Source: Pedobacter frigidisoli
GTDB lineage: Bacteria > Bacteroidota > Bacteroidia > Sphingobacteriales > Sphingobacteriaceae
Assembly (NCBI RefSeq): GCF_004331675.1
Contig: NZ_SJSN01000005.1
Location: 1 to 64,000 of the forward strand
Direction: 5' to 3'
DNA: 64,000 bases
A program made the translations under genes and the position numbers. The first letter of the stretch is position 1. Each line of letters opens with the position of its first letter. The notes beneath the pieces are model-generated. The model saw only the letters and a list, made by a program, of their open reading frames with translations, was not told where the DNA came from and did no database searches. Positions 1 to 64,000 of this stretch are shown here, one piece after another.

Positions 1-289
1 TTGACAGAACTCATTCAGATCTCCCGGGGTAGGACAATCTACTTCCTATGGATGTGGCCTCTGTATATACGTAATAGTCCCCGTGCAGTATTGGGCTTCT
101 GTTTGTTGGGCAACATCACCCGGACTAAATCCGCCTCATATACAGTTTCTGTTCGTAGGCCCCCATATTTGCCGCGGACTTCCTTCAGATTCGCAGTCAC
201 CCACGACACCCTTGTCTCTGGCTAACACTTCCTACTGCTAAGCGTGTTCGGGACTCTAACCCTATAGTCGATTGACATGCCCGGCGCAC
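1..289 (-). mobile_element. Group IIC intron, 5' part (cut by window edge)
   Basis: Read on the minus strand, position 289 begins GTGCGCCGGGCATG, the 5' end of a bacterial group II intron. It continues with domain I landmarks seen in group IIC introns (CTATAGGGTTAGAGTCCCGAAC, then AAGGGTGTC, ATCTGAAGGAAG and CCCCGGGAGATCTG). The segment aligns without gaps to 61467-61755, with about ten substitutions over 289 bases. The rest of the intron lies beyond the left edge, so whether this copy carries a reverse-transcriptase gene cannot be seen. It starts two bases after the T-run of the rplY terminator. A short open frame on the plus strand here is not a gene. Confidence 0.85.
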
Positions 290-291
290 CC

Positions 292-326
292 AAAAAAAAG
301 CGGTACAAATAAATTTGCACCGCTTT
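292..326 (-). terminator. Rho-independent terminator of prs-rplY
   Basis: On the minus strand, AAAGCGGTGCAAAT pairs with ATTTGTACCGCTTT through one G-T wobble and is followed by a run of T. It lies about 40 bases after the rplY stop. The group IIC intron begins just after the T-run. Confidence 0.9.
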
Positions 327-367
327 CTTTAATCTGTGAAATCACTTAAATCAGTGAAATCATTTTA

Positions 368-952
368 CTATTTTTTACCTTTAGCAGCTTCTGTTTCTGC
401 TTGTTTCAATGCTCTACTCATGGTTACCGATACGATTGTATCTTCTGGAGTATTAGTAATTGCATATCCATCACCTTTAATATCACGAACGCGAACTAAA
501 CCACCAACTTCTAATTTAGCAATGCTAACTTCAACAGATTGAGGCATTTTAGCTGGTAACGATTTAACACGAAGTTTACGTAATTTTTGAACCATTTTAC
601 CACCCATTTTAACACCTGGAGAAGTTCCTGTTAATTTTACAGGGATTTCCATAACGATTTCTTTATCATCAAATAATTGAAGAAAATCGATGTGCATTAA
701 AATATCAGTTAATGGGTGAAATTGTGTGTCTTTAACGATTGCTTTAGTTTTTGCACCGTTCACTTCGATTTCTACAAAGTTTGCTTCTGGAGTGTAAATT
801 ACGTCTCTTAAGTCTGCAATAACAACAGCTAAATGTTGTTGTGATGTACCACCATACAATACCGCAGGAACTTTACCTTCGTAACGAAGCTCTTTGGCAT
901 CGCGTTTCCCTACGTTCTCTCTTGGAGAACCGCTAATTGCGATTGTTTTCAT
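368..952 (-). CDS. rplY: 50S ribosomal protein L25/general stress protein Ctc
   Basis: A 194-residue protein of the long (Ctc) form of bL25, which binds 5S rRNA in the central protuberance of the large ribosomal subunit. The N-terminal 5S-binding beta-barrel spans roughly residues 3-92 (starting MKTIAISGSPRENVGKRDAK, with the VPAVLYGG motif). It is followed by the TL5/Ctc C-terminal domain to about residue 180 and a short charged tail rich in lysine and glutamate. The start is 18 bases after the prs stop, so the two form an operon, an arrangement common in bacteria. A strong terminator follows. Confidence 0.96.
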   Translation of the reverse strand: MKTIAISGSPRENVGKRDAKELRYEGKVPAVLYGGTSQQHLAVVIADLRDVIYTPEANFVEIEVNGAKTKAIVKDTQFHPLTDILMHIDFLQLFDDKEIVMEIPVKLTGTSPGVKMGGKMVQKLRKLRVKSLPAKMPQSVEVSIAKLEVGGLVRVRDIKGDGYAITNTPEDTIVSVTMSRALKQAETEAAKGKK

Positions 953-970
953 TTTATATTTATTTAATTA

Positions 971-1921
971 TTAATACTCTTGTACTTTAAATAGATCGCT
1001 GATTGATCCGTGTTCGTTTACATTAGCAATTGCCCTTGCAAATAAACTTGCTGTACTCAGCTGTCTAATTTTCGGACTTTCCATTTTCAATGGAATAGTA
1101 TCCGTTACTATTAATTCAGCCAAAACTGAATTTTCTATTGTTTCAATTGCCTTGCCCGATAAAACAGCATGTGTACAAACTGCTCTTACACTTGCTGCAC
1201 CATTCTCCATAATCAGGGCTGCTGCCTTTGATAAGGTTCCTGCAGTGTCGCAAATATCGTCAATTAATACGACATCCTGCCCAGTAACATCACCAATGAT
1301 CGACATTGATTCGATTTCATTGGCACGTTTACGGCGTTTATCGCAAATAATAACCTCTGCATTAAAAAACTTAGCAAAGGTACGAGCCCTGTAAGAACCG
1401 CCCATATCTGGCGATGCAATGGTTAGGTTCGGCAATTTTAAGCTTTTAATATAAGGAACAAATATTACCGACCCATCTAAGTGATCTACCGGAATATCAA
1501 AAAATCCTTGTATCTGTGCAGCATGCAAATCCATCGTCATAATACGGTGAATACCTGCAGACTTTAATAAATTCGCCACCAATTTAGCACCAATAGCCAC
1601 GCGAGGTTTATCTTTTCTATCTTGTCTGGCTAAACCATAATAAGGCACAACTGCTGTAATATAATGTGCCGATGCCCTTTTAGCCGCATCAACCATTAAC
1701 AAAAGTTCCATTAAATTATCGCTAGGCTGATAAGTAGATTGGATCAAGAAAACATCACACCCACGGATCGATTCATCAAATGAAGGTTGAAACTCACCAT
1801 CACTAAATTTGTGAATGGTTACCTCACCAAGCGGCTTGCCGTAACTCTCGGCAATTTTTAGTGATAATCCTCTAGAACCTGTTCCAGAAAAAAGCTTTAC
1901 CTGATTAAACTGCAATGGCAT
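971..1921 (-). CDS. prs: Ribose-phosphate pyrophosphokinase (PRPP synthetase)
   Basis: A 316-residue cytosolic enzyme that converts ribose-5-phosphate and ATP to PRPP and AMP, feeding purine, pyrimidine, histidine, tryptophan and NAD synthesis. Visible motifs are the N-terminal KLFSGTGSRGLSLKIA segment, the ATP-site RQD at 99-101, the Mg-binding DLHAAQIQGFF beginning at Asp131, and the PRPP loop VVLIDDICDTAGTL at 217-230. Length is normal for the class I family. It is the first gene of the prs-rplY unit and lies downstream of the tRNA-Gln terminator. Confidence 0.97.
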   Translation of the reverse strand: MPLQFNQVKLFSGTGSRGLSLKIAESYGKPLGEVTIHKFSDGEFQPSFDESIRGCDVFLIQSTYQPSDNLMELLLMVDAAKRASAHYITAVVPYYGLARQDRKDKPRVAIGAKLVANLLKSAGIHRIMTMDLHAAQIQGFFDIPVDHLDGSVIFVPYIKSLKLPNLTIASPDMGGSYRARTFAKFFNAEVIICDKRRKRANEIESMSIIGDVTGQDVVLIDDICDTAGTLSKAAALIMENGAASVRAVCTHAVLSGKAIETIENSVLAELIVTDTIPLKMESPKIRQLSTASLFARAIANVNEHGSISDLFKVQEY

Positions 1922-1944
1922 GATCCGTGTGTAGTTTACTAGTT

Positions 1945-1987
1945 AAAAAAAAATCGGATCATGTATTGTTAAAATACACGATCCGAT
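1945..1987 (-). terminator. Rho-independent terminator after tRNA-Gln
   Basis: On the minus strand, ATCGGATC and GATCCGAT form the outer stem and TGTATT/AATACA the inner stem around one mismatch, followed by nine T. It separates the tRNA transcript from prs, implying that prs has its own promoter or depends on readthrough. Confidence 0.85.
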
Positions 1988-1998
1988 GCTAAATTTTG

Positions 1999-2069
1999 TT
2001 GTCCGACCTGGATTCGAACCAAGACAAACAGTACCAAAAACTGTCGTACTACCCTTATACTATCGGACA
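1999..2069 (-). tRNA. tRNA-Gln (anticodon TTG)
   Basis: On the minus strand the acceptor arms TGTCCGA and TCGGACA pair perfectly. The anticodon arm is ACAGT-TTTTGGT-ACTGT, giving anticodon TTG, which reads CAA/CAG. The T arm is CTTGG-TTCGAAT-CCAGG. The discriminator base is A, and CCA is not encoded, as is common in this phylum. Promoter and terminator elements flank it closely. Confidence 0.96.
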
Positions 2070-2104
2070 AAAGCTTATCAAGGATATATCCTCGAAAGGG
2101 AATG

Positions 2105-2135
2105 CAAATGTAGGTAGCATATTTTAATTATGCAA
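2105..2135 (-). promoter_or_regulatory. Bacteroidota-type sigma-A promoter for tRNA-Gln
   Basis: On the minus strand there is a TTG element, exactly 20 bases of spacer, then TACATTTG, matching the Bacteroidota consensus TTTG-N19-21-TAnnTTTG. The -7 element ends about 35 bases before the tRNA 5' end, a sensible leader for processing by RNase P. Confidence 0.7.
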
Positions 2136-2273
2136 TAGTGTTTTTAAAAAAAAGTTAAAATTTATTTCTAACTGATTGAAGATCAAAAAAAAGTTTTTTT
2201 GTGGTGCAACATTGTGATTCGAAATCCGACTTTATAGGAAACCTATAACCCAGTTACTTCATTAAACTAAACT

Positions 2274-5200
2274 ATGAGCTATTCAAAAATCAACAACCTG
2301 GCCGGATGGACGTGTTTTTTCATTGCTGCCATCACCTACATCTTAACCTTAGATCAATCGGTTAGCTTTTGGGATTGTGGTGAGTTTATCGCCACAGCTT
2401 TCAGAATGCAGGTTGTACACCAACCCGGAGCACCAATGGTCTCGATGATTCAGCGATTATTTTCCACGATGGCCATGGGTGATAAAACCATGATCGCTTA
2501 TTTCATGAATCTTTCATCAGCCCTAGCAAGTGCAGGAACAATTCTATTTTTGTTCTGGACCATTACGGCCTTGGCAAAGAAAACCATCATTAAAAAAGAT
2601 GAAGTATTAACCAATTCTAAAATCATCAGCATCGTCGGCGCAGGTTTAGTTGGTGCTTTAGCATATGCATTTTCAGACAGTTTTTGGTTTTCTGCGGTTG
2701 AGGCTGAAGTTTACGCCATGTCATCACTTTGCACCGCAATCGTATTCTGGGGGATTTTAAAATGGGAATCGCTGGCCGATGAACCAAAAGCTGATAGATG
2801 GTTGTTGTTTGTCGCCTACATTATGGGTATTTCAATCGGCGTACACATTTTAAATCTACTAACCATTCCAGCACTTATCTTTGTTTATTATTTTAAAAAG
2901 GCCAAATCTCCAAATTGGCAAAGTGTTTTAAAGGTTTTTATCATTTCAATTGTTGTTTTAGGCATTGTTCAATTTGGCATTATCCAATATATGATATCCT
3001 TTGCCGCAAGCTTCGATTACTTTTTTGTAAATACATTGGGTTTTGGCTTCGGAACAGGTGTTTTATTTTACGCCATTCTTGTTATAGCTGGCTTGGTTTA
3101 CGGCATCAGGTATTCTATTGTTAAAAACAAGAAAGCAATGAATTTGATCATGCTTTTTGCCGTGCTTTTAATTTTCGGATACAGTTCTTTCGCATTAATG
3201 ATTATCAGAGCGCAGGCAAAACCCAATTTAAACAACACCGATCCAGAAAATGCCTTTAACTTTTTGAGTTATGTAAACCGCTCCCAATATGGAGATCGCC
3301 CATTGCTCTATGGTGAAAACTACAATTCGGAGAAGATAGACATTAAGGAAACTGATCAGCTCTATAGGAAAGGCGAAAATAAATATGAATCAGCAGGAAC
3401 GAAATCGGAATATATTTATGGCGATAAAACACTAGCCCCTCGAATGTATAGCGATAAACCCGAACATGTTAGGTTTTACAAAAACTACATGGGTTTTGAT
3501 GATGCCCACAAGCCTAGCCTGATGGATAACCTAAAATACATGTTCTCATTTCAAACGGGACAAATGTACATGCGCTATTTTATGTGGAATTTTGTTGGCC
3601 GACAAGATAATGAAGATGGGCAACATGGCGGCAATGATGGTGCATGGTTAAGCGGCATTAAACCAATCGATGCTATAAGATTAGGCAATCAAACCAATTT
3701 GCCGCCATCAATAGTAGAAAACAAAGCTTATAATAGATTCTTCTTTTTACCCTTGATTATCGGCTTGATTGGAGCTGTTTGGCACTTTAAGCGCAATCAA
3801 AAAGATGCAGGGGTAATTGGTTTACTATTCATTTTCACTGGCATTGCCATTGTAGTTTACCTAAATTCCATCCCACTCGAACCCCGAGAAAGAGATTATG
3901 CTTATGTAGGTTCTTTTTATGCGTTCGCCATTTGGATAGGCTTGGGTGTTTTCGGCTTGAAAGATTTTGTATTTAAAAAGCTTACTCCAGCAAGGGCAAG
4001 TATCTTCGCTTCGATTATTGCTTTATTTGCGGCTCCGATTATAATGGCTAGCCAAGGTTGGGATGATCATAACCGCTCTGAAAGTCACGTGGCGCATGAT
4101 ATGTCTGTTAATTATTTAAAATCTTGTGCGCCAAATGCCATTCTTTTTACTTACGGAGATAACGACACTTTTCCCGTTTGGTATGCACAGGAAGTAGAAA
4201 ATATCCGCCCTGATGTTCGGGTGGTAAACCTAAGCCTTTTTACGGCAGATTGGTATATCGATGGGATGCGGAGAAAACAAAATCAATCAGAGCCTTTGCC
4301 TTTAACTATCAAACCTGCCCAATATGTTGCAGGAACCAGAGATGTGATGTATTACCAAGACTATAAAATTACGCAACACATTGAATTGAAAGAAATTTTG
4401 GATGTTCTTTTATCTGATAATGATGAAGACAAAGTAACCATGAATGATGGCTCCAAGTACAATGTTTTGCCAACCAAAAACCTAAAATTGGCCGTTAACC
4501 CGAAAGAGGTTTTGGATACGGGAACGGTTCCGAAGGAAGATGCTGGAAAAATTGCAAGCAGCATGGAATGGACTTACAATGGCGATTATGTGAGTAAGGG
4601 AACATTAGCGTTATTCGATATTTTAACCCACAACAATTGGAAAAGACCAATTTATTTTACTGGGGCAATGCCCGATGAACAATATATTGGGCTTGATAAA
4701 TACCTTTATATTGAGGGGTTGAATAAGCGACTACTTCCACTAAAACCTGATACCTCGGTAACCCAAAAATTCGAATTGGTTAACGTAAAACCGATGTACA
4801 ATAACCTGATGAATGTTTATGGATTTGGAAATATCAAGAATGCAAATCATTTGGATAGGCAATCTGCGGATGATGTAACCATGTGTGCCAATATGTTTAA
4901 TGGTTTATTAAATGGATTGATTAACGATGGCAAAATCGTAGAGAGCATAAAAGTTGCAGATAAATATTTTCAGGTTATGCCGGAGAAAATTTATACTATG
5001 CGCCAGGTAATGAGCAATTTTTATTTAACGGAAAACCTTTACCGAATCAACGACCTCAATAGGGCAAATGCAATGATCAGCAAATCTGCAGATTATATTG
5101 ATAAGGAATTAACGCACTTGGCTGATGTTTCGGAAAGCAAAAACCAATTGGCATCTGAACAAAATGTTCGTTTCTACCTCACCTATCTTGGCCAAATGGT

Positions 5201-5300
5201 AAAATTAACAGAAACGTTTAAGCAGAATACCCTGAGCAAGAAACTCGAAAAACAATACAATAACTTGCTCGATCGTTTTACGCCATTCGCCACCGGCTAG
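2274..5300 (+). CDS. DUF2723 (TMEM260-like) integral membrane glycosyltransferase-like protein, copy 1
   Basis: A 1,008-residue protein. The N-terminal half carries many hydrophobic segments (about ten to twelve between residues 10 and 610), and the C-terminal 400 residues are soluble. The conserved first-loop motif SFWDCGEFIATAFRMQVVHQ at 31-50 supplies acidic residues placed like the acidic pair of GT-C transferases. Other family signatures are LEPRERDYAYVGSFYAFAIW and FTYGDNDTFPVWYAQEV. Human TMEM260, of the same family, is a protein O-mannosyltransferase; in bacteria the acceptor is unknown, so an envelope glycosylation role is inference. A close paralogue follows 228 bases downstream. 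Confidence 0.85.
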   Translation: MSYSKINNLAGWTCFFIAAITYILTLDQSVSFWDCGEFIATAFRMQVVHQPGAPMVSMIQRLFSTMAMGDKTMIAYFMNLSSALASAGTILFLFWTITALAKKTIIKKDEVLTNSKIISIVGAGLVGALAYAFSDSFWFSAVEAEVYAMSSLCTAIVFWGILKWESLADEPKADRWLLFVAYIMGISIGVHILNLLTIPALIFVYYFKKAKSPNWQSVLKVFIISIVVLGIVQFGIIQYMISFAASFDYFFVNTLGFGFGTGVLFYAILVIAGLVYGIRYSIVKNKKAMNLIMLFAVLLIFGYSSFALMIIRAQAKPNLNNTDPENAFNFLSYVNRSQYGDRPLLYGENYNSEKIDIKETDQLYRKGENKYESAGTKSEYIYGDKTLAPRMYSDKPEHVRFYKNYMGFDDAHKPSLMDNLKYMFSFQTGQMYMRYFMWNFVGRQDNEDGQHGGNDGAWLSGIKPIDAIRLGNQTNLPPSIVENKAYNRFFFLPLIIGLIGAVWHFKRNQKDAGVIGLLFIFTGIAIVVYLNSIPLEPRERDYAYVGSFYAFAIWIGLGVFGLKDFVFKKLTPARASIFASIIALFAAPIIMASQGWDDHNRSESHVAHDMSVNYLKSCAPNAILFTYGDNDTFPVWYAQEVENIRPDVRVVNLSLFTADWYIDGMRRKQNQSEPLPLTIKPAQYVAGTRDVMYYQDYKITQHIELKEILDVLLSDNDEDKVTMNDGSKYNVLPTKNLKLAVNPKEVLDTGTVPKEDAGKIASSMEWTYNGDYVSKGTLALFDILTHNNWKRPIYFTGAMPDEQYIGLDKYLYIEGLNKRLLPLKPDTSVTQKFELVNVKPMYNNLMNVYGFGNIKNANHLDRQSADDVTMCANMFNGLLNGLINDGKIVESIKVADKYFQVMPEKIYTMRQVMSNFYLTENLYRINDLNRANAMISKSADYIDKELTHLADVSESKNQLASEQNVRFYLTYLGQMVKLTETFKQNTLSKKLEKQYNNLLDRFTPFATG

Positions 5301-5321
5301 CTTGAAAATACTTTAAATTTT

Positions 5322-5362
5322 AACCCATAAGCAGATTTTCAATTTCTGTTTATGGGTTTTGG
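5322..5362 (+). terminator. Rho-independent terminator after DUF2723 copy 1
   Basis: AACCCATAA pairs with TTATGGGTT, and CAGA with TCTG inside it, followed by a T-rich stretch. It lies about 20 bases after the stop, so the two paralogues are probably separate transcripts. Confidence 0.8.
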
Positions 5363-5528
5363 GATTTTTATCTATTAAAAAATGACTTTTAATCCTAAGC
5401 CATAATGAGCTTAAGCCGTATAATTTTGTTAAATCAATCCAAAAATTTACCTGTTTTATCGACTAGAATAGTTAATTTCGGCAGCATTTTTATGTGAACA
5501 CCATTTTTTAATATCATTAAACAAACCA

Positions 5529-8500
5529 ATGAATTATTCAAAAGTCAATAATATAGTAGGCTGGATCTGCTTTTTAATTGCTACAATAACTTACGTTTTA
5601 ACCTTAGAGCCATCTGCTAGTTTTTGGGATTGCGGGGAATTTATCGCCTCAGCATTTAGGATGCAGGTTGTTCACCAACCGGGAGCACCTTTATTCTTAA
5701 TGATTCAACGTTTCTTCTCTATTTTTGCTATTGGCGACCTTACTAAAATCGCTTATTGGATGAACGTAGGTTCTGCAGTTTGTAGTGGAGCAACTATCTT
5801 ATTCCTTTTCTGGACAATTACTGCCTTAGCTAAAAAAACATTGGTTAAATCTGGTGAAATAATTTCTACAGGAAATTTGATCAGCATTATGGGCGCTGGA
5901 GCAGTTGGCGCATTGGCTTATACTTTCTCTGATAGTTTCTGGTTCTCAGCAGTAGAATCTGAGGTTTATGCACAATCATCGTTATTTACAGCCATCGTTT
6001 TTTGGGCAATCTTAAAATGGGAAGCACATGCAGACGAGCCAAGAGCAGACCGTTGGCTGTTGTTTATCGCCTATATTATGGGTCTATCAATTGGTATCCA
6101 CTTGTTAAACTTATTAACTATTCCAGCGCTTGCCTTTATTTACTACTTTAAAAGAACGGGTAAGGCAACGAGATCGGGCATTATCAAAACCTTAATTGTT
6201 GGTATTCTAATCCTAGCTGTAATCCAATATGGTATTATTCAATATTTAGTTTCATTCGGTGCGTATTTCGATTTATTCTTCGTTAATACTTTAGGCTTAG
6301 GTTTCGGAACTGGTGTATTATTCTTTGCAATTCTGGTAATCGGGGCACTGGTTTGGGGTATCCGTTATTCTATTCAACATCAAAAGAAACTGTTAAACCT
6401 AGGGTTAATCTCTACGGTATTAATTATATTCGGATACGCCTCTTTCTCTATGATTATCATTAGGGCAAAGGCAGATCCTAACTTAAATAACAGCGCACCG
6501 AAAGATGCTTTCTCATTTTTAAGTTATTTAAATCGTGAGCAATACGGAGATAGACCATTAGGTTACGGACCGAATTATAATTCTGAAAGAACCGGTGTAA
6601 CAGAAGGAAAAACCATTTGGAGAAAAGGAAAAGAGAAATATGAAGTAGCCGGCAAAAAGACCGATTATGAATATAGCAACAATACCCTTCTTCCTCGAAT
6701 GTACAGTGATGACCCTAAACATGCGGCTTTTTATAAGGAATGGATGCACATGGATGATGCAAAAAATCCGAATTTGGTGGATAATGTTGGCTTCTTGTTC
6801 AGCTATCAAATCGGTTATATGTATATGCGCTATTTCGGATGGAACTTTATTGGTCGCCAAAATGATGAGCAAGGACAAGGAAGCGGACACGAAGGCGAAT
6901 GGATTAGCGGAATTAAGCCAATCGATGCCTTACGTCAGGGTGATCAAACTAATTTACCGCCATCAACAATAGACAATAAAGCTTATAACAGATTTTTCTT
7001 CCTGCCCTTAATTATTGGTTTAATGGGTGCGGTTTGGCACTTTAAACGCAATCAAAAAGATGCTGGAGTAATCGCCTTACTATTCTTCTTTACTGGTATT
7101 GCGATTGTTTTATACCTAAATCAAAAGCCATTAGAGCCTCGTGAGCGTGATTATGCCTACGTAGGATCGTTTTATGCCTTTGCCATTTGGATTGGGCTCG
7201 GGGTACTCGCCATTAAGGAATGGTTATTTAAGAAACTCACCCCAACAACTGGCGCAATTGGAGCGACAGTTATTGGTTTACTTGCTGCGCCAGTAATTAT
7301 GGCTGAGCAAGGTTGGGATGATCATGATCGTTCTACTAAAATGGTACCACACGATATCGCTTTAGATTACCTACAATCATGCGCACCAAACGCCATCTTG
7401 TTTACCTACGGAGATAATGATACTTACCCACTTTGGTACATCCAAGAGGTAGAAAATGTTCGTCCGGATATTCGCATTGTGAATTTAAGTTTATTCGATA
7501 CAGATTGGTACATCAATGGTTTAAGGCAAAAACAGAACGAATCGGCTCCACTGCCAATCACCATGAAACCAGAGCAATATGTTCAAGGTGAACGTGATGT
7601 AATGCCGTACGATGATTATAAAATTTCTGGAAGCGTTGAACTTAAGAATGTTGTAGATCTTTTATTATCGAATGATGAGGGCGATAAAGTACCGATGCAA
7701 GATGGTACAAAATCTAACTTCTTACCAACCAAAAACCTGAAGATTACGATTAATCCACAAGAGGTTGTTAGTACAGGAACAGTTCCTGCGGCAGATGCTT
7801 CGAAGATTGTTCCGGTAATGGATTGGACCTTCAATAAGGGTTATGTAACCAAGGGAACATTAGCGATGTTCGATATTTTAGCGCACAACAACTGGAAACG
7901 TCCGATTTATTTCGCTTCTACCGTTCCATCAGAGCAGTATAATGGTTTAGATAAATATTTATATAGTGAAGGTTTGGCCTTACGCTTATTACCTTTAAAA
8001 GCTGATACCACAACAACTGATGAAAAAGCTGAGCAATTAAATACGCCAGTTTTATACAATAATGTAATGACTAAGTTTGCATGGGGCAATATGAAAACCG
8101 CCACCTATTTAGATCCTCAATCATCTGATGATACATTTATCTTCACCAACATTTTCAGCAACTTAACTGGAAGCCTACTAAAAGAAGGTAAAACAGCTGA
8201 AGCTAAAAAGGTAGTTGATAAATATTATGCAGTAATGCCTCAGAAATTTTACGGACTGCGTACTGTTGTGGTTAAATATTATATGGCAGAAAACCTTTAT
8301 AAACTTGGGGAAACAGCTCGAGCGAACGAGATTTTAAATCAATCTGCAGATTATATTAACAAAGAGCTTAATTATTTAGCCGATCTTTCTAAAACGAAAG
8401 GTTTGACGGGTTCGCAAAACATTCAAACTGGATTATACTATTTAGATAGAATGATTAGAACGAGTAAAGCCGCCGGACAAGATAAAGTGAGCGATAAATT

Positions 8501-8567
8501 GCAAAAGATATTTACTGGTTTAGAAAGTAGATTATCGATGTTCTTCCCTCAACAAAGTCCGCAATAG
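5529..8567 (+). CDS. DUF2723 (TMEM260-like) integral membrane glycosyltransferase-like protein, copy 2
   Basis: A 1,012-residue paralogue of the preceding gene, alignable along its whole length with few gaps. It keeps SFWDCGEF near residue 31, the membrane region, GDNDTYPLWYIQEVENVRPD, and the repeat-like helical C terminus (SADYINKELNYLADLSK). Conservation is strongest in the N-terminal loop and the 'LEPRERDYAYVGSFYAF' region. Both copies look intact, so they are not a gene-pseudogene pair. Function is inferred as for copy 1. It has its own upstream region of about 165 bases after the copy-1 terminator and its own terminator. Confidence 0.85.
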   Translation: MNYSKVNNIVGWICFLIATITYVLTLEPSASFWDCGEFIASAFRMQVVHQPGAPLFLMIQRFFSIFAIGDLTKIAYWMNVGSAVCSGATILFLFWTITALAKKTLVKSGEIISTGNLISIMGAGAVGALAYTFSDSFWFSAVESEVYAQSSLFTAIVFWAILKWEAHADEPRADRWLLFIAYIMGLSIGIHLLNLLTIPALAFIYYFKRTGKATRSGIIKTLIVGILILAVIQYGIIQYLVSFGAYFDLFFVNTLGLGFGTGVLFFAILVIGALVWGIRYSIQHQKKLLNLGLISTVLIIFGYASFSMIIIRAKADPNLNNSAPKDAFSFLSYLNREQYGDRPLGYGPNYNSERTGVTEGKTIWRKGKEKYEVAGKKTDYEYSNNTLLPRMYSDDPKHAAFYKEWMHMDDAKNPNLVDNVGFLFSYQIGYMYMRYFGWNFIGRQNDEQGQGSGHEGEWISGIKPIDALRQGDQTNLPPSTIDNKAYNRFFFLPLIIGLMGAVWHFKRNQKDAGVIALLFFFTGIAIVLYLNQKPLEPRERDYAYVGSFYAFAIWIGLGVLAIKEWLFKKLTPTTGAIGATVIGLLAAPVIMAEQGWDDHDRSTKMVPHDIALDYLQSCAPNAILFTYGDNDTYPLWYIQEVENVRPDIRIVNLSLFDTDWYINGLRQKQNESAPLPITMKPEQYVQGERDVMPYDDYKISGSVELKNVVDLLLSNDEGDKVPMQDGTKSNFLPTKNLKITINPQEVVSTGTVPAADASKIVPVMDWTFNKGYVTKGTLAMFDILAHNNWKRPIYFASTVPSEQYNGLDKYLYSEGLALRLLPLKADTTTTDEKAEQLNTPVLYNNVMTKFAWGNMKTATYLDPQSSDDTFIFTNIFSNLTGSLLKEGKTAEAKKVVDKYYAVMPQKFYGLRTVVVKYYMAENLYKLGETARANEILNQSADYINKELNYLADLSKTKGLTGSQNIQTGLYYLDRMIRTSKAAGQDKVSDKLQKIFTGLESRLSMFFPQQSPQ

Positions 8568-8587
8568 CAAGGGCTAAAAATAATTTT

Positions 8588-8621
8588 AAGCAGCTGCATT
8601 AATTTATAGCTGCTTTTTTTT
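8588..8621 (+). terminator. Rho-independent terminator after DUF2723 copy 2
   Basis: AAGCAGCT and AGCTGCTT pair around a short loop and are followed by eight T, about 20 bases after the stop. Confidence 0.85.
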
Positions 8622-8646
8622 GGTTTAGGGGTTTGCCGCAGATTTC

Positions 8647-8956
8647 AACTTGCGAAGTTTCTAATGGCACGGTGCGTTGGAGAACTTCGTAAGTTTAACC
8701 TAAAAACCCTTTCAGACTTTTACGGTTCTGCCAATACCCGTTGGAGACTGACGAAGTTTTCTATCACACAACCTAACTAAACTTCGTAAGTCGATGGCTG
8801 GTAACTTACGAAGTTTCTAAGGGCACGGTGCGTTGGAGAACTTCGTAAGTTTAACCTAAAAATCCCATCAGACTTTTACGGTTCTGCCAACACCTTTTAC
8901 CCTTTGGAGACTGACGAAGTTCTCCATCACACAACCCAACTAAACTTCGTAAGTCG
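8647..8956. repeat. Two tandem units of an ACTTCGTAAGT palindromic intergenic element
   Basis: Two units (8647-8793 and 8803-8956) of about 150 bases, nearly identical over most of their length. Each holds two hairpins: AACTTGCGAAGTTTCT against AGAACTTCGTAAGTT around a GCAC/GTGC core, then GACTGACGAAGTT against AACTTCGTAAGTC. A spacer containing CAGACTTTTACGGTTCTGCC separates the hairpins. A diverged pair of the same kind lies at 25713-25983. No coding potential is seen. This fills most of the 455-base gap between the DUF2723 gene and accA. Confidence 0.85.
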
Positions 8957-8966
8957 ATATCGTAAA

Positions 8967-9004
8967 ATAAAAAAGCCTGTCTAACATCCGTTAAACAGGC
9001 TTCA
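8967..9004 (-). terminator. Rho-independent terminator of accA
   Basis: On the minus strand, AAGCCTGTTTAA and TTAGACAGGCTT form the stem, followed by six T, about 20 bases after the accA stop. Confidence 0.88.
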
Positions 9005-9022
9005 AATTTATTTAGTTAATGA

Positions 9023-9985
9023 TTATTCGTTGACTACACCCATTGCACAGAATTTTTCAATCCGCTGCTCAATCATTTTATCTGTTTTTATTTTACCTAA
9101 CGAAGCTAAATCCCTAATAATATATTCTTTTAAAGTATTACCCATTAACTCTGGATCTTGATGCGCACCTCCAAGTGGTTCAGGAATAATTCCATCAATC
9201 AGCTTGTTACCAAACATATCGTCAGAAGTTAATTTTAAACACTCAGCAGCTTTTTCCTTAAAATCCCAGCTTCTCCACAAAATAGAAGAGCAAGATTCTG
9301 GAGAGATAACCGAATACCAAGTATGCTCCAACATGTAAACCTTATCGCCGATACCAATCCCTAAAGCACCACCAGAGGCACCTTCGCCAATCACGATACA
9401 TATAATTGGTACACGAAGAATCGACATTTCTAATAGGTTTCTGGCAATGGCCTCCCCTTGTCCGCGTTCTTCTGCCTCTAAACCGGGGTAAGCACCCATG
9501 GTATCGATTAAGGAAACAACAGGCTTATTAAATTTCTCTGCCAAACGCATTAAACGTAAAGCTTTGCGATAACCCTCGGGGTTTGCCATACCAAAATTAC
9601 GGAATTGACGCTCTTTGGTATTTTTGCCCTTTTGGTGACCAATAACCATTACCGTTTGGCCATTTATAGTAGCAAAACCACCAATAATTGCCTTATCATC
9701 CTTAACCGTTCTATCGCCGTGAAGCTCGATAAAATCATCGCAAATCATGCTGATGTAATCAAGCGTTTGGGGTCTATCAGGGTGGCGGCTCATTTGAACC
9801 TTATTCCAACCTGTTAAATTTTGATATAAGTTATTCGTGGTTTCATCTAATTTACCGTCAAGCTCATCTAACGTGGCAGACATATCTACCTTAGTTTTTT
9901 CGGCAACTTGCTTAACCTTTTCTATCTGCTGAACTAAATCTGCAATAGGCTTCTCAAAATCGAATGATGTTTTTATTTGCTGCAT
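9023..9985 (-). CDS. accA: Acetyl-CoA carboxylase carboxyltransferase subunit alpha
   Basis: A 320-residue cytosolic subunit. With AccD it transfers the carboxyl group from carboxybiotin to acetyl-CoA, giving malonyl-CoA, the first committed step of fatty-acid synthesis. It shows the N-terminal helical segment ([17 protein letters not shown]), [20 protein letters not shown], and the carboxybiotin-side oxyanion region [20 protein letters not shown] followed by [12 protein letters not shown]. Length matches the family. It stands alone, with its own terminator. A TATTTTTG box (minus strand, 9996-10003) resembles a -7 element, but its spacing to a TTG is poor. Confidence 0.97.
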
Positions 9986-10240
9986 AATTGATCTGCAAAA
10001 ATAAGTAATTATTTTTAGTTTGCCGTCAACAGTTTTTCGTTTAACTTTTGCTAGCCAATTAACCTACAACCACGATCTATATTTTAATTTGGAAAGCAAT
10101 TACAGAAGCATTTCGGTTAAAGCAGTCCCGCCCCCATTGCTGCTCCGAAGAAAAATCGGGAGCATCCATTCAGGTCGGGTTTATATTACTCAACTTATGC
10201 AACTATGCCAGTTTCCGTGCGAAAAGCCAAGGTTATCTAG

Positions 10241-10326
10241 CCCTGATTGAAGCGAAGATCATTTTTAGCTGTTCTTCGAAATCACTCAGAACAACACAGT
10301 AAAAAGATCGTAGTGCAAAGCAGGAC
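10241..10326. repeat. Candidate dispersed element with GAAGCGAA and AAAAAGATC arms
   Basis: It begins CCCTGATTGAAGCGAAGATC and ends AAAAAGATCGTAGTGCAAAG plus CAGGAC. The same pair of outer arms, diverged, bounds 46513-46655 downstream of dinB. The interiors differ. Support is two copies only. Confidence 0.45.
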
Positions 10327-10385
10327 GAACGATAATTATTGTACTGCCTATTGCGCTTCAAAAAATTATTAAAGTTAATTAAAAC

Positions 10386-10404
10386 GGTCTGTGAGACACA
10401 GACC
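10386..10404. repeat. Perfect short hairpin GGTCTGTG-AGA-CACAGACC
   Basis: An 8-bp perfect stem with a three-base loop. There is no T-run on either side, so it is not a terminator. Possibly a REP-type element; only one copy was seen in this window. Confidence 0.5.
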
Positions 10405-10488
10405 ATGGAGTTCGCAACCTCGCCCATACGTAGGCAATGTACTTTCTGCTCATCGATCTTAAAAACCTTAAATCTCCAAAAATCCTGG

Positions 10489-12048
10489 TTAAAATTTTGC
10501 CGCTTCCCCGGCTTTTGGCAATGCTTTCTTAATAAATTCGCGAATATGGTTATTGGCTGTCTTTAAATCATCTTTACGGAGGTACATCATGTGCCCACTT
10601 CTGTAACCCTCCCAACTCATGCGATCTTGCAATTTACCCGCAGCATCTAATTGCCACATGCTATATTTTGCATTGAAATAATCGCAAGCACCATCATAGT
10701 AACCCGATTGCACCAATAAATGTAAGTAGGGGTTTTGTGCCATCGCCTGACGAAGATTATCACCTGTTTTATCGCCAGTATTATCCCAAGGATAAACCGA
10801 ACCGAACATATTATATTTTAGATCTGTTTTGTAATTCAGCTCGTTGCGGATGTACATATTGATCGCTGGCGTAAAAGAATGTAACCAAGAAGTGAGTTCG
10901 GCATTATAATCTGGTCCCTCCCCGGCACTCATTTTATCGATGCCACGATAGCGAGAATCCAATCTTCCAACAGTGAATCCCTTATCCCTCATCAGCTCTT
11001 TCCAAAAGAAATCTGTCGGCACATTGAGGTTATAATCCAATATTACTTTTTCTGAAAGACCAGAATAGCGAGCCATTTTAGCGGCAATGGCTTTCTTTTT
11101 TTCGGAACTAAGCATTCCACCTTGCGATATTGCAGGAATAAGTTCGTTAATGGTAAAAGTTTCAACTTCAGGAAGCATCACTGTTAAATCCTTGCCCTGC
11201 AAATCGGTAGGCAAAACTTTATGGTACCAAGCGGTAGCTGCAAAATAAGGCAAACGCAAAGCGGCATCTACAGGGCCGCTTCTTTCGATGCCCAATTCTG
11301 TCGGAGATACCAGCACAACGCCATTTAAATACATCCATTGGCTGTTTTGAAGCTCCAACGCTAAACCAGAAACCCTTGTTGTACCATAACTTTCACCAAT
11401 TAAGAATTTTGGAGAAGCCCATCGGTTATTTCGGGTGACAAAAGTATTAATCCATTCGGCCAAATACTTGATATCGGCTCTAACACCGAAGAATTTTTCT
11501 TTGGGTACATCTTTGTTAATTGCTCGAGAGTAACCTGTATTTACCGGATCTACGTAAACAATATCGGCAACATCTAAAATTGAATAAGGATTTTGTTTAT
11601 AACCATAAGGCTGAATAGGATAACCTTCATCATCGATATTCAAAACCACAGGGCCAGTGTATGCAATATGCATCCAAACAGAAGCCGAACCCGGGCCGCC
11701 GTTAAAAGAGATTACCAAAGGTCTTTTTTCGCGATTGGAAACATCGCTTCTTTCATAATAGGTATAAAATAAACCTGCTATGGCCTTTCCATCTTCATCC
11801 CAAACTGGAAGCGTACCTGTTGTTGCTTTATATGGCACTGATTTACCATCTATATTTACCGAATGATTGGTGACTACGGCACTTTCTACTTTGATTGCAC
11901 GTTCGTTACCTGTAGTTTTTGGCTCTTCTTTTACGGTTACCTCAGTTGTTGTAACTGTTTCCTTTGATGGTTTTTTTCTTGGTTCTTGCTGGGCTTGAGA
12001 TAAAAGTGCTGAAAAAAATAAAGTGGTGAGTATAAGTCTGAATTTCAT
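10489..12048 (-). CDS. Secreted peptidase S10 family (serine carboxypeptidase-like) protein
   Basis: A 519-residue alpha/beta-hydrolase-fold protein with an N-terminal signal peptide (MKFRLILTTLFFSALLSQAQ) and a Thr/Lys-rich linker to about residue 50. The oxyanion motif NGGPGS is at 116-121, the nucleophile Ser220 is in GESYGT, and the probable acid and base are the Asp in GYYDGACDY and the His in SGHMMYL near the C terminus. The order Ser-Asp-His fits S10 carboxypeptidases, which remove C-terminal residues. Export to periplasm or surface is inferred from the signal. Single gene; substrate unknown. Confidence 0.9.
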   Translation of the reverse strand: MKFRLILTTLFFSALLSQAQQEPRKKPSKETVTTTEVTVKEEPKTTGNERAIKVESAVVTNHSVNIDGKSVPYKATTGTLPVWDEDGKAIAGLFYTYYERSDVSNREKRPLVISFNGGPGSASVWMHIAYTGPVVLNIDDEGYPIQPYGYKQNPYSILDVADIVYVDPVNTGYSRAINKDVPKEKFFGVRADIKYLAEWINTFVTRNNRWASPKFLIGESYGTTRVSGLALELQNSQWMYLNGVVLVSPTELGIERSGPVDAALRLPYFAATAWYHKVLPTDLQGKDLTVMLPEVETFTINELIPAISQGGMLSSEKKKAIAAKMARYSGLSEKVILDYNLNVPTDFFWKELMRDKGFTVGRLDSRYRGIDKMSAGEGPDYNAELTSWLHSFTPAINMYIRNELNYKTDLKYNMFGSVYPWDNTGDKTGDNLRQAMAQNPYLHLLVQSGYYDGACDYFNAKYSMWQLDAAGKLQDRMSWEGYRSGHMMYLRKDDLKTANNHIREFIKKALPKAGEAAKF

Positions 12049-12121
12049 TGCGTTTGGTTTGGTTTATAAATATCAAATTAAAGCAGCGTTAATCAAAACT
12101 CACATTAGAAATGTTACGCAT

Positions 12122-12158
12122 AAAAAAAAGCCGACATTGGTTTTGGCAATGTCGGCGA
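12122..12158 (-). terminator. Rho-independent terminator of the 15.8-19.0 kb Sus operon
   Basis: On the minus strand, GCCGACATTG pairs with CAATGTCGGC around a short loop, followed by eight T. It lies after the small secreted-protein gene that ends at 12194. Confidence 0.9.
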
Positions 12159-12193
12159 TTTAAGGGGATTGTAATTAATTAGGGTTTATGACT

Positions 12194-12574
12194 TTATACT
12201 ATGGTTTCTGCTTTAGCTTGGTTGATCTGCCAGCCAATAGTGAAACTACCAGTTATCAATAACTTAATATGATATTCTATGTCGCCATTTATAATGACTC
12301 CCTCCCAACCATCAGCATTAATTGTACCGCCAGAATGGGATACATTTACTAAATTTATCGTAACGCCTTGTACCGTGGCCTTTACGTTATTATAAAGTTG
12401 TCCTGAATTATATTGCAAACTCGCTGTGCAGATTACGCCATTATCAGCATAAAAAGTTTTAGTAACGATTATTGGTGGGGATACTAATTTACTTTCAAAT
12501 TTAGCATCTGCGCTTAAATTTCCAAATGCGCAAATTGTTGTTATTAACAGCATTATTAAATTACGATTTTTCAT
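12194..12574 (-). CDS. Small secreted hypothetical protein
   Basis: A 126-residue protein with a clear signal peptide (MKNRNLIMLLITTICAFGNLSADA). The mature part is rich in beta-forming residues, with a single cysteine after the signal, and I recognise no domain. It is the last gene of the susC-susD-FAS1-DUF5007-like operon, 24 bases after the preceding stop and just before a strong terminator. It may therefore be an accessory surface or periplasmic component of that uptake system. Gene reality is supported by the signal peptide, operon position and terminator. Confidence 0.7.
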   Translation of the reverse strand: MKNRNLIMLLITTICAFGNLSADAKFESKLVSPPIIVTKTFYADNGVICTASLQYNSGQLYNNVKATVQGVTINLVNVSHSGGTINADGWEGVIINGDIEYHIKLLITGSFTIGWQINQAKAETIV

Positions 12575-12598
12575 TTGCTTTTAGTTTAAGTGTATTAA

Positions 12599-13660
12599 TT
12601 ATTTCTTGGTAGCCTTTAACATTATCTCATAAATGTATTTTCCAGGTCTATTAATTCTGGTATTAAACCTCACATTTAATTTAACAGGTCTTTTTGCCCA
12701 AGTTCCATACGGAAGATCATTTGGAGGATTCCAACCTGCAGCAGAAGCTGTGTCAATAGAGGCAATGTTACTTGCATTTATCCTATAATAACAGTTAATA
12801 CCATTGCTTTGCCCATCCCAATATAATGATGGGAATGGTGTTGTAGCATAGTCATACAGTACAGCTGTATCAGTAACAGTAGTTTTATAGGCAAAAGTTG
12901 ATAGGGTTTTTAAGAAGCTGTTTCCATTTGGTCTTTGCTTATATTCTGACGGGGCAAATAATGCTCCATTTTTATCAACAAATTTCAATGCTACCTGATT
13001 TGGTGAATCAGCAACCCGCTTAATTCTCAACCAAGCGGTTGTAGATCTACCCACTGCTGCATTGATCCAATCAGCATCATAAGCAAACCTAACAGCAGTT
13101 TCACTATTGGCCTCAACAGCTAAAGCATAAGGTGCATTGATATATTCGTATTCAACCTGTGGTGATAAAATAATTGTACATATATTATTGTAGACTTTAG
13201 TGCCATTCGGATTTTCGACCTGTAAATCTAATAGATATTCTCCTGATGGAATATTATTACTGGCTTCATTAAATACCATTTGCCCACTCACTGGAGCGAT
13301 CTCGAATGGTGTTTTCTTCACTGTGGTACGTTTTTTATTAATTAATGCCAGCGTTGTATCTGTTGTAGGGTCGTATGGCAATGTCCAAATATCTACGTTG
13401 TAGAGGTTAAAAAATTCTTGTTGACGCTTTCCAGTAGCCTTATTTCGCACATCCAATAAAGTCACCTTAAACGGTGGTGTAGATGCATCGGGAATTAAGC
13501 CTTGAGAAATATAAAATTGGCCAGCATTTACCCTTAATGGGTTTGAAGAATACCTTAAATAGTCACTTAAAAATCCTTCCTTAACCTTTCTGCAAGCATT
13601 AAAGCTAATAGCAGTAACAACTAAACAAAGTAGTCCTGCATATAAATATATCTTTTTCAT
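12599..13660 (-). CDS. DUF5007-like surface lipoprotein
   Basis: A 353-residue lipoprotein. The signal peptide MKKIYLYAGLLCLVVTAISFNAC ends in a lipobox Cys at about residue 23. The segment FLSDYLRYSSNPLRVNAGQFYISQ resembles Bacteroidota proteins annotated DUF5007, usually found beside SusC/SusD pairs. The body looks like tandem beta-sandwich domains. No catalytic motif is seen. It starts two bases before the FAS1 gene's stop region, so the genes are co-transcribed. A ligand-binding role at the cell surface is inference; the family name is given from memory of the motif. Confidence 0.65.
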   Translation of the reverse strand: MKKIYLYAGLLCLVVTAISFNACRKVKEGFLSDYLRYSSNPLRVNAGQFYISQGLIPDASTPPFKVTLLDVRNKATGKRQQEFFNLYNVDIWTLPYDPTTDTTLALINKKRTTVKKTPFEIAPVSGQMVFNEASNNIPSGEYLLDLQVENPNGTKVYNNICTIILSPQVEYEYINAPYALAVEANSETAVRFAYDADWINAAVGRSTTAWLRIKRVADSPNQVALKFVDKNGALFAPSEYKQRPNGNSFLKTLSTFAYKTTVTDTAVLYDYATTPFPSLYWDGQSNGINCYYRINASNIASIDTASAAGWNPPNDLPYGTWAKRPVKLNVRFNTRINRPGKYIYEIMLKATKK

Positions 13661-13661
13661 T

Positions 13662-14363
13662 TTAGTTATCTTTTATCTTGAAAGTCCAAGGATGAAAATT
13701 TTGTAGCACGTGAACAATACCATTTGTAGTTTCGATGCCTGAGGTTTGACATACTGCAGCTCTATCTAATAAAGCTTCATCCCCACTTGGGTCTTGGGTC
13801 TTACCATCAACAATGATATCAACCTCTCCTAATACTTTAACAAAATAAACAAGCCTTGCTTCTGTGGTGATAATTCCATCAACTGTAAAGCCTGGAGTTT
13901 TAGTATAGGAGATTAAAAAATTCTCTTTAGCGGAAACTACAGGATGGTAAATTTTTCCATTTTCAGTTAATTGTGGATAAGATATCTTGCCTTGAAAAAC
14001 ATAGATCCCTAAAGAATCGCGAAGCATTTTGGGAGTGAAATACTTAAATAATGAATCTAATGTATAGTTGTTGTTTTCATCAATCTCCCTCAATTCGGCT
14101 CTTTTAATATTCAAAAAATTATTAATGGAGTAGTTATTTGGAACAAAGAAAGTGACATCACCATTGATCATATCTTTCATCCCAGCCTTATCAATAACCA
14201 TCAATGTGGTATCAAAAACTTTCTTATTGTGAGATTTTAAGAAATCGTAAGTTGTCATATTAACTTTTGGATTACTTAATCCTCCATCTATAATTCCATT
14301 TCCTTTTTTACAACCAAACATGACGATGATGGCCGAAAAAATTAAAAATATATACTTCTTCAT
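13662..14363 (-). CDS. Fasciclin (FAS1)-type lipoprotein
   Basis: About 233 residues from the ATG at 14363. That start gives a clean lipoprotein signal (MKKYIFLIFSAIIVMFGC); a longer frame from 14393 would overlap the susD gene and prepend a polar stretch. After the Cys comes a FAS1-like fold: TYDFLKSHNKKVFDTTLMVIDKAGMKDMI, then VTFFVPNNYSINNF, and near the end TTNGIVHVLQNFHPW, the 'GxxHVI'-type H2 motif of FAS1. Surface adhesion or glycan binding is inferred. It lies between susD and the DUF5007-like gene. Confidence 0.75.
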   Translation of the reverse strand: MKKYIFLIFSAIIVMFGCKKGNGIIDGGLSNPKVNMTTYDFLKSHNKKVFDTTLMVIDKAGMKDMINGDVTFFVPNNYSINNFLNIKRAELREIDENNNYTLDSLFKYFTPKMLRDSLGIYVFQGKISYPQLTENGKIYHPVVSAKENFLISYTKTPGFTVDGIITTEARLVYFVKVLGEVDIIVDGKTQDPSGDEALLDRAAVCQTSGIETTNGIVHVLQNFHPWTFKIKDN

Positions 14364-14374
14364 ATTATGTCTTA

Positions 14375-15844
14375 TTAATATTTGCCTTTCCAAAATTCGG
14401 TCTGGTTAATTAAATTATTGTTTTGTAGAATGCTGTTTGCGATTGGCCATCTCCAACCCTTTAATGCTTTTCTGGCATCAGTCATCCAAACAGGACTACG
14501 ATTCATTCTTACACCGTCGAAGAAATTTTGGCCCTCGCCGGCTAACTCTCTAATTCGCTCATTCATAATTTCTATCTTCAACAAGTTACCTGAAAGTGCA
14601 GTAACATCTGTATTGGCCCTTTCTCTAACTACATTAAGCGCAGTTCTAGCCTCAGGATCACGGGTTAGAAAGTTTAGTGCTTCTGCTTTTAACAAATACA
14701 TGTCAGCCAACCGATAAATGATTAAGTTGCTTTCTATAAATGGCTGATTGGGAGTCTTAAAACCAACGTCGCTATATTTTATTAAAAGATCAACATCTGC
14801 ACTACTACTATAGCCATAAAAATTTGCCAATCTTGCATCATTATCGTTTGGATAGATAGTGTATAAATAATCATAGTTAACAAAATACAGCGGAATACCC
14901 GTTACTGTAGTTAGATAAGGCGAGGTTAGCGTCTTAAAACCTATAGCTTCAGAATAGTTAGGGATAGAAAAGTTCGCCTCATTATTGGAATTACTTGCCG
15001 TTATAACAAATATATTTTCCGTTGAGAATGAATTTTTGAAAGCTAATCTAATGTTATCGGCTGTTTCTAGCTTATACGTATCTACTCTACTAATAATAGA
15101 ATCGGTATATAAAACTGTTTTATCATATTCATGACGCCAAGCACTAACATGAGCAAGTAATGCTAAAGCTGCACCCTTATTAGCCCTTGCTCTACGGTAT
15201 TGGGCGGTACCCTCAAAAGTTAGCAATGCCGATGCTTTACCAGCATCGCTCTGAACCTGTTTGGTAATTACATCTTCTGGCGATTGGGGCAGATATTTAA
15301 TTTCTTCTGCAGTGTAGATTGGAACATTCTGTAATGGAACATCTCCCCAAACGCGTGCTAAATAAAAGTAACACAAAGCTCTTAGAAAATATGCTTCTCC
15401 GATTACATAATTTTTACCTTTTGTACCATTTGCGAATGATGCATCTGGAATTGATGGTACCTTATCGATAACCAAATTGCAGACATTAATTACCTTATAC
15501 CAATTTGTCCAGTTGTGTGCTCCTTCTTCTCGATAATAAACTGCTGCCAAATTTCCGCTTAAATAAGGGCCCTGCATATTTGTATCAAATGTTTGAATTT
15601 CACCAACTGGCAGATCACCCCAAATAAAGAAAGCATTATCCTTATACAAACTTGTTCTTAAAAGTGCATAAGCTCCACTTATGGCGCCTTGTGCATCCGC
15701 TTCTGTTTTCCAAAATTTATCATCGTAAGTTGCATTGTCTAGCTCATTATCTAACGCCTTTTTACAAGATGGAGAGATTAATATGATCAATAGCATCGCG
15801 ATCATAAATAAACCGCCGTTTGCTTTTATATTTTTTGTTTTCAT
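14375..15844 (-). CDS. SusD/RagB family outer-membrane lipoprotein
   Basis: A 489-residue lipoprotein (signal MKTKNIKANGGLFMIAMLLI, lipobox SPSC at about residue 27) that would cap the SusC transporter encoded just upstream. The N-terminal SusD_3-like region has DDKFWKTEADAQGAISGAYAL. TPR-like helices follow (YFLRALCYFYLARVWGDVPL, RANKGAALALLAHV), and the C-terminal family signature YRLADMYLLKAEALN with VRERA and ELAGEGQNFFDGVR is present. It starts 11 bases after the susC stop. No glycosidase is linked, so the ligand cannot be named. Confidence 0.93.
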   Translation of the reverse strand: MKTKNIKANGGLFMIAMLLIILISPSCKKALDNELDNATYDDKFWKTEADAQGAISGAYALLRTSLYKDNAFFIWGDLPVGEIQTFDTNMQGPYLSGNLAAVYYREEGAHNWTNWYKVINVCNLVIDKVPSIPDASFANGTKGKNYVIGEAYFLRALCYFYLARVWGDVPLQNVPIYTAEEIKYLPQSPEDVITKQVQSDAGKASALLTFEGTAQYRRARANKGAALALLAHVSAWRHEYDKTVLYTDSIISRVDTYKLETADNIRLAFKNSFSTENIFVITASNSNNEANFSIPNYSEAIGFKTLTSPYLTTVTGIPLYFVNYDYLYTIYPNDNDARLANFYGYSSSADVDLLIKYSDVGFKTPNQPFIESNLIIYRLADMYLLKAEALNFLTRDPEARTALNVVRERANTDVTALSGNLLKIEIMNERIRELAGEGQNFFDGVRMNRSPVWMTDARKALKGWRWPIANSILQNNNLINQTEFWKGKY

Positions 15845-15855
15845 CCTCTTAATAT

Positions 15856-18800
15856 TTAAAATTCTACCTGCAAACCAAATGTATATTTTTTCGGAATTGG
15901 ATATCCATCTCCGAAGTCATATCCTTGAGCATTAACCGCTTCTGCATCTATACCCGAGAATTTTTGAAACATCACTAGGTTATCCACCATCGCATAAAGT
16001 TTCAAGCGATTAAGACTTAATTTCTTCATCCACAGGTTTTTCTGTGGTGTAAAATCGTAGCCAAGGTTTACATTCTTAATCCTAACATACCAACCTGGCT
16101 CAACATAAAATGTTTGTTCAGCTCTAAATACGTATAATCCTGCGAATGGATTTAAGGCAGGAAAAGTTGCATTATCGCCAGCGTTGCGCCAATAATTATA
16201 CTGTTCGTAATCTCCAATTGATGCTCTGGCTAAATCTTCAGGCTTGCCGTAAAACAATCCGTTTGACAGCCTTTGCGCAAGGGTATTGTTAACAATTGTT
16301 CTGCCTAGTGTAAATGTAGTAAAGATTGATAATGAAAAATTTTTATAACGGAAAGCATTATTAATCCCTCCTGTTGCCTTAGGATTTGGATCACCATAGA
16401 AAGTTCTATCATCTTCACCATTGTTGTCAGAAATTTTATAATCTCCGCTTATATCACGCCATTTCGGCATTCCTAATAGCAATGTTCCCCATTTTGTAGC
16501 ACCTACTTGGCCTGTGTATGGATTTACCAATAAATCATTAATCGAGTTGATAACGCCATCGGTAACATACATGCGATACATATTTAATGGCTTTCCTACC
16601 ACATAAATAGTTGTTCCGTTTGGACCACTACTAATCAAATCCCGATTACCATTTGGTAATGAAGTGACCATATTTCTATTGAATGAAATATTAATGGATG
16701 GGCTCCATTGAAATGCGGCTTCAGGCTTAAAAACTCTTCCACTAATCTGAAATTCTAAACCACTGTTCCTCACGCCTGCAGCGTTGCTTAAAGATGTACT
16801 ATAGCCAGAGGTTTCAGGAACTAGAACTTTTAGCATCTGCCCAGTTGTATTTCTAACATAAGCATCAACTGTTAAGCTCAACCTGCGCTTAAAAAACTCT
16901 AAGTCTAAACCGATATTGGTTTGAGCCGATTGTTCCCAAGTTAAATTGTTATTGGTTAGCTTATCGAAATTTGGATAAATTACTGGTACACCGTTATATG
17001 TTCCTGCATCAGATGACCCATTATAACTTCCATCGTAACCAGCTTGTCCAAGTGCAAAACTATTATACCGATCATTATCTCCAATACTGGCTTCATCACC
17101 ACTTAAACCCCAGCTAAACCTTACTTTAGCTAAATCGACCCAGCTTAAGTTTTTCATAAAATTTTCTTCTGTTGCAATCCACGCAGCTGAAAAAGATGGG
17201 AATACTGCCCAACGATTATCACGGCCAAATCTAGAAGATGCATCAGCTCTGATATATGAATCGAAAAGGTATTTTTCTTGAAAATCATAGTGCGCACTTC
17301 CAAAGAAAGATAATTTAGCGTAAGTGGAGTGATCAGAGTTACCCCCCACATTGCCTTGGGCAACACCTGAGACTACTTTAATATTATCATTTGGCACACC
17401 ATTTCCGGCTACTCTTAGTGATTGATTATCTCTTTTTTCGAATGCTTGCCCTGCCAAGAAGTTTAAATTATGGTTTTCATTGATAGAAAAATTGTATAAA
17501 ACTGTATTGGTAATTAAATACTTTAAGCCTTCACTAAAACCAGAGTATGCATAAGCTAATCCGTCAGACTCACTACGGGCCGGACTAAAGAAATCTCTTT
17601 TTGATGAACTATAATTAACTGCAGCTTCGGTATTGAAAGATAAGTTCTTAACAATATTGTACGTTAATTTAGTTACCATACTCACATTATTATCGGCATT
17701 GCTGTTTCTAACCGATTCGTAGGGCGTCTCAATATCTGCTCGATCTTGATCGGACAGATAAAATAATGAGGAGGGCATACTAATTGGACTAATCTGGAAA
17801 GCATTGCGATAGCCTTGCTCACCTGGCCTTACTCTACCAACCATCCGAATTCCTCTACTTAAACGTAATGAGGTTTGCATCTGGAACTTTTCGCTAAAGT
17901 TTGCACCCAAATTCGCATTAACGGAATAACGTTCATAACCAGTTGCCTTAATTATTCCCTTTTCATTGTAATGACCTACACCAACTCGGTAATTAAATTT
18001 ATCACTTCCACCAGAGATGGCAAGATCTTGATTAGATACTGTTCCATTTTGATAGAATAAATCTTGCCAATTGTTATTATTATTAAATGATGGATTTAAA
18101 CTATCTGTGAGCATAATTGGCTGTCCATTTGCAATTTGGGTAGGATTCCCATAATGATAGATGAGTTCTAATTTACGTCTACGCTCTTCTGCACCAATTA
18201 CAGTTTCCAAAAAATTTGGCTGCCTTACCACGCCGTAATAGGTATTAAAACTTACTTTTGGAACGCCAGCAACACCTCTTTTGGTTCTAATTAATATAAC
18301 TCCATTTGCGCCACGCGATCCATAAATTGCTGCGGCAGATGCGTCTTTTAATACATCAATAGACTCTACATCATTTGGATTTAGAGAAGTTAAAAAGTTG
18401 GTTCCAGTCTGGCTGAAAGCTTCAACTTCATCATCGGATATTGGTAAACCATCGATTACATATAGAGGATTACTAAACGCCCTATCTCCATCAAATTCTC
18501 CAGAAGACATGATTCTTGTGTTTCCCCTAACCATTAAAGATGTGCTTACGCCTGGCTGACCCGTAAAATTTTGAACATTTACGCCTGGCAACTTACCTTG
18601 TAAAAGCACATCAACACTGGCAGCTGGCAAATTTTCGATATCCTTACTGGTTACTGTAGCTAATGCAGCAGTAGAGTTTTTTCTCTTCACTGCTTGATAA
18701 CCTACCACCACAACATCGGTCAATGATTTTGCATCAGAAACTAGTGAAACATTAATTTCACTCTTCCCAGAAACAGCTACTTCCTTGGCCTTGTAGCCAA

Positions 18801-19032
18801 CATAGGAGAAAATTAACACTGCATCGCTTGTAGCTGCAATGCTAAATCTACCTTTATCATCGGTACTTGTTGCTGTGGCGGCGCCTTTAACCTTTACCGA
18901 AACGCCCGGCAAGGTTAAGCCGTCATCAGATCCCCTGACAACTCCGGTGATTTTTAACTGCGCTGTTACGGACGCAACAACGAGTAGAAAAACGGCGAGC
19001 AAGCCGATTTTTCGGGTGTAAAATTTGATCAT
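15856..19032 (-). CDS. SusC/RagA family TonB-dependent transporter
   Basis: A 1,058-residue outer-membrane beta-barrel. Order: signal peptide (MIKFYTRKIGLLAVFLLVVA), carboxypeptidase-regulatory-like domain at about 25-100 (ITGVVRGSDDGLTLPGVSVKVKG), TonB-dependent plug with the TonB-box-like DVVVVGYQAVKRK and the SusC hallmark LNPNDVESIDVLKDASAAAI, then the barrel to the C-terminal aromatic Phe. It imports an unknown oligomer with the SusD partner just downstream. It has no STN domain, so regulation is more likely through the CAAACGTTTG sites upstream than by an anti-sigma pathway. Confidence 0.95.
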   Translation of the reverse strand: MIKFYTRKIGLLAVFLLVVASVTAQLKITGVVRGSDDGLTLPGVSVKVKGAATATSTDDKGRFSIAATSDAVLIFSYVGYKAKEVAVSGKSEINVSLVSDAKSLTDVVVVGYQAVKRKNSTAALATVTSKDIENLPAASVDVLLQGKLPGVNVQNFTGQPGVSTSLMVRGNTRIMSSGEFDGDRAFSNPLYVIDGLPISDDEVEAFSQTGTNFLTSLNPNDVESIDVLKDASAAAIYGSRGANGVILIRTKRGVAGVPKVSFNTYYGVVRQPNFLETVIGAEERRRKLELIYHYGNPTQIANGQPIMLTDSLNPSFNNNNNWQDLFYQNGTVSNQDLAISGGSDKFNYRVGVGHYNEKGIIKATGYERYSVNANLGANFSEKFQMQTSLRLSRGIRMVGRVRPGEQGYRNAFQISPISMPSSLFYLSDQDRADIETPYESVRNSNADNNVSMVTKLTYNIVKNLSFNTEAAVNYSSSKRDFFSPARSESDGLAYAYSGFSEGLKYLITNTVLYNFSINENHNLNFLAGQAFEKRDNQSLRVAGNGVPNDNIKVVSGVAQGNVGGNSDHSTYAKLSFFGSAHYDFQEKYLFDSYIRADASSRFGRDNRWAVFPSFSAAWIATEENFMKNLSWVDLAKVRFSWGLSGDEASIGDNDRYNSFALGQAGYDGSYNGSSDAGTYNGVPVIYPNFDKLTNNNLTWEQSAQTNIGLDLEFFKRRLSLTVDAYVRNTTGQMLKVLVPETSGYSTSLSNAAGVRNSGLEFQISGRVFKPEAAFQWSPSINISFNRNMVTSLPNGNRDLISSGPNGTTIYVVGKPLNMYRMYVTDGVINSINDLLVNPYTGQVGATKWGTLLLGMPKWRDISGDYKISDNNGEDDRTFYGDPNPKATGGINNAFRYKNFSLSIFTTFTLGRTIVNNTLAQRLSNGLFYGKPEDLARASIGDYEQYNYWRNAGDNATFPALNPFAGLYVFRAEQTFYVEPGWYVRIKNVNLGYDFTPQKNLWMKKLSLNRLKLYAMVDNLVMFQKFSGIDAEAVNAQGYDFGDGYPIPKKYTFGLQVEF

Positions 19033-19175
19033 AGAAAATTTATTTAGTTGTGATTAGTTTCCTTTTCCGTTTTGCCTACAAAAAAAGTAAGCGACAAAAA
19101 TTCTTAGGGATATCGAATCTGTTTGTCATCTAAAGGTAAGGGCAAACATTTAACATATTTTAACTAAACAATGCG

Positions 19176-19185
19176 CAAACGTTTG
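19176..19185. promoter_or_regulatory. CAAACGTTTG palindrome, candidate LacI-family operator
   Basis: A perfect 10-bp palindrome, followed by ATTA, 144 bases upstream of the susC-type start. The same 14 bases recur at 19334. LacI-family operators commonly have a central CG in such palindromes. The cognate regulator is not in the window. Confidence 0.55.
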
Positions 19186-19333
19186 ATTAGGCTGAATATA
19201 AAAAAGCCATCCAGAAGCCTCAAATAACACATTAACAATGTATTATGAGCTTATATAAAGTCAAAAAATAGAGATTCCTTTTCAATCAAAAACATATTGC
19301 TAGACAGTGTCAAAATCGTGATAAATTACAGCA

Positions 19334-19343
19334 CAAACGTTTG
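19334..19343. promoter_or_regulatory. CAAACGTTTG palindrome, second candidate LacI-family operator
   Basis: Identical core and 3' flank (CAAACGTTTGATTA) to the site at 19176, 158 bases away, which is close to fifteen helical turns. The pair could support looping; this is inference. Confidence 0.55.
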
Positions 19344-19379
19344 ATTAATGAGTTTTCTAAAATCGAAAAACACCTCAAT

Positions 19380-19416
19380 AAAAAAAGCCGATATCGAAAA
19401 TATTCGATACCGGCTT
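19380..19416 (-). terminator. Rho-independent terminator of the ECF-linked SusC/SusD operon
   Basis: On the minus strand, AAGCCGGTATCGAA and TTCGATATCGGCTT pair with one G-T wobble, followed by seven T, 25 bases after the SusD stop. Confidence 0.9.
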
Positions 19417-19440
19417 GTAAAAAAAATCGAGACTATTTAA

Positions 19441-21021
19441 TTATTTATCCCACCAAACCTTACCTACGAGTTTATCTCCGCCAGGAACGGACGAAGAAGC
19501 TGCCTTATAATTCGCAGCATTGGTAACATTTTCTCCAAGTGGATATGGGAAACGGCGAGGAATTGAACCGCCAGTATTTGTATTTGGATACACAATAGGA
19601 ACCAAAGCTGGAATTCCTGTTCTTCTCCAATTCGACCAAGCCTCATAAAAATCGAGCATGGTAATGGTATGTGCCCAATATTGTGTAGCGATCATATCCA
19701 ATCCATTAGCGGCAACATAAGGATGAGCTGTTAAGTAAGTATTTGCATCGCTAGCGGTTAAGGCCATTGTAGCATCGTATTGAGAAAGAAAAGTCATGGC
19801 TGAGGTAACGCCAGCATTATAATGTGTAGCAGCTGAACCGCCAATACTATAACGCTGTGCCGCTTCTGCCCAAAGCAATTCGGTTTCTGCATAAGTTAAA
19901 ATAAATGTACTTCCATTGCGTTTCAGCATACCCGGATTTGGTGAAGAATAATCCGTAAAATCGGTGTAAGAAGCATCCTGACGAACATCTCTACCAGCAA
20001 TACCACTTAAATCCTTACCGTTTGGCATTCCTTTTTGAACAGCAGCGGAAGTTATAAATGCAGGATTTTGATCTTTTGTAAGATCAGTTAAATACAATTT
20101 AGTTACCGCAACCTTACTTAAACGTGGATCGTTATTCGTTTTTAAAAAGTTGATGAAAGTGCTGCTCCATCTGGTATAATAATTCTCCTGACCACCATCT
20201 CCTAGTAAAACCTGTGCATTTCTATTTTGCGTTACACGGCCACCATTAGCATCGTGCTTAAAGATCGCATTGTCGCCATCGCCAGTCATGGTTTTACCAA
20301 CTGCCTTGTTAATATAGGTTTGTGCCAAGGCTGCATCGGCTTTTGTTAGGCGCATTGCCATACGCAACATTAAACTACTTGCAAAACGCTTCCATTTAGC
20401 AACATCGCCTCCATATACCAGGTCGCCAGTTACTGCATCTCCACCTGCATTTAAAGCATTTCCAGCTTCATCTACCTCTTTCAAAAGATCGGCATAAATG
20501 GCCTGTTGCGCATCATACTTCGGATATAAGTTGGCGGTATAGTAACCTTTTCCGGCATCGAAATAAGGAACATCGCCATACAAATCAGTTAACCTTTCAA
20601 AAATTAAGGCTTTCCAAATTCTGCCCATTTGATAAACGTTATTGTATTGTGGTTTCCCTTTGGTAAATTCTACCAAATCGGCAGCATATTTTACCTGATC
20701 TGGATAAGCCTTTTCCCAATAAGCAGCAGTGTAACCCTCATTTAGCATGTATTTGTCTCCAGCCCAATAACCAATTACTGATGACATTCCCTGCATCATC
20801 GTTGCGGCATAAATTAAATTCCCCCTCCAGGTTTCGTAAGCAAAATCGATGCTTCCGGTGTAATTTAATTGTGCTGTTGATAAGAGATAATTGGGATTAT
20901 ATTGTTCTTGCCCAACCGAAACGGGATCGGTATTTATTTTTTCGAAGTCTTTAGTACAACTGGTTATCAGTGCTAACCCAGATAATAAAAGTGGTACGTA
21001 TAATTTTATGATCGTTTTCAT
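19441..21021 (-). CDS. SusD/RagB family lipoprotein (SusD-like 2 type)
   Basis: About 526 residues from the ATG at 21021, which gives a clean lipoprotein signal (MKTIIKLYVPLLLSGLALITSC). An upstream extension to 21054 would overlap the SusC gene. Features fit the SusD-like family 2: DFEKINTDPVSVGQEQYNPNYLL after the Cys, KWKRFASSLMLRMAMRLT in the helical core, and FILTYAETELLWAEAAQRY with DFYEAWSNWRRTGIPAL near the end. It follows the STN-type SusC gene by 19 bases. Ligand unknown. Confidence 0.92.
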   Translation of the reverse strand: MKTIIKLYVPLLLSGLALITSCTKDFEKINTDPVSVGQEQYNPNYLLSTAQLNYTGSIDFAYETWRGNLIYAATMMQGMSSVIGYWAGDKYMLNEGYTAAYWEKAYPDQVKYAADLVEFTKGKPQYNNVYQMGRIWKALIFERLTDLYGDVPYFDAGKGYYTANLYPKYDAQQAIYADLLKEVDEAGNALNAGGDAVTGDLVYGGDVAKWKRFASSLMLRMAMRLTKADAALAQTYINKAVGKTMTGDGDNAIFKHDANGGRVTQNRNAQVLLGDGGQENYYTRWSSTFINFLKTNNDPRLSKVAVTKLYLTDLTKDQNPAFITSAAVQKGMPNGKDLSGIAGRDVRQDASYTDFTDYSSPNPGMLKRNGSTFILTYAETELLWAEAAQRYSIGGSAATHYNAGVTSAMTFLSQYDATMALTASDANTYLTAHPYVAANGLDMIATQYWAHTITMLDFYEAWSNWRRTGIPALVPIVYPNTNTGGSIPRRFPYPLGENVTNAANYKAASSSVPGGDKLVGKVWWDK

Positions 21022-21040
21022 TTTCAATTCGTTTAAAGGA

Positions 21041-24000
21041 TTATAACTTAACACTTAAATTTAAACCATAAGTACGCACAGGAGGCACGCCGCCTAACTC
21101 CATTCCAGGAATGGTTGCGTTGTAGCTAGATTCCGGATCGATGTTATCGGTTTTCTTCATGATAATAAATAAGTTACGCCCAACGAAACTTAAGTTTAAG
21201 CCCTTAATCTTGTTATTGAACATTTTTGCTGGGAAATTATAGCCCAAAATCACCTGCCTGAACTTGATAAAGCTTGCATCTTGTACAAATTGTTTCGAGA
21301 CATTATTGGCATAAGTGCTGTAATAATTCGCGGCATTATTTCCGAGTGCATCACGATTTTCGAGCGTAGCTTGATGCAAACCAAATACATAACCATAATA
21401 ATCAGTAGCTGAAAAAATCTTTCCTCCCCATTTCCCATCAATCAAAAATGATAAATTAACGCCTTTGTAGCTGAATTCGTTGTTCCAACCAGCAGACCAT
21501 TTATTGTAGGCCGAACCGTACGGTTTTAACTCACCTCTTTGCGGAACCCCATTGGTATCTTTTACGATATTACCACTGGCATCATAAAGGGCATCATAAG
21601 CCATAACTTGCGCTCCAGCCAAACCAGCAACGTTTTGTAAGAAACCTACTCCGCTTCTGGATGTTGCCAATAACTGTGATGCTGCTCCAGGAGCTAAAGT
21701 GATTACCTTGTTATCGTTATAAGAACCGTTTAAACTCGATGTCCAATTGAAATCTTTATTTTTAAGAACTACCCCTGAAATCAAGGCCTCAACTCCCTTG
21801 TTTTGAAGCTCTCCAATATTTAAGGTTGCGCCACTATATCCTGTGGTTGTAGAGGTTGGCACATCAAGAATTTCATCTGTCGATTTTTTGTTATACCAAG
21901 TTACGTCTAAGTTTAATCGATCGCCAAAAAAACGCAACTCAGTTCCAATCTCTAATTCCTTAGCTTTTGAGGCAAATAAGCTTGCATTCGGAATCGATGG
22001 GTTAACGATATTTCCAATCGGCGTTCCGTTTATGGTTTCACTTCTTAAGTTATAATACAATTGCGTTTTAAAAGGTAATGCACCCTGACCAACAACAGCA
22101 TAACCAGCCCTTAACTTACCAAAGCTTAAAAAAGATGGTTTCCACAATTCGGAAAACACAAATGAGCCACTTACTGCAGGATAAAATACGCTAAGCTTAT
22201 TATCTTTCCCCGGGGTTGCCAAGGTTGAGAACCAATCGCTCCTACCACTTCCGGTTAAATAGAATATATCTTTGTAAGTGAATTCTAAGGTACCATACAC
22301 AGATTGTGTTTCTTGGTCGCTTTGAACAACACCGACCGATTTACCGCCCGTATTGGTTAGCGTATAAATCCCAGGGATTTGAAATGAAGCACCTTGATTT
22401 GTAGTTTGTGCCGACTTAGTTCTGCGATAGCTGGCACCAATATTTGGCGTGATAGAGATATCATCAATTTTAAAGCTTTTACCAATTAATCCATCCACAT
22501 TTACATCAGAAAAAGTAGTAAGTTGCTCTGTGAAACCCCCATCTGGATCGTATCCAGTTCCTGAAGGAGTTACACCAAGATAATTTTCAGTATAAGCATC
22601 TCTACCAGCTCTAGCTTGCAAAAATAAACCGTTATCAAAAGTATATTTTGCATTGGCAGAACTTAATAAACGTTCCTTTTTGGTGTTGTGAATAAACTCG
22701 TACGCGGCAAACCATGGATTAGTAGCATAAGGATTGCCAGTATTGTATAACACCTCATTTCCCTTGCCATCTTTCCAAGGATCTAGATCTTTTATATTGA
22801 TACTTGTTGGCAAAAATGCAGCGTTGTAATTGGCATTACCAGCGCCATCAGAAACCATCGGACGATTTTTAGCCTGCTCCAAAATATAATTAAATCGAGC
22901 ATCAATCACCAGTCTTTTAATCGGGTCGAATGTGCTTGCCAAGGTAAAATTCTGCCTGTTTAAACCTGAATTAGGCACAACAGAATTATTATGCAAATCG
23001 CTACCAGAAACACGGATTACACCTCCGGTAAAAGTTTTATTTAAGGCCAATGTATTCGTAAAGGTATTTCCAGTTTTATAGAAATCCTCGATATTGTTTT
23101 CTTGTGCAGTGTAAGGTCTGCTTACTCCATCAAATTGGATTACATTCGATCCATCTAAACGGGCGCCCCAACTCGAACCACCCGTAGAGGCCGCTGCTAA
23201 TTGCGTTGTTGGTTTTTGTCCGTTTACGCCCTGACCATAAACATATTGCCAGTTGGTACGATCCATTACCTGTTCTCCAACATAATTACTATTAAATTCT
23301 ATGCTATTACCTTTGCCGCTTTTTGTGGTGATTAAAATAACCCCAGATTTAGCACGATAACCATATAAAGCCGCTGCAGCCGCTCCTTTAAGTACAGAGA
23401 TGCTTTCAATATCATCAGGATTTAGGTTACTGATTGCATCACCTCGATCGGGTGAATTATCATATTGTCCGCCAGAGTTACCAACTGAATTGGTATTGAA
23501 ACGACCAACAGGTTCGCTTTCCATCGGAATACCGTTAATCACATATAAAGGCTGACTACTTTGGCCCAAACTAGAAACGCCACGAATTACGACGCTTGTT
23601 GCGGCCCCTGCACCTCCAGATGTGGAACTTACATCTAAACCAGCAACCTTGCCAACCAACGAATTTAATACATTATTTTCTCTCGCTTGAGTTAGTGTTT
23701 CTCCAGCCACTTGCGTTACCGAATAACCTAATGCTCTTCTTTCTTTTTTGATACCTAAGGCAGTAACGACAACCTCAGTAAGTTGTTTGGTGTCTTCTGC
23801 CAATACAACCTCAATTGTAGTTTGAATACCGATCGAAATTTCCTTTGTCTGAAAACCTGCGTAAGAAATTACCAAAACTGCATTTTCAGGTGCGTTTAAG
23901 GCAAATTTTCCATTAATATCTGTCGATGTGCCGATACCCGTTCCTTTAACACGAACACTAGCACCAGGCAAAGCACCTCCAAGTGCATCTTTAACCGTAC

Positions 24001-24382
24001 CCGAAATCGGAACTTCTTTATTGCGACTAATCACAATTAAACCACCATCAGAAATAGTGTATTTCAAGTTTGTTCTATTCAGTATGGCCGCCAAAACATC
24101 GGTTACCAAAGTATTGGTAACGGTGATGCTTACATCCTTATTTACTGGAACATACGAAGAGCTGTAAACAAAATGGTAACTGCTTTGCTGCTCAATAATC
24201 TGTAAAACCTTGCCCAGTTTTGTTTTCTTTACATCGAGAGAAATTTTTTCCTGAGAAAAAACCGATGCAGAAACATTAAGGCAAGTAATGAAAACCATAA
24301 TACAGGCCAATTTCATTAGCATAATGAATTTTAAAAGCCTCCGGTATTTCGGATGCCCTTGCAGTAAGTAATAATAAATCAT
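21041..24382 (-). CDS. SusC/RagA family TonB-dependent transporter with N-terminal STN domain
   Basis: About 1,113 residues from the ATG at 24382; an extension to a TTG at 24421 is less likely. After the signal peptide comes an STN (secretin/TonB short N-terminal) domain (SLDVKKTKLGKVLQIIEQQS... through SITVTNTLVTDVLAAIL). Then follow the regulatory-like domain (ISGTVKDALGGALPGASVRV), the plug with LNPDDIESISVLKGAAAAAL, and the barrel. STN domains contact the periplasmic part of FecR-type anti-sigma factors, and exactly such a gene lies upstream, with an ECF sigma gene before it. Substrate unknown. Confidence 0.95.
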   Translation of the reverse strand: MIYYYLLQGHPKYRRLLKFIMLMKLACIMVFITCLNVSASVFSQEKISLDVKKTKLGKVLQIIEQQSSYHFVYSSSYVPVNKDVSITVTNTLVTDVLAAILNRTNLKYTISDGGLIVISRNKEVPISGTVKDALGGALPGASVRVKGTGIGTSTDINGKFALNAPENAVLVISYAGFQTKEISIGIQTTIEVVLAEDTKQLTEVVVTALGIKKERRALGYSVTQVAGETLTQARENNVLNSLVGKVAGLDVSSTSGGAGAATSVVIRGVSSLGQSSQPLYVINGIPMESEPVGRFNTNSVGNSGGQYDNSPDRGDAISNLNPDDIESISVLKGAAAAALYGYRAKSGVILITTKSGKGNSIEFNSNYVGEQVMDRTNWQYVYGQGVNGQKPTTQLAAASTGGSSWGARLDGSNVIQFDGVSRPYTAQENNIEDFYKTGNTFTNTLALNKTFTGGVIRVSGSDLHNNSVVPNSGLNRQNFTLASTFDPIKRLVIDARFNYILEQAKNRPMVSDGAGNANYNAAFLPTSINIKDLDPWKDGKGNEVLYNTGNPYATNPWFAAYEFIHNTKKERLLSSANAKYTFDNGLFLQARAGRDAYTENYLGVTPSGTGYDPDGGFTEQLTTFSDVNVDGLIGKSFKIDDISITPNIGASYRRTKSAQTTNQGASFQIPGIYTLTNTGGKSVGVVQSDQETQSVYGTLEFTYKDIFYLTGSGRSDWFSTLATPGKDNKLSVFYPAVSGSFVFSELWKPSFLSFGKLRAGYAVVGQGALPFKTQLYYNLRSETINGTPIGNIVNPSIPNASLFASKAKELEIGTELRFFGDRLNLDVTWYNKKSTDEILDVPTSTTTGYSGATLNIGELQNKGVEALISGVVLKNKDFNWTSSLNGSYNDNKVITLAPGAASQLLATSRSGVGFLQNVAGLAGAQVMAYDALYDASGNIVKDTNGVPQRGELKPYGSAYNKWSAGWNNEFSYKGVNLSFLIDGKWGGKIFSATDYYGYVFGLHQATLENRDALGNNAANYYSTYANNVSKQFVQDASFIKFRQVILGYNFPAKMFNNKIKGLNLSFVGRNLFIIMKKTDNIDPESSYNATIPGMELGGVPPVRTYGLNLSVKL

Positions 24383-24469
24383 ATTTTTGTTTTTTTTGGT
24401 TGCATAAGTTCTTGGCAGCAATCTGTTTGCGCATAAACTGCCATTAATTAATCAAAGAAGAAAACTGTT

Positions 24470-24500
24470 AAGGGCGGTGCTCCAACACCGTCCTTTTTTT
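24470..24500 (+). terminator. Plus-strand terminator-like hairpin between fecR-type and susC-type genes
   Basis: AAGGGCGGTG and CACCGTCCTT pair (one G-T) and seven T follow on the plus strand, but the neighbouring genes are on the minus strand. It could stop antisense transcription of susC or act as a processing or stability hairpin in the fecR-susC spacer. Confidence 0.6.
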
Positions 24501-24504
24501 GTTC

Positions 24505-25566
24505 CTACTTTGAGATGATCACTTGGTTTCCTTTTATCTCATATTTGAAATTTTCTACTTTTTGTAATGCCGATAAAGCTTGGTCTATGGTTTCATTACT
24601 GAAAGTTGCCGTAAAACGATACTTTTCTAATTCTGGATGGGTAAACTTAATTTCTACATTATACCATTTCTCCAAAATGTTCTTAATCTCATCAAAATCC
24701 TGATCGTAAATCTCTATCCGGTTTTTGGTCCAAGCGGTTTCTACAATCGTACTATCTTTTATTAAGGTATAATGGTTTATTGTAATTTCTGGTCGTGATA
24801 ACGATGGCTTAACGAGCTTTGCTTTCTGTGGAGTTACCGTATTTTTATAAAACGTAACTTTCTGACTAGGCCTCAAAGTAATGGTTCCGCCGTTGCCATT
24901 TGTAGCTTCCATGGTAATTAAACCACGGATTAATGTGGCTTCAGAAGTTACTTCATCTGGATATGCCTTTACGTTAAAAGCCGTTCCTAAAACGTTGATA
25001 TTAAAATCTTCCGTATGAACCTTAAAGGGCACATCCTTGCAGTGAACCACATCAAAAAAAGCCTCGCCTGTTAAATTAACTTCACGTGTCTTTTTATTAA
25101 ATCCTTTTATAATTGATAATGAGCTCTTAGCATTCAAGAGCACAACTGTTCCATCTGATAAATGAATTTTCTTACGCTCACCACCTTTTGTTGCCCATGT
25201 AAATACTTCTTGAGTAGATTCACTTTGCTTGAAATTATTATAGCTTACGTATAAAAGTGCCGCCCCAACCATTACTATAATTGCCGCAGCAATTTTCAGC
25301 CAAAGAAAGCGGTTCATTCTGATCACCTTTTCTTCTGGAAACATGCTTTTTTTAAAAGCTTCCAATTGTTTGTTTTGTTGGCGTTTGTTTCCACTTAAAA
25401 TCGCATATAATTTTTTCGCTTCTGTAATCACTTCAGCCTGCTCAGGATGGGCATTATTGTACTTATCCCAATATTCAACGCAAAGCTTATCGGTTCCGGC
25501 ACAATATTGCTGGAATGTACTATCGACAAGAAAATCTTCTGCATTGAATTTACTTCTATCAACCAT
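24505..25566 (-). CDS. FecR-family anti-sigma factor
   Basis: A 353-residue single-pass inner-membrane protein. The N-terminal cytoplasmic region (residues 1-85, starting MVDRSKFNAEDFLVDSTFQQYC) would hold the sigma factor, and the membrane segment is at about 91-110 (LKIAAAIIVMVGAALLYV). The periplasmic FecR domain includes KKIHLSDGTVVLLNAKSSLS, VNLTGEAFFDV and VLGTAFNVKAYPDE. The C-terminal DUF4974-type domain (EIKNILEKWYNVEIKF) would contact the STN domain of the SusC partner. The sigma gene lies 418 bases upstream, separated by repeats, and the SusC gene about 120 bases downstream. Confidence 0.93.
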   Translation of the reverse strand: MVDRSKFNAEDFLVDSTFQQYCAGTDKLCVEYWDKYNNAHPEQAEVITEAKKLYAILSGNKRQQNKQLEAFKKSMFPEEKVIRMNRFLWLKIAAAIIVMVGAALLYVSYNNFKQSESTQEVFTWATKGGERKKIHLSDGTVVLLNAKSSLSIIKGFNKKTREVNLTGEAFFDVVHCKDVPFKVHTEDFNINVLGTAFNVKAYPDEVTSEATLIRGLITMEATNGNGGTITLRPSQKVTFYKNTVTPQKAKLVKPSLSRPEITINHYTLIKDSTIVETAWTKNRIEIYDQDFDEIKNILEKWYNVEIKFTHPELEKYRFTATFSNETIDQALSALQKVENFKYEIKGNQVIISK

Positions 25567-25712
25567 TATAATTCACCTTTTATATATCAGTGCCCAAAAG
25601 CTTTACTTTTTCCTAAGGATATTTTAACTTTTTTTTAACATGACGGAATATGTGGGTTGGCGATGGCAAGAAATAGGAAATTTAATTTTTAGGATTCTAA
25701 GTTTAACGATCC

Positions 25713-25983
25713 AACTTGCGAAGTCTCAAAGGCCAAAAGCCAGGAAAGACTTCGAAAGTTTAGTCGCAGAATCTTCTTAAAGACTTAAGAAGTTTGCCCA
25801 TTTCATAACCCACCTAAACTTCGTGAGTCGAAAAATCCAACTTCCGAAGTCTCAAAGAACAGAAGCGAGGAAAGACTTCGAAAGTTTAGTTGTAGAATCT
25901 TTATTAAAGATGACGAAGTTTAATCTTTCTTGAAGACTGACGAAGTTCCCCATTTCACATCCCACCTAAACTTCGTAAGTCGG
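25713..25983. repeat. Two further ACTTCGTAAGT-type palindromic units
   Basis: Units at 25713-25830 and about 25839-25983, built like those at 8647-8956: AACTTGCGAAGTCTC or AACTTCCGAAGTCTC against GACTTCGAAAGTT, then GACTGACGAAGTT against AAACTTCGTAAGTC. They end directly at the sigma-factor stop codon and occupy most of the 418-base gap between the sigma and anti-sigma genes. Confidence 0.8.
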
Positions 25984-25984
25984 A

Positions 25985-26539
25985 TTACGCATTAAACTCT
26001 TTCCTTAAGATTTTTAGCGCATCGTAAATGGTGTTGTAAGCAGTCTTTATGCTTTGATTGCTTTGTTCGGCAATTTGCTCATAACTCAATCCATCAAAAA
26101 ACTTTAAATGAATGAGTTGTTTTTGGCGGAAAGTAAGTTTTTCTAATGCATTTTTGAGTTGATATTTTACCAATTCATCGCTTTGCACTTTTACAATAAA
26201 CTCTTCATAACTCATTTCCATCCAATCGCCATCCGCTCCTGCATTAAAAAGGGCGTCGTTGATTTTACGCTTTCGTTCTAATATTCGAAGTAATTTACGT
26301 TTCAGAAAAGTGCGGAGATAGGCTTCAACATTATCCACCCGAGTTAAGGTTTCATGTTTATCCCAAATGGTGGTAAAAACGAGATCGGTAGCTTCGCTAG
26401 AAGTATCTGCATCGGCACAAACACGAATACCGAAGTTAACCAATGGATAATATAATTCTTTGTAGAGATCAAAAAAAGCATCTTTATCGCCAACACGTAG
26501 TCGTTCCCATAATAAGTGATGCGATAGTTTGTGGTTCAT
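25985..26539 (-). CDS. ECF-type RNA polymerase sigma factor (FecI/Bacteroidota group)
   Basis: A 184-residue cytosolic factor. Region 2 lies at about 28-95 (ATDLVFTTIWDKHETLTRVDNVEAYL) and region 4 at about 125-180 (LEKLTFRQKQLIHLKFFDGLSYEQIAEQS, then SIKTAYNTIYDALK as recognition helix). It should direct transcription of the SusC/SusD pair when FecR signals transporter occupancy. Length is typical. The distance to fecR, filled by repeats, suggests that fecR may have its own promoter. Confidence 0.94.
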   Translation of the reverse strand: MNHKLSHHLLWERLRVGDKDAFFDLYKELYYPLVNFGIRVCADADTSSEATDLVFTTIWDKHETLTRVDNVEAYLRTFLKRKLLRILERKRKINDALFNAGADGDWMEMSYEEFIVKVQSDELVKYQLKNALEKLTFRQKQLIHLKFFDGLSYEQIAEQSNQSIKTAYNTIYDALKILRKEFNA

Positions 26540-26668
26540 TAGGGTGATTAGTTGTTAAAGCAATATTAACTAAAAACCATAAGATTATTACAAAGAAAGC
26601 CGCAGATCCGCAGATTTTATTTTTATGTAAAACCTGTGAACTTGCGGCTCAGAAATGAATATCTAACT

Positions 26669-28555
26669 TTACTTTAAGGCAGTTTTGCTGTAAATGTGGT
26701 ATTCGCCCGGTGCTAAAGTTTTTGTATAAGAATTGGTAGTTAGACTGATGCTCGATCCAACGGCATCCAACCAAGTTCCAGATGCTCCGAAATCGATGTT
26801 TGCTGCCTGATTTACCACATCGAAATTACCAATAACCACAACTGCGTTTGCGCCCTCAGTAAGTTTGATATATTTAATCCCACCAGCTAAATTATAAGTA
26901 GAATTGGTAGAATTGAAAATGCTATTATTTTTTTTCAAACGGATAAATTTAGCGTAAGCATCATACAAAGCCTTGCGATTCGGATCTGAGTAATAATCCC
27001 ATTTAATTGGTTTTTCTCCAGTTCTATCGTTGTTATAATTAATGCTATAATCGTAACCCAACTCTCCAAATTGCCAAACCATTTTCGGTCCGGGAATGGC
27101 AAATAAAAATGCTGCAGCCAATTCCTCACGCTTTAAAGATGTAGCCAAGTTTCCTTTAATTACATAACTGCCCGATGTATTTCCATAAGTGATGTTCTTA
27201 AAATTTAAGCGTTCTTCATCATGACTCTCGCCATAAGTAACCAAGTTTTCTGATTTTGCAAAGCCGTGATTACCGTAGAATCCCCACTGAAAATTAGAAT
27301 TATCCAACCAACCCATTGTAGCCTCATTCATATTGTAATTGAGGTTATTCCAAAGCACCATGCCATCATCAGCCAAAACTTTTTCTTCTGATTCCTCTGC
27401 AAAATGCTCCAAAATCACATAGAAATTATTGGCATCCAAACTTTTGATATAACTGTTATAATCTTTCCAGGTAGCCACACGACCCGCATCATAAAGCCTA
27501 AATTGCGAATCATCTGTAGAAGCTTTCTGAGTAAATCCTTTGGATAAATCAAAACGGAAACCATCAATTTTATACTGTTGCATCCAGAATTTAATTACAT
27601 CTTTTGAGAATTTTTTCGTAGCTGCACTTTCATGGTTAAAATCGTAGCCCACATTAAAAGGATGTTTTGGATCTACATTAAACCAAGGACTATTTGCCGT
27701 AGGTTTAGAACCGTCAAAATACATTTGAACCATTGGCGATTGCCCAAATGAGTGGTTGAGCACCATATCCAAAATTACGGCAATTCCTTTTCCGTGGCAT
27801 TCATCTATAAAATTTTGAAGTGCGGTTTTTGTTCCGTAATATTTATCTGGTGCAAAGTAAAACGATGGATTATAGCCCCAACTCAAATTCCCCTCAAACT
27901 CATTTACCGGCATTAATTCGATGGCATTTATTCCCAATCCAGTTAAATAATCCAATTTCGCCAATGTAGAGGCGTAACTATGTTCGGTAGTAAAATCGCG
28001 AATCAGCAATTCGTAAACAACTAAATTGTTTTTTTCAGGTCGATTGAAACTTGTGTTTTTCCAAGTATATGTTGGTTGGTTTGCTTGCATAACACTCACA
28101 ATACCAGTTGTTTTTCCCGTAGGATAAGCTTTTAAATTTGGATAAACCGTTGCCGAAATGTATTTATCGTTATCTGGATCTAGAATTTTTTCGCAATAGG
28201 GATCGGCAACTTTTAATTTTCCATCAACATAAAATTGATAGGCATATTCCGTATTTGGATTTAGGTTATCCATTTGTATCCAACAAGTATTTCCGTCAGA
28301 TGCTTTCTTCATTATGGAAGCCGATGTTGACCAATCATTGAATTCCCCTATCAGTGAAACCGATGTTTTTCCAGGCGCATAAAGCGTTACAATGGCTGAT
28401 GTTCCATTATTGATGAAAGTGACGCCATCCTTTGCACCTGCTGGCAAATCTGCTGAGGGTATCACAGGAACAACTTCAGGAGTTTCGCTTGATGCTTTTT
28501 TACAAGCCGTATTAAAAGCTGTAACTAACAGCAATAAGTAAAATATTTTTTTCAT
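26669..28555 (-). CDS. GH13 alpha-amylase-family lipoprotein with N-terminal CBM48-like domain
   Basis: About 628 residues from the ATG at 28555, giving lipoprotein signal MKKIFYLLLLVTAFNTAC. The apparent GTG extension upstream is translated dispersed repeat. A CBM48-like sandwich (VSLIGEFNDWSTSASIM... NTEYAYQFYVDG) precedes the (beta/alpha)8 barrel. GH13 landmarks are AVILDMVLNHSFG (region I), DGFRFDLSKGFT (nucleophile Asp), YVILEHFAEES (acid Glu) and YGESHDEERL (transition-state Asp). It hydrolyses alpha-1,4-glucans, probably at the surface or periplasm as last gene of the maltodextrin locus. Exact subfamily is uncertain. Confidence 0.9.
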   Translation of the reverse strand: MKKIFYLLLLVTAFNTACKKASSETPEVVPVIPSADLPAGAKDGVTFINNGTSAIVTLYAPGKTSVSLIGEFNDWSTSASIMKKASDGNTCWIQMDNLNPNTEYAYQFYVDGKLKVADPYCEKILDPDNDKYISATVYPNLKAYPTGKTTGIVSVMQANQPTYTWKNTSFNRPEKNNLVVYELLIRDFTTEHSYASTLAKLDYLTGLGINAIELMPVNEFEGNLSWGYNPSFYFAPDKYYGTKTALQNFIDECHGKGIAVILDMVLNHSFGQSPMVQMYFDGSKPTANSPWFNVDPKHPFNVGYDFNHESAATKKFSKDVIKFWMQQYKIDGFRFDLSKGFTQKASTDDSQFRLYDAGRVATWKDYNSYIKSLDANNFYVILEHFAEESEEKVLADDGMVLWNNLNYNMNEATMGWLDNSNFQWGFYGNHGFAKSENLVTYGESHDEERLNFKNITYGNTSGSYVIKGNLATSLKREELAAAFLFAIPGPKMVWQFGELGYDYSINYNNDRTGEKPIKWDYYSDPNRKALYDAYAKFIRLKKNNSIFNSTNSTYNLAGGIKYIKLTEGANAVVVIGNFDVVNQAANIDFGASGTWLDAVGSSISLTTNSYTKTLAPGEYHIYSKTALK

Positions 28556-28571
28556 TTGGTTAGATTTAGAG

Positions 28572-28656
28572 TCGTCATTGCGAGGCACGAAGCAATCTTA
28601 AAGCGCTCGCTGGGCTACCTATAGTAATAAGATTGCTTCGTGCCTCGCAATGACGA
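28572..28656. repeat. CGTCATTGCGAGG dispersed palindromic repeat
   Basis: CGTCATTGCGAGGCACGAAG and its complement CTTCGTGCCTCGCAATGACG face each other across about 40 bases, forming a long hairpin between the MFS and GH13 genes. Close relatives lie at 34345-34440, 55149-55234, and in single-arm form at 31935-31968. Confidence 0.9.
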
Positions 28657-28665
28657 GTAGTCTAT

Positions 28666-30042
28666 TTATATCGCTCTATTTTCTTCTATTCCAAGTTCAG
28701 CGGCTAAAACGTCGTCTACTTTTTTTGGTTCTTTTATGAATAAATAACAGATTATTGCTGCCAAAATCATTAATCCACCACCCAGCTGAACAGCTAAAAG
28801 TCTATCGTTATTAAGCACATTGCGCATTAACCATCCAAAACCAAGTGAAGCAATAATCTCTGGCAATACAATGAAGAAATTGAAAATCCCCATATAAATA
28901 CCGATTTTATCTTTGGGTAACGAACCGCTTAACATGGCGTAAGGCATCGAAAGAATACTTGCCCAAGCCACTCCAACACCCGTCATACACAAATACAGCA
29001 TGTTTTTATCATGTACCCAAGCCACACTGATTAACCCGATTGCCCCGCAAAGTAAACATAAGGCATGAGTGGTTTTACGACCTAAAGCATCAGCGATTTT
29101 TGGTAAAACCAACGCAAACAGGAAAGTAATTACACTATAATAAGCTAGCGTTAAACTACCGAAATCGGCACCGTGAGCGTAAACTGGATCGGCTGCATCT
29201 TTACCGCCAAAAACATTAACCGCCACTGCTGTGGTGTAATAAAACCACATCAAGAACAAACCTGGCCAAGTGAAAAACTGAACCAAAGAAACGATTTGCA
29301 TCCGTTTTGGCATGTTTCTCAATGCGTGGAAAATCTCTTTTGCTCCACCACCAAAACCTTTATTGCTTTCGCGAACTTTTTCTTTAAAATCAACATCTTG
29401 TGGGGGATATTCCTTGGTAGTAAAAACTGTCCATAGTACCGCCGCAAAGAAGAAAAACGCACCGATATAAAATGAAACTTTTACGTTATCGGGAATATTA
29501 CCTTGTGCTGCAGTATTTTGCAAATGGAATACATTGTTCATTAACCAGGGCAATGCCGAGGCAACACTTCCACCTAAACCAATCATCATACTTTGCATAA
29601 TGAAACCACGGTTAACTTGGCTATCGGGTAATTTATCAGTAACAAAAGCACGGAAAGGTTCCATTGCGATATTTCCAAAAACATCTAAAACCCAAAGTAG
29701 TCCAGCAGCCATCCAAAGGGCACTACTGTGTGGCATAAAAATTAAGGCAATACTGCTCACAATGGCACCGACCATAAAATAAGGTCTTCTTCTTCCCCAT
29801 TTCGGATGCCAAGTTCTGTCGCTCATATAACCGATAATCGGCTGAACCAATAGACCAGTCAGCGGTGCTGCCAAAAACAATAAGGGAACCTGATCAGGAT
29901 TGGCGCCAAGGTTTTCGTAAATACGCCCCATGTTGGCACGTTGTAAATCCCAACCGAACTGGATTCCGAAAAACCCGACACTCATATTGATAATTTGTGC
30001 AAGCGTTAATTTCGGGTTCTCGAATATTGTTTTTAAGCTCAT
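28666..30042 (-). CDS. MFS sugar (maltose-type) transporter
   Basis: A 458-residue inner-membrane protein with about twelve hydrophobic segments, of the GPH/SLC45-like maltose and sucrose transporter type. Signatures are FGIQFGWDLQRANMGRIYENLG near residue 25, PIIGYMSDRTWHPKWGRRRPYFM (the loop 2-3 motif with RRRP) at about 70-92, and GVGVAWASILSMPYAMLSG. In the maltodextrin locus it would bring maltose or short maltodextrins from the periplasm to the cytoplasmic GH65 enzyme. The substrate is inferred from context. Confidence 0.88.
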   Translation of the reverse strand: MSLKTIFENPKLTLAQIINMSVGFFGIQFGWDLQRANMGRIYENLGANPDQVPLLFLAAPLTGLLVQPIIGYMSDRTWHPKWGRRRPYFMVGAIVSSIALIFMPHSSALWMAAGLLWVLDVFGNIAMEPFRAFVTDKLPDSQVNRGFIMQSMMIGLGGSVASALPWLMNNVFHLQNTAAQGNIPDNVKVSFYIGAFFFFAAVLWTVFTTKEYPPQDVDFKEKVRESNKGFGGGAKEIFHALRNMPKRMQIVSLVQFFTWPGLFLMWFYYTTAVAVNVFGGKDAADPVYAHGADFGSLTLAYYSVITFLFALVLPKIADALGRKTTHALCLLCGAIGLISVAWVHDKNMLYLCMTGVGVAWASILSMPYAMLSGSLPKDKIGIYMGIFNFFIVLPEIIASLGFGWLMRNVLNNDRLLAVQLGGGLMILAAIICYLFIKEPKKVDDVLAAELGIEENRAI

Positions 30043-30063
30043 TATATTTGGTTTAGTTTAGTT

Positions 30064-30160
30064 TAACCGCAAAGAGCGCTAAGTGAATAACGCAAAGGGT
30101 GCAAAGCTGGGCATATATGCTTTGTGTTCTTAGCGATAATCTTTGCGTTCTTTGCGGTTA
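30064..30160. repeat. AACCGCAAAGA inverted repeat
   Basis: TAACCGCAAAGAGCGCTAAG on the left and CTTTGCGTTCTTTGCGGTTA on the right, with CTTAGCG inside, form an imperfect long palindrome between the GH13 and MFS genes. One copy in this window. Confidence 0.7.
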
Positions 30161-30172
30161 ATTCTCGTTATT

Positions 30173-31927
30173 CTAAAATTCTATCACTTGTGCCGATACC
30201 GGTGCAAGTTTTACAGGAATGCTCGTTCCTACGGGTATATTTAATTTTTTATCAGTTAACAAATCCGTAACCGGAGATGAGTTTTTAACTTTTAAAATGC
30301 TATCAGGAATTTCGAAGTTCGCTTCTAATGTTTGCGTTCTATCGAAATTAGCGACTACCAATAAACGTTGCTTACCAGAATAACGAATAAAAGCATACAT
30401 GCGGTTATTCATATTTCCAGCTTGTGGAACATCATAAATTTCGCCGTTTACAACTGCATCGCTTGTTGAAGTAACTTTTAACAACTGTTTGTAGTAAGCT
30501 CTTAAACTTTGCTGTGCAGCATTTAGTTTATGACCATCAAATAATCCTCCATTCATCCATTTCTGGTGATTGGGAACGCCCCAATAATCAAAAATTGTGG
30601 TTCGGTTGTCATCACCTCCGAAGCCTTCGGCACCTTTTCCTGATTCGCCAACCTCTTGTCCGAAGTAAAGCATTACCGGACCCGAGCCTAAAGTTGCCGA
30701 AACCACCATTGCAGGTAAAGCCAATTCAGCTTTTTCTGCAAAGCCTACCGATGCAATACGTTCTTCATCATGATTTTCTAAAAAGCGCAACATGTGTTTG
30801 CCAAAACCGGCGCTTTCTACCTGCCACACATGACGAATATCCTTTACATCTGCAGATGGTTCGTTTCTAATCAATTTTTTCAGACCATCATAAAGTCCAA
30901 CTTTATCGTATAAATAATCGAATTTACCCTCTTCCAAATATTGCTTGTAAACCTGTGGATTGTAAGCTTCTCCCAGAAAAATCAAATCAGGATTCTCTTT
31001 TTTTACCTGCGGAATAACCCAGTTCCAGAAAGCAATCGGCACCATTTCGGCCATATCACAGCGGAAACCATCAACGCCTTTTTTTGTCCAATAGATTAAA
31101 ATATCACGCATTTTGGTCCAAACAGGTGGAATAGGTTCAAAATATTGTTTTTCTCCATTTTGATAATCCACTCCATAATTTAGTTTGATTGTTTCAAACC
31201 AATCATCGTATTTTGGCTGCGCAACAAATGCATTATTCCCTGTTGCCTTTGCAGGATTTTCATCAAACTTGCCATCTTGCAACGCAGAAATTGGTGTTTG
31301 CTTGGGTTCATGTTGGGGCACTAAAAACTTTTGACCAGGAATATAATAGAAATCGTTTTGCGCACTGAAACCTTTGGTTACATCATCCTTCGCACCAAAA
31401 TCTATAATATTTTTTGGTTTGGCATAAGAATGATAACTTCTGGCAACGTGATTCGGAACAAAATCAATAATTACTTTTAAATTTTTTGAATGCGTTCTTT
31501 TCACCAAAGCCTCAAACTCTTTCATCCTGTTTTTAACATCGACCGCCAAATCAGGATTTACATCGTAATAATCGCGAATAGCATAAGGCGAACCCGCTCT
31601 GCCTTTAACCACATCGGCATCATCAACCTTAATTCCATAAGCAGAATAATCGGTTAAACTGGCGTGAGCAATGGCGCCAGTGTACCAAACGTAATTTACA
31701 TGAAGCTCTTTAATGCCATCTAAGGCCTTATCTGTAATATCATTAAACTTCCCAGAACCATTTTGTTCAATGGTGCCATAAGGGATGTTCGTTGTGTTTT
31801 TATTTCCGAATAAACGGGGCAATAACTGATATATAACGATTTGTTTATCGTTCATATTTTTACTCTTTTTTTGTGCAAAGGATGATTGTGAAATTAGTAA
31901 AAGGAAAAATGCTATCACTGAAATCAT
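30173..31927 (-). CDS. Secreted GH13 alpha-amylase-family enzyme
   Basis: About 584 residues from the ATG at 31927 with signal peptide MISVIAFFLLLISQSSFAQ. The extra 30 codons upstream encode a translated dispersed repeat (SISRHCEEERRSN), so the longer start is rejected. GH13 landmarks are LKVIIDFVPNHVAR (region I), GVDGFRCDMAEMVP (nucleophile Asp), DLIFLGEAYNPQ (acid Glu) and RFLENHDEERIAS (His-Asp of region IV). A C-terminal beta domain ends in APVSAQVIEF. It follows the GH65 gene and should act in the periplasm or outside on maltodextrins. Confidence 0.9.
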   Translation of the reverse strand: MISVIAFFLLLISQSSFAQKKSKNMNDKQIVIYQLLPRLFGNKNTTNIPYGTIEQNGSGKFNDITDKALDGIKELHVNYVWYTGAIAHASLTDYSAYGIKVDDADVVKGRAGSPYAIRDYYDVNPDLAVDVKNRMKEFEALVKRTHSKNLKVIIDFVPNHVARSYHSYAKPKNIIDFGAKDDVTKGFSAQNDFYYIPGQKFLVPQHEPKQTPISALQDGKFDENPAKATGNNAFVAQPKYDDWFETIKLNYGVDYQNGEKQYFEPIPPVWTKMRDILIYWTKKGVDGFRCDMAEMVPIAFWNWVIPQVKKENPDLIFLGEAYNPQVYKQYLEEGKFDYLYDKVGLYDGLKKLIRNEPSADVKDIRHVWQVESAGFGKHMLRFLENHDEERIASVGFAEKAELALPAMVVSATLGSGPVMLYFGQEVGESGKGAEGFGGDDNRTTIFDYWGVPNHQKWMNGGLFDGHKLNAAQQSLRAYYKQLLKVTSTSDAVVNGEIYDVPQAGNMNNRMYAFIRYSGKQRLLVVANFDRTQTLEANFEIPDSILKVKNSSPVTDLLTDKKLNIPVGTSIPVKLAPVSAQVIEF

Positions 31928-31934
31928 TGGAGTG

Positions 31935-31968
31935 AGATTGCTTCGTCGTTCCTCCTCGCAATGACGAC
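31935..31968. repeat. Single arm of the CGTCATTGCGAGG repeat
   Basis: AGATTGCTTCGTCGTTCCTC followed by CTCGCAATGACG, seven bases upstream of the GH13 ATG on the minus strand. It lies between that start and the GH65 stop. Confidence 0.8.
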
Positions 31969-32013
31969 TTATTGAGTAGTTGCCGTCTTCCATTTTACGT
32001 TTTACCTCTACAA

Positions 32014-34332
32014 TCATACCAACTCCGCGTTATTTACTTCAATTTCTGCGTTCCCTGCTAATTTATAAAGTTGGTTTTTGATTCCGATTTCTAAATCAAC
32101 CGCGTTGTTGTTTTTGATATTGATTCCCTTTTCAGTGATGTTAATTTTCAACGTTGCACCTCTGAAACCAATGGTAAACGAGAACGATTTCCATTTTTCA
32201 GGTAAGAATGGATTGAATTGCAATTTTCCATCGCGAACACGCATACCTGCGAAACCCTCTACCACGCTCATCCAAGTTCCGGCCATAGAAGTGATGTGTA
32301 AACCATCTTCCGTGTCGTTGTTGTAATCGTCTAAATCTAAACGGGCAGTACGTAAATAGAATTCGTAAGCACGGGCTTCATCATTTAATTTAGCAGCTAA
32401 AATACTGTGTACGCAAGGCGATAAAGAACTTTCGTGAACGGTACGCGGCTCATAAAAATCGAAGTTTCTTCTGATCGTTTCCAAATCGTAATCTTCTTCG
32501 AAGAAATACAATCCTTGCAAAACATCTGCCTGTTTAATAAACGGCGAACGCAAAATTCTATCCCAACTCCATTTTTGGTTAATTGGTCTATCGCTTGCCG
32601 GTAAATCTTTTACTAAAGTTTGTTCCTTATCTAAATAACCATCTTGTTGTAAGAAAATTCCTTTTTCCTGATCTTCAGGATAGTACATTTTCTCAATGAT
32701 ATCTGCCCAATCAGCAAATTCTTTATCATCGAAATTTAAGCTATTTAATAAGCTTGTATATTTTTCCGGTTGTTGCGTTTTTACAATTTCAGCAGCTTCA
32801 GTTGCATATTTCATGCACCAGGTTGCCAATAGATTGGTGTACCAGTTATTATTTACATTATTTTCGTATTCATTCGGACCGGTTACGCCAAGCATTACAT
32901 ATTTTTGTTTTTCACCGCTCCAGTTTACACGTTGTTTCCAGAAACGGGCAATGCCGATTAAAACTTCCAAACCGAAATCTGATAAATAACTTTCATCACC
33001 TGTGTAGCGGATGTAATTGTAAATTGCGAAAGCGATAGCGCCGTTACGGTGGATTTCCTCAAAAGTAATTTCCCACTCATTGTGGCATTCTTCGCCATTC
33101 ATGGTTACCATCGGATACAATGCGGCGCCATCTTTAAAACCTAATTTCGCCGCATTTTCAATCGCTTTACCCAATTGCTTGTGGCGATAAACTAATAAGT
33201 TTTTGCTTACTTCCTGTGGCGCAGTTGCCAAATAGAATGGCACACAGTAAGCTTCTGTATCCCAATAAGTAGAACCACCGTATTTCTCGCCTGTAAAGCC
33301 TTTCGGACCGATGTTTAGCCTGTCGTCTTTACCTGTATAAGTCTGGAATAATTGAAAAATGTTGAAACGGATGGCCTGCTGAGCAGAAACATCGCCCTCA
33401 ATAATGATATCGCTTTCTTCCCACTTAGTTGCCCAGGCTTTAGTTTGCTCTTGGTATAAAGTATCGAAACCTTTTGCAGTAGCTTTTGCAATAACTGCTT
33501 TTGTTTCTTTTAAAAGTGATTCTTTAGGATAATTTTCTGAAGATAAATTTGCAGCGATTTTAATCAAAGTGATTTCTTCGTTTAATTTTATATCAACTGA
33601 AAAAGTTTGTCCGACGAATTTCTCTTTACGAACAGCTTCAGGATTGATAGTTACTTTCTCTGAATCTTTATACAATTCGATGTTACTTCCTGTGCAAACT
33701 TCAAATTCAGTTTTTTTCGTTCTTAGTTTGATGTAAGCCTCCGTTCCGCTGATTTCATCAGAAACCATATCCCAGAATTTTTCATCGTAATTGCTATCTT
33801 GGTTTTTAATATCACCATCAATGAACGGCATCAACGTAATTTTACCATCGAAGTTTAAAGGTGTAATGCTGTAACGGATTGCACCAACTTCATCATCAGC
33901 TATGCTGCAAAAACGTGTTGCTTTAACTTTTACCGTTTTACCACTTTTCAGTTTTGCAGTAAATGTACGTTCCAAAATACCCGCATGCATATCCAAAACA
34001 CGTTTGAAATCGCTTACTTCAGCTGTTGCCAAATCTAAAACTTCACCATCCAATTTTACTTCGATGCCCACCCAGTTTGCAGCATTTAAAACCTTAGCAA
34101 AATATTCCGGATAGCCATTTTTCCACCAACCCACGCGGGTTTTATCCGGATAATAAACACCGGCAACATAATTTCCTAAAAGGGTTTCGCCTGAGTAAGT
34201 TTCTTCAAAGTTGGCACGTTGCCCCATACGGCCGTTTCCCAAGCTGAAAATACTTTCCGAAATTTTATTTAAGTGTGGATCAAAGCCTTCTTCGATAATG
34301 TTCCACTCATCTGCTTTAATGTAATTCTTCAT
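32014..34332 (-). CDS. malP: GH65 maltose phosphorylase (or related kojibiose/trehalose phosphorylase)
   Basis: A 772-residue cytosolic inverting phosphorylase. An N-terminal beta-sandwich (starting IKADEWNIIEEGFDPHLNKI with SLGNGRMGQRANFEE) precedes the (alpha/alpha)6 barrel, with TYWDTEAYCVPFYLATAP and MNGEECHNEWEITFEEIHRN, which holds the catalytic acid Glu of the family. A small beta domain closes the protein. Maltose plus phosphate gives glucose and beta-glucose-1-phosphate. The pgmB gene upstream and GH13 genes around it favour maltose as substrate. No signal peptide, as expected. Confidence 0.92.
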   Translation of the reverse strand: MKNYIKADEWNIIEEGFDPHLNKISESIFSLGNGRMGQRANFEETYSGETLLGNYVAGVYYPDKTRVGWWKNGYPEYFAKVLNAANWVGIEVKLDGEVLDLATAEVSDFKRVLDMHAGILERTFTAKLKSGKTVKVKATRFCSIADDEVGAIRYSITPLNFDGKITLMPFIDGDIKNQDSNYDEKFWDMVSDEISGTEAYIKLRTKKTEFEVCTGSNIELYKDSEKVTINPEAVRKEKFVGQTFSVDIKLNEEITLIKIAANLSSENYPKESLLKETKAVIAKATAKGFDTLYQEQTKAWATKWEESDIIIEGDVSAQQAIRFNIFQLFQTYTGKDDRLNIGPKGFTGEKYGGSTYWDTEAYCVPFYLATAPQEVSKNLLVYRHKQLGKAIENAAKLGFKDGAALYPMVTMNGEECHNEWEITFEEIHRNGAIAFAIYNYIRYTGDESYLSDFGLEVLIGIARFWKQRVNWSGEKQKYVMLGVTGPNEYENNVNNNWYTNLLATWCMKYATEAAEIVKTQQPEKYTSLLNSLNFDDKEFADWADIIEKMYYPEDQEKGIFLQQDGYLDKEQTLVKDLPASDRPINQKWSWDRILRSPFIKQADVLQGLYFFEEDYDLETIRRNFDFYEPRTVHESSLSPCVHSILAAKLNDEARAYEFYLRTARLDLDDYNNDTEDGLHITSMAGTWMSVVEGFAGMRVRDGKLQFNPFLPEKWKSFSFTIGFRGATLKINITEKGINIKNNNAVDLEIGIKNQLYKLAGNAEIEVNNAELV

Positions 34333-34344
34333 CTTTTATGCTTT

Positions 34345-34440
34345 CGTCATTGCGAGGCACGAAGCAATCTCCTTTCAGAGCGTTCATCCTCACAATTATA
34401 TTGAATTCTTTATTAGATTGCTTCGTGCCTCGCAATGACG
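34345..34440. repeat. CGTCATTGCGAGG dispersed palindromic repeat
   Basis: CGTCATTGCGAGGCACGAAG ... CTTCGTGCCTCGCAATGACG in inverted orientation around about 55 bases, filling the pgmB-malP spacer. The arms are essentially identical to those at 28572-28656. Confidence 0.9.
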
Positions 34441-34452
34441 GCCTTGGTAAAC

Positions 34453-35133
34453 CTACAATTCCTCTAAATCCTTAACTGTTAATTTATCTAATCCGCTTAC
34501 CACCACATCTGCTTCGGTAAGTACACTTTTTGTGCCGATACCAATCGCTTTCATTCCACCACGTTTTGCGGCTTCAACGCCTGCAACTGCATCTTCAAAA
34601 ACTACACATTCATCAGGTTTGAAACCTAAAAGTTCAGCACCTTTCAAGAAAACCTCAGGATCTGGCTTTGACTTCGTAACCATATTTCCATCTACTATCT
34701 CATCGAAAAAATGAGCAAGATTTGTTTTTTCTAAAATGATTCCAGAATTTTTACTTGCCGAACCTAAGGCCAGTTTATAACCTGCTTTATGAATCGCCGT
34801 TAAAAAATCAACTGTACCAGATAAAACTTCAGCAGGAGTCATTTTGGTAATCATATCTACATACCAGCTGTTTTTTAAGGTGGCTAATTCTTCTTTTTCA
34901 GCATCTGTTTTTTCTACACCGCCCCAAGCCAAAATTTTATTTAAGCTTTCTACACGGCTTACGCCTTTCAATTGCTCATTCTGTTCTTCAGTAAAATCGA
35001 ATCCCATGGTATTGGCCAAACGTTTCCAAGCTTGATAATGGTAAACTGCTGTATCTACCAGTACACCATCCAAATCAAAGAGACAGGCTTTAATTTGAGA
35101 TGTTGCAGGTAGTATATTTGATATTTCTTGCAT
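34453..35133 (-). CDS. pgmB: Beta-phosphoglucomutase
   Basis: A 226-residue HAD-superfamily enzyme that converts beta-glucose-1-phosphate, the product of the adjacent GH65 phosphorylase, to glucose-6-phosphate. The nucleophile motif FDLDGVLVDTAVYHYQAW begins near residue 19 with both Asp residues. The cap domain carries LKGVSRVESLNKIL, motif II is LALGSASKN, and motifs III/IV are KPDPEVFLKGAELL and CVVFEDAVAGVEAAK. It lies between the susA-like gene and the GH65 gene, all read leftward. Confidence 0.93.
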   Translation of the reverse strand: MQEISNILPATSQIKACLFDLDGVLVDTAVYHYQAWKRLANTMGFDFTEEQNEQLKGVSRVESLNKILAWGGVEKTDAEKEELATLKNSWYVDMITKMTPAEVLSGTVDFLTAIHKAGYKLALGSASKNSGIILEKTNLAHFFDEIVDGNMVTKSKPDPEVFLKGAELLGFKPDECVVFEDAVAGVEAAKRGGMKAIGIGTKSVLTEADVVVSGLDKLTVKDLEEL

Positions 35134-35179
35134 GTGTATTTATAATATCCGTTGGCTAAAGCCGAACGGCAATGAATGA

Positions 35180-37123
35180 CTAATTTAATTCTAAGACCAA
35201 TGTTGTTTTGGCTGGCACTTTAATTTCTTTGATTGAAATACTTTCACCAGAGATAACATTTTTTGCAGTGGTAATTCCACTGGTTCTTTCTGCAAAACGA
35301 TCGGTATTTAAAGTTTTTTCTTTTTCTGTATTGTTAGAAATAACCATAACTGTTCCTTTTTGTTGGGTATTGTATCGGAAATAAACATAAACATCATCTT
35401 CAGGTACAAATTGCATCAATTTACCTTTTTGTAAGGCAGCACTATTTTTACGGTAGTTGGCCAAGGTTTTCACAAAATTGAAAGCTTCATTTTCTTTATT
35501 TGTTCTGCCATCGACGATGAACTTATCTTTTTTATCTCCATCCCATCCACCAGGAAAATCAGAGCGAACCAAACCATCAGGGTTAGAGAAATTTTTCATC
35601 AATATCTCGGTACCATAATACATTTGAGGAATACCACGCATGGTTAACAATAAGGCCAAGCCCATTTTATATTTGTCGAAATCTTCATTTACAACCGAGT
35701 AAAAACGACTCATATCATGGTTATCTAAAGCGATACAATTCAAAGTAGGATCTTTATAAAGAAAATCATGCGCAACAACATCATACAAGCGGTTCACACC
35801 ATCTGTCCAACCATTCTTTCCATTTAAAGCTTCGTAAATTCCCTCCTTGACTGCCATATCTGTAATTCCTGGGAGATGTGTATCAAAACCACGATTTACG
35901 GTGTTTCCGCCAGTAAAATAGGCTTGATTGGCTACACCAGAAACAAATGTTTCTCCAAAGATTGATAAATTAGGAAACTCTGCTTTTAATTTAATTGCCC
36001 AATTAGCCATATATTCAGGGTCGTTGTAAGGATAGGTATCCAAACGCAGTCCGTCGATTCCTGCATATTCAATCCACCAAATGTGGTTTTGTGTTAGATA
36101 ATTTTGGACATAAGGATTTTGCTCATCCAAATCAGGCATTGAGGGTACAAACCAACCATCGAGCATTTTTTTACGGTCGGCAGCTGATGCATGTGTATCC
36201 ATCACGGTTTGGTCGCGATAACTGGTTTGTGTATATTTTGGCCATTGGTGTACCCAGCTCTTCATTGGCAAATCTTTGAAAAACCAATGTCCTGTACCAA
36301 TATGGTTGTGCACAATATCTTTAATCACCTTCATGCCTTTAGCATGAGCAGTTTCTACGTATTTTTTAAAAAGTTCGTTTGTTCCGTAGCGAGGATCAAT
36401 TTTATAATGATCGGTTACCGCATAACCATGATAGGAAGCTTTCTCCATGTCATTTTCTATTTCTGGAGTCATCCAAACGGTGGTAATCCCCAAATCTTTT
36501 AGATAATCCAAATGATTGATTACCCCTTGAATATCTCCACCGTGGCGATAATACATACTATCGCGGTTGAGTGCTGTTTCAGCTAAACCTTTAACAACAT
36601 CATTACTTTTGTCGCCATTCGAAAAACGATCGGGCATCAATAAGTAAATAAAATCTTTTTGAGTTACACCTTGAATTCTGCCAGCGCTTTTATCGCGATT
36701 CTTTAACTCGTAGCTATAACTAAATACTTTTTTCCCTTTAACAGTAAAATTAATCGGGAACGTTCCCGACCTTACTGTTGAAGAAAGTTCTAGATCCACA
36801 AATAAATAATTAGGGTTTTCGACTTTGTTTACCTTAACCAATTTAACGCCAGGATAAGATAATGAGATCCTGCTTGCTGCGATATTATCGCCATGGACAA
36901 GCAATTGTAATTTTGGATTATGCATCCCTGCGAACCAGAACATTGGTTCAATTCGCTCGAGTTTTTGTGCAAAAAGATTTGCACTGATTAAAAGTATAAT
37001 AAGGGCAATAATGATTTTTTTTATTCCGATTGCATCAAAAGACTTAACTGCAAATTTAGTTTGAGCATTCAATTTAAAAGGAGATTCGAAGAATGATGGG
37101 ATTGAGATAAGGGATTTGATCAT
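35180..37123 (-). CDS. susA: SusA-like GH13 neopullulanase/cyclomaltodextrinase, periplasmic
   Basis: A 647-residue enzyme with an N-terminal Cyc-maltodextrinase_N domain (LERIEPMFWFAGMHNPKLQLLVHG), a GH13 barrel and a small C-terminal domain. Catalytic landmarks are VIKDIVHNHIG, IDGLRLDTYPYND (nucleophile Asp), LSIFGETFVSG (acid Glu) and IALDNHDMSRF. The hydrophobic signal core (IIIALIILLISANLFAQ) begins only at residue 36, an unusually long n-region; no better in-frame ATG exists. It would debranch or shorten maltodextrins imported by SusCD. A perfect operator-like palindrome lies inside the gene. Confidence 0.9.
   Translation of the reverse strand: MIKSLISIPSFFESPFKLNAQTKFAVKSFDAIGIKKIIIALIILLISANLFAQKLERIEPMFWFAGMHNPKLQLLVHGDNIAASRISLSYPGVKLVKVNKVENPNYLFVDLELSSTVRSGTFPINFTVKGKKVFSYSYELKNRDKSAGRIQGVTQKDFIYLLMPDRFSNGDKSNDVVKGLAETALNRDSMYYRHGGDIQGVINHLDYLKDLGITTVWMTPEIENDMEKASYHGYAVTDHYKIDPRYGTNELFKKYVETAHAKGMKVIKDIVHNHIGTGHWFFKDLPMKSWVHQWPKYTQTSYRDQTVMDTHASAADRKKMLDGWFVPSMPDLDEQNPYVQNYLTQNHIWWIEYAGIDGLRLDTYPYNDPEYMANWAIKLKAEFPNLSIFGETFVSGVANQAYFTGGNTVNRGFDTHLPGITDMAVKEGIYEALNGKNGWTDGVNRLYDVVAHDFLYKDPTLNCIALDNHDMSRFYSVVNEDFDKYKMGLALLLTMRGIPQMYYGTEILMKNFSNPDGLVRSDFPGGWDGDKKDKFIVDGRTNKENEAFNFVKTLANYRKNSAALQKGKLMQFVPEDDVYVYFRYNTQQKGTVMVISNNTEKEKTLNTDRFAERTSGITTAKNVISGESISIKEIKVPAKTTLVLELN
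36754..36769. promoter_or_regulatory. Intragenic TCGGGAACGTTCCCGA palindrome
   Basis: A perfect 16-bp palindrome in the susA-like coding sequence (codons for a Gly-Thr-Phe-Pro stretch), about 355 bases after the start. It shares its entire 16-bp core with the two operators upstream of susC. It could be an internal LacI-family site. Confidence 0.5.
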
Positions 37124-37142
37124 GCTAAAACTTGAAATGATT

Positions 37143-37180
37143 AAAAAAAACCCTGTGAAAGTTTTTCAATTCTCACAGGG
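37143..37180 (-). terminator. Rho-independent terminator after susE
   Basis: On the minus strand CCCTGTGA and TCACAGGG pair, with A-T extension, and eight T follow. It lies 17 bases after the susE stop and 20 bases before the susA-like start, so susCDE and the enzyme genes may be separate transcripts or joined by partial readthrough. Confidence 0.88.
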
Positions 37181-37196
37181 CTATTCTAGTTAATGA

Positions 37197-38195
37197 TTAT
37201 TGTTTAACTGCAGTATACGTTCCGGTTTTGCCATCAGTATTCACTGTTAAAGTTAGCTTGTAGGTACCTGCTGTCGAAATTACTATATTTCCAGATCCCT
37301 CACCAATACTAGTGGCCCAATCATGATTTAATCGAAATTTAAGTTCTCCAGCTGTAAGTGGAGTTGTAATAGACCAGCTACCTTTACCGTCGTTAATAAA
37401 TTTCATATCAGTATCTACCGCCCAGTTACTTCCAGGTACGGCGTTCCCAATTATCGACCAATAATCAGCTTTAGCTATGGTATAAGTTTTCTTATTTAAA
37501 TCTACTGTTAGCAATTTAAACTCTGCAGACATAGAGCTTATGTCTCCACCTGAAGTACTAATAGTTCCTGCACCTGCATCGCCATAAGCCACATCCCATT
37601 TTTTTGCTGGAGTGATTTTAAATGGGCTACCATCAAATTTGATTATACCAGTGTAAATACCATTACTTGTCAACGAAACCAAACTATCAGCGGTTGCTGG
37701 ATTCCAACCTTGGTAATTCCCAGGAACGTAAATCCAAGCCGATGCCAAATAAGGTGTTGCTGTTAACGTAACAACGTTTGAATACGTCATAGCATTTGCT
37801 GCAGCTCCCGATTTTAACCTAACTTCAACTTGAGCTGAGGTACCAATTTTAGCACCTAATGCTAATAACATGGTATTAAAATCGTTAACTGTAGGAGAAT
37901 ATGATGCGCTACTTACTACAAATTCTTTAGCTGTAATAAAATTATTTCCTTTAAGATCAAACTGCAAACTTGTTGCAACTGGAACTACATATCCTGTTGA
38001 GGTAGAAAGCGGATATGTGAATGTTAAAGCTGGTTTAGCTCCGTTTGATTGCACCAAACTTAATGCTGTTGCCGAAGCCGTTAAAGTACCTGTTGGACTA
38101 ACATTTGAAACTATTTGAGTTTCGTCTTTTTTGCAAGACCAAAGCGATAAGGTTATTAAACCAAGCGCCAAGGATTTTAAAAATATTGATTTCAT
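37197..38195 (-). CDS. susE: SusE-like starch-binding outer-membrane lipoprotein
   Basis: A 332-residue lipoprotein (signal MKSIFLKSLALGLITLSLWSC, followed by KKDE, fitting the acidic surface-export signal of Bacteroidota). The N-terminal SusE domain lies at about 30-130 (PALTFTYPLSTSTGYVVPVA). Then come two SusE/F-type starch-binding beta-sandwich modules, with WIYVPGNYQGWNPATADSL and WSIIGNAVPGSNWAVDTDMKF, the Trp-containing surfaces typical for glucan binding. It lies 18 bases after susD. SusF is absent. Confidence 0.88.
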   Translation of the reverse strand: MKSIFLKSLALGLITLSLWSCKKDETQIVSNVSPTGTLTASATALSLVQSNGAKPALTFTYPLSTSTGYVVPVATSLQFDLKGNNFITAKEFVVSSASYSPTVNDFNTMLLALGAKIGTSAQVEVRLKSGAAANAMTYSNVVTLTATPYLASAWIYVPGNYQGWNPATADSLVSLTSNGIYTGIIKFDGSPFKITPAKKWDVAYGDAGAGTISTSGGDISSMSAEFKLLTVDLNKKTYTIAKADYWSIIGNAVPGSNWAVDTDMKFINDGKGSWSITTPLTAGELKFRLNHDWATSIGEGSGNIVISTAGTYKLTLTVNTDGKTGTYTAVKQ

Positions 38196-38213
38196 CTTTT
38201 TAAAATATTAAGA

Positions 38214-39818
38214 TTAATAGCCTGTATTTTGAACCAAGTTCGGGTTTGCAATTAAATCTGCATTTGGAATTGGATATAAATTACGATAAGCAGGTACGCT
38301 GGTTCCAGCTTTTGCACCACCTTTAAAAGGCCACAAATAAGTACCACCAGTAAATTTGCCGTAACGTACTAAATCTGTACGACGGTGACCTTCCCAATAT
38401 AATTCTCTTCCACGCTCATCTAAATAAAAATCTGTTGTCAAAGCTGCAACCACAACATTTCCACTAGTATTGCCATAAGCACGTTGACGTAAAGCATTTA
38501 CATACAATAAAGCTTGCGCAGCTGTTCCGCCAGAACCGCCTCTTGCAACCGCTTCGCCATAAATTAAATATTGTTCTGCTAGGCGGAATAATGCAAAATC
38601 TAATGAACTGAATGTTCCATTTAGTGATGCAGGAGTTGTTCCAGTTGAAGTAACATTTTTAAACTTAGTAACTTTTAAACCGTCGTTTGGTGCATCAATT
38701 GCATCAATTGTAGCTTTTGAACCTGCAAAAATTCCACGCTTATCTAAGGTTCCGCTAGCATCAGGAAACAATGCAGGAAGATTTTGACGAGTACGATTAC
38801 CAGCCCATCCGCCGTTTGGCACACCATAAGCAGTTGAAACCATACCGGCAGCATCTGTAGCAGTATAAACCATCGCGTTAATTAAGAATGTGGTACCACC
38901 GTAATTTGTTCCATTTACACCATCATAATTAATAGTTAAAATGTTTTCGGTATTATTAACATTATTATCAGCCTTGAACAAGTTTGCATAGCTTGGATTT
39001 AAGATATAACTAGCTGCGATTACCTTACTTGAGTAAGTAATAGCCTCCGTATATTTTGCAGTACCAGTATAAACCTGTGCGTTTAAATATAATCTTGCTA
39101 ATAATGCCCAATCTGCACCTTTATCTGCACGTCCATATTCGTTTGTACGAGCATCTGCCAGATCAGGTTCAATAGCTTTCAATTCTGATTCTACGTAAGC
39201 AAATAAGGCTGCTCTCTGAATTTGTTTAGGATTAACTTTCCCAATTAAATCGTTTTCAGTTAAGAAAGGTGGATTACCAAAGGCGTCTAACAAAACCCAA
39301 TATTGATAAGCACGTAAGAAACGAGCCTCAGCACGATAACGTAAAACATTAGTTGCATCAGCACCAGTAATGTTTCTACTTGCCAATTGCTCTGGTGTAC
39401 TTTGACGTAGATACTCGTTAACCAATGTGATTTGAGATATACTTCTTGAATATAATCCTCTTAAAAATTGGTTATCAGTAGACCAAGTAGAATTATCTAG
39501 TTCAGGAATACCAGTATCGCCCCAGTTACAAACTGCCTCATCGGTAGTTAATTCCTGACTTGTCCAAAATAATCTTAAAAAATCTGCAAAGCCAGCATTT
39601 AATCCACCTACATCGCTATTATCAGAACCTGATGGACTTGTTAAAGCATAATTTGCATATAACCTTACCAACCCCTGTTTGTAACCAGCAGGTGTAGCAT
39701 AAACTACACTCTCTGTTGCATCATTTGTTGGAAGTAAATTTAACGCCTCTTTTTTACAAGAGTTTAACGACAGCAATAAAACTGCTGAGGTTAATATTGT
39801 TTTAAATGAATTTTTCAT
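38214..39818 (-). CDS. susD: SusD-family starch-binding outer-membrane lipoprotein
   Basis: A 534-residue lipoprotein (signal MKNSFKTILTSAVLLLSLNS, lipobox Cys at about residue 21). SusD features are NLLPTNDATESVVYATPAGYKQGLVRLY, RYRAEARFLRAYQYWVLLDAFGNPP, a helical TPR-like core (GADWALLARLYLNAQVYTG), and near the end FALFRLAEQYLIYGEAVAR with ERGRELYWEGHRRTDLVRYG. It forms the lid of the SusC channel. The starch/maltodextrin assignment rests on the linked SusE, GH13 and GH65 genes. It starts 13 bases after susC. Confidence 0.93.
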   Translation of the reverse strand: MKNSFKTILTSAVLLLSLNSCKKEALNLLPTNDATESVVYATPAGYKQGLVRLYANYALTSPSGSDNSDVGGLNAGFADFLRLFWTSQELTTDEAVCNWGDTGIPELDNSTWSTDNQFLRGLYSRSISQITLVNEYLRQSTPEQLASRNITGADATNVLRYRAEARFLRAYQYWVLLDAFGNPPFLTENDLIGKVNPKQIQRAALFAYVESELKAIEPDLADARTNEYGRADKGADWALLARLYLNAQVYTGTAKYTEAITYSSKVIAASYILNPSYANLFKADNNVNNTENILTINYDGVNGTNYGGTTFLINAMVYTATDAAGMVSTAYGVPNGGWAGNRTRQNLPALFPDASGTLDKRGIFAGSKATIDAIDAPNDGLKVTKFKNVTSTGTTPASLNGTFSSLDFALFRLAEQYLIYGEAVARGGSGGTAAQALLYVNALRQRAYGNTSGNVVVAALTTDFYLDERGRELYWEGHRRTDLVRYGKFTGGTYLWPFKGGAKAGTSVPAYRNLYPIPNADLIANPNLVQNTGY

Positions 39819-39831
39819 TTTTATATCTTAA

Positions 39832-42804
39832 TTAAAAACCAACGTTTAAGCCCAATGTGTATGTTCTTGGTCTAGGGTAAAGATTGTAATCGATACCTGA
39901 GGTTAATTCAGGATCTAAACCTTTGTAGTTAGATACGACAAAAACATTTTGACAGTTTGCTGAAATTCGCATGGTGGTATTTCCATTTTTAGATAATTTA
40001 CCAACATTATATGCTAGGCCAAGGTTATCCATTTTCAAGAATGAAGCATTTCTAATATAATAATCGCTCAAGTATTGATTATTTGTAAAACCAGTAGTCA
40101 ACAAATTAGTGCTAGCATTATTTAAAACGCCTACCGAAGTAAGAATATTAGATTTGATACCATAGTTTGAAGCAACGTTATCATAAACATAATTACCAAT
40201 GTTAGCCCTTAGCACTGTGTTAACGGTCCATTTTTTATAGCTGAATGAAGTATTAAATCCGAAAGTAAAATTAGGATCTGGTTGTTTGTAGAAATATTGA
40301 TCATTAGTGTTAATCACACCATCACCATTTAAATCTGCAAAAATACCTTCCAATGGCTTACCTGCACCATCATATACTTGTTTATAAACGAAAAACGAAC
40401 CTGGTACCTGGTTTACTGCATTATATTTCAAGGTAACACCTGTTCCACCTGTAATATCTCCAGCGCTAACTTTAGATCCTGGATCTGGATTTAAGGTTAA
40501 ATTTGTAATTTTTCTTTTGTTGTAAGCAGCATTCACACCAAAATCCCAAGTAATGTTATCTGTTTTGATAGCTACAAAGTTTAAGCTTGCTTCAGCCCCC
40601 TTAACTTCCATATTACCAACATTTGTAGTTAATAAATTGGTGAAGTTTGTTCCAACAGGAATGTTGATCGTACTTAGTAAATCCTTAGTTTTTTTGTAGT
40701 AAACATCTAAGCTACCATACAATCTTCCATTTAGGAAACCATAATCCAAACCTGCATTATAGGTTGTGGTTGTTTCCCATTTCAAATCAGGGTCGTAACC
40801 GGCAGGCGCATAATAGTTGTAAAAAGTATTACCGATTTGGTATTGACCAGTGTTCGTATTGGCATAGTATCTTGATAAATAATTATAGTTACCGATATCC
40901 CCTCCATCTTTATTACCAGTTTCACCGTAACTCAATCTTAATTTTAAGTCTGAGATCACTTTACTATCCTTTAGGAAGTTTTCACCAATAATTCTCCAGG
41001 TAAAACCAACTGAAGGGAAATAGCCCCAACGGTTATCTTGAGCAAACCTCGAAGAGGCATCAGTACGCATTGTACCAGATAGAATATATTTATCAGCCAA
41101 GGTGTAAACAAATCTACCGTAGTAAGAAAGCAATTTGTTACGCTCTACAGAAAAAGTGAAAACTGGTGAAACAAGTGCTACACCTGTACCTGTATAACTG
41201 GTAAAATTGTATCCAGTGGTTGAGTTATCATAATAACCATAACCAGCAGTTACATCAAATCTGCTTCGAAGACTTTCTACCGTATGCGCATAGTTTAAGT
41301 AAAATTCTGAGAATTTATCGCTTCCCGTTCTAAGCGCATGGGTGGCAGATCCTTGTGTAGATGCGCTTTGAGCAGCGAAAGAAGGCACGTTGATTGAACC
41401 ATAACCTTTGGATACATCATAACCTAAGTTTAAGTTTGCATGCAGTTCTGGTAAGAAATGGAATGAATAATCAAACTTCACATTACCAACACTTCTAGCT
41501 GCATTTCCATTATTATCTTGCAACCTAATCAAACCAACCGGATTACGTGGAGCATTTGGGTTTGGAACCATATCGGCACCAGTACCTTGTGTCCACTCGT
41601 AATAGTTGCCATATTTATTAGTTGCATTTACAGGCTGAGTTGGATCAAACTGAATGGCATTGGCAATTGCACCGCCATTTGCAAAATGAGAATCAGTTAA
41701 TGACCCCTTTAAGTTCAAATCAATTTTTAAATGATCTCCGAATAATCGTGGTGATAAGGTGATTGAACCTGTTCCACGTTTTAATTTATCAGTTATTAAT
41801 AAACCATCCTGATCTAAATAACCAGCAGAAACACGATAAGGAACACCTTTAAACGAGCCTGCAATACTCAAATTGTTATCTGTGGTAAAAGCTCGTTGGT
41901 AAATTTCGTCTTGCCAATCTGTACTTGCTGTACCCAATAATGCTTTTTGACTTGCACTACCGTTAGCGTTTACATAAGCACGAACTTGATCTGCAGAAAG
42001 TACATCTACCTTTTTAATTACAGTTGCAATTGAGTTATTGGTGCTGAAGTTAATTACAGGCGCACCAGAACCTCCTTTTTTCGTGGTGATCAAAATTACA
42101 CCATTCGATGCTCTTGATCCATAAATTGCTGTTGCATTTGCATCTTTCAAAACAGTAAATGTCTCGATATCATTAGGATTGATTAACGAAAGTGGACTTG
42201 GCGCATTATCAATAGTGTTACCACTAAAAGGAACTCCATCAATTACGATTAAAGGATCATTACTTGCATTAAGCGAAGCACCACCACGAATACGAATTGT
42301 ACTTCCAACACCCGGCTGACCGCTATTAGATATTACATTTACACCTGCAATTTTACCTTGAATTAGTTGTTCTGGCGTTGTAATTGCGCCCTTTTGGAAA
42401 TCTTTAGAAGATACTGTTGTGATAGATCCCGTTAGATTTTTCTTTTCTGCTGTACCGTAACCAATTACAACAACCTCGTTAAGTTTTTGTGCATCTGGCA
42501 CCAATTGGAAACTTACTGTTGCATTTGCAGAAACTGTAACTGCTTTATCTAGTGTTTGATAACCAATAAAGCTTGCAGAAATGGTTACCGAACCATTAGG
42601 TAAACCTGCCAATTTAAAATTACCATTTACATCAGTCGATGTGCTTCTGGTAGTTCCTTTAACTAAAAGGGAAGCACCAGGTAAAGGTTGGCCGGTTTCA
42701 TCAAGCACTTTACCAGATACTGATCCAGTTTGTGCTTTTACGATCAATGCTGAAAAAACTAACAGCATTAAAAGCCCCTGTTTTAACAGGTAAAATACTT
42801 TCAT
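39832..42804 (-). CDS. susC: SusC-family TonB-dependent maltodextrin transporter
   Basis: A 990-residue outer-membrane transporter. Signal peptide MKVFYLLKQGLLMLLVFSAL, carboxypeptidase-regulatory-like domain at about 25-100 (VSGKVLDETGQPLPGASLLV), TonB-box-like VVVIGYGTAEKKN, plug with INPNDIETFTVLKDANATAI, then the barrel ending RTYTLGLNVGF with terminal Phe. It lacks the STN domain of the ECF-linked homologue at 21-24 kb, consistent with control by the LacI-type regulator encoded next door rather than by an anti-sigma pathway. First gene of susCDE. Confidence 0.94.
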   Translation of the reverse strand: MKVFYLLKQGLLMLLVFSALIVKAQTGSVSGKVLDETGQPLPGASLLVKGTTRSTSTDVNGNFKLAGLPNGSVTISASFIGYQTLDKAVTVSANATVSFQLVPDAQKLNEVVVIGYGTAEKKNLTGSITTVSSKDFQKGAITTPEQLIQGKIAGVNVISNSGQPGVGSTIRIRGGASLNASNDPLIVIDGVPFSGNTIDNAPSPLSLINPNDIETFTVLKDANATAIYGSRASNGVILITTKKGGSGAPVINFSTNNSIATVIKKVDVLSADQVRAYVNANGSASQKALLGTASTDWQDEIYQRAFTTDNNLSIAGSFKGVPYRVSAGYLDQDGLLITDKLKRGTGSITLSPRLFGDHLKIDLNLKGSLTDSHFANGGAIANAIQFDPTQPVNATNKYGNYYEWTQGTGADMVPNPNAPRNPVGLIRLQDNNGNAARSVGNVKFDYSFHFLPELHANLNLGYDVSKGYGSINVPSFAAQSASTQGSATHALRTGSDKFSEFYLNYAHTVESLRSRFDVTAGYGYYDNSTTGYNFTSYTGTGVALVSPVFTFSVERNKLLSYYGRFVYTLADKYILSGTMRTDASSRFAQDNRWGYFPSVGFTWRIIGENFLKDSKVISDLKLRLSYGETGNKDGGDIGNYNYLSRYYANTNTGQYQIGNTFYNYYAPAGYDPDLKWETTTTYNAGLDYGFLNGRLYGSLDVYYKKTKDLLSTINIPVGTNFTNLLTTNVGNMEVKGAEASLNFVAIKTDNITWDFGVNAAYNKRKITNLTLNPDPGSKVSAGDITGGTGVTLKYNAVNQVPGSFFVYKQVYDGAGKPLEGIFADLNGDGVINTNDQYFYKQPDPNFTFGFNTSFSYKKWTVNTVLRANIGNYVYDNVASNYGIKSNILTSVGVLNNASTNLLTTGFTNNQYLSDYYIRNASFLKMDNLGLAYNVGKLSKNGNTTMRISANCQNVFVVSNYKGLDPELTSGIDYNLYPRPRTYTLGLNVGF

Positions 42805-43083
42805 ATTAATAGCTCGTTTAAGTATAAAAATTTGGTTAAATATTATAGTGATTTACACATAGGCCTAATTTACAGCACTTAATGATATTTCAAAATATAT
42901 TTGAAAAATATATTTCACAACCATTTCTCAAGCCGAAATCAATTGATATTTTTTGCATTTTTTAACAATATTAATTTCACATTAAATAAATGTTATTGTT
43001 TTAAATAGCTATATTTCAATGAATTATATCTCTTAAAATAGATTTTAATGTGTATTTTTTACACTAAGCCATTTTTACGCTTC

Positions 43084-43105
43084 TTTTCGGGAACGTTCCC
43101 GAAAA
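43084..43105. promoter_or_regulatory. 22-bp LacI-type operator, susC-proximal
   Basis: A perfect 22-bp palindrome with core CGGGAACGTTCCCG flanked by TTTT/AAAA, 279 bases upstream of susC. Its centre is 44 bp from that of the larger palindrome at 43116, roughly four helical turns. Confidence 0.8.
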
Positions 43106-43115
43106 AAACAACACA

Positions 43116-43161
43116 AATTCCGATTGATTTTCGGGAACGTTCCCGAAAATCAATCGGAATT
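43116..43161. promoter_or_regulatory. 46-bp perfect palindrome containing a LacI-type operator
   Basis: Each half is 23 bases and reads AATTCCGATTGATTTTCGGG plus AAC, giving an uninterrupted 46-bp perfect palindrome with the same TTTTCGGGAACGTTCCCGAAAA-type core as the neighbouring site. It lacks a terminal T-run, so it is not a terminator. Confidence 0.8.
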
Positions 43162-43208
43162 CTGCTTATTTTACACTAAGTGATGAAAATTTTTGAAAAA
43201 ATTGAAGC

Positions 43209-43239
43209 AAAAAAGACGCCTAGTTTACAGGTGTTTTTT
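43209..43239 (-). terminator. Short terminator after lacI-type gene
   Basis: On the minus strand ACACCT and AGGCGT pair (one G-T wobble) and six T follow, directly after the regulator stop. The plus strand also has a T-run, so it may act in both directions. Confidence 0.6.
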
Positions 43240-43241
43240 AG

Positions 43242-44252
43242 CTAATTTGAGGTAGAGTTTCTCTTAATAATTTTGGACTGTAAAACGATCTCATTTGCCA
43301 TGTTTTTATCTACATCACCATCCAAAATCGTAAACAATAATTTAGCGGCTTGTTCGCCAATTTCTGTTGCTGGTTGAGTAATAGTGGTTAGAGATGGGTT
43401 GAGCAATGGCGCAATTTCCAAACTCGAGAAGCTAATGATCTTCAAGTCTTTAGGAATATTGATATTCAAATCATAACAGGCATAATAGGTTGCAAAAGCC
43501 AAACGTTCTACGGAAGTGAAAACGCCATCAGGCTTAAGCTCGGTTAAGGCTTGTTTAACAATAATGCTGTTTTCCTCATAACTGTTGCTACAATCTACAA
43601 TCAAGTTTTCTTCGAATGCAATATGGTGTTTCTGCAATGCATCGATATAACCTTGCATACGGGTTTTACCGATAGATAAGCTTTTGTTGATTACCATATA
43701 GGCAATCCGCTTGCAACCTTGTTCAATTAAATGCTCTGTGGCAGAAAAACTACTGTTATAATCGTTCGTAATTACCCTAGGTGTTTCAATATCCTCATAA
43801 ATACGATCGAAAAAAACCAATGGCAAGCGTTTAGCACCGAATTTATTGAGGTAGTTATGGTCGTTCGCCTCGCCAGAAACCGACATTACTATGCCATCGG
43901 CCCTACCGTTGTGTAAATGGCGAATAAAATTTACTTCTTTTTTGTAGTCATCATCAGTTACGTAAATTAAGATATGATAACCATTTTCTCTCGCTACCCT
44001 TTCAATACCATGGATAGCCTGCGAAAAATAATTATTTGCAAGCTCAGGTACTATCACAGCAATGGTTTTACTTTTCTGCTCTCTTAAATTACTGGCGTAA
44101 TGATTAGGCTGATAGTTTAACTCTCTTGCTTTGGTTAAAATAAGCGCTTTAGTAGCCCCATTTATGTCACTGTTGTCTCTAAAAGCACGAGAAATTGTAG
44201 AAGTAGATAGATTTAAAGCTTCTGCTAACTTCTTTATATTAATACTATCCAT
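43242..44252 (-). CDS. LacI-family transcriptional regulator
   Basis: A 336-residue DNA-binding regulator. The N-terminal helix-turn-helix and hinge helix occupy residues 1-60 (INIKKLAEALNLSTSTISRAFRD, then LNYQPNHYASNLR). A periplasmic-binding-protein-like sugar sensor follows (KTIAVIVPELANNYFSQAIHGIERVARE; GRADGIVMSVSG; GCKRIAYMVI; PSLTTITQPATEIGEQAAKLL). It is encoded just upstream of susC, on the same strand, with two CG-centred palindromes between them, so it probably controls the maltodextrin locus. The classic SusR hybrid regulator of gut Bacteroides is not present here. Confidence 0.93.
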   Translation of the reverse strand: MDSINIKKLAEALNLSTSTISRAFRDNSDINGATKALILTKARELNYQPNHYASNLREQKSKTIAVIVPELANNYFSQAIHGIERVARENGYHILIYVTDDDYKKEVNFIRHLHNGRADGIVMSVSGEANDHNYLNKFGAKRLPLVFFDRIYEDIETPRVITNDYNSSFSATEHLIEQGCKRIAYMVINKSLSIGKTRMQGYIDALQKHHIAFEENLIVDCSNSYEENSIIVKQALTELKPDGVFTSVERLAFATYYACYDLNINIPKDLKIISFSSLEIAPLLNPSLTTITQPATEIGEQAAKLLFTILDGDVDKNMANEIVLQSKIIKRNSTSN

Positions 44253-44579
44253 TTTCGGCCAATAAACCCACTTAATTTGATTTTGATGCCGTAAATATAA
44301 CTTATAAAATCCCTAAATAGATTATGGCTACTCATAAATTGTTATTTTTTACCTCCGAAGATTCATTCTATCTAAATAGGGGTATTTTATGTTAGCCCTC
44401 TAATGAATTTATTAGAAACAGACATGATATCTCGGCTAATGCAACCACATAACTGAAAGCTTAAAATAAATTATAAAAATTTTAAAACAAAATGAACATT
44501 AAAAGCATTAGTAGTTATGCACTATTATCATCTTTGTGTTCAACTGCATAATTAAATCAAATGGATCTAATGTTTACTA
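44253..44579. other. Divergent intergenic region
   Basis: 327 bases between the divergent lacI-type and response-regulator genes. AT-rich, with no gene and no strong palindrome. Weak promoter-like boxes (TATATTTA toward lacI; CATCTTTG toward the receiver gene) each miss the consensus by one base. Confidence 0.5.
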
Positions 44580-44939
44580 ATGGGAAATAAGAAAATACTC
44601 ATCGCGGATGATGATGAGGGTATTGTAGATGCTGTAACGATGATATTAGAAGTTATGGGCTATGATGTTGAGTACACTTATGACGGTGGAGCTGTAATTG
44701 ATGCCGTTAAAAATAAACCAGACCTTATTTTGCTTGACATTTGGATGAGTGGCCATGATGGAAGAGATATTTGCAGACAGTTAAAAAACGACCCTAATTA
44801 TAAGCAAATTCCTATTTTGATGATATCTGCCAGTAGAGATATTAGGCAATCTGCCATGGATGCTGGTGCAAACGATTTTATGGAAAAGCCTTTTGAAATG
44901 GATTCACTTTTAAATAAAGTTGATTTTTTGTTGAACTAA
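44580..44939 (+). CDS. Stand-alone response-regulator receiver protein
   Basis: A 119-residue CheY-like receiver domain with no output domain. Phosphoacceptor Asp53 (LILLDIWMSG), acidic pocket Asp10/Asp11 (LIADDDEG), Ser83 (MISAS) and Lys103 (MEKPF) are all present, so it should be phosphorylatable. No histidine kinase is nearby. It presumably acts by protein-protein contact or in a phosphorelay; partner unknown. The ATG at 44580 is the only good start, since upstream ATGs are out of frame. Confidence 0.92.
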   Translation: MGNKKILIADDDEGIVDAVTMILEVMGYDVEYTYDGGAVIDAVKNKPDLILLDIWMSGHDGRDICRQLKNDPNYKQIPILMISASRDIRQSAMDAGANDFMEKPFEMDSLLNKVDFLLN

Positions 44940-44965
44940 CCATTGATATTTTAATTATTCACCAT

Positions 44966-45325
44966 TTATAGATTATATAAGTCCTTAAAGTATATTCTTT
45001 GTGGTAATTGTTTAAAAACGTACTCAGTTACTCCACAAAGCCAAACCCTATGATTTTTAATTTCTCCCCTAAAGCTCTCTAGCATATAATCGCCACCTCC
45101 ACCTAAATTCTCTTCTCTAGTGTAAACCAATTCAAGAATTTCGGACGATTCAAAATGTTTGTCGGCCATTAACAATTTGCATTCATCTCCAGAGGCTGCA
45201 ACCCAATTTAATAATTCATCCGCACCTTCAACCATTTGCAAATCGGCAATATCTCCACCCCATTCTGGTATATCGGCATACCAATCTTGCTTTGCATTTT
45301 TATAAAATCTAATGGCTCTTTCCAT
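44966..45325 (-). CDS. Small DUF6717-like hypothetical protein
   Basis: A 119-residue soluble protein with no signal peptide. The opening RAIRFYKNAKQDWYADIPEW and the later MVEGADELL resemble Bacteroidota proteins labelled DUF6717; that name is from memory. The middle contains GGGGDYMLESF, and the end is aromatic and basic. It is convergent with the receiver gene (26 bases apart) and divergent from dinB. Function unknown. Confidence 0.7.
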   Translation of the reverse strand: MERAIRFYKNAKQDWYADIPEWGGDIADLQMVEGADELLNWVAASGDECKLLMADKHFESSEILELVYTREENLGGGGDYMLESFRGEIKNHRVWLCGVTEYVFKQLPQRIYFKDLYNL

Positions 45326-45392
45326 ATCTTTTGTAAAGAAAAAAAATCTAAGTCAATAATCAAGATAAAAATCCCGAAATTTAGATCATTAC

Positions 45393-46493
45393 ATGTCTAA
45401 TCAAGCTTTACCTATTTTAAGGAAGATTATCCACATTGATATGGATGCATTTTATGCTTCGGTAGAACAGCGTGATTTCCCTGAATATCGTGGCAAACCC
45501 TTGATTGTTGGTGGCAAACCCGATAGTCGTGGTGTTGTTGCTACAGCGAGTTACGAAGCCCGCCAATATGGAATTAGATCTGCCATGTCTTGCAGTAAGG
45601 CTTACCAACTTTGCCCCACTGCTATTTTTGTATATCCCAGGTTCGATGCATATTCAGCAGTATCCAAAGCAATCAGGGAAATTTTCCATCGTTATACTGA
45701 TCTTATTGAGCCCCTTTCTTTAGACGAGGCCTATCTAGATGTTACCGAAGATAAATTGGGTATTGGATCGGCGATTGATATTGCACAATCCATAAAGGAT
45801 GCCATCAAAAATGAACTAAACCTTACCGCATCTGCAGGAGTTTCCATTAACAAATTTGTAGCGAAAGTAGCATCCGATATGAATAAGCCAGATGGCTTAA
45901 CTTTCATAGGTCCATCGAAAATTAAATCTTTTATGGAAAAATTGCCCGTCGAAAAGTTTTTTGGCGTTGGTAAGGTCACTGCAGCGAAAATGAAAGCGAT
46001 GCAGATTAATATTGGAGCAGATTTAAAAAAGTTAACCGAAGCTCAGCTCATTTCCCAGTTCGGTAAATCGGGCATATTTTATTACAAAATTGTTCGCGGA
46101 ATAGATGATCGTGCCGTACAATCGCACCGCGAAACAAAGTCTGTTGGTGCCGAGGATACGCTTTTCGAGGATACAAATGAAGATTCGGTGATGCATGATC
46201 TGCTAAAGCAAATTAGCGAAACTGTAGCAAAACGATTGGAAAAACATCAACTAAGCGGCAAAACAATCACCTTAAAAATTAAGTTTGAAGATTTTAGGTT
46301 AATTACCCGCAGCCGATCTTTCCCAATACAAATAAATAAGGCGGATGTAATTTACGATGAAGCAATAAAACTTTTGGAGGAAGCAGACATTGGCTTTTCG
46401 AAAGTAAGGTTATTGGGTATAACGCTTTCACGTTTTTACGATGACGTACCCATTGATAAACCAGAAACTAATCAATTGGAGTTTGAGTTTTGA
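45393..46493 (+). CDS. dinB: DNA polymerase IV (Y-family translesion polymerase)
   Basis: A 366-residue Y-family polymerase that copies damaged DNA. Palm motif IIHIDMDAFYASVEQRD at about 12-28, the second catalytic motif LIEPLSLDEAYLDVTED at about 101-117, fingers with GRGVVATASYEARQYGIRSAMS-like sequence, thumb helix-hairpin-helix (FFGVGKVTAAKMKAM), and the little-finger domain to the C terminus. It ends in ETNQLEFEF; QLxLF-like tails of this kind bind the beta clamp. No LexA-type site is evident upstream. Confidence 0.95.
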   Translation: MSNQALPILRKIIHIDMDAFYASVEQRDFPEYRGKPLIVGGKPDSRGVVATASYEARQYGIRSAMSCSKAYQLCPTAIFVYPRFDAYSAVSKAIREIFHRYTDLIEPLSLDEAYLDVTEDKLGIGSAIDIAQSIKDAIKNELNLTASAGVSINKFVAKVASDMNKPDGLTFIGPSKIKSFMEKLPVEKFFGVGKVTAAKMKAMQINIGADLKKLTEAQLISQFGKSGIFYYKIVRGIDDRAVQSHRETKSVGAEDTLFEDTNEDSVMHDLLKQISETVAKRLEKHQLSGKTITLKIKFEDFRLITRSRSFPIQINKADVIYDEAIKLLEEADIGFSKVRLLGITLSRFYDDVPIDKPETNQLEFEF

Positions 46494-46512
46494 GCAAGCT
46501 TGAGCTCTTAAA

Positions 46513-46655
46513 CCCGACAGAAGCGAAATACTTTTTATTTGCAGCAACTTGAATATACTGTCATGCTGAGGCACGAAGCATCTGCTACCGATGAAACAGA
46601 TGCTTCGTGCCTCACCATGACAGAAGTTTAAAAAGATCATAGCGAATGGCGGGAC
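46513..46655. repeat. Composite intergenic repeat after dinB
   Basis: Outer arms CCCGACAGAAGCGAAATACT and AAAAAGATCATAGCGAATGG plus CGGGAC match the ends of 10241-10326. Nested inside is a near-perfect hairpin (46559-46622): TGTCATGCTGAGGCACGAAG opposite GCTTCGTGCCTCACCATGAC, a member of the CGTCATTGCGAGG-related family. It may double as the dinB terminator. Confidence 0.65.
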
Positions 46656-46680
46656 TGCAGTTTCCGAAAAGAACCGAACC

Positions 46681-46880
46681 GTTCATTTCCAAATATTTTT
46701 AACCATATAAGACATTTAAGAAAATATAAGCTTACATGTTCTTAGGTGGTAAATTCTTTATAACAAAAAAAGCGTCATAATTTTACTCGGAACACTTTTT
46801 ATATTCTCACTAGACTCAGGACTAAAGACTCAAAACTTATATCTTATCGTCCTCATTCCTCAAAATCAACATTACCACAA
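46681..46880 (-). pseudogene. Decayed duplicate of the dnaK 3' end and downstream region
   Basis: Segment 46681-46880 aligns with 46881-47121. Both hold CCATATAAGACATTTAAGAA, an 'aaaagcg...cgcttttta'-type hairpin region, GACTCAGGA and GACTCAAAACTTAT, and a stretch matching the last codons of dnaK (TTATCGTC and CTTCAAAATCAACAT-like bases). The copy's reading frame is broken and its terminator stem no longer pairs well. Confidence 0.7.
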
Positions 46881-46992
46881 CATTCATTTCCAAATCCCTT
46901 TTAACCATATAAGACATTTAAGAAACATATAAGCAGCATGGTAATGAGATTACTTCCTCAGGTGAAAAAGACTCCTAGAAATGACGAAACAC

Positions 46993-47029
46993 AAAAAAGC
47001 GCTCCTGAAATTAATCAGAAACGCTTTTT
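46993..47029 (-). terminator. Rho-independent terminator of dnaK
   Basis: On the minus strand AAAAGCGTTTCTGA pairs with TCAGGAGCGCTTTT (two G-T wobbles), followed by more T. It lies about 40 bases after the dnaK stop. Confidence 0.88.
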
Positions 47030-47071
47030 ATATGCTCCCAAGATTCTCGACTCAGGATTAAGACTCAAAAC

Positions 47072-48982
47072 TTATTTCTTATCGTCTTCTTTTACTTCTT
47101 CAAAATCAACATCAGTAACGTTATCGCCACCTTGAGGCTGACCATCAGCTTGTGGTTGTTCACCACCACCTTGAGGTTGCTCACCAGCTTTGTACATTTC
47201 TTCTGATGCAACGTTCCAAGCAGCTTGCAATTCAGCTTGTGCTGCATCGATATCTGCGAAGTTACGTGATAAATGCGCTGCTTTCAATTTCTCTAAACCA
47301 GCTTCGATTGGCGCTTTTTTATCAGCAGATAATTTATCACCAAACTCTTTTAATTGTTTCTCAGTAGAGAAGATTAAAGCATCAGCACCATTGATTTTGT
47401 CAGCTTCTTCCTTAACTTTTGCATCATCTGCAGCGTTAGCTTCCGCTTCTTCTTTCATTTTCTTAATCTCAGCATCAGTTAAACCTGAAGATGCCTCGAT
47501 ACGGATTTTTTGCTCTTTACCAGTAGCTTTATCTTTTGCACTTACGTGTAAAATACCGTTAGCATCAATATCAAAAGCAACTTCTACCTGAGGTACACCA
47601 CGAGGCGATGGTGGAATACCATCTAAAATGAAACGACCAATTGTACGGTTTTGACCAGCCATTGGACGCTCGCCTTGTAAAATGTGAATTTCTACCGATG
47701 GCTGATTATCAGCTGCAGTTGAGAAAGTTTCCGATTTTTTAGTAGGGATTGTTGTGTTAGACTCGATTAATTTGGTCATTACACCACCCATAGTTTCGAT
47801 ACCTAATGATAAAGGCGTAACGTCTAACAACAATACATCTTTAACATCACCAGATAAAACACCACCTTGAATTGCTGCACCAATTGCTACAACCTCATCA
47901 GGGTTAACACCTTTACTTGGCTCTTTACCGAAGAAAGCTTTAACTGCTTCCTGAATTGCAGGAATACGAGTTGAACCACCTACTAAGATAATTTCGTCGA
48001 TATCGCTTGTGCTTAAACCTGCATTTTTCAATGCCGATTTACATGGGTCGATAGTACGTTTAATTAAATCACCAGCTAATTGCTCAAATTTAGCACGAGA
48101 TAATGTACGTACTAAGTGCTTTGGTCCGCTAGCGTCAGCAGTAATATATGGTAAGTTAATTTCAGTGGAAGTAGTGCTTGATAATTCAATTTTAGCTTTC
48201 TCAGCAGCTTCTTTTAAACGTTGTAACGCCATTGGATCTTTTGCAAGGTCCATGCTGTTTTCTGATTTAAATTCTTCAGTTAACCAATCAATAATAATGT
48301 GGTCAAAGTCATCACCACCTAAGTGTGTATCACCATCAGTAGATTTTACCTCGAAAACGCCATCACCCAATTCTAAAACAGAAACGTCATGCGTACCACC
48401 ACCACAGTCAAACACAACAATTTTCATGTCTTTGTGTGCTTTATCCAAACCATAAGCTAAAGCAGCAGCAGTTGGCTCATTGATGATACGTTTTACAGAT
48501 AAACCTGCGATTTCGCCAGCTTCTTTCGTAGCCTGACGTTGTGCATCGTTAAAGTAAGCTGGTACAGTAATAACTGCTTCAGTAACTTCGTATCCTAAGA
48601 AATCTTCAGCAGTTTTTTTCATTTTCTGCAAAATCATTGCAGAAATCTCTTGTGGAGTATATTTTCTGTCGTCGATTTCAACACGTGGTGTGTTGTTATC
48701 ACCTTTAACAACTTTATAAGGTACACGTCCAGCTTCTTTCGCACTTTCGTCGTAGCTGTTACCCATAAAGCGTTTAATCGAATATATCGTTTTAGTTGGG
48801 TTGGTTATAGCCTGACGTTTAGCAGGCTCGCCAACTTTACGCTCACCGTTTTCTGCAAAAGCAACAATAGACGGTGTAGTACGTTTACCCTCACTGTTTG
48901 CGATAACTACAGGCTCATTGCCCTCCATTACGCTCACGCAAGAGTTTGTTGTTCCTAAGTCTATTCCAATAATTTTTCCCAT
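47072..48982 (-). CDS. dnaK: Chaperone DnaK (Hsp70)
   Basis: A 636-residue chaperone from the ATG at 48982 ([20 protein letters not shown]); a TTG 66 bases further upstream is not credible. Nucleotide-binding domain to about residue 380 with phosphate-1 loop [28 protein letters not shown] and [11 protein letters not shown]. The linker is [19 protein letters not shown], then the substrate-binding beta-domain and helical lid, a Gly/Gln-rich segment, and the C-terminal [10 protein letters not shown] resembling the EEVKxDDK tail used by co-chaperones. No dnaJ or grpE is adjacent, so it is a single-gene unit with its own terminator and a sigma-54-like upstream element. Confidence 0.97.
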
Positions 48983-49030
48983 TGTATTTTTAATTTCTCT
49001 TTTTAAAGTATTATAATTTCTACAGCTATT

Positions 49031-49048
49031 AAACAATGCTTGTGCCAA
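49031..49048 (-). promoter_or_regulatory. Sigma-54-like -24/-12 element upstream of dnaK
   Basis: On the minus strand TTGGCACAAGCATTGTTT has the GG-N10-G(C/T) geometry and the TTGGCAC box of RpoN promoters; the only clear deviation is GT for GC at -12. It lies about 50 bases before the dnaK ATG. Functional status is untested. Confidence 0.4.
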
Positions 49049-49878
49049 TTGGTTTTTGGCAGATAATATGGGTAAAAGACTGATAAAATGTAAAAAACAG
49101 AGCTGAATGGTACTGACAGCATGACAGAAAGAGGTGGAAGATGTAGGATGGAAAATGGATGATGAACCTAAAAGGTTATAAAATTTATTTGGAAATGAAT
49201 GTTAGTAGTTCTTAGGCTGCACCTGCCCCGCTGTGCGCTTTACTTCGTTACACTCCGTGCTCGCTGCCATCGGGTTTATGAACGAAGTTAGGGAGCTTTT
49301 AGGGTAAAAACCACCCCCGCCCCCTCCTTGAAAATAAGGAGGGGAGTTGGATGTGCAGATATAAAGATTTCTACTAAAACGTTTGGTTAAAGGCACAGAA
49401 TGTAGTTTAATAAATATTATTGCCAAACCACAAACTTTCAAAGTAGCGAGGACTGGCATCAGCCTGAGTGGAGGAAAAATCGTTGAAATCGTTATCCAAT
49501 CCTTTAAAAAAAACCACAGACCAAAAGAATTTGTAGTCTGCGAAGTGGATTTAGAGCAAAGGCAAAGCCCTCAACCGTCAAAGTTTATTCAACTTTGATA
49601 GCTCTATTTCAAATAAAAAATAATAAATGCCCAATAGAAATTATTTTCAAAAACGATTTGACGCTTTTTTACCCAATCAGGCGCAAGCCTTGATTATTCA
49701 TTAGTGTCTATTTGTTTTTAACGGTATTCATGAGCTCGCAGAAAAGCTCGGTTTTTGCTCCATTTTATCAAGGAAAAGAAAAAAGCCCGTCTGGCCAAGA
49801 CAAAACAAAACTCATTGATTCAAACTAACTACAATGAAGAAAATTTTATTGTATCTTCAATTACCAAATCAAATTAAT
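49049..49878. other. 830-base intergenic region built of dispersed repeat pieces
   Basis: No convincing gene. It contains a 9-bp hairpin CCCCTCCTT/AAGGAGGGG (49321-49344), an AAACGTTT motif near 49379, the AAAGTAGCGAGGACTGGC segment (49436-49462) and the CGCAAGCCTTGATT...GCCCGTCTGG segment (49682-49806). The last two recur downstream of the next two genes. Confidence 0.65.
49682..49806. repeat. CGCAAGCCTTGATT...AAGCCCGTCTGG dispersed repeat, left copy
   Basis: Shares both ends (CGCAAGCCTTGATT and TTATCAAGGAAAAG...AAGCCCGTCTGGCCAAGACA) with 51152-51217 in the same orientation; the left copy has about 60 extra bases in the middle. Confidence 0.7.
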
Positions 49879-50241
49879 ATGCAATTAGCAGCAGAAATCA
49901 TTATCGGCATAGTCGCGGCCATTCACATTTACATTCTTTGGTTAGAAATGTTCGCTTGGACAACCAGGGCACCAAAAGTTTTCAAAACCATCCCAAAAGA
50001 TTTATTCGTACCAACCAAAACGCTCGCAGCAAACCAAGGACTGTATAATGGCTTTTTAGCCGCGGGTTTAATCTGGTCGCTTTGCATTACCGACCACCAT
50101 TGGAGATTTTATGTAGCCGTGTTCTTTTTAACCTGTGTAATTATAGCTGGCATTTATGGCGCAGCCACAGCTAGTAAAAAGATACTTTATGTGCAATCCA
50201 TCCCAGCTTTGGTGGCTTTGATTTTATTACATGTGAGATAA
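49879..50241 (+). CDS. DUF1304 family small integral membrane protein
   Basis: About 120 residues from the ATG at 49879, which puts the first membrane helix at the N terminus (MQLAAEIIIGIVAAIHIYIL); a start at 49834 would add 15 polar residues. There are four hydrophobic helices. The family motif WLEMFAWTTRAPKVF follows helix 1, and LAANQGLYNGFLAAGLIW marks helix 2. DUF1304 proteins have no established function. The next gene begins eight bases after the stop, so they are probably co-transcribed. Confidence 0.85.
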   Translation: MQLAAEIIIGIVAAIHIYILWLEMFAWTTRAPKVFKTIPKDLFVPTKTLAANQGLYNGFLAAGLIWSLCITDHHWRFYVAVFFLTCVIIAGIYGAATASKKILYVQSIPALVALILLHVR

Positions 50242-50249
50242 ATTAAAGC

Positions 50250-50825
50250 ATGAGAAATTTCACAATCCTCATTATCCTCTTTACCCTCTTCAGCTTTAAA
50301 CCAGCCTCAAATAATAAAATAAGTGAATCAAAAATCAACGATGCTTTAGCATTTTGCAAGAAAAACAAAATGGATACAGAAATTTGTATTATGGTAGATA
50401 TGAGTATCCATTCTGGCAAAAATAGAATCTTCGTTTACGATTTCAAGAAAAAACAAATCGCTATCGAGGGACTTTGCGCTCACGGTGTAGGCGGCGGAAG
50501 TACAGCTACTAAACCAGTATTCAGCAATGCTATTGGTAGTAACTGCACTTCTTTAGGAAAGTATAAAGTTGAAGGTCGTTCTTACAGCAACTGGGGAATT
50601 AACATCCACTATAAAATGCATGGTTTGGAAAAAACAAACAGTAATGCTTTTAAGCGGATTGTAGTTTTGCATTCATACACGCCAGTGCCAAATCACGAAA
50701 TTTATCCTCAAACCCTTTTCGGACAAAGTGCTGGCTGCCCTGTTTTAGCTGACGGAACTATGAGAAAGATTGATACCCTTTTAAAAAACAAGAAAAAACC
50801 AGTGTTGCTTTGGATTTATGTTTAA
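50250..50825 (+). CDS. Secreted murein L,D-transpeptidase catalytic-domain protein (YkuD_2 type)
   Basis: A 191-residue protein with signal peptide MRNFTILIILFTLFSFKPA and a single domain. Visible motifs are CIMVDMSIHSGKNRIFVYDF, LCAHGVGGGS, FSNAIGSNCTSLGKYKVEG, VVLHSYTPVPNHEIYP (conserved His) and FGQSAGCPVL with the probable nucleophile Cys in the (S)xGCP motif. It would act on peptidoglycan in the periplasm as transpeptidase or carboxypeptidase, though many members are uncharacterised. It lies eight bases after the DUF1304 gene. Confidence 0.85.
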   Translation: MRNFTILIILFTLFSFKPASNNKISESKINDALAFCKKNKMDTEICIMVDMSIHSGKNRIFVYDFKKKQIAIEGLCAHGVGGGSTATKPVFSNAIGSNCTSLGKYKVEGRSYSNWGINIHYKMHGLEKTNSNAFKRIVVLHSYTPVPNHEIYPQTLFGQSAGCPVLADGTMRKIDTLLKNKKKPVLLWIYV

Positions 50826-51271
50826 ATAACTGCAATGACACCTAATTATCCCTAATCTTTCTGTTAAAATAAGGTGGGGCTAACCCTAATATCCTTGAAG
50901 AATACATTGGGTTAAAAGTACATAGGAAATTATTAGAAGTATTTTAAAGCCAATGCATTGACATTCAAAGTAACGAGGACTGGCCTCAGAAGATTTAGAA
51001 GCAAATACCAATAAATCTTTGTTGCAAATACATTCATAAACCTAATGAAGCAAGAAATCCTACGAGTGTTATACAAATTTTCAAAGCTTGCAAACTTTCA
51101 CACGGCTTAGGATTACGCCTAAAGATTAATTAGGGATTTACGATAAAGCTTCGCAAGCCTTGATTTTTGTTTCTTTTTATCAAGAAAAAGAAAGAAGCCC
51201 GTCTGGCTAAGACAAAAGATAAATCTCCTTTACGTAGATGCTGACATGAATTCAGCATGACAAGTGAGTTA
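50826..51271. other. 446-base intergenic region with direct copies of upstream repeats
   Basis: Contains AAAGTAACGAGGACTGGC (50964-50989), matching 49436-49462, and the CGCAAGCCTTGATT...GCCCGTCTGG element (51152-51217), matching 49682-49806. It also has a small hairpin near 51238-51262 (GCTGA...TCAGC within AGATGCTGACATGAATTCAG), related to the GTCATGCTGA repeat group. No gene. Confidence 0.65.
51152..51217. repeat. CGCAAGCCTTGATT...AAGCCCGTCTGG dispersed repeat, right copy
   Basis: Shorter copy of 49682-49806 in the same orientation: CGCAAGCCTTGATTTTTGTT, TTTTTATCAAGAAAAAGAAA, GAAGCCCGTCTGGCTAAGAC. Confidence 0.7.
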
Positions 51272-52477
51272 TTACAATTCCAGCAACCGTTCCAAATGAT
51301 GATAACCAATTCCGAAATACGCTTTACTGGCTTTAATCTTTTCTAAAATCACTTTCTGCTCCTCACTCATCGGACTTCCGACTAAAGACTTCTGACTTTT
51401 TTTAACTCCTACAACAAGTACATTTTTCGGCGTATGCGCATCAGAAATAAATTCAAATACTTTTGTTTTATAACCGAAATATTCCAAAATCAAAGCACGA
51501 ATTCCATCGGTAACCATTTCCGCTTGACGCTCTAAAAATATACCGTATTTAGTCAAAAACGAAACATCGTTCTTCACTTTATTTTGCTCAATTTCCCTGC
51601 GGATTTGTTTATGGCAACAAGGTGCAACCACAATTAATTCGGCATTAGCTTCAATGCCTTTAAAAATCGCATCATCGGTTGCGGTATCGCAAGCATGAAG
51701 TGCGATTAACAAATTCACATCATCAGCATTATAATCTTCAATTGTTCCCTGAACAAAATTCAGTTTATCGAAAGCAGATTTATCAGCCACTGCATTACAT
51801 AAATCAACCATATCCGGGCGGTACTCAACACCAATAACCTCAGAATCCAACTTTAAAACTGAATGCAGGTAATCGTATAAAGCAAAAGTTAAATAACCTT
51901 TACCCGAACCCATATCAGCAACTTTTTTAATCGTTTCCTCCGGCAATTCCTTAATTAAAGAGCTTAAAATTTCGATGTAATGGTTAATCTGACGAAACTT
52001 ATCCTGTGCATTTTTGAAAACTTTTCCATCAGCATCGGTAATCTTTAATTCCGTTAAATACGACTTTGAGTCAGCTTTAATCAGTCTCGATTTTTCCTTA
52101 TCATGACTTGCCGCTGGAACTACATTCGTTGATGCCTTTGTTTCCCTGAAAACAACTTTACCATTGTTCAACTCCTCAAAAATTAAATCCCTTTCAGTAG
52201 TAAATAGTGTTCCAATTTTAAAACCAGTATTTAAGTATTCAGAAATTAAGTTAACGCCCTCACTTAAATCAAAATTCTTCACCACATCTCGGGTTTTATA
52301 GCGAAAGGTAAAAGCCAATTTATCTTCTCGTTTAATCACCACTTTTCGAACAAGTATTTGCTTTAAGGCTTCTTCCGCTCCTTTGTAATTCCCTAAAGAA
52401 ATTTTAACGAAGTTTTGTGATGCTAAACTTGCTTCTAAAGCAGAAATAAATTGTTCGATTTGTACTGAAAATACCAT
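51272..52477 (-). CDS. SAM-dependent methyltransferase (METTL25/PF13679-like)
   Basis: A 401-residue cytosolic protein. The N-terminal 130 residues are a distinct alpha/beta region with a conserved KISLGNYKG segment. The Rossmann methyltransferase core starts near residue 180, with SAM-binding motif I VADMGSGKGYLTFALYDYL (186-204), the acidic EYRPDMVDLC, LLIALHACDTATDDAI as motif IV-like element, and APCCHKQIRREI, the Cys-Cys-His motif of this family. Substrate unknown; related proteins are thought to modify RNA or protein. Single gene. Confidence 0.85.
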   Translation of the reverse strand: MVFSVQIEQFISALEASLASQNFVKISLGNYKGAEEALKQILVRKVVIKREDKLAFTFRYKTRDVVKNFDLSEGVNLISEYLNTGFKIGTLFTTERDLIFEELNNGKVVFRETKASTNVVPAASHDKEKSRLIKADSKSYLTELKITDADGKVFKNAQDKFRQINHYIEILSSLIKELPEETIKKVADMGSGKGYLTFALYDYLHSVLKLDSEVIGVEYRPDMVDLCNAVADKSAFDKLNFVQGTIEDYNADDVNLLIALHACDTATDDAIFKGIEANAELIVVAPCCHKQIRREIEQNKVKNDVSFLTKYGIFLERQAEMVTDGIRALILEYFGYKTKVFEFISDAHTPKNVLVVGVKKSQKSLVGSPMSEEQKVILEKIKASKAYFGIGYHHLERLLEL

Positions 52478-52768
52478 AGACTAATTTTAAAACACAAAGA
52501 TAAACCAATTTATTTGGTCACAATCTCAAACAATCATAATGTAACAATTGCACGACTTTTTTAAGCTAAACAATTCAACTTCTTCCAATTGATTGATAAA
52601 ATCATCCTTAAAATATTTACCAGCAACATTTTACTAATACGATTTAGAAAACATTTCAAGAAAGAATATTTGTAATCATTCCAAAGTAGATAATGATTAT
52701 TGAATATGCTTCCAATTCAGAAAATTTAGCTTTAAATTAGAATTTGATTTATTTTCTAAACCATATTC

Positions 52769-54505
52769 ATGAGTGACTTTCAGATAAAAAAATCGCCAAC
52801 TGTTTACGATGCCATTGTTGTTGGTTCGGGTGCAGGTGGTGGAATGGCTGCGTATGTACTTGCAAATGCAGGCCAAAAAGTTCTAATGCTCGAAGCTGGT
52901 CAATATTTCGACCCACGATTAGATTCTCATCAATTAAAATGGCCTTGGGAATCTCCTCGCCGTGGTGCAGGAACAGTTCGTCCGTTTGGAGATTTTGATG
53001 CCTCTTATGGCGGATGGGAATTAGAGGGCGAACCTTATACTCAAAAAAATAAAACAGAATTCGAATGGTTTAGGTCGCGAATGCTTGGTGGAAGAACCAA
53101 TCACTGGGGTAGAATTTCATTAAGAATGGGTCCGCAGGATTTTAAACCAACGGATGGATTAACTGACGATTGGCCAATTACTTACAATGATGTAAAACCT
53201 TTCTACGATAAAGTTGACCGCATGATTGGTATTTACGGAACTGCTGAGGGTTTGGAAAACGAACCTGATGGCATCTTCATGAAGCCACCAAAACCCCGCC
53301 TGAATGAACTTTTCATCAAAAAAGGTGCTGAAAAGGCTGGCGTAAAAGTAATTACAGGCCGCGGAGCGGTAATGACAGAATCGATAAAAGGAAATAACGA
53401 CCGTGCACCTTGTTTCTATTGCGGTCAGTGTGGCAGGAGTTGCAAAGTTTACGGCGATTTTTCGGCTTCATCTTGCTTGGTTATTCCTGCAGTAAAAACA
53501 GGAAATCTAACCGTAATTACCGATGCGATGGTTCGTGAGGTAATCACTGATAAAGACGGGACGGCCACGGGTGTCTCTTATGTAAACCGAAAAGATTTAC
53601 AAGAATATCAGGTGAATGGTAAACTGGTAATTTTAGGCGCCAGTGCCTGCGAGTCTGCCCGTATTTTATTAAACTCAAAGTCTTCAGCACATCCTGGTGG
53701 TTTAGCAAATAGCAGCGGCGTAGTTGGAAAATATCTGCATGATTCTACAGGTGCTGGTGTGTATGGTTTTCTTCCTCAACTAATGGATAGAAAACGTTAT
53801 AATGAAGACGGGCTAGGAAGTGTTCACATTTATTCTCCATGGTGGCTGGATAACAAAAAATTGAATTTCCCTCGTGGTTATCATATCGAATATGGCGGTG
53901 GAATGGGTATGCCATCATACGGTTTTGGCGGAGGCGTTCCATCAATTAACGGAATGGTTCCTGATAGAAACGGCAAGAAAAAGGAAGCTGGTGGCTACGG
54001 TAAATCGTTAAAAGACGATTATCGCCGCTTTTACGGTACAAGTGTTGGGATGGCTGGTCGCGGAACGGCAATTGCCCGTGAAGATAACTATTGCGAAATC
54101 GACCCGAATATGGTTGATAAATACGGTATCCCTGTATTGAGATTTAACTATAAATGGGCTAAGGAAGAAATTCTTCAGGCGAAACACATGCAGGAAACAT
54201 TTCTATCCATTATGAAAGAAATGGGCGCTGTTGTAACTTCTGAAATTCATGGTGCAGATACAAACTACGGCCTATTAAATCCAGGGAAGATTATTCACGA
54301 AGTTGGTACCATCCGTATGGGCGATGACCCTAAAAAGTCGGCTTTGAATAAGTATTGTCAGGCGCACGATTGCAAAAATTTATTTGTTGTTGATGCTGGT
54401 CCTTTCGTACAGCAAGGCGATAAAAATGCAACCTGGACAATCCTGGCCCTATCAATGAGAACTGCAGAATATATTTTGGCACAAAAGAAAAAACAAAACA
54501 TTTAA
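52769..54505 (+). CDS. GMC-family FAD-dependent dehydrogenase, large subunit
   Basis: A 578-residue flavoenzyme. FAD dinucleotide fold at about 12-45 (YDAIVVGSGAGGGMAAYVLA), RMLGGRTNHWGRISLRM around 104-120, and the C-terminal GMC motif HEVGTIRMGDD with NLFVVDAGPFVQQGDKNATW. A four-cysteine group C215-x2-C218-x2-C221-x3-C225 recalls the iron-sulfur site of FAD-glucose dehydrogenase and fructose dehydrogenase large subunits. No signal peptide: export would rely on the Tat-type partner encoded two bases downstream. Substrate probably a sugar or polyol; not determined. Confidence 0.9.
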   Translation: MSDFQIKKSPTVYDAIVVGSGAGGGMAAYVLANAGQKVLMLEAGQYFDPRLDSHQLKWPWESPRRGAGTVRPFGDFDASYGGWELEGEPYTQKNKTEFEWFRSRMLGGRTNHWGRISLRMGPQDFKPTDGLTDDWPITYNDVKPFYDKVDRMIGIYGTAEGLENEPDGIFMKPPKPRLNELFIKKGAEKAGVKVITGRGAVMTESIKGNNDRAPCFYCGQCGRSCKVYGDFSASSCLVIPAVKTGNLTVITDAMVREVITDKDGTATGVSYVNRKDLQEYQVNGKLVILGASACESARILLNSKSSAHPGGLANSSGVVGKYLHDSTGAGVYGFLPQLMDRKRYNEDGLGSVHIYSPWWLDNKKLNFPRGYHIEYGGGMGMPSYGFGGGVPSINGMVPDRNGKKKEAGGYGKSLKDDYRRFYGTSVGMAGRGTAIAREDNYCEIDPNMVDKYGIPVLRFNYKWAKEEILQAKHMQETFLSIMKEMGAVVTSEIHGADTNYGLLNPGKIIHEVGTIRMGDDPKKSALNKYCQAHDCKNLFVVDAGPFVQQGDKNATWTILALSMRTAEYILAQKKKQNI

Positions 54506-54506
54506 T

Positions 54507-55139
54507 ATGAACAGACGAGATTCCATAAAGGCTTTGGGCATAACGGCCTTAAGTACAGCAGTACTGGTTGAAGCCTGTAAACAACCCGAAACCAAAACCG
54601 AAGTCGCAGCTCCTGCCGAAACAACAAAAGAAGTAGGAAGAGAGCAATGGGAAATGGACAGGGATAAAAAGCTTAAATCGGAAACCTTTTTTGATATGCA
54701 TGAAATGGCTACGATTACCGTTTTAGCCGATATTATTATTCCTAAAGATGATGTTTCGGGAAGTGCTTCTGATGCTAAAGTTCCCGAATTTATTGAGTTT
54801 ATTGTAAAAGATATCCCCGAGCACAAAGTACCGATGCGTGGTGGCTTGAAATGGCTGGATATTTATAGCTTTAATAAATTTCAGAAATCTTTTGTTGAGC
54901 TTTCCTCAAGTGACCAGCTATCAATTGTTGATGAAATTGCTTATCCTAAAAAAGCCAGACCCGAAATGCAAGCTGGTGTGGCCTTTTTCAACAGAATGAT
55001 AGATTTAACCGCATCAGGGTTTTACACAAGTGAAATTGGCGTAAAAGATATTGGTTATGTAGGAAATTCGCCAAACCAATGGGCGGGCGTTCCTGATGAT
55101 GTGTTGAAGCAATATGGCATGCAAAATGTGAAGATATAA
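54507..55139 (+). CDS. Gluconate 2-dehydrogenase subunit 3 family protein (Tat-type small subunit)
   Basis: A 210-residue partner of the GMC enzyme. The N terminus MNRRDSIKALGITALSTAVL carries a twin-arginine and a hydrophobic core, with a Cys in VLVEACK that may be a lipobox. The domain from about residue 55 (ETFFDMHEMATITVLADIIIP) is typical of subunit 3. In known complexes this subunit escorts the flavoprotein through the Tat pathway. A cytochrome c subunit, often the third component, is not linked here. Confidence 0.9.
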   Translation: MNRRDSIKALGITALSTAVLVEACKQPETKTEVAAPAETTKEVGREQWEMDRDKKLKSETFFDMHEMATITVLADIIIPKDDVSGSASDAKVPEFIEFIVKDIPEHKVPMRGGLKWLDIYSFNKFQKSFVELSSSDQLSIVDEIAYPKKARPEMQAGVAFFNRMIDLTASGFYTSEIGVKDIGYVGNSPNQWAGVPDDVLKQYGMQNVKI

Positions 55140-55148
55140 TAGAAAAAT

Positions 55149-55234
55149 CGTCATCGCGAGTAGGCTTTTTCAGCCAACGAAGCAATCTTACTTGCAGAAA
55201 AGATTGCTTCGTTGTTCCTCCTCGCAATGACGAG
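55149..55234. repeat. CGTCATTGCGAGG-family palindromic repeat
   Basis: CGTCATCGCGAGTAGGCTTT ... CTCCTCGCAATGACGAG in inverted orientation with inner GAAGCAATCTT/AGATTGCTTC arms. It lies between two converging transcripts and may act as a terminator. Confidence 0.85.
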
Positions 55235-55242
55235 TTTTTGAG

Positions 55243-58203
55243 CTATTCCAAAATCAATATCAAACCTTTCCCTTTTTCTACAGGAATCGATTTTCCCTCT
55301 GGATAATTTCCTGCAGTTTGAAACTTATCAATACCTGGAGCCGAGATTTTTACTTTATCTGCGCTTAAGCCCAATTTATTATAGTCAATAGTTAAGTTCA
55401 CTTTTGTATCGCTTTCATCCCAACTGGCCAATGCAATCATTGTTTTGTTTTTCTGTTTGTAAACCGTGGCCAGAACTTTCGGGTTATCCGTTTTAACAGG
55501 ACAGTTATCGCTCCAGTAACCAATCATTTCTGAGCCTTTAATACCGAAATTATCCCAGGCTTTCCAAAGCGGTTTCGGGTCGCTTTTTTCAGACCAACCC
55601 AAACGACTGGTCATGCCGTAAATCATTCCACGCCATGAATTTCCATCATCCTGAAGCATTTCGCCCATTAACCCGAAAGGAATCCCACTTACTTCCGTTA
55701 AAAAGAAATCAGGATTGTTTTTCTCGTAATCGAAATATTCTCCAAACCATAAGCGATTCAGATAAGGAAAATGTTCCAAATACAAAATGGCACTGTTATT
55801 AAATCCATCACTTTTATTGTATTGGTTTGCCGAATGTAAATCGATAATCCCTGGATGATTATTTTGCGTTAAAACTCGCTTAATGCGTTTCATCGTCACC
55901 CTATCGAAAGCCACATCATCGAGGTAAACGCCATCAATGCCAACATTGTTAACCAACCAATTCATGCCCTCTACATAATAGTTGTGCCAGCGATTCATTC
56001 CGCTGTTTATAATTGCCGCATCTTTAATTTCAGGCACAAACCATGCAGCAATGTAATTCGAATCCAAATGCTCTTGCAACCAACTAAAGCCACCGCCCTT
56101 GCCTGGCGAATAAACTTCAGTACCCAAACTACGCAAGGCAGGCCATTCATAAGCATGATTGGAAAGCTCGCGAACCGTATTGTAAATTTTAACCTTTAAT
56201 CCTTTTGAGTGGGCTTCATTAATATAGCTTTTCATTTTTGTCGATTCGATAAAAGGATAATTTATCCATGGATTTATCGGCGTGGCGTGATGAATATTTA
56301 CCAAAGTTGCACCTTTTGCTTTAATAGAATCCAATTCTCCATATTTATGGTAGAAACGATTATCCCACTGAAAATCAGTATTTAATAGATGGAAAGGCGT
56401 TATCAATAAGTTGAAATTGTAGTAAAGAACATCTTCCTCTTTCATGGTTCTGGCGCCCGTAAAGTTATCAGCCAGCATAGAACTGCCTTTTACATTAATC
56501 TGAATGCCGCCCTTATCATCATTCCCCCAGGATTTTGGCAACAATAAAGGCTTCTGCAAATAGAAATTGGTATTAAGCGGACGAACATAATTTTCATCTC
56601 TTAAATTATAATACAAACCAGCGTTTACATTTCCAATCCAAACTGCATCTTGGTTTTTATGCGCAACATCCCATTTCCATTTAACCGTATCTGGCCTCAC
56701 ACCACCTTTTTCACCCAAGCCCATCAAATATTTTGTAGAACCTTTTTCAAATGGGATATGAAAATCGACATTGCTAAAATCAACATCCTTTAGTGCAGTA
56801 ACCTTAACCACATAGTGTACATAACCATCGGATTCTAAAGCACCCTCGATTTCCATTTTAAGGTTTTCAGATGTATTGGTTGTAATCCATTTTACCGTTC
56901 CCACTTCTTTATTGGTTATTTGAAAATTGCTAGAAACAAATTTCTCCTGAGTTTTTGGTGTATTGTAAAAATGGAAATGGATGGGTTCGTATAAAATGTT
57001 ATTAGGTTTTTCAGAGTAACCCGTCATATCCGCATTGAAGAAAGTTTGAATCTGCTTCGGGAAACCATCGGTATTAATTTCGAACTTTCTCCCTAATAAA
57101 GAAATCACATTTCCATCAACCTTTAGCGGCGTGTAAGGCGCAACAATGGTATTTGCCTGTGCCATCGTAGAATTCAACCAGGTTAACCGCGTCTGTTTGT
57201 TCGGTGTTCCGACACCTGCATCAGCTAAAACTTGATTTCCTACCGTTAATTTTACATCAATTACTTTAGATTTTCCGTTGGATTTTACAGTAAACCTTCC
57301 ATTATAAATGCCTGGGGAAGTAGCTTTTGGGATATCAACTGTAATCCACATGGGCTGTACTTTTCCTGCAGCAACATTTACCGTTTCCGTCAATGGCTTG
57401 TTATCGTAACTTATTCCGTTTGTATTTAAGCAGTTAATATATTTGGCAGAAATTGTTTTTCCTGTTGATGATTTTAAATCGCCAAAGGAAACTCTAACAT
57501 CTTTCAAATCCTTTAAAGCATAAACAGCCAATTGAAATGCATAATTCTCCCCCTTACTTGCTGAGCCACTAAACGAATTTGAAACACCTTTCTGAATCCA
57601 ACGATAAGGCAAGTCATTTTGCATTTTAATGGGGAACATTCTATCCTCAGGAAAAACAATGAAAGAATCTGATGGATATTTAGATTTTATTGCTGCAGTT
57701 TCTTTTGCCATAGCGATAACTTCCATTGGGTAAAAAGAGTTAAAAGCATCAATAGATTGAATTTCTGAAACAGTCGTATTAACCGCTACCTGATTTGATT
57801 TACTTACTTTTTTATCATCAGCTTTTAGATAAACGCCTTTTGGATAATTGCTCTTACCCTCATTTTTATAAGGCATGTAATAAACAAAGTATTTCCCTTT
57901 CGTTGGTGCTTCAAAATATACATCGGCACTTTCTCTGCTAAAATTATCCACGCCCAAAACCGAAACATTTTTGCCTGCAGCGTCTTGAATAATTATTTTC
58001 TTCGATTCAGCATGTTCATCTCTTCGTCTCCAATCTATTTTCACGTGAGCAACTTTGCCTGTTCCATTGAACTGAACCATTACTCTGTGGTTCCCAAGTG
58101 AATCAGGATTCCAAGCATTATTTCCGTTAGTATATTTAAGAATTTGAGCACTAACAGATAACTGACAAAGCACCGTGAGGAATAGAAAAAGCCTAAATTT
58201 CAT
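55243..58203 (-). CDS. Secreted DUF6067-like putative glycoside hydrolase
   Basis: A 986-residue exported protein (signal MKFRLFLFLTVLCQLSVSAQ). The N-terminal beta domain (NNAWNPDSLGNHRVMVQFNG) is followed by further sandwich domains. From about residue 640 a TIM-barrel-like region holds ATLVNIHHATPINPWINYPF, KGLKVKIYNTVRELSN, WLVNNVGIDGVYLDDVAFDR and GIIDLHSANQYNKS. The C-terminal beta domain follows. It resembles Bacteroidota proteins annotated DUF6067/glycoside hydrolase domain (related to GH123 N-terminal regions); name from memory. Acidic residues in GVYLDDVAFD are candidate catalytic residues. An AAACAAACGTTTGTTT palindrome lies 65 bases upstream. Confidence 0.65.
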   Translation of the reverse strand: MKFRLFLFLTVLCQLSVSAQILKYTNGNNAWNPDSLGNHRVMVQFNGTGKVAHVKIDWRRRDEHAESKKIIIQDAAGKNVSVLGVDNFSRESADVYFEAPTKGKYFVYYMPYKNEGKSNYPKGVYLKADDKKVSKSNQVAVNTTVSEIQSIDAFNSFYPMEVIAMAKETAAIKSKYPSDSFIVFPEDRMFPIKMQNDLPYRWIQKGVSNSFSGSASKGENYAFQLAVYALKDLKDVRVSFGDLKSSTGKTISAKYINCLNTNGISYDNKPLTETVNVAAGKVQPMWITVDIPKATSPGIYNGRFTVKSNGKSKVIDVKLTVGNQVLADAGVGTPNKQTRLTWLNSTMAQANTIVAPYTPLKVDGNVISLLGRKFEINTDGFPKQIQTFFNADMTGYSEKPNNILYEPIHFHFYNTPKTQEKFVSSNFQITNKEVGTVKWITTNTSENLKMEIEGALESDGYVHYVVKVTALKDVDFSNVDFHIPFEKGSTKYLMGLGEKGGVRPDTVKWKWDVAHKNQDAVWIGNVNAGLYYNLRDENYVRPLNTNFYLQKPLLLPKSWGNDDKGGIQINVKGSSMLADNFTGARTMKEEDVLYYNFNLLITPFHLLNTDFQWDNRFYHKYGELDSIKAKGATLVNIHHATPINPWINYPFIESTKMKSYINEAHSKGLKVKIYNTVRELSNHAYEWPALRSLGTEVYSPGKGGGFSWLQEHLDSNYIAAWFVPEIKDAAIINSGMNRWHNYYVEGMNWLVNNVGIDGVYLDDVAFDRVTMKRIKRVLTQNNHPGIIDLHSANQYNKSDGFNNSAILYLEHFPYLNRLWFGEYFDYEKNNPDFFLTEVSGIPFGLMGEMLQDDGNSWRGMIYGMTSRLGWSEKSDPKPLWKAWDNFGIKGSEMIGYWSDNCPVKTDNPKVLATVYKQKNKTMIALASWDESDTKVNLTIDYNKLGLSADKVKISAPGIDKFQTAGNYPEGKSIPVEKGKGLILILE

Positions 58204-58267
58204 TTCGAATTTGTTTTAGGCTAATTTATAGATACCTAGTGGAAATACCGCTATTTAATGAAAAATG

Positions 58268-58283
58268 AAACAAACGTTTGTTT
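58268..58283. promoter_or_regulatory. AAACAAACGTTTGTTT palindrome, candidate LacI-family operator
   Basis: A perfect 16-bp palindrome 65 bases upstream of the DUF6067-like gene. It contains the same CAAACGTTTG core as the two sites before the SusC operon at 19 kb. Confidence 0.55.
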
Positions 58284-58397
58284 AGCTTCATCGTTAAGAT
58301 TATCAATTGCAGGTAAAACAAATCAGCCATGAATGAACCAAGAGGATCTGCCAATTTTGATTTTCTCAAACAGCATAATTGCTTTTAATGTAGCAAT

Positions 58398-58428
58398 AAA
58401 AAAGGCTCCACATAAAAATGCAGAGCCT
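58398..58428 (-). terminator. Rho-independent terminator of the DUF4965-type gene
   Basis: On the minus strand AGGCTC(T)GCAT pairs with ATGT(G)GAGCCT and is followed by six T, 30 bases after the stop. Confidence 0.85.
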
Positions 58429-58457
58429 GAAATTGTTAATTTATTTGGTTGAAATTT

Positions 58458-60932
58458 TTATTTGCCTTGAAGCTTATCGGCGAACATTTTCATATAAAAA
58501 CCACCTACAACACTACGGGCTTTAAAGTTATCGCGAATACCAGTATTTGAATCATAAAAATCGTTCAATGGCACTCTTGATTCCGTTTCGATTGCATGTT
58601 TATAAACCGGGTGAACCAAAGCCTCAAAATCCTTACGCGTTGGTGCGAAAGTAGCTGTCCACAAAATCCAATCGTTCTTGGTGTAAGCTTTTCTACTATC
58701 TAATGGAATACCGTATCTATTCTGCTTAGTTAAATAATATTTAGTTTCGGTATCATAGATTTTTTGAGGAAACAAGTTCAATCCCAATACCTTGTCCCAA
58801 ACCAAATTATATTTTTGACTCCAAGTATTTTTATCATCAAAAGTTAATGCGTAATGATCACCAGCATCGGCCATATCAATCCATTTTGGCACCATACTTT
58901 CTGCAATTGCTCTATATTTATTGGCTGTTTCGGAGTACCCAAGCGTTTGTGCCATCTGTGCATAACAGGCAATACCAACAATAGCTTTTACCGATAAGTT
59001 TGCGTTTCTAGCCAAGTGACCAGCAAAATCATCCGTACACAATTGCGTTTTTGGATCCAATCCCTCTTTGGTTAAATAATCAGCCCAAGTGGTTAAAGTT
59101 TTCCAGTGCAGTTTAGCGTAGTTTGCATTTCCTTGTGCTTTAGCGATTGCTGCTGTTAGGATAATCATGTTTCCCGATTCTTCCACTGGCATTGGCTCGC
59201 CGTAAGTTTGACCATTCGCCAAAGGATAAGTACCTAAATCATGAGCAGCCCAAGGGTGAGGATATTTTCCGCTTTCACTGAAATAGAAAATACCATTCAA
59301 CATCCCTTGTAATAAAGATGGATTGTAAATTAAATATAACGGCGCCGATGGATAGGTTACATCAACCGTATTAATGAAACCACCACTATTATTTTCTTTA
59401 GATAACCATAAGATTTCTCCCTCAGGACTTTTAACCAATGTGTGCGCTGCGATACTTTGGCGATAACCCAAAATGCAAAGTTCTGCGTATTCTTTTCCGC
59501 CAGATTTTAATGCATCGGCATAAACTGAATTATTGAACGTATTACATTTCTGCATTACTGCAGTATATTGTGTAGCGGCATCTGTTAATTGTCCCTCAAT
59601 AGTTTCCTTACCAGAAGTGTTCCACCAAGGTCTTAAATTCTTTGTAAAATATTGAACGGAGTAGATTTCATCGTAACCTAATTCAACAAATTTTTCCATT
59701 GGCGATTTACCAACAGCACCAAAAGGGATAATGGTATTTAATGAAAGTGCTTTCCCTTGCTTAGCAGTTGATGCAGAATTACCTTTTCTAAAAGCATCAG
59801 CAGCATCTTTTTCTGTGGTTACAAACTGAATCGTATTGCTTGTTTTCGGTGCTGCAACATAAAAATATCCCCAATCAATACGCATATCGTCACTAGCCTT
59901 TTTCAAAATTGGTTGTTCTACTGTTCCAGTTTTTAGAATAGATAGTTTAGCTGTAGCATATTTGGTTGCTGTAACTTCTTGTGATGGACGATAAACAGCA
60001 ATATTAGATGATGCGCTTAAGTAAGCCTTAACCTGATGGGTTTTGTTATCATTAGCTTTTACCTGATAAGTGATGTAAGATACTGGTCTGGCGAACAAAC
60101 CAAGATCGTTCATTAAAAGCGGCGACGTAAATGTTAATTTTAGATCGATTTTACCACACGTAAAGTTATAAATGGTTTGCGTTGCCGTTACATCTACACT
60201 CTTTTGCTTAGCAACTTGTACTTTTTGTGCGTTGTCTTTTTCCTTGTCGACCAATCCGAAATCGAGATATCGACCACCGGCAGTGTTTAACAAGTGGATG
60301 GCAATAACGTTTTCGCCTGACTTTAAAGCACTTTTATCGCTACTACTTAAGGCAATGTACTGGAAACCACTTGTCCAGCCTTCCTTCGAGTAAACTTTCT
60401 TACCATTTAAGAAAACCTCGATATTATCATCGTGATTAATCTTTAAGAAAAGTTCATTTATTGACGCTGGATTGGCAACCGTAAAGTTTCTTCGTACCCA
60501 AATATCATGAGATTTCCATAATGTTTTAACGTTTTTTTCATCATCACCAATTGGTGCAGAACCAGTTTTCCAATTGCTGCCCGAATAACTAAATGCGTTC
60601 CAATCTCCCTGCGGTTGGTTTTCGGTATATTTTACCTCATATCCTTTTTCATCCGAAGTAGATAATACAGTTTTATAGCTAGGCGTTTCTTTTCCTAAGA
60701 AGCGATAAATATTTCCATCGACATTGATTAACCCTAATAAAGATTGATCAGCACCGGTCCAATGGGTTGTTGACGACTCGTTTAACTTATCTGTATTAGA
60801 CCAAATACTGAAATAAGTGTTATGCGTAATTAACGGATAAGACGGCGCCTTTCGTTCTTGCGCCTGTAGTAAACTGCTAATTAAAAGGCAGCTCACCATG
60901 CTCAATAATTTAATGGTTTTGAATTTGTTCAT
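58458..60932 (-). CDS. Secreted glutaminase-family protein (DUF4964/5127/4965/1793 type)
   Basis: An 824-residue exported protein (signal MNKFKTIKLLSMVSCLLISS...AQ). Order: N-terminal segment APSYPLITHNTYFSIWSNTD; an inserted galactose-binding-like sandwich at about 110-225 (IWVRRNFTV...NDDNIEVFLNG-like); a DUF5127-like domain; then an (alpha/alpha) barrel with FWxD-poor but conserved GGFINTVDVTYPSAPLYLIY, YPHPWAAHDLGTYPLANGQT and MPVEESGNMIILTAAIA. Named after fungal glutaminase A, but in Bacteroidota it usually sits in glycan loci, so a glycosidase activity is equally possible. Its own terminator follows. Confidence 0.75.
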   Translation of the reverse strand: MNKFKTIKLLSMVSCLLISSLLQAQERKAPSYPLITHNTYFSIWSNTDKLNESSTTHWTGADQSLLGLINVDGNIYRFLGKETPSYKTVLSTSDEKGYEVKYTENQPQGDWNAFSYSGSNWKTGSAPIGDDEKNVKTLWKSHDIWVRRNFTVANPASINELFLKINHDDNIEVFLNGKKVYSKEGWTSGFQYIALSSSDKSALKSGENVIAIHLLNTAGGRYLDFGLVDKEKDNAQKVQVAKQKSVDVTATQTIYNFTCGKIDLKLTFTSPLLMNDLGLFARPVSYITYQVKANDNKTHQVKAYLSASSNIAVYRPSQEVTATKYATAKLSILKTGTVEQPILKKASDDMRIDWGYFYVAAPKTSNTIQFVTTEKDAADAFRKGNSASTAKQGKALSLNTIIPFGAVGKSPMEKFVELGYDEIYSVQYFTKNLRPWWNTSGKETIEGQLTDAATQYTAVMQKCNTFNNSVYADALKSGGKEYAELCILGYRQSIAAHTLVKSPEGEILWLSKENNSGGFINTVDVTYPSAPLYLIYNPSLLQGMLNGIFYFSESGKYPHPWAAHDLGTYPLANGQTYGEPMPVEESGNMIILTAAIAKAQGNANYAKLHWKTLTTWADYLTKEGLDPKTQLCTDDFAGHLARNANLSVKAIVGIACYAQMAQTLGYSETANKYRAIAESMVPKWIDMADAGDHYALTFDDKNTWSQKYNLVWDKVLGLNLFPQKIYDTETKYYLTKQNRYGIPLDSRKAYTKNDWILWTATFAPTRKDFEALVHPVYKHAIETESRVPLNDFYDSNTGIRDNFKARSVVGGFYMKMFADKLQGK

Positions 60933-60984
60933 AATTTGTGTGTATGAGTTTTATATGTGTGTTTCGGTTAGAAAAAACTTGGTT

Positions 60985-60992
60985 AAACGTTT
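60985..60992. promoter_or_regulatory. TAAACGTTTTA, weak LacI-operator-like site
   Basis: An 8-bp AAACGTTT palindrome (context GTTAAACGTTTTACT) about 52 bases upstream of the DUF4965-type start, similar in position to the perfect site at 58268. Weak on its own. Confidence 0.3.
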
Positions 60993-61084
60993 TACTAAAG
61001 TATAAAATATTTATTTATTAATTGCCTAAATTTACCATATTCCTGAACTAGATAGCCAGAGAAAAATAAGTAGTTACTCGTATT

Positions 61085-61755
61085 ATCGAGTAGGAAGATA
61101 GGGATTAGTTCCCTATCTGTCCTCTCACACCACTGTACGTACCGTTCGGTATACAGCGGTTTGTTGAAACAGTATCTCTTGTCAACTGATGATATTCACC
61201 TATTGCCAGGCATTGTGCCCATTGGTTGCACGGCTCGGCTCAGCTCCTCTTATATTTTACTCTCGGATTCCGTCCTACCCTCATATAAGCAGTTCTCTAA
61301 TGTGGTTCCGCTGTAAACGCTCTACCATAAACTTCCTGTTTCCTTTGCCATTTCAACATTTGGTCCTTCCTGCACCCTAAATGCAGTACTATTACCGCTG
61401 CTGACTTCTGAGTGAGCCATTGAACGTCCCCGCCAAATGTTTCCTCTCCTGTAATCGCGCTTACACTCGACAGAACTCATTCAGATCTCCCGGGGTAAGA
61501 CAATTTACTTCCTATGGATGTGGCCTCTGTATATACGTAATAGTCCCCGTGCAGTATTGGGCTTCTGTCTGTTGGGCAACATCACCCGGACTAAATCCGC
61601 CTCATATACAGTTTCTGTTCGTAAGCCCCCATATTTGCCGCAGACTTCTTTCAGATTCGCAGTCACCCACGACACCCTTGTCTCTAGCTAACACTTCCCA
61701 CTGCTAAGCGTGTTCGGGACTCTAACCCTATAGTCGATTGCCATGCCCGGCGCAC
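61085..61755 (-). mobile_element. ORF-less group IIC intron, 671 bases
   Basis: Minus strand. The 5' end is GTGCGCCGGGCATG at 61755. Domain I-III landmarks run to about 61380, ending in CAGAAGTCAGCAGCGGTAAT. Then come about 220 bases without any reverse-transcriptase motif. Domain V is at about 61128-61161 (AACCGCTGTATACCGAACGG then TACGTACAGTGG, with the CGC triad of class C), domain VI is a GATAGGGA/TCCCTATC hairpin with ACTAA loop, and the 3' end is CCTACTCGAT at 61085. The overall pattern matches Oceanobacillus-type group IIC introns. It begins two bases after the terminator T-run of the PKD lipoprotein gene, the insertion rule of this class. Confidence 0.88.
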
Positions 61756-61757
61756 CC

Positions 61758-61792
61758 AAAAAAAATACATGAAGCTTTTACTCTTCATGTAT
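61758..61792 (-). terminator. Rho-independent terminator of the lipoprotein operon
   Basis: On the minus strand ATACATGAAG and CTTCATGTAT form a perfect 10-bp stem with loop AGTAAAAG and an eight-base T-run, 32 bases after the stop. The group IIC intron starts right after it. Confidence 0.92.
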
Positions 61793-61823
61793 CTCTCAAA
61801 TTGTGTGCAAAACCAAGCGCTAA

Positions 61824-62669
61824 CTATGGTTGTTTTTTATTGATGGTCCATTCAGACAATTGGAAAACTGTTGCAGATCTAGTTTGCTTAATATAAAGCC
61901 TGTAAAACTTGTAAGCTACATAATTATCGAAATGGAATAATTTAGTTTGGTTTCTACTTGTTCCAGTATTTGTATTTTCCCACGGGCTAACACTAACTGT
62001 ATGCAGATCTCGGTATTGTATACCATCGGTAGAACCTTGTAGTATCCATAACTTCGGGTCGCGGTCGGCGGCATCATTACCAGAGGTTAAGGTATAAGCA
62101 CCCACCACTTGAGGCGTTTTGAGCTCAAATGTACATCGTTGCGTTCCATCAAAGCCAGCCTGTAAAAATTTCGATTTCGTATCGCCATCTACCAATTTTT
62201 TAGAACCCTCTGCACTATCTGCACCAGGCCCAGCCTCTAAATTTACAGAGAAAATTCCACCTACAGTTTGCATGTAGTTTTCGCCACAAATTGAATAGTT
62301 TATTGTTGGATCAACTACAGTAATATTTATCTCCTGGCTAGCAGAATATCCTTGACCATTTCTTGCAGTTAATACTACATGATATTTACCTGGAAACCTG
62401 TAAACATGTTTAGGTGAAATTTCTACTGAAGTGCTATCATCTCCAAATTGCCACAGTAAAGACTTGTAATTTTGCACATTTGCTGTGAATTGGACTTCAA
62501 GAAACTTTGTTGGATCTGGTAATTTAGTCTCAAATACTACTATTGGCTTAGGCTCTTCAACTTCTTGCACAACCTCTACCGGTTCATCTTTTTTACATTT
62601 TACCGTTAGTACCACGATAAGTAACAAAAGAGATAATACCCCGAATAATCTTTTCATATTATTTTTCAT
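61824..62669 (-). CDS. PKD and F5/8-type C domain surface lipoprotein
   Basis: A 281-residue lipoprotein. Signal KRLFGVLSLLLLIVVLTVKC is followed by KKDEPVEVVQEVEE, an acidic stretch like the Bacteroidota surface-export signal. A PKD domain lies at about 48-118 (YKSLLWQFGDDSTSVEISPK, HVYRFPGKYHVVLTARNGQG). A discoidin (F5/8 type C) carbohydrate-binding-like domain runs from about 135 to the end (KKLVDGDTKSKFL, YTLTSGNDAADRDPKLWILQ, YKFYRLYIKQTRS). It lies 13 bases after the DUF1735/PA14 gene, so they form an operon. A glycan-binding role is inferred. The start could be the ATG at 62669 or 62657. Confidence 0.85.
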   Translation of the reverse strand: MKNNMKRLFGVLSLLLLIVVLTVKCKKDEPVEVVQEVEEPKPIVVFETKLPDPTKFLEVQFTANVQNYKSLLWQFGDDSTSVEISPKHVYRFPGKYHVVLTARNGQGYSASQEINITVVDPTINYSICGENYMQTVGGIFSVNLEAGPGADSAEGSKKLVDGDTKSKFLQAGFDGTQRCTFELKTPQVVGAYTLTSGNDAADRDPKLWILQGSTDGIQYRDLHTVSVSPWENTNTGTSRNQTKLFHFDNYVAYKFYRLYIKQTRSATVFQLSEWTINKKQP

Positions 62670-62682
62670 ATCTACTTATTAT

Positions 62683-64000
62683 TTATGGAGTTGGAAATAA
62701 TTGTTGCTTTGGTATTACCCTTTTGCTTAAAACATTTGGAACTTCAATTTCCAAATAAGCTTGTTGTCCACCTACATTTTCACGGTGATGAGCTTCTATT
62801 GTATAACGTTTGCCACGCTCTAAAACTATTGTACCTTTTCTGAAATCCTTATCCCAAGTTGTATTGTAATCATTCACCAGCGCTACACCGTTTACATATA
62901 ACCTCGAGCCATCATCCCAACGGGTTTGATAGAAAGTATAAGTTCCACGTACTGGAGCTAAAAATTCGCCCTTCCATCTACTTGCATAATTATCTCTACT
63001 CAAAGAAACTCCTGCAGAGTTTTTAACATTGTCTGGCCATCCATCCCCACCAAAATTAATCGTTTCATCTACTCTGGTTACAAATGGCGCACGTCCATCA
63101 TCTGGATCTAATTGAGTATTAGTATAATATTTTGCTGTTAAACCTGTACCATTACCAATAATATAAGAGTTGTTGTCTAGGTTAACATTAGGATCAACAA
63201 CTACGATTACCTTACCCTTTGTTGGATGGATAACATGGTTGGTTGCATCGCTGATACTGAAAGCGAAAGCAAATTTCTTATTGGCTATAATATTTGCATC
63301 GAAAACTGGCCATGGAATGGTAAGTCTAACGGTTGCACTTGATGCACCTGTTGCAAACCTCACTAAAGTATCTATGCCATAATCTTTGGCAGCCAAGTGA
63401 ATAGCATTTGCGGGAAGCGTACCCTTGGATACTAGGGTTGCAATGGTATCTACGTTTTCCTTAATCTTGATATTGAATGCAGTAGATGGCGCATTTTCCA
63501 AGCTTACAATTAACGGAATAGTCACCCCTTCTGGGCCAACAATATAATTTCCACCAAACACCACATTATAAGTCCCACCACCTTGGAAAGTCAAATAATG
63601 AATATCTGTAGTCTTAAGTATCTCAGCTGTGTTGATAATTACCAAAATGGATGATTTGCCAGCTGCAATCTTATTGCCTTTTCCAGGAGCGGATAACTTT
63701 AATGCAAATGCTACTTTTTTACCAAAGTTACGTTCCAATACCGATCGACGAACGATTGCTATTCCTTCTGAATTATCTGTACCATACGCCACATTAATTA
63801 CATTTGGATATTCTACGCCTGTTGATGGCATTAAAATGGTATTTGTTAAGGTTCCGTTATTAATCAACTGCGTTACAGTATCGTTATTTAAGGTTAAACC
63901 TACCTGAAATGCTTCCTCGGCCATTCCGTTTAGAGAAATTTTAAATGGAACCCTTACAAACTGATTGTCGATAGTAACATTACCAACAACAATTCCCTCA
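62683..64000 (-). CDS. DUF1735-PA14 surface protein, N-terminus beyond window
   Basis: Open without a stop to the right edge, so the true start lies beyond 64000; an internal ATG at 63924 is not the start, because the DUF1735 strand pattern continues upstream of it (VRVPFKISLNGMAEEAFQVG). Two DUF1735-type beta-sandwich repeats (ending near VIINTAEI and VIVVVDPNV) precede a PA14 domain of about 140 residues (GTGLTAKYYTNTQLDPDDGR, TFYQTRWDDGSRLYVNGVAL, GKRYTIEAHHRENVG). PA14 domains bind carbohydrate. Usually such proteins flank SusC/SusD genes, which may lie to the right. Confidence 0.82.
   Translation of the reverse strand, partial: EGIVVGNVTIDNQFVRVPFKISLNGMAEEAFQVGLTLNNDTVTQLINNGTLTNTILMPSTGVEYPNVINVAYGTDNSEGIAIVRRSVLERNFGKKVAFALKLSAPGKGNKIAAGKSSILVIINTAEILKTTDIHYLTFQGGGTYNVVFGGNYIVGPEGVTIPLIVSLENAPSTAFNIKIKENVDTIATLVSKGTLPANAIHLAAKDYGIDTLVRFATGASSATVRLTIPWPVFDANIIANKKFAFAFSISDATNHVIHPTKGKVIVVVDPNVNLDNNSYIIGNGTGLTAKYYTNTQLDPDDGRAPFVTRVDETINFGGDGWPDNVKNSAGVSLSRDNYASRWKGEFLAPVRGTYTFYQTRWDDGSRLYVNGVALVNDYNTTWDKDFRKGTIVLERGKRYTIEAHHRENVGGQQAYLEIEVPNVLSKRVIPKQQLFPTP

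Follow-up and report, generated by a model that had tools for sequence, protein, structure and literature searches.

A group IIC intron family without a reverse transcriptase gene, probably mobilised in trans, behind transcription terminators of Pedobacter

The stretch of Pedobacter frigidisoli DNA analysed here (64,000 nucleotides, hereafter the window; the genome, G000, comprises 5.27 Mb in 60 contigs) contains a 671-nt group IIC intron that lacks a reverse transcriptase (RT) gene and extends from position 61755 to position 61085 on the minus strand (5' GTGCGCC...CTCGAT 3'). This intron is very likely a copy of a non-autonomous Pedobacter group IIC family that is mobilised in trans by the RT of full-length relatives residing in the same genome. 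A first-pass annotation made from the letters alone had proposed that the element either requires a maturase in trans or is a dead copy; comparative analysis favours the former for the family because three species carry the RT-less domain 4 (D4) at terminator sites that differ, EBS1 and IBS1 match, an empty site is available, and RT-bearing partners are present. The kind of element is already known from Thermosynechococcus elongatus.

The ends and completeness of the intron that were originally proposed proved correct: Rfam families covering D1, D2-D3 and D5-D6 all match within it and in the correct order, and full-length homologues are found elsewhere, in the genomes G374 and G150. The D1 region (intron nt 1-285, 61755-61471, with an approximate boundary) includes a match to RF02001 at 61672-61500 (126.9 bits, E 9.8e-26). 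Domains 2 and 3 (nt ~286-396, 61470-61360) match RF01998 at 61441-61363 with 35.1 bits, which is at the threshold of that family, and have an RT-less-type sequence common to the G374 and G150 copies. A focused search with RF00029 (D5-D6) yielded a match at 61161-61085 (43.9 bits, gathering threshold 40, E 3.7e-7), that is, the domain V match on which the first-pass annotation had made its reading depend. Domain 5 (61161-61129) reads ACCGC at 61160-61156 and thus carries the CGC catalytic triad (61158-61156), which is the class C form. In the predicted fold of domain 6 (61128-61085, 3' end GAT), an A at 61091, the presumed branch point, is bulged seven bases before the intron 3' end. As noticed previously, there is no RT gene in D4, which is about 200 nt long and contains in-frame stops; because the autonomous form would encode an RT there, as the relatives do, the element is an ORF-less subtype of group IIC rather than an autonomous class C retroelement. 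The intron is flanked by a GtaA-type glutaminase gene (58458-60932) and by a gene (61824-62669) whose lipoprotein-like product has PKD and F5/8-type-C domains. At 61092-61075 (minus), a short palindrome spans the 3' splice site; it is made up of the intron 3' end TACTCGAT and the first exon bases AATACGAGTA, and a T-rich tail comes after it. With one found against 0.6 expected, it is possibly due to chance. The window also contains, at 10235-10331 on the plus strand, a Flavo-1 RNA (RF01705, 60.1 bits), an RNA of unknown function.

The intron is inserted directly behind the intrinsic terminator of the lipoprotein-like gene, as the initial reading had it: a 10-bp hairpin, also seen on RNA folding, with arms ATACATGAAG and CTTCATGTAT and a run of 8 T (61792-61758, minus) are followed by two G (61757-61756), which are the final bases of the 5' exon, and then by the intron 5' end. 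Four other genomes (G221, G426, G412 and G209; loci L145, L147, L150 and L154) carry this terminator in conserved form with no intron behind it. The class C terminator rule invoked for the window junction holds at that junction and at nearly all related 5' junctions seen. EBS1 (CCAA, intron nt 181-184 in a D1 loop, 61575-61572) pairs at all four positions with IBS1 (TTGG, which closes the 5' exon, 61759-61756), the short pairing typical of group IIC, and the pairing is likewise complete for the copy on contig C5 of G374 (ACGA/TCGT). Over 20 unique combinations, EBS1 and IBS1 score 68.5 out of 80, compared to a mean of 40.9 and a maximum of 60 in 20,000 shuffles (p ~5e-5, a value weakened by the kinship of the copies, for which collapsing to unique combinations is a partial remedy). 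Among the RT-less copies EBS1 varies (CCAA, ACGA, ATGA) and mostly occurs at matching sites, which indicates that different copies have used different targets. Behind another terminator of the window's own genome lies a piece of 136 nt from the 5' end of a divergent intron (L012 1501-1636, 82% identical), apparently a true relic.

The D4 of the window intron (61358-61162) is closed by a 9-bp stem (61358-61350 with 61170-61162). Identity to the RT-bearing copies stops at intron nt 553, and the RT gene is replaced by a stretch of ~40 nt (61204-61164) that is common to all RT-less copies and for which BLAST found no source among RT-bearing introns. The closing stem is formed by TGTTGAAAT and GTTTCAACA in RT-less copies and by TGTTAGGAT and ATTCTAACA in RT-bearing ones. 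In an alignment of 12 sequences, from which the misaligned G390 intron was left out, 108 of 108 cells are paired, with 6 double-sided changes against 2.0 in shuffles (none as high) and 0-3 in slid structures, the latter comparison being biased in favour of the stem because it was derived from the tested sequences. Judged by this covariation, the stem is maintained by compensatory changes. Over the 5' region of D4 (nt 401-550), identity to nyackensis-type and G396-type RT-bearing introns reaches 90-91%, compared to only 63-69% over D2-D3, a pattern consistent with retention of an RT-binding region.

Among 146 Pedobacter genomes, the RT-less form with the common D4 replacement is present in three: one copy in G000, two in G374 and at least seven 3' ends in G150 (apparently P. 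borealis DSM 19626), all at different sites. A whole-genome search located the G150 3' ends on contigs C29, C11, C37, C84 and C146 and at both ends of C3, with unrelated flanks. A single RT-less D4 junction is thus found at about ten different sites in three species and, given the unrelated flanks, the gene loss must have preceded the spread; such proliferation after ORF loss is a mark of trans-mobilised ORF-less introns. A D4 search of 400 order-level genomes revealed no more RT-less copies of the window type, and plasmid records gave only partial matches, none of them covering at least 80% of the intron. The copy on C11 of G150 (L119 1501-2056) has lost part of D3 and D4 by internal deletion, with D5-D6 still intact. 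RT-less forms seem to have arisen more than once, as further RT-less class C introns exist in Sphingobacteriaceae (G390 C26, 886 nt, D5-D6 50.9 bits; G136 C2, ~656 nt), along with shortened remnants in G037 and G142.

One of the two G374 copies, G374_C23, has an empty site in G290, the genome of a sister species, where no intron of the window family was found. The joined flanks are 97% identical over 800 bases and the intron is absent, such that the terminator, T9 and GG are followed directly by the 3' exon (join of TTTTTTTTTGG and TCAAG). The homopolymers in the two genomes differ by one T and one G, and the exact boundary is uncertain to that degree. By this comparison, G374_C23 is a recent precise insertion. 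The G290 site corresponding to the G374 C5 copy is also intron-free; its intergenic DNA is unalignable, and it was not used as a second empty site.

The main alternative, that the window intron is a dead relic, a full-length group IIC intron that lost its RT gene in place and has been decaying since, we consider unlikely. It draws on the presence of a single RT-less copy in the window, with three private substitutions (A57G, G107A and A187G) at sites invariant in the other copies, which may have weakened it, and on the state of the sister copy G374_C23, in which the D5 triad is broken and small deletions have accumulated. Nevertheless, the relic scenario would require that the identical D4 junction was produced by independent deletions at about ten sites in three species, which is very unlikely, and it is further at odds with the EBS1/IBS1 match, with the empty site of G374_C23 itself and with the compensatory D4 stem. 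The window copy itself retains an intact D4 stem, EBS1, D5 and D6, the presumed branch-point A included, and may still be active.

RT-bearing relatives occur in all three genomes that carry RT-less copies (3/3), although all three are draft assemblies and an intact close RT is directly seen only in G374. There, contig C17 contains an intact intron encoding a 445-aa RT (408 bits to TIGR04416, Pfam RVT_1 and GIIM). In G150, a frameshift divides the sole close RT that was assembled into frames of 97 and 316 aa; C64 of that genome carries an intact class C RT, but with only ~50% identity. For the window's own genome, where a search for full-length RT-bearing relatives had been suggested, about five can be deduced from pieces at contig ends: 5' halves on C45, C8, C16, C1 and C5, and 3' halves on C58, C56, C14, C31 and C6, all of which encode an RT C-terminus ~90% identical to the RT of Pedobacter sp. 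Leaf216. Most of these relatives are interrupted by contig ends, as long repeats tend to be, and an intact helper, with its RT core unassembled, is probable from the ends. One of the 5' parts opens the window itself (289-1, minus; RF02001 match at 206-34, 132.4 bits), where the contig start truncates it. It follows the terminator of a gene for an L25-like ribosomal protein (368-952) and is 97% identical to the window intron, the D1 of which shows 96-98% identity to the resident RT-bearing copy. A TIGR04416 search of G000 for a helper RT gave one unrelated short match only, on C36, because the full-length copies are all broken at contig ends; this match is an RT-like frame of 321 aa (L013 1501-1743, C36:7812-8054, 37.7 bits) that resembles group II maturases only weakly and lies outside the window intron family.

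Several features of the RT-bearing introns were recorded in passing. The full-length relative in Leaf216 ends in a tandem D5-D6 duplication (L069 1625-1807), the duplicates enclosing a small segment from the 3' end of the RT. In L052, L069 and L072-L075, a run of at least 8 T, the length of which varies between copies, separates a GGAAGGAG-like ribosome site from the RT ATG, and the frame is open upstream of this run.

Group IIC RNAs can self-splice in vitro, and every ribozyme domain is present in the window intron, which could speak for an autonomous, protein-free self-splicing ribozyme resembling C.te.I1 of Clostridium tetani; we regard this as highly improbable, given that the new insertions observed require reverse transcription and that RT-bearing relatives accompany every set of RT-less copies.

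The RT-less D2-D4 module unexpectedly sits on different D1 and D5-D6 backbones. The copy G150_C29 is 97-98% identical to the G396 RT-bearing intron over nt 1-200, whereas over nt 286-345 and 401-550 it follows the window copy (95-96% identity). Between nt 265 and 274, its informative sites switch from G396-type D1 to RT-less D2-D4. Monophyly of the RT-less copies is rejected by D1 (AU p 7e-6) and recovered by D2-D4 with 91% support. When G150_C29 is removed, the rejection by D1 is not significant (p 0.07), so that exchange with the resident intron in G000 is only suggestive. The C11 copy of G150 shows a D1/D2 switch like that of C29, and the D5-D6 of G150 copies is of the G396 type in several cases and of the window type in C29 and C84. 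Chimeric assembly is an unlikely cause, since C11, a second contig with other flanks, has the same breakpoint pattern. Barring assembly error, the comparison indicates that backbone exchange has occurred, with template switching and gene conversion as candidate mechanisms. That exchange shows some recombination to act on these introns, and one might suppose that the RT-less copies were carried along by larger mobile DNA or spread through homologous recombination rather than by retrotransposition, but the junctions are exact intron ends in unrelated flanks and the empty site shows insertion of the intron alone, which makes such a route improbable in the extreme. A more tentative possibility is a modular parasite, in which resident RT-bearing introns repeatedly supply the RT-less D2-D4 cassette with D1 and D5-D6, perhaps through template switching by the intron RT; the element would thereby remain compatible with whichever helper is resident and acquire a new targeting specificity.

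Under the preferred reading, mobilisation in trans by the RT of relatives, the lineage lost the RT/maturase gene from D4 but retained the ribozyme (D1-D3, D5 and D6), EBS1 and, within D4, the closing stem and the conserved 5' part. Read-through or other transcription would produce the intron RNA, to which the RT of a full-length relative is expected to bind in trans, aiding splicing. By analogy, the resulting lariat RNP would reverse-splice into DNA just 3' of intrinsic terminators, at sites chosen by the terminator motif together with the 4-nt EBS1/IBS1 pairing, and the replication fork would supply the primer for the cDNA, as in other class C introns and in line with the description of RTs that lack an endonuclease (PMC4424553). 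Splicing, RT binding and mobility are thus predicted steps, and the trans supply of RT and the lariat chemistry are proposed from what is known of group II introns in general and from the case of T. elongatus (PMC2882425).

Terminator-associated group IIC introns (Robart et al., 2007, as referenced in PMC4424553; surveyed in PMC8919778) share with the window intron the GTGCG 5' end, the D5 CGC triad, the RF02001/RF00029 architecture, insertion directly after terminator hairpins and a short EBS1/IBS1 pairing, and have an RT without endonuclease like that of the window intron's relatives. The window intron differs from them in the absence of the RT gene and in its D4 of ~200 nt with the common replacement sequence. 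A close parallel is the ORF-less TeI3 of T. elongatus (Mohr et al., 2010, PMC2882425), where a single ORF deletion was likewise followed by proliferation alongside RT-bearing relatives in the genome, with a remodelled D4 and diversified EBS1. For TeI3, mobility in trans by driver RTs was measured, in one genome and with longer target sites, whereas the Pedobacter family, described here by sequence comparison, belongs to class C, is targeted to terminators, and occurs in several species with differing D1 and D5-D6 backbones. The ORF-less C.te.I1 of C. tetani is also a bacterial group II intron without an RT; the C. tetani genome has no related RT (PMC4424553), in contrast to the RT-bearing relatives that accompany the Pedobacter copies. 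A 2015 review considered RT-less bacterial group II introns to be rare and, in general, devoid of retromobility (PMC4424553). We found no class C, multi-species, mosaic RT-less case in the literature searched, which covers few subscription journals.

Judging by the Pedobacter family, class C introns targeted to terminators can also become non-autonomous and yet continue to spread between species. Such spread would represent a route to separate ribozymes served by one common protein, as has been proposed for the origin of spliceosomal introns. Surveys based on RT genes overlook RT-less copies of this kind, and the mosaic copies are natural material for asking which domains have to be recognised by an intron RT.
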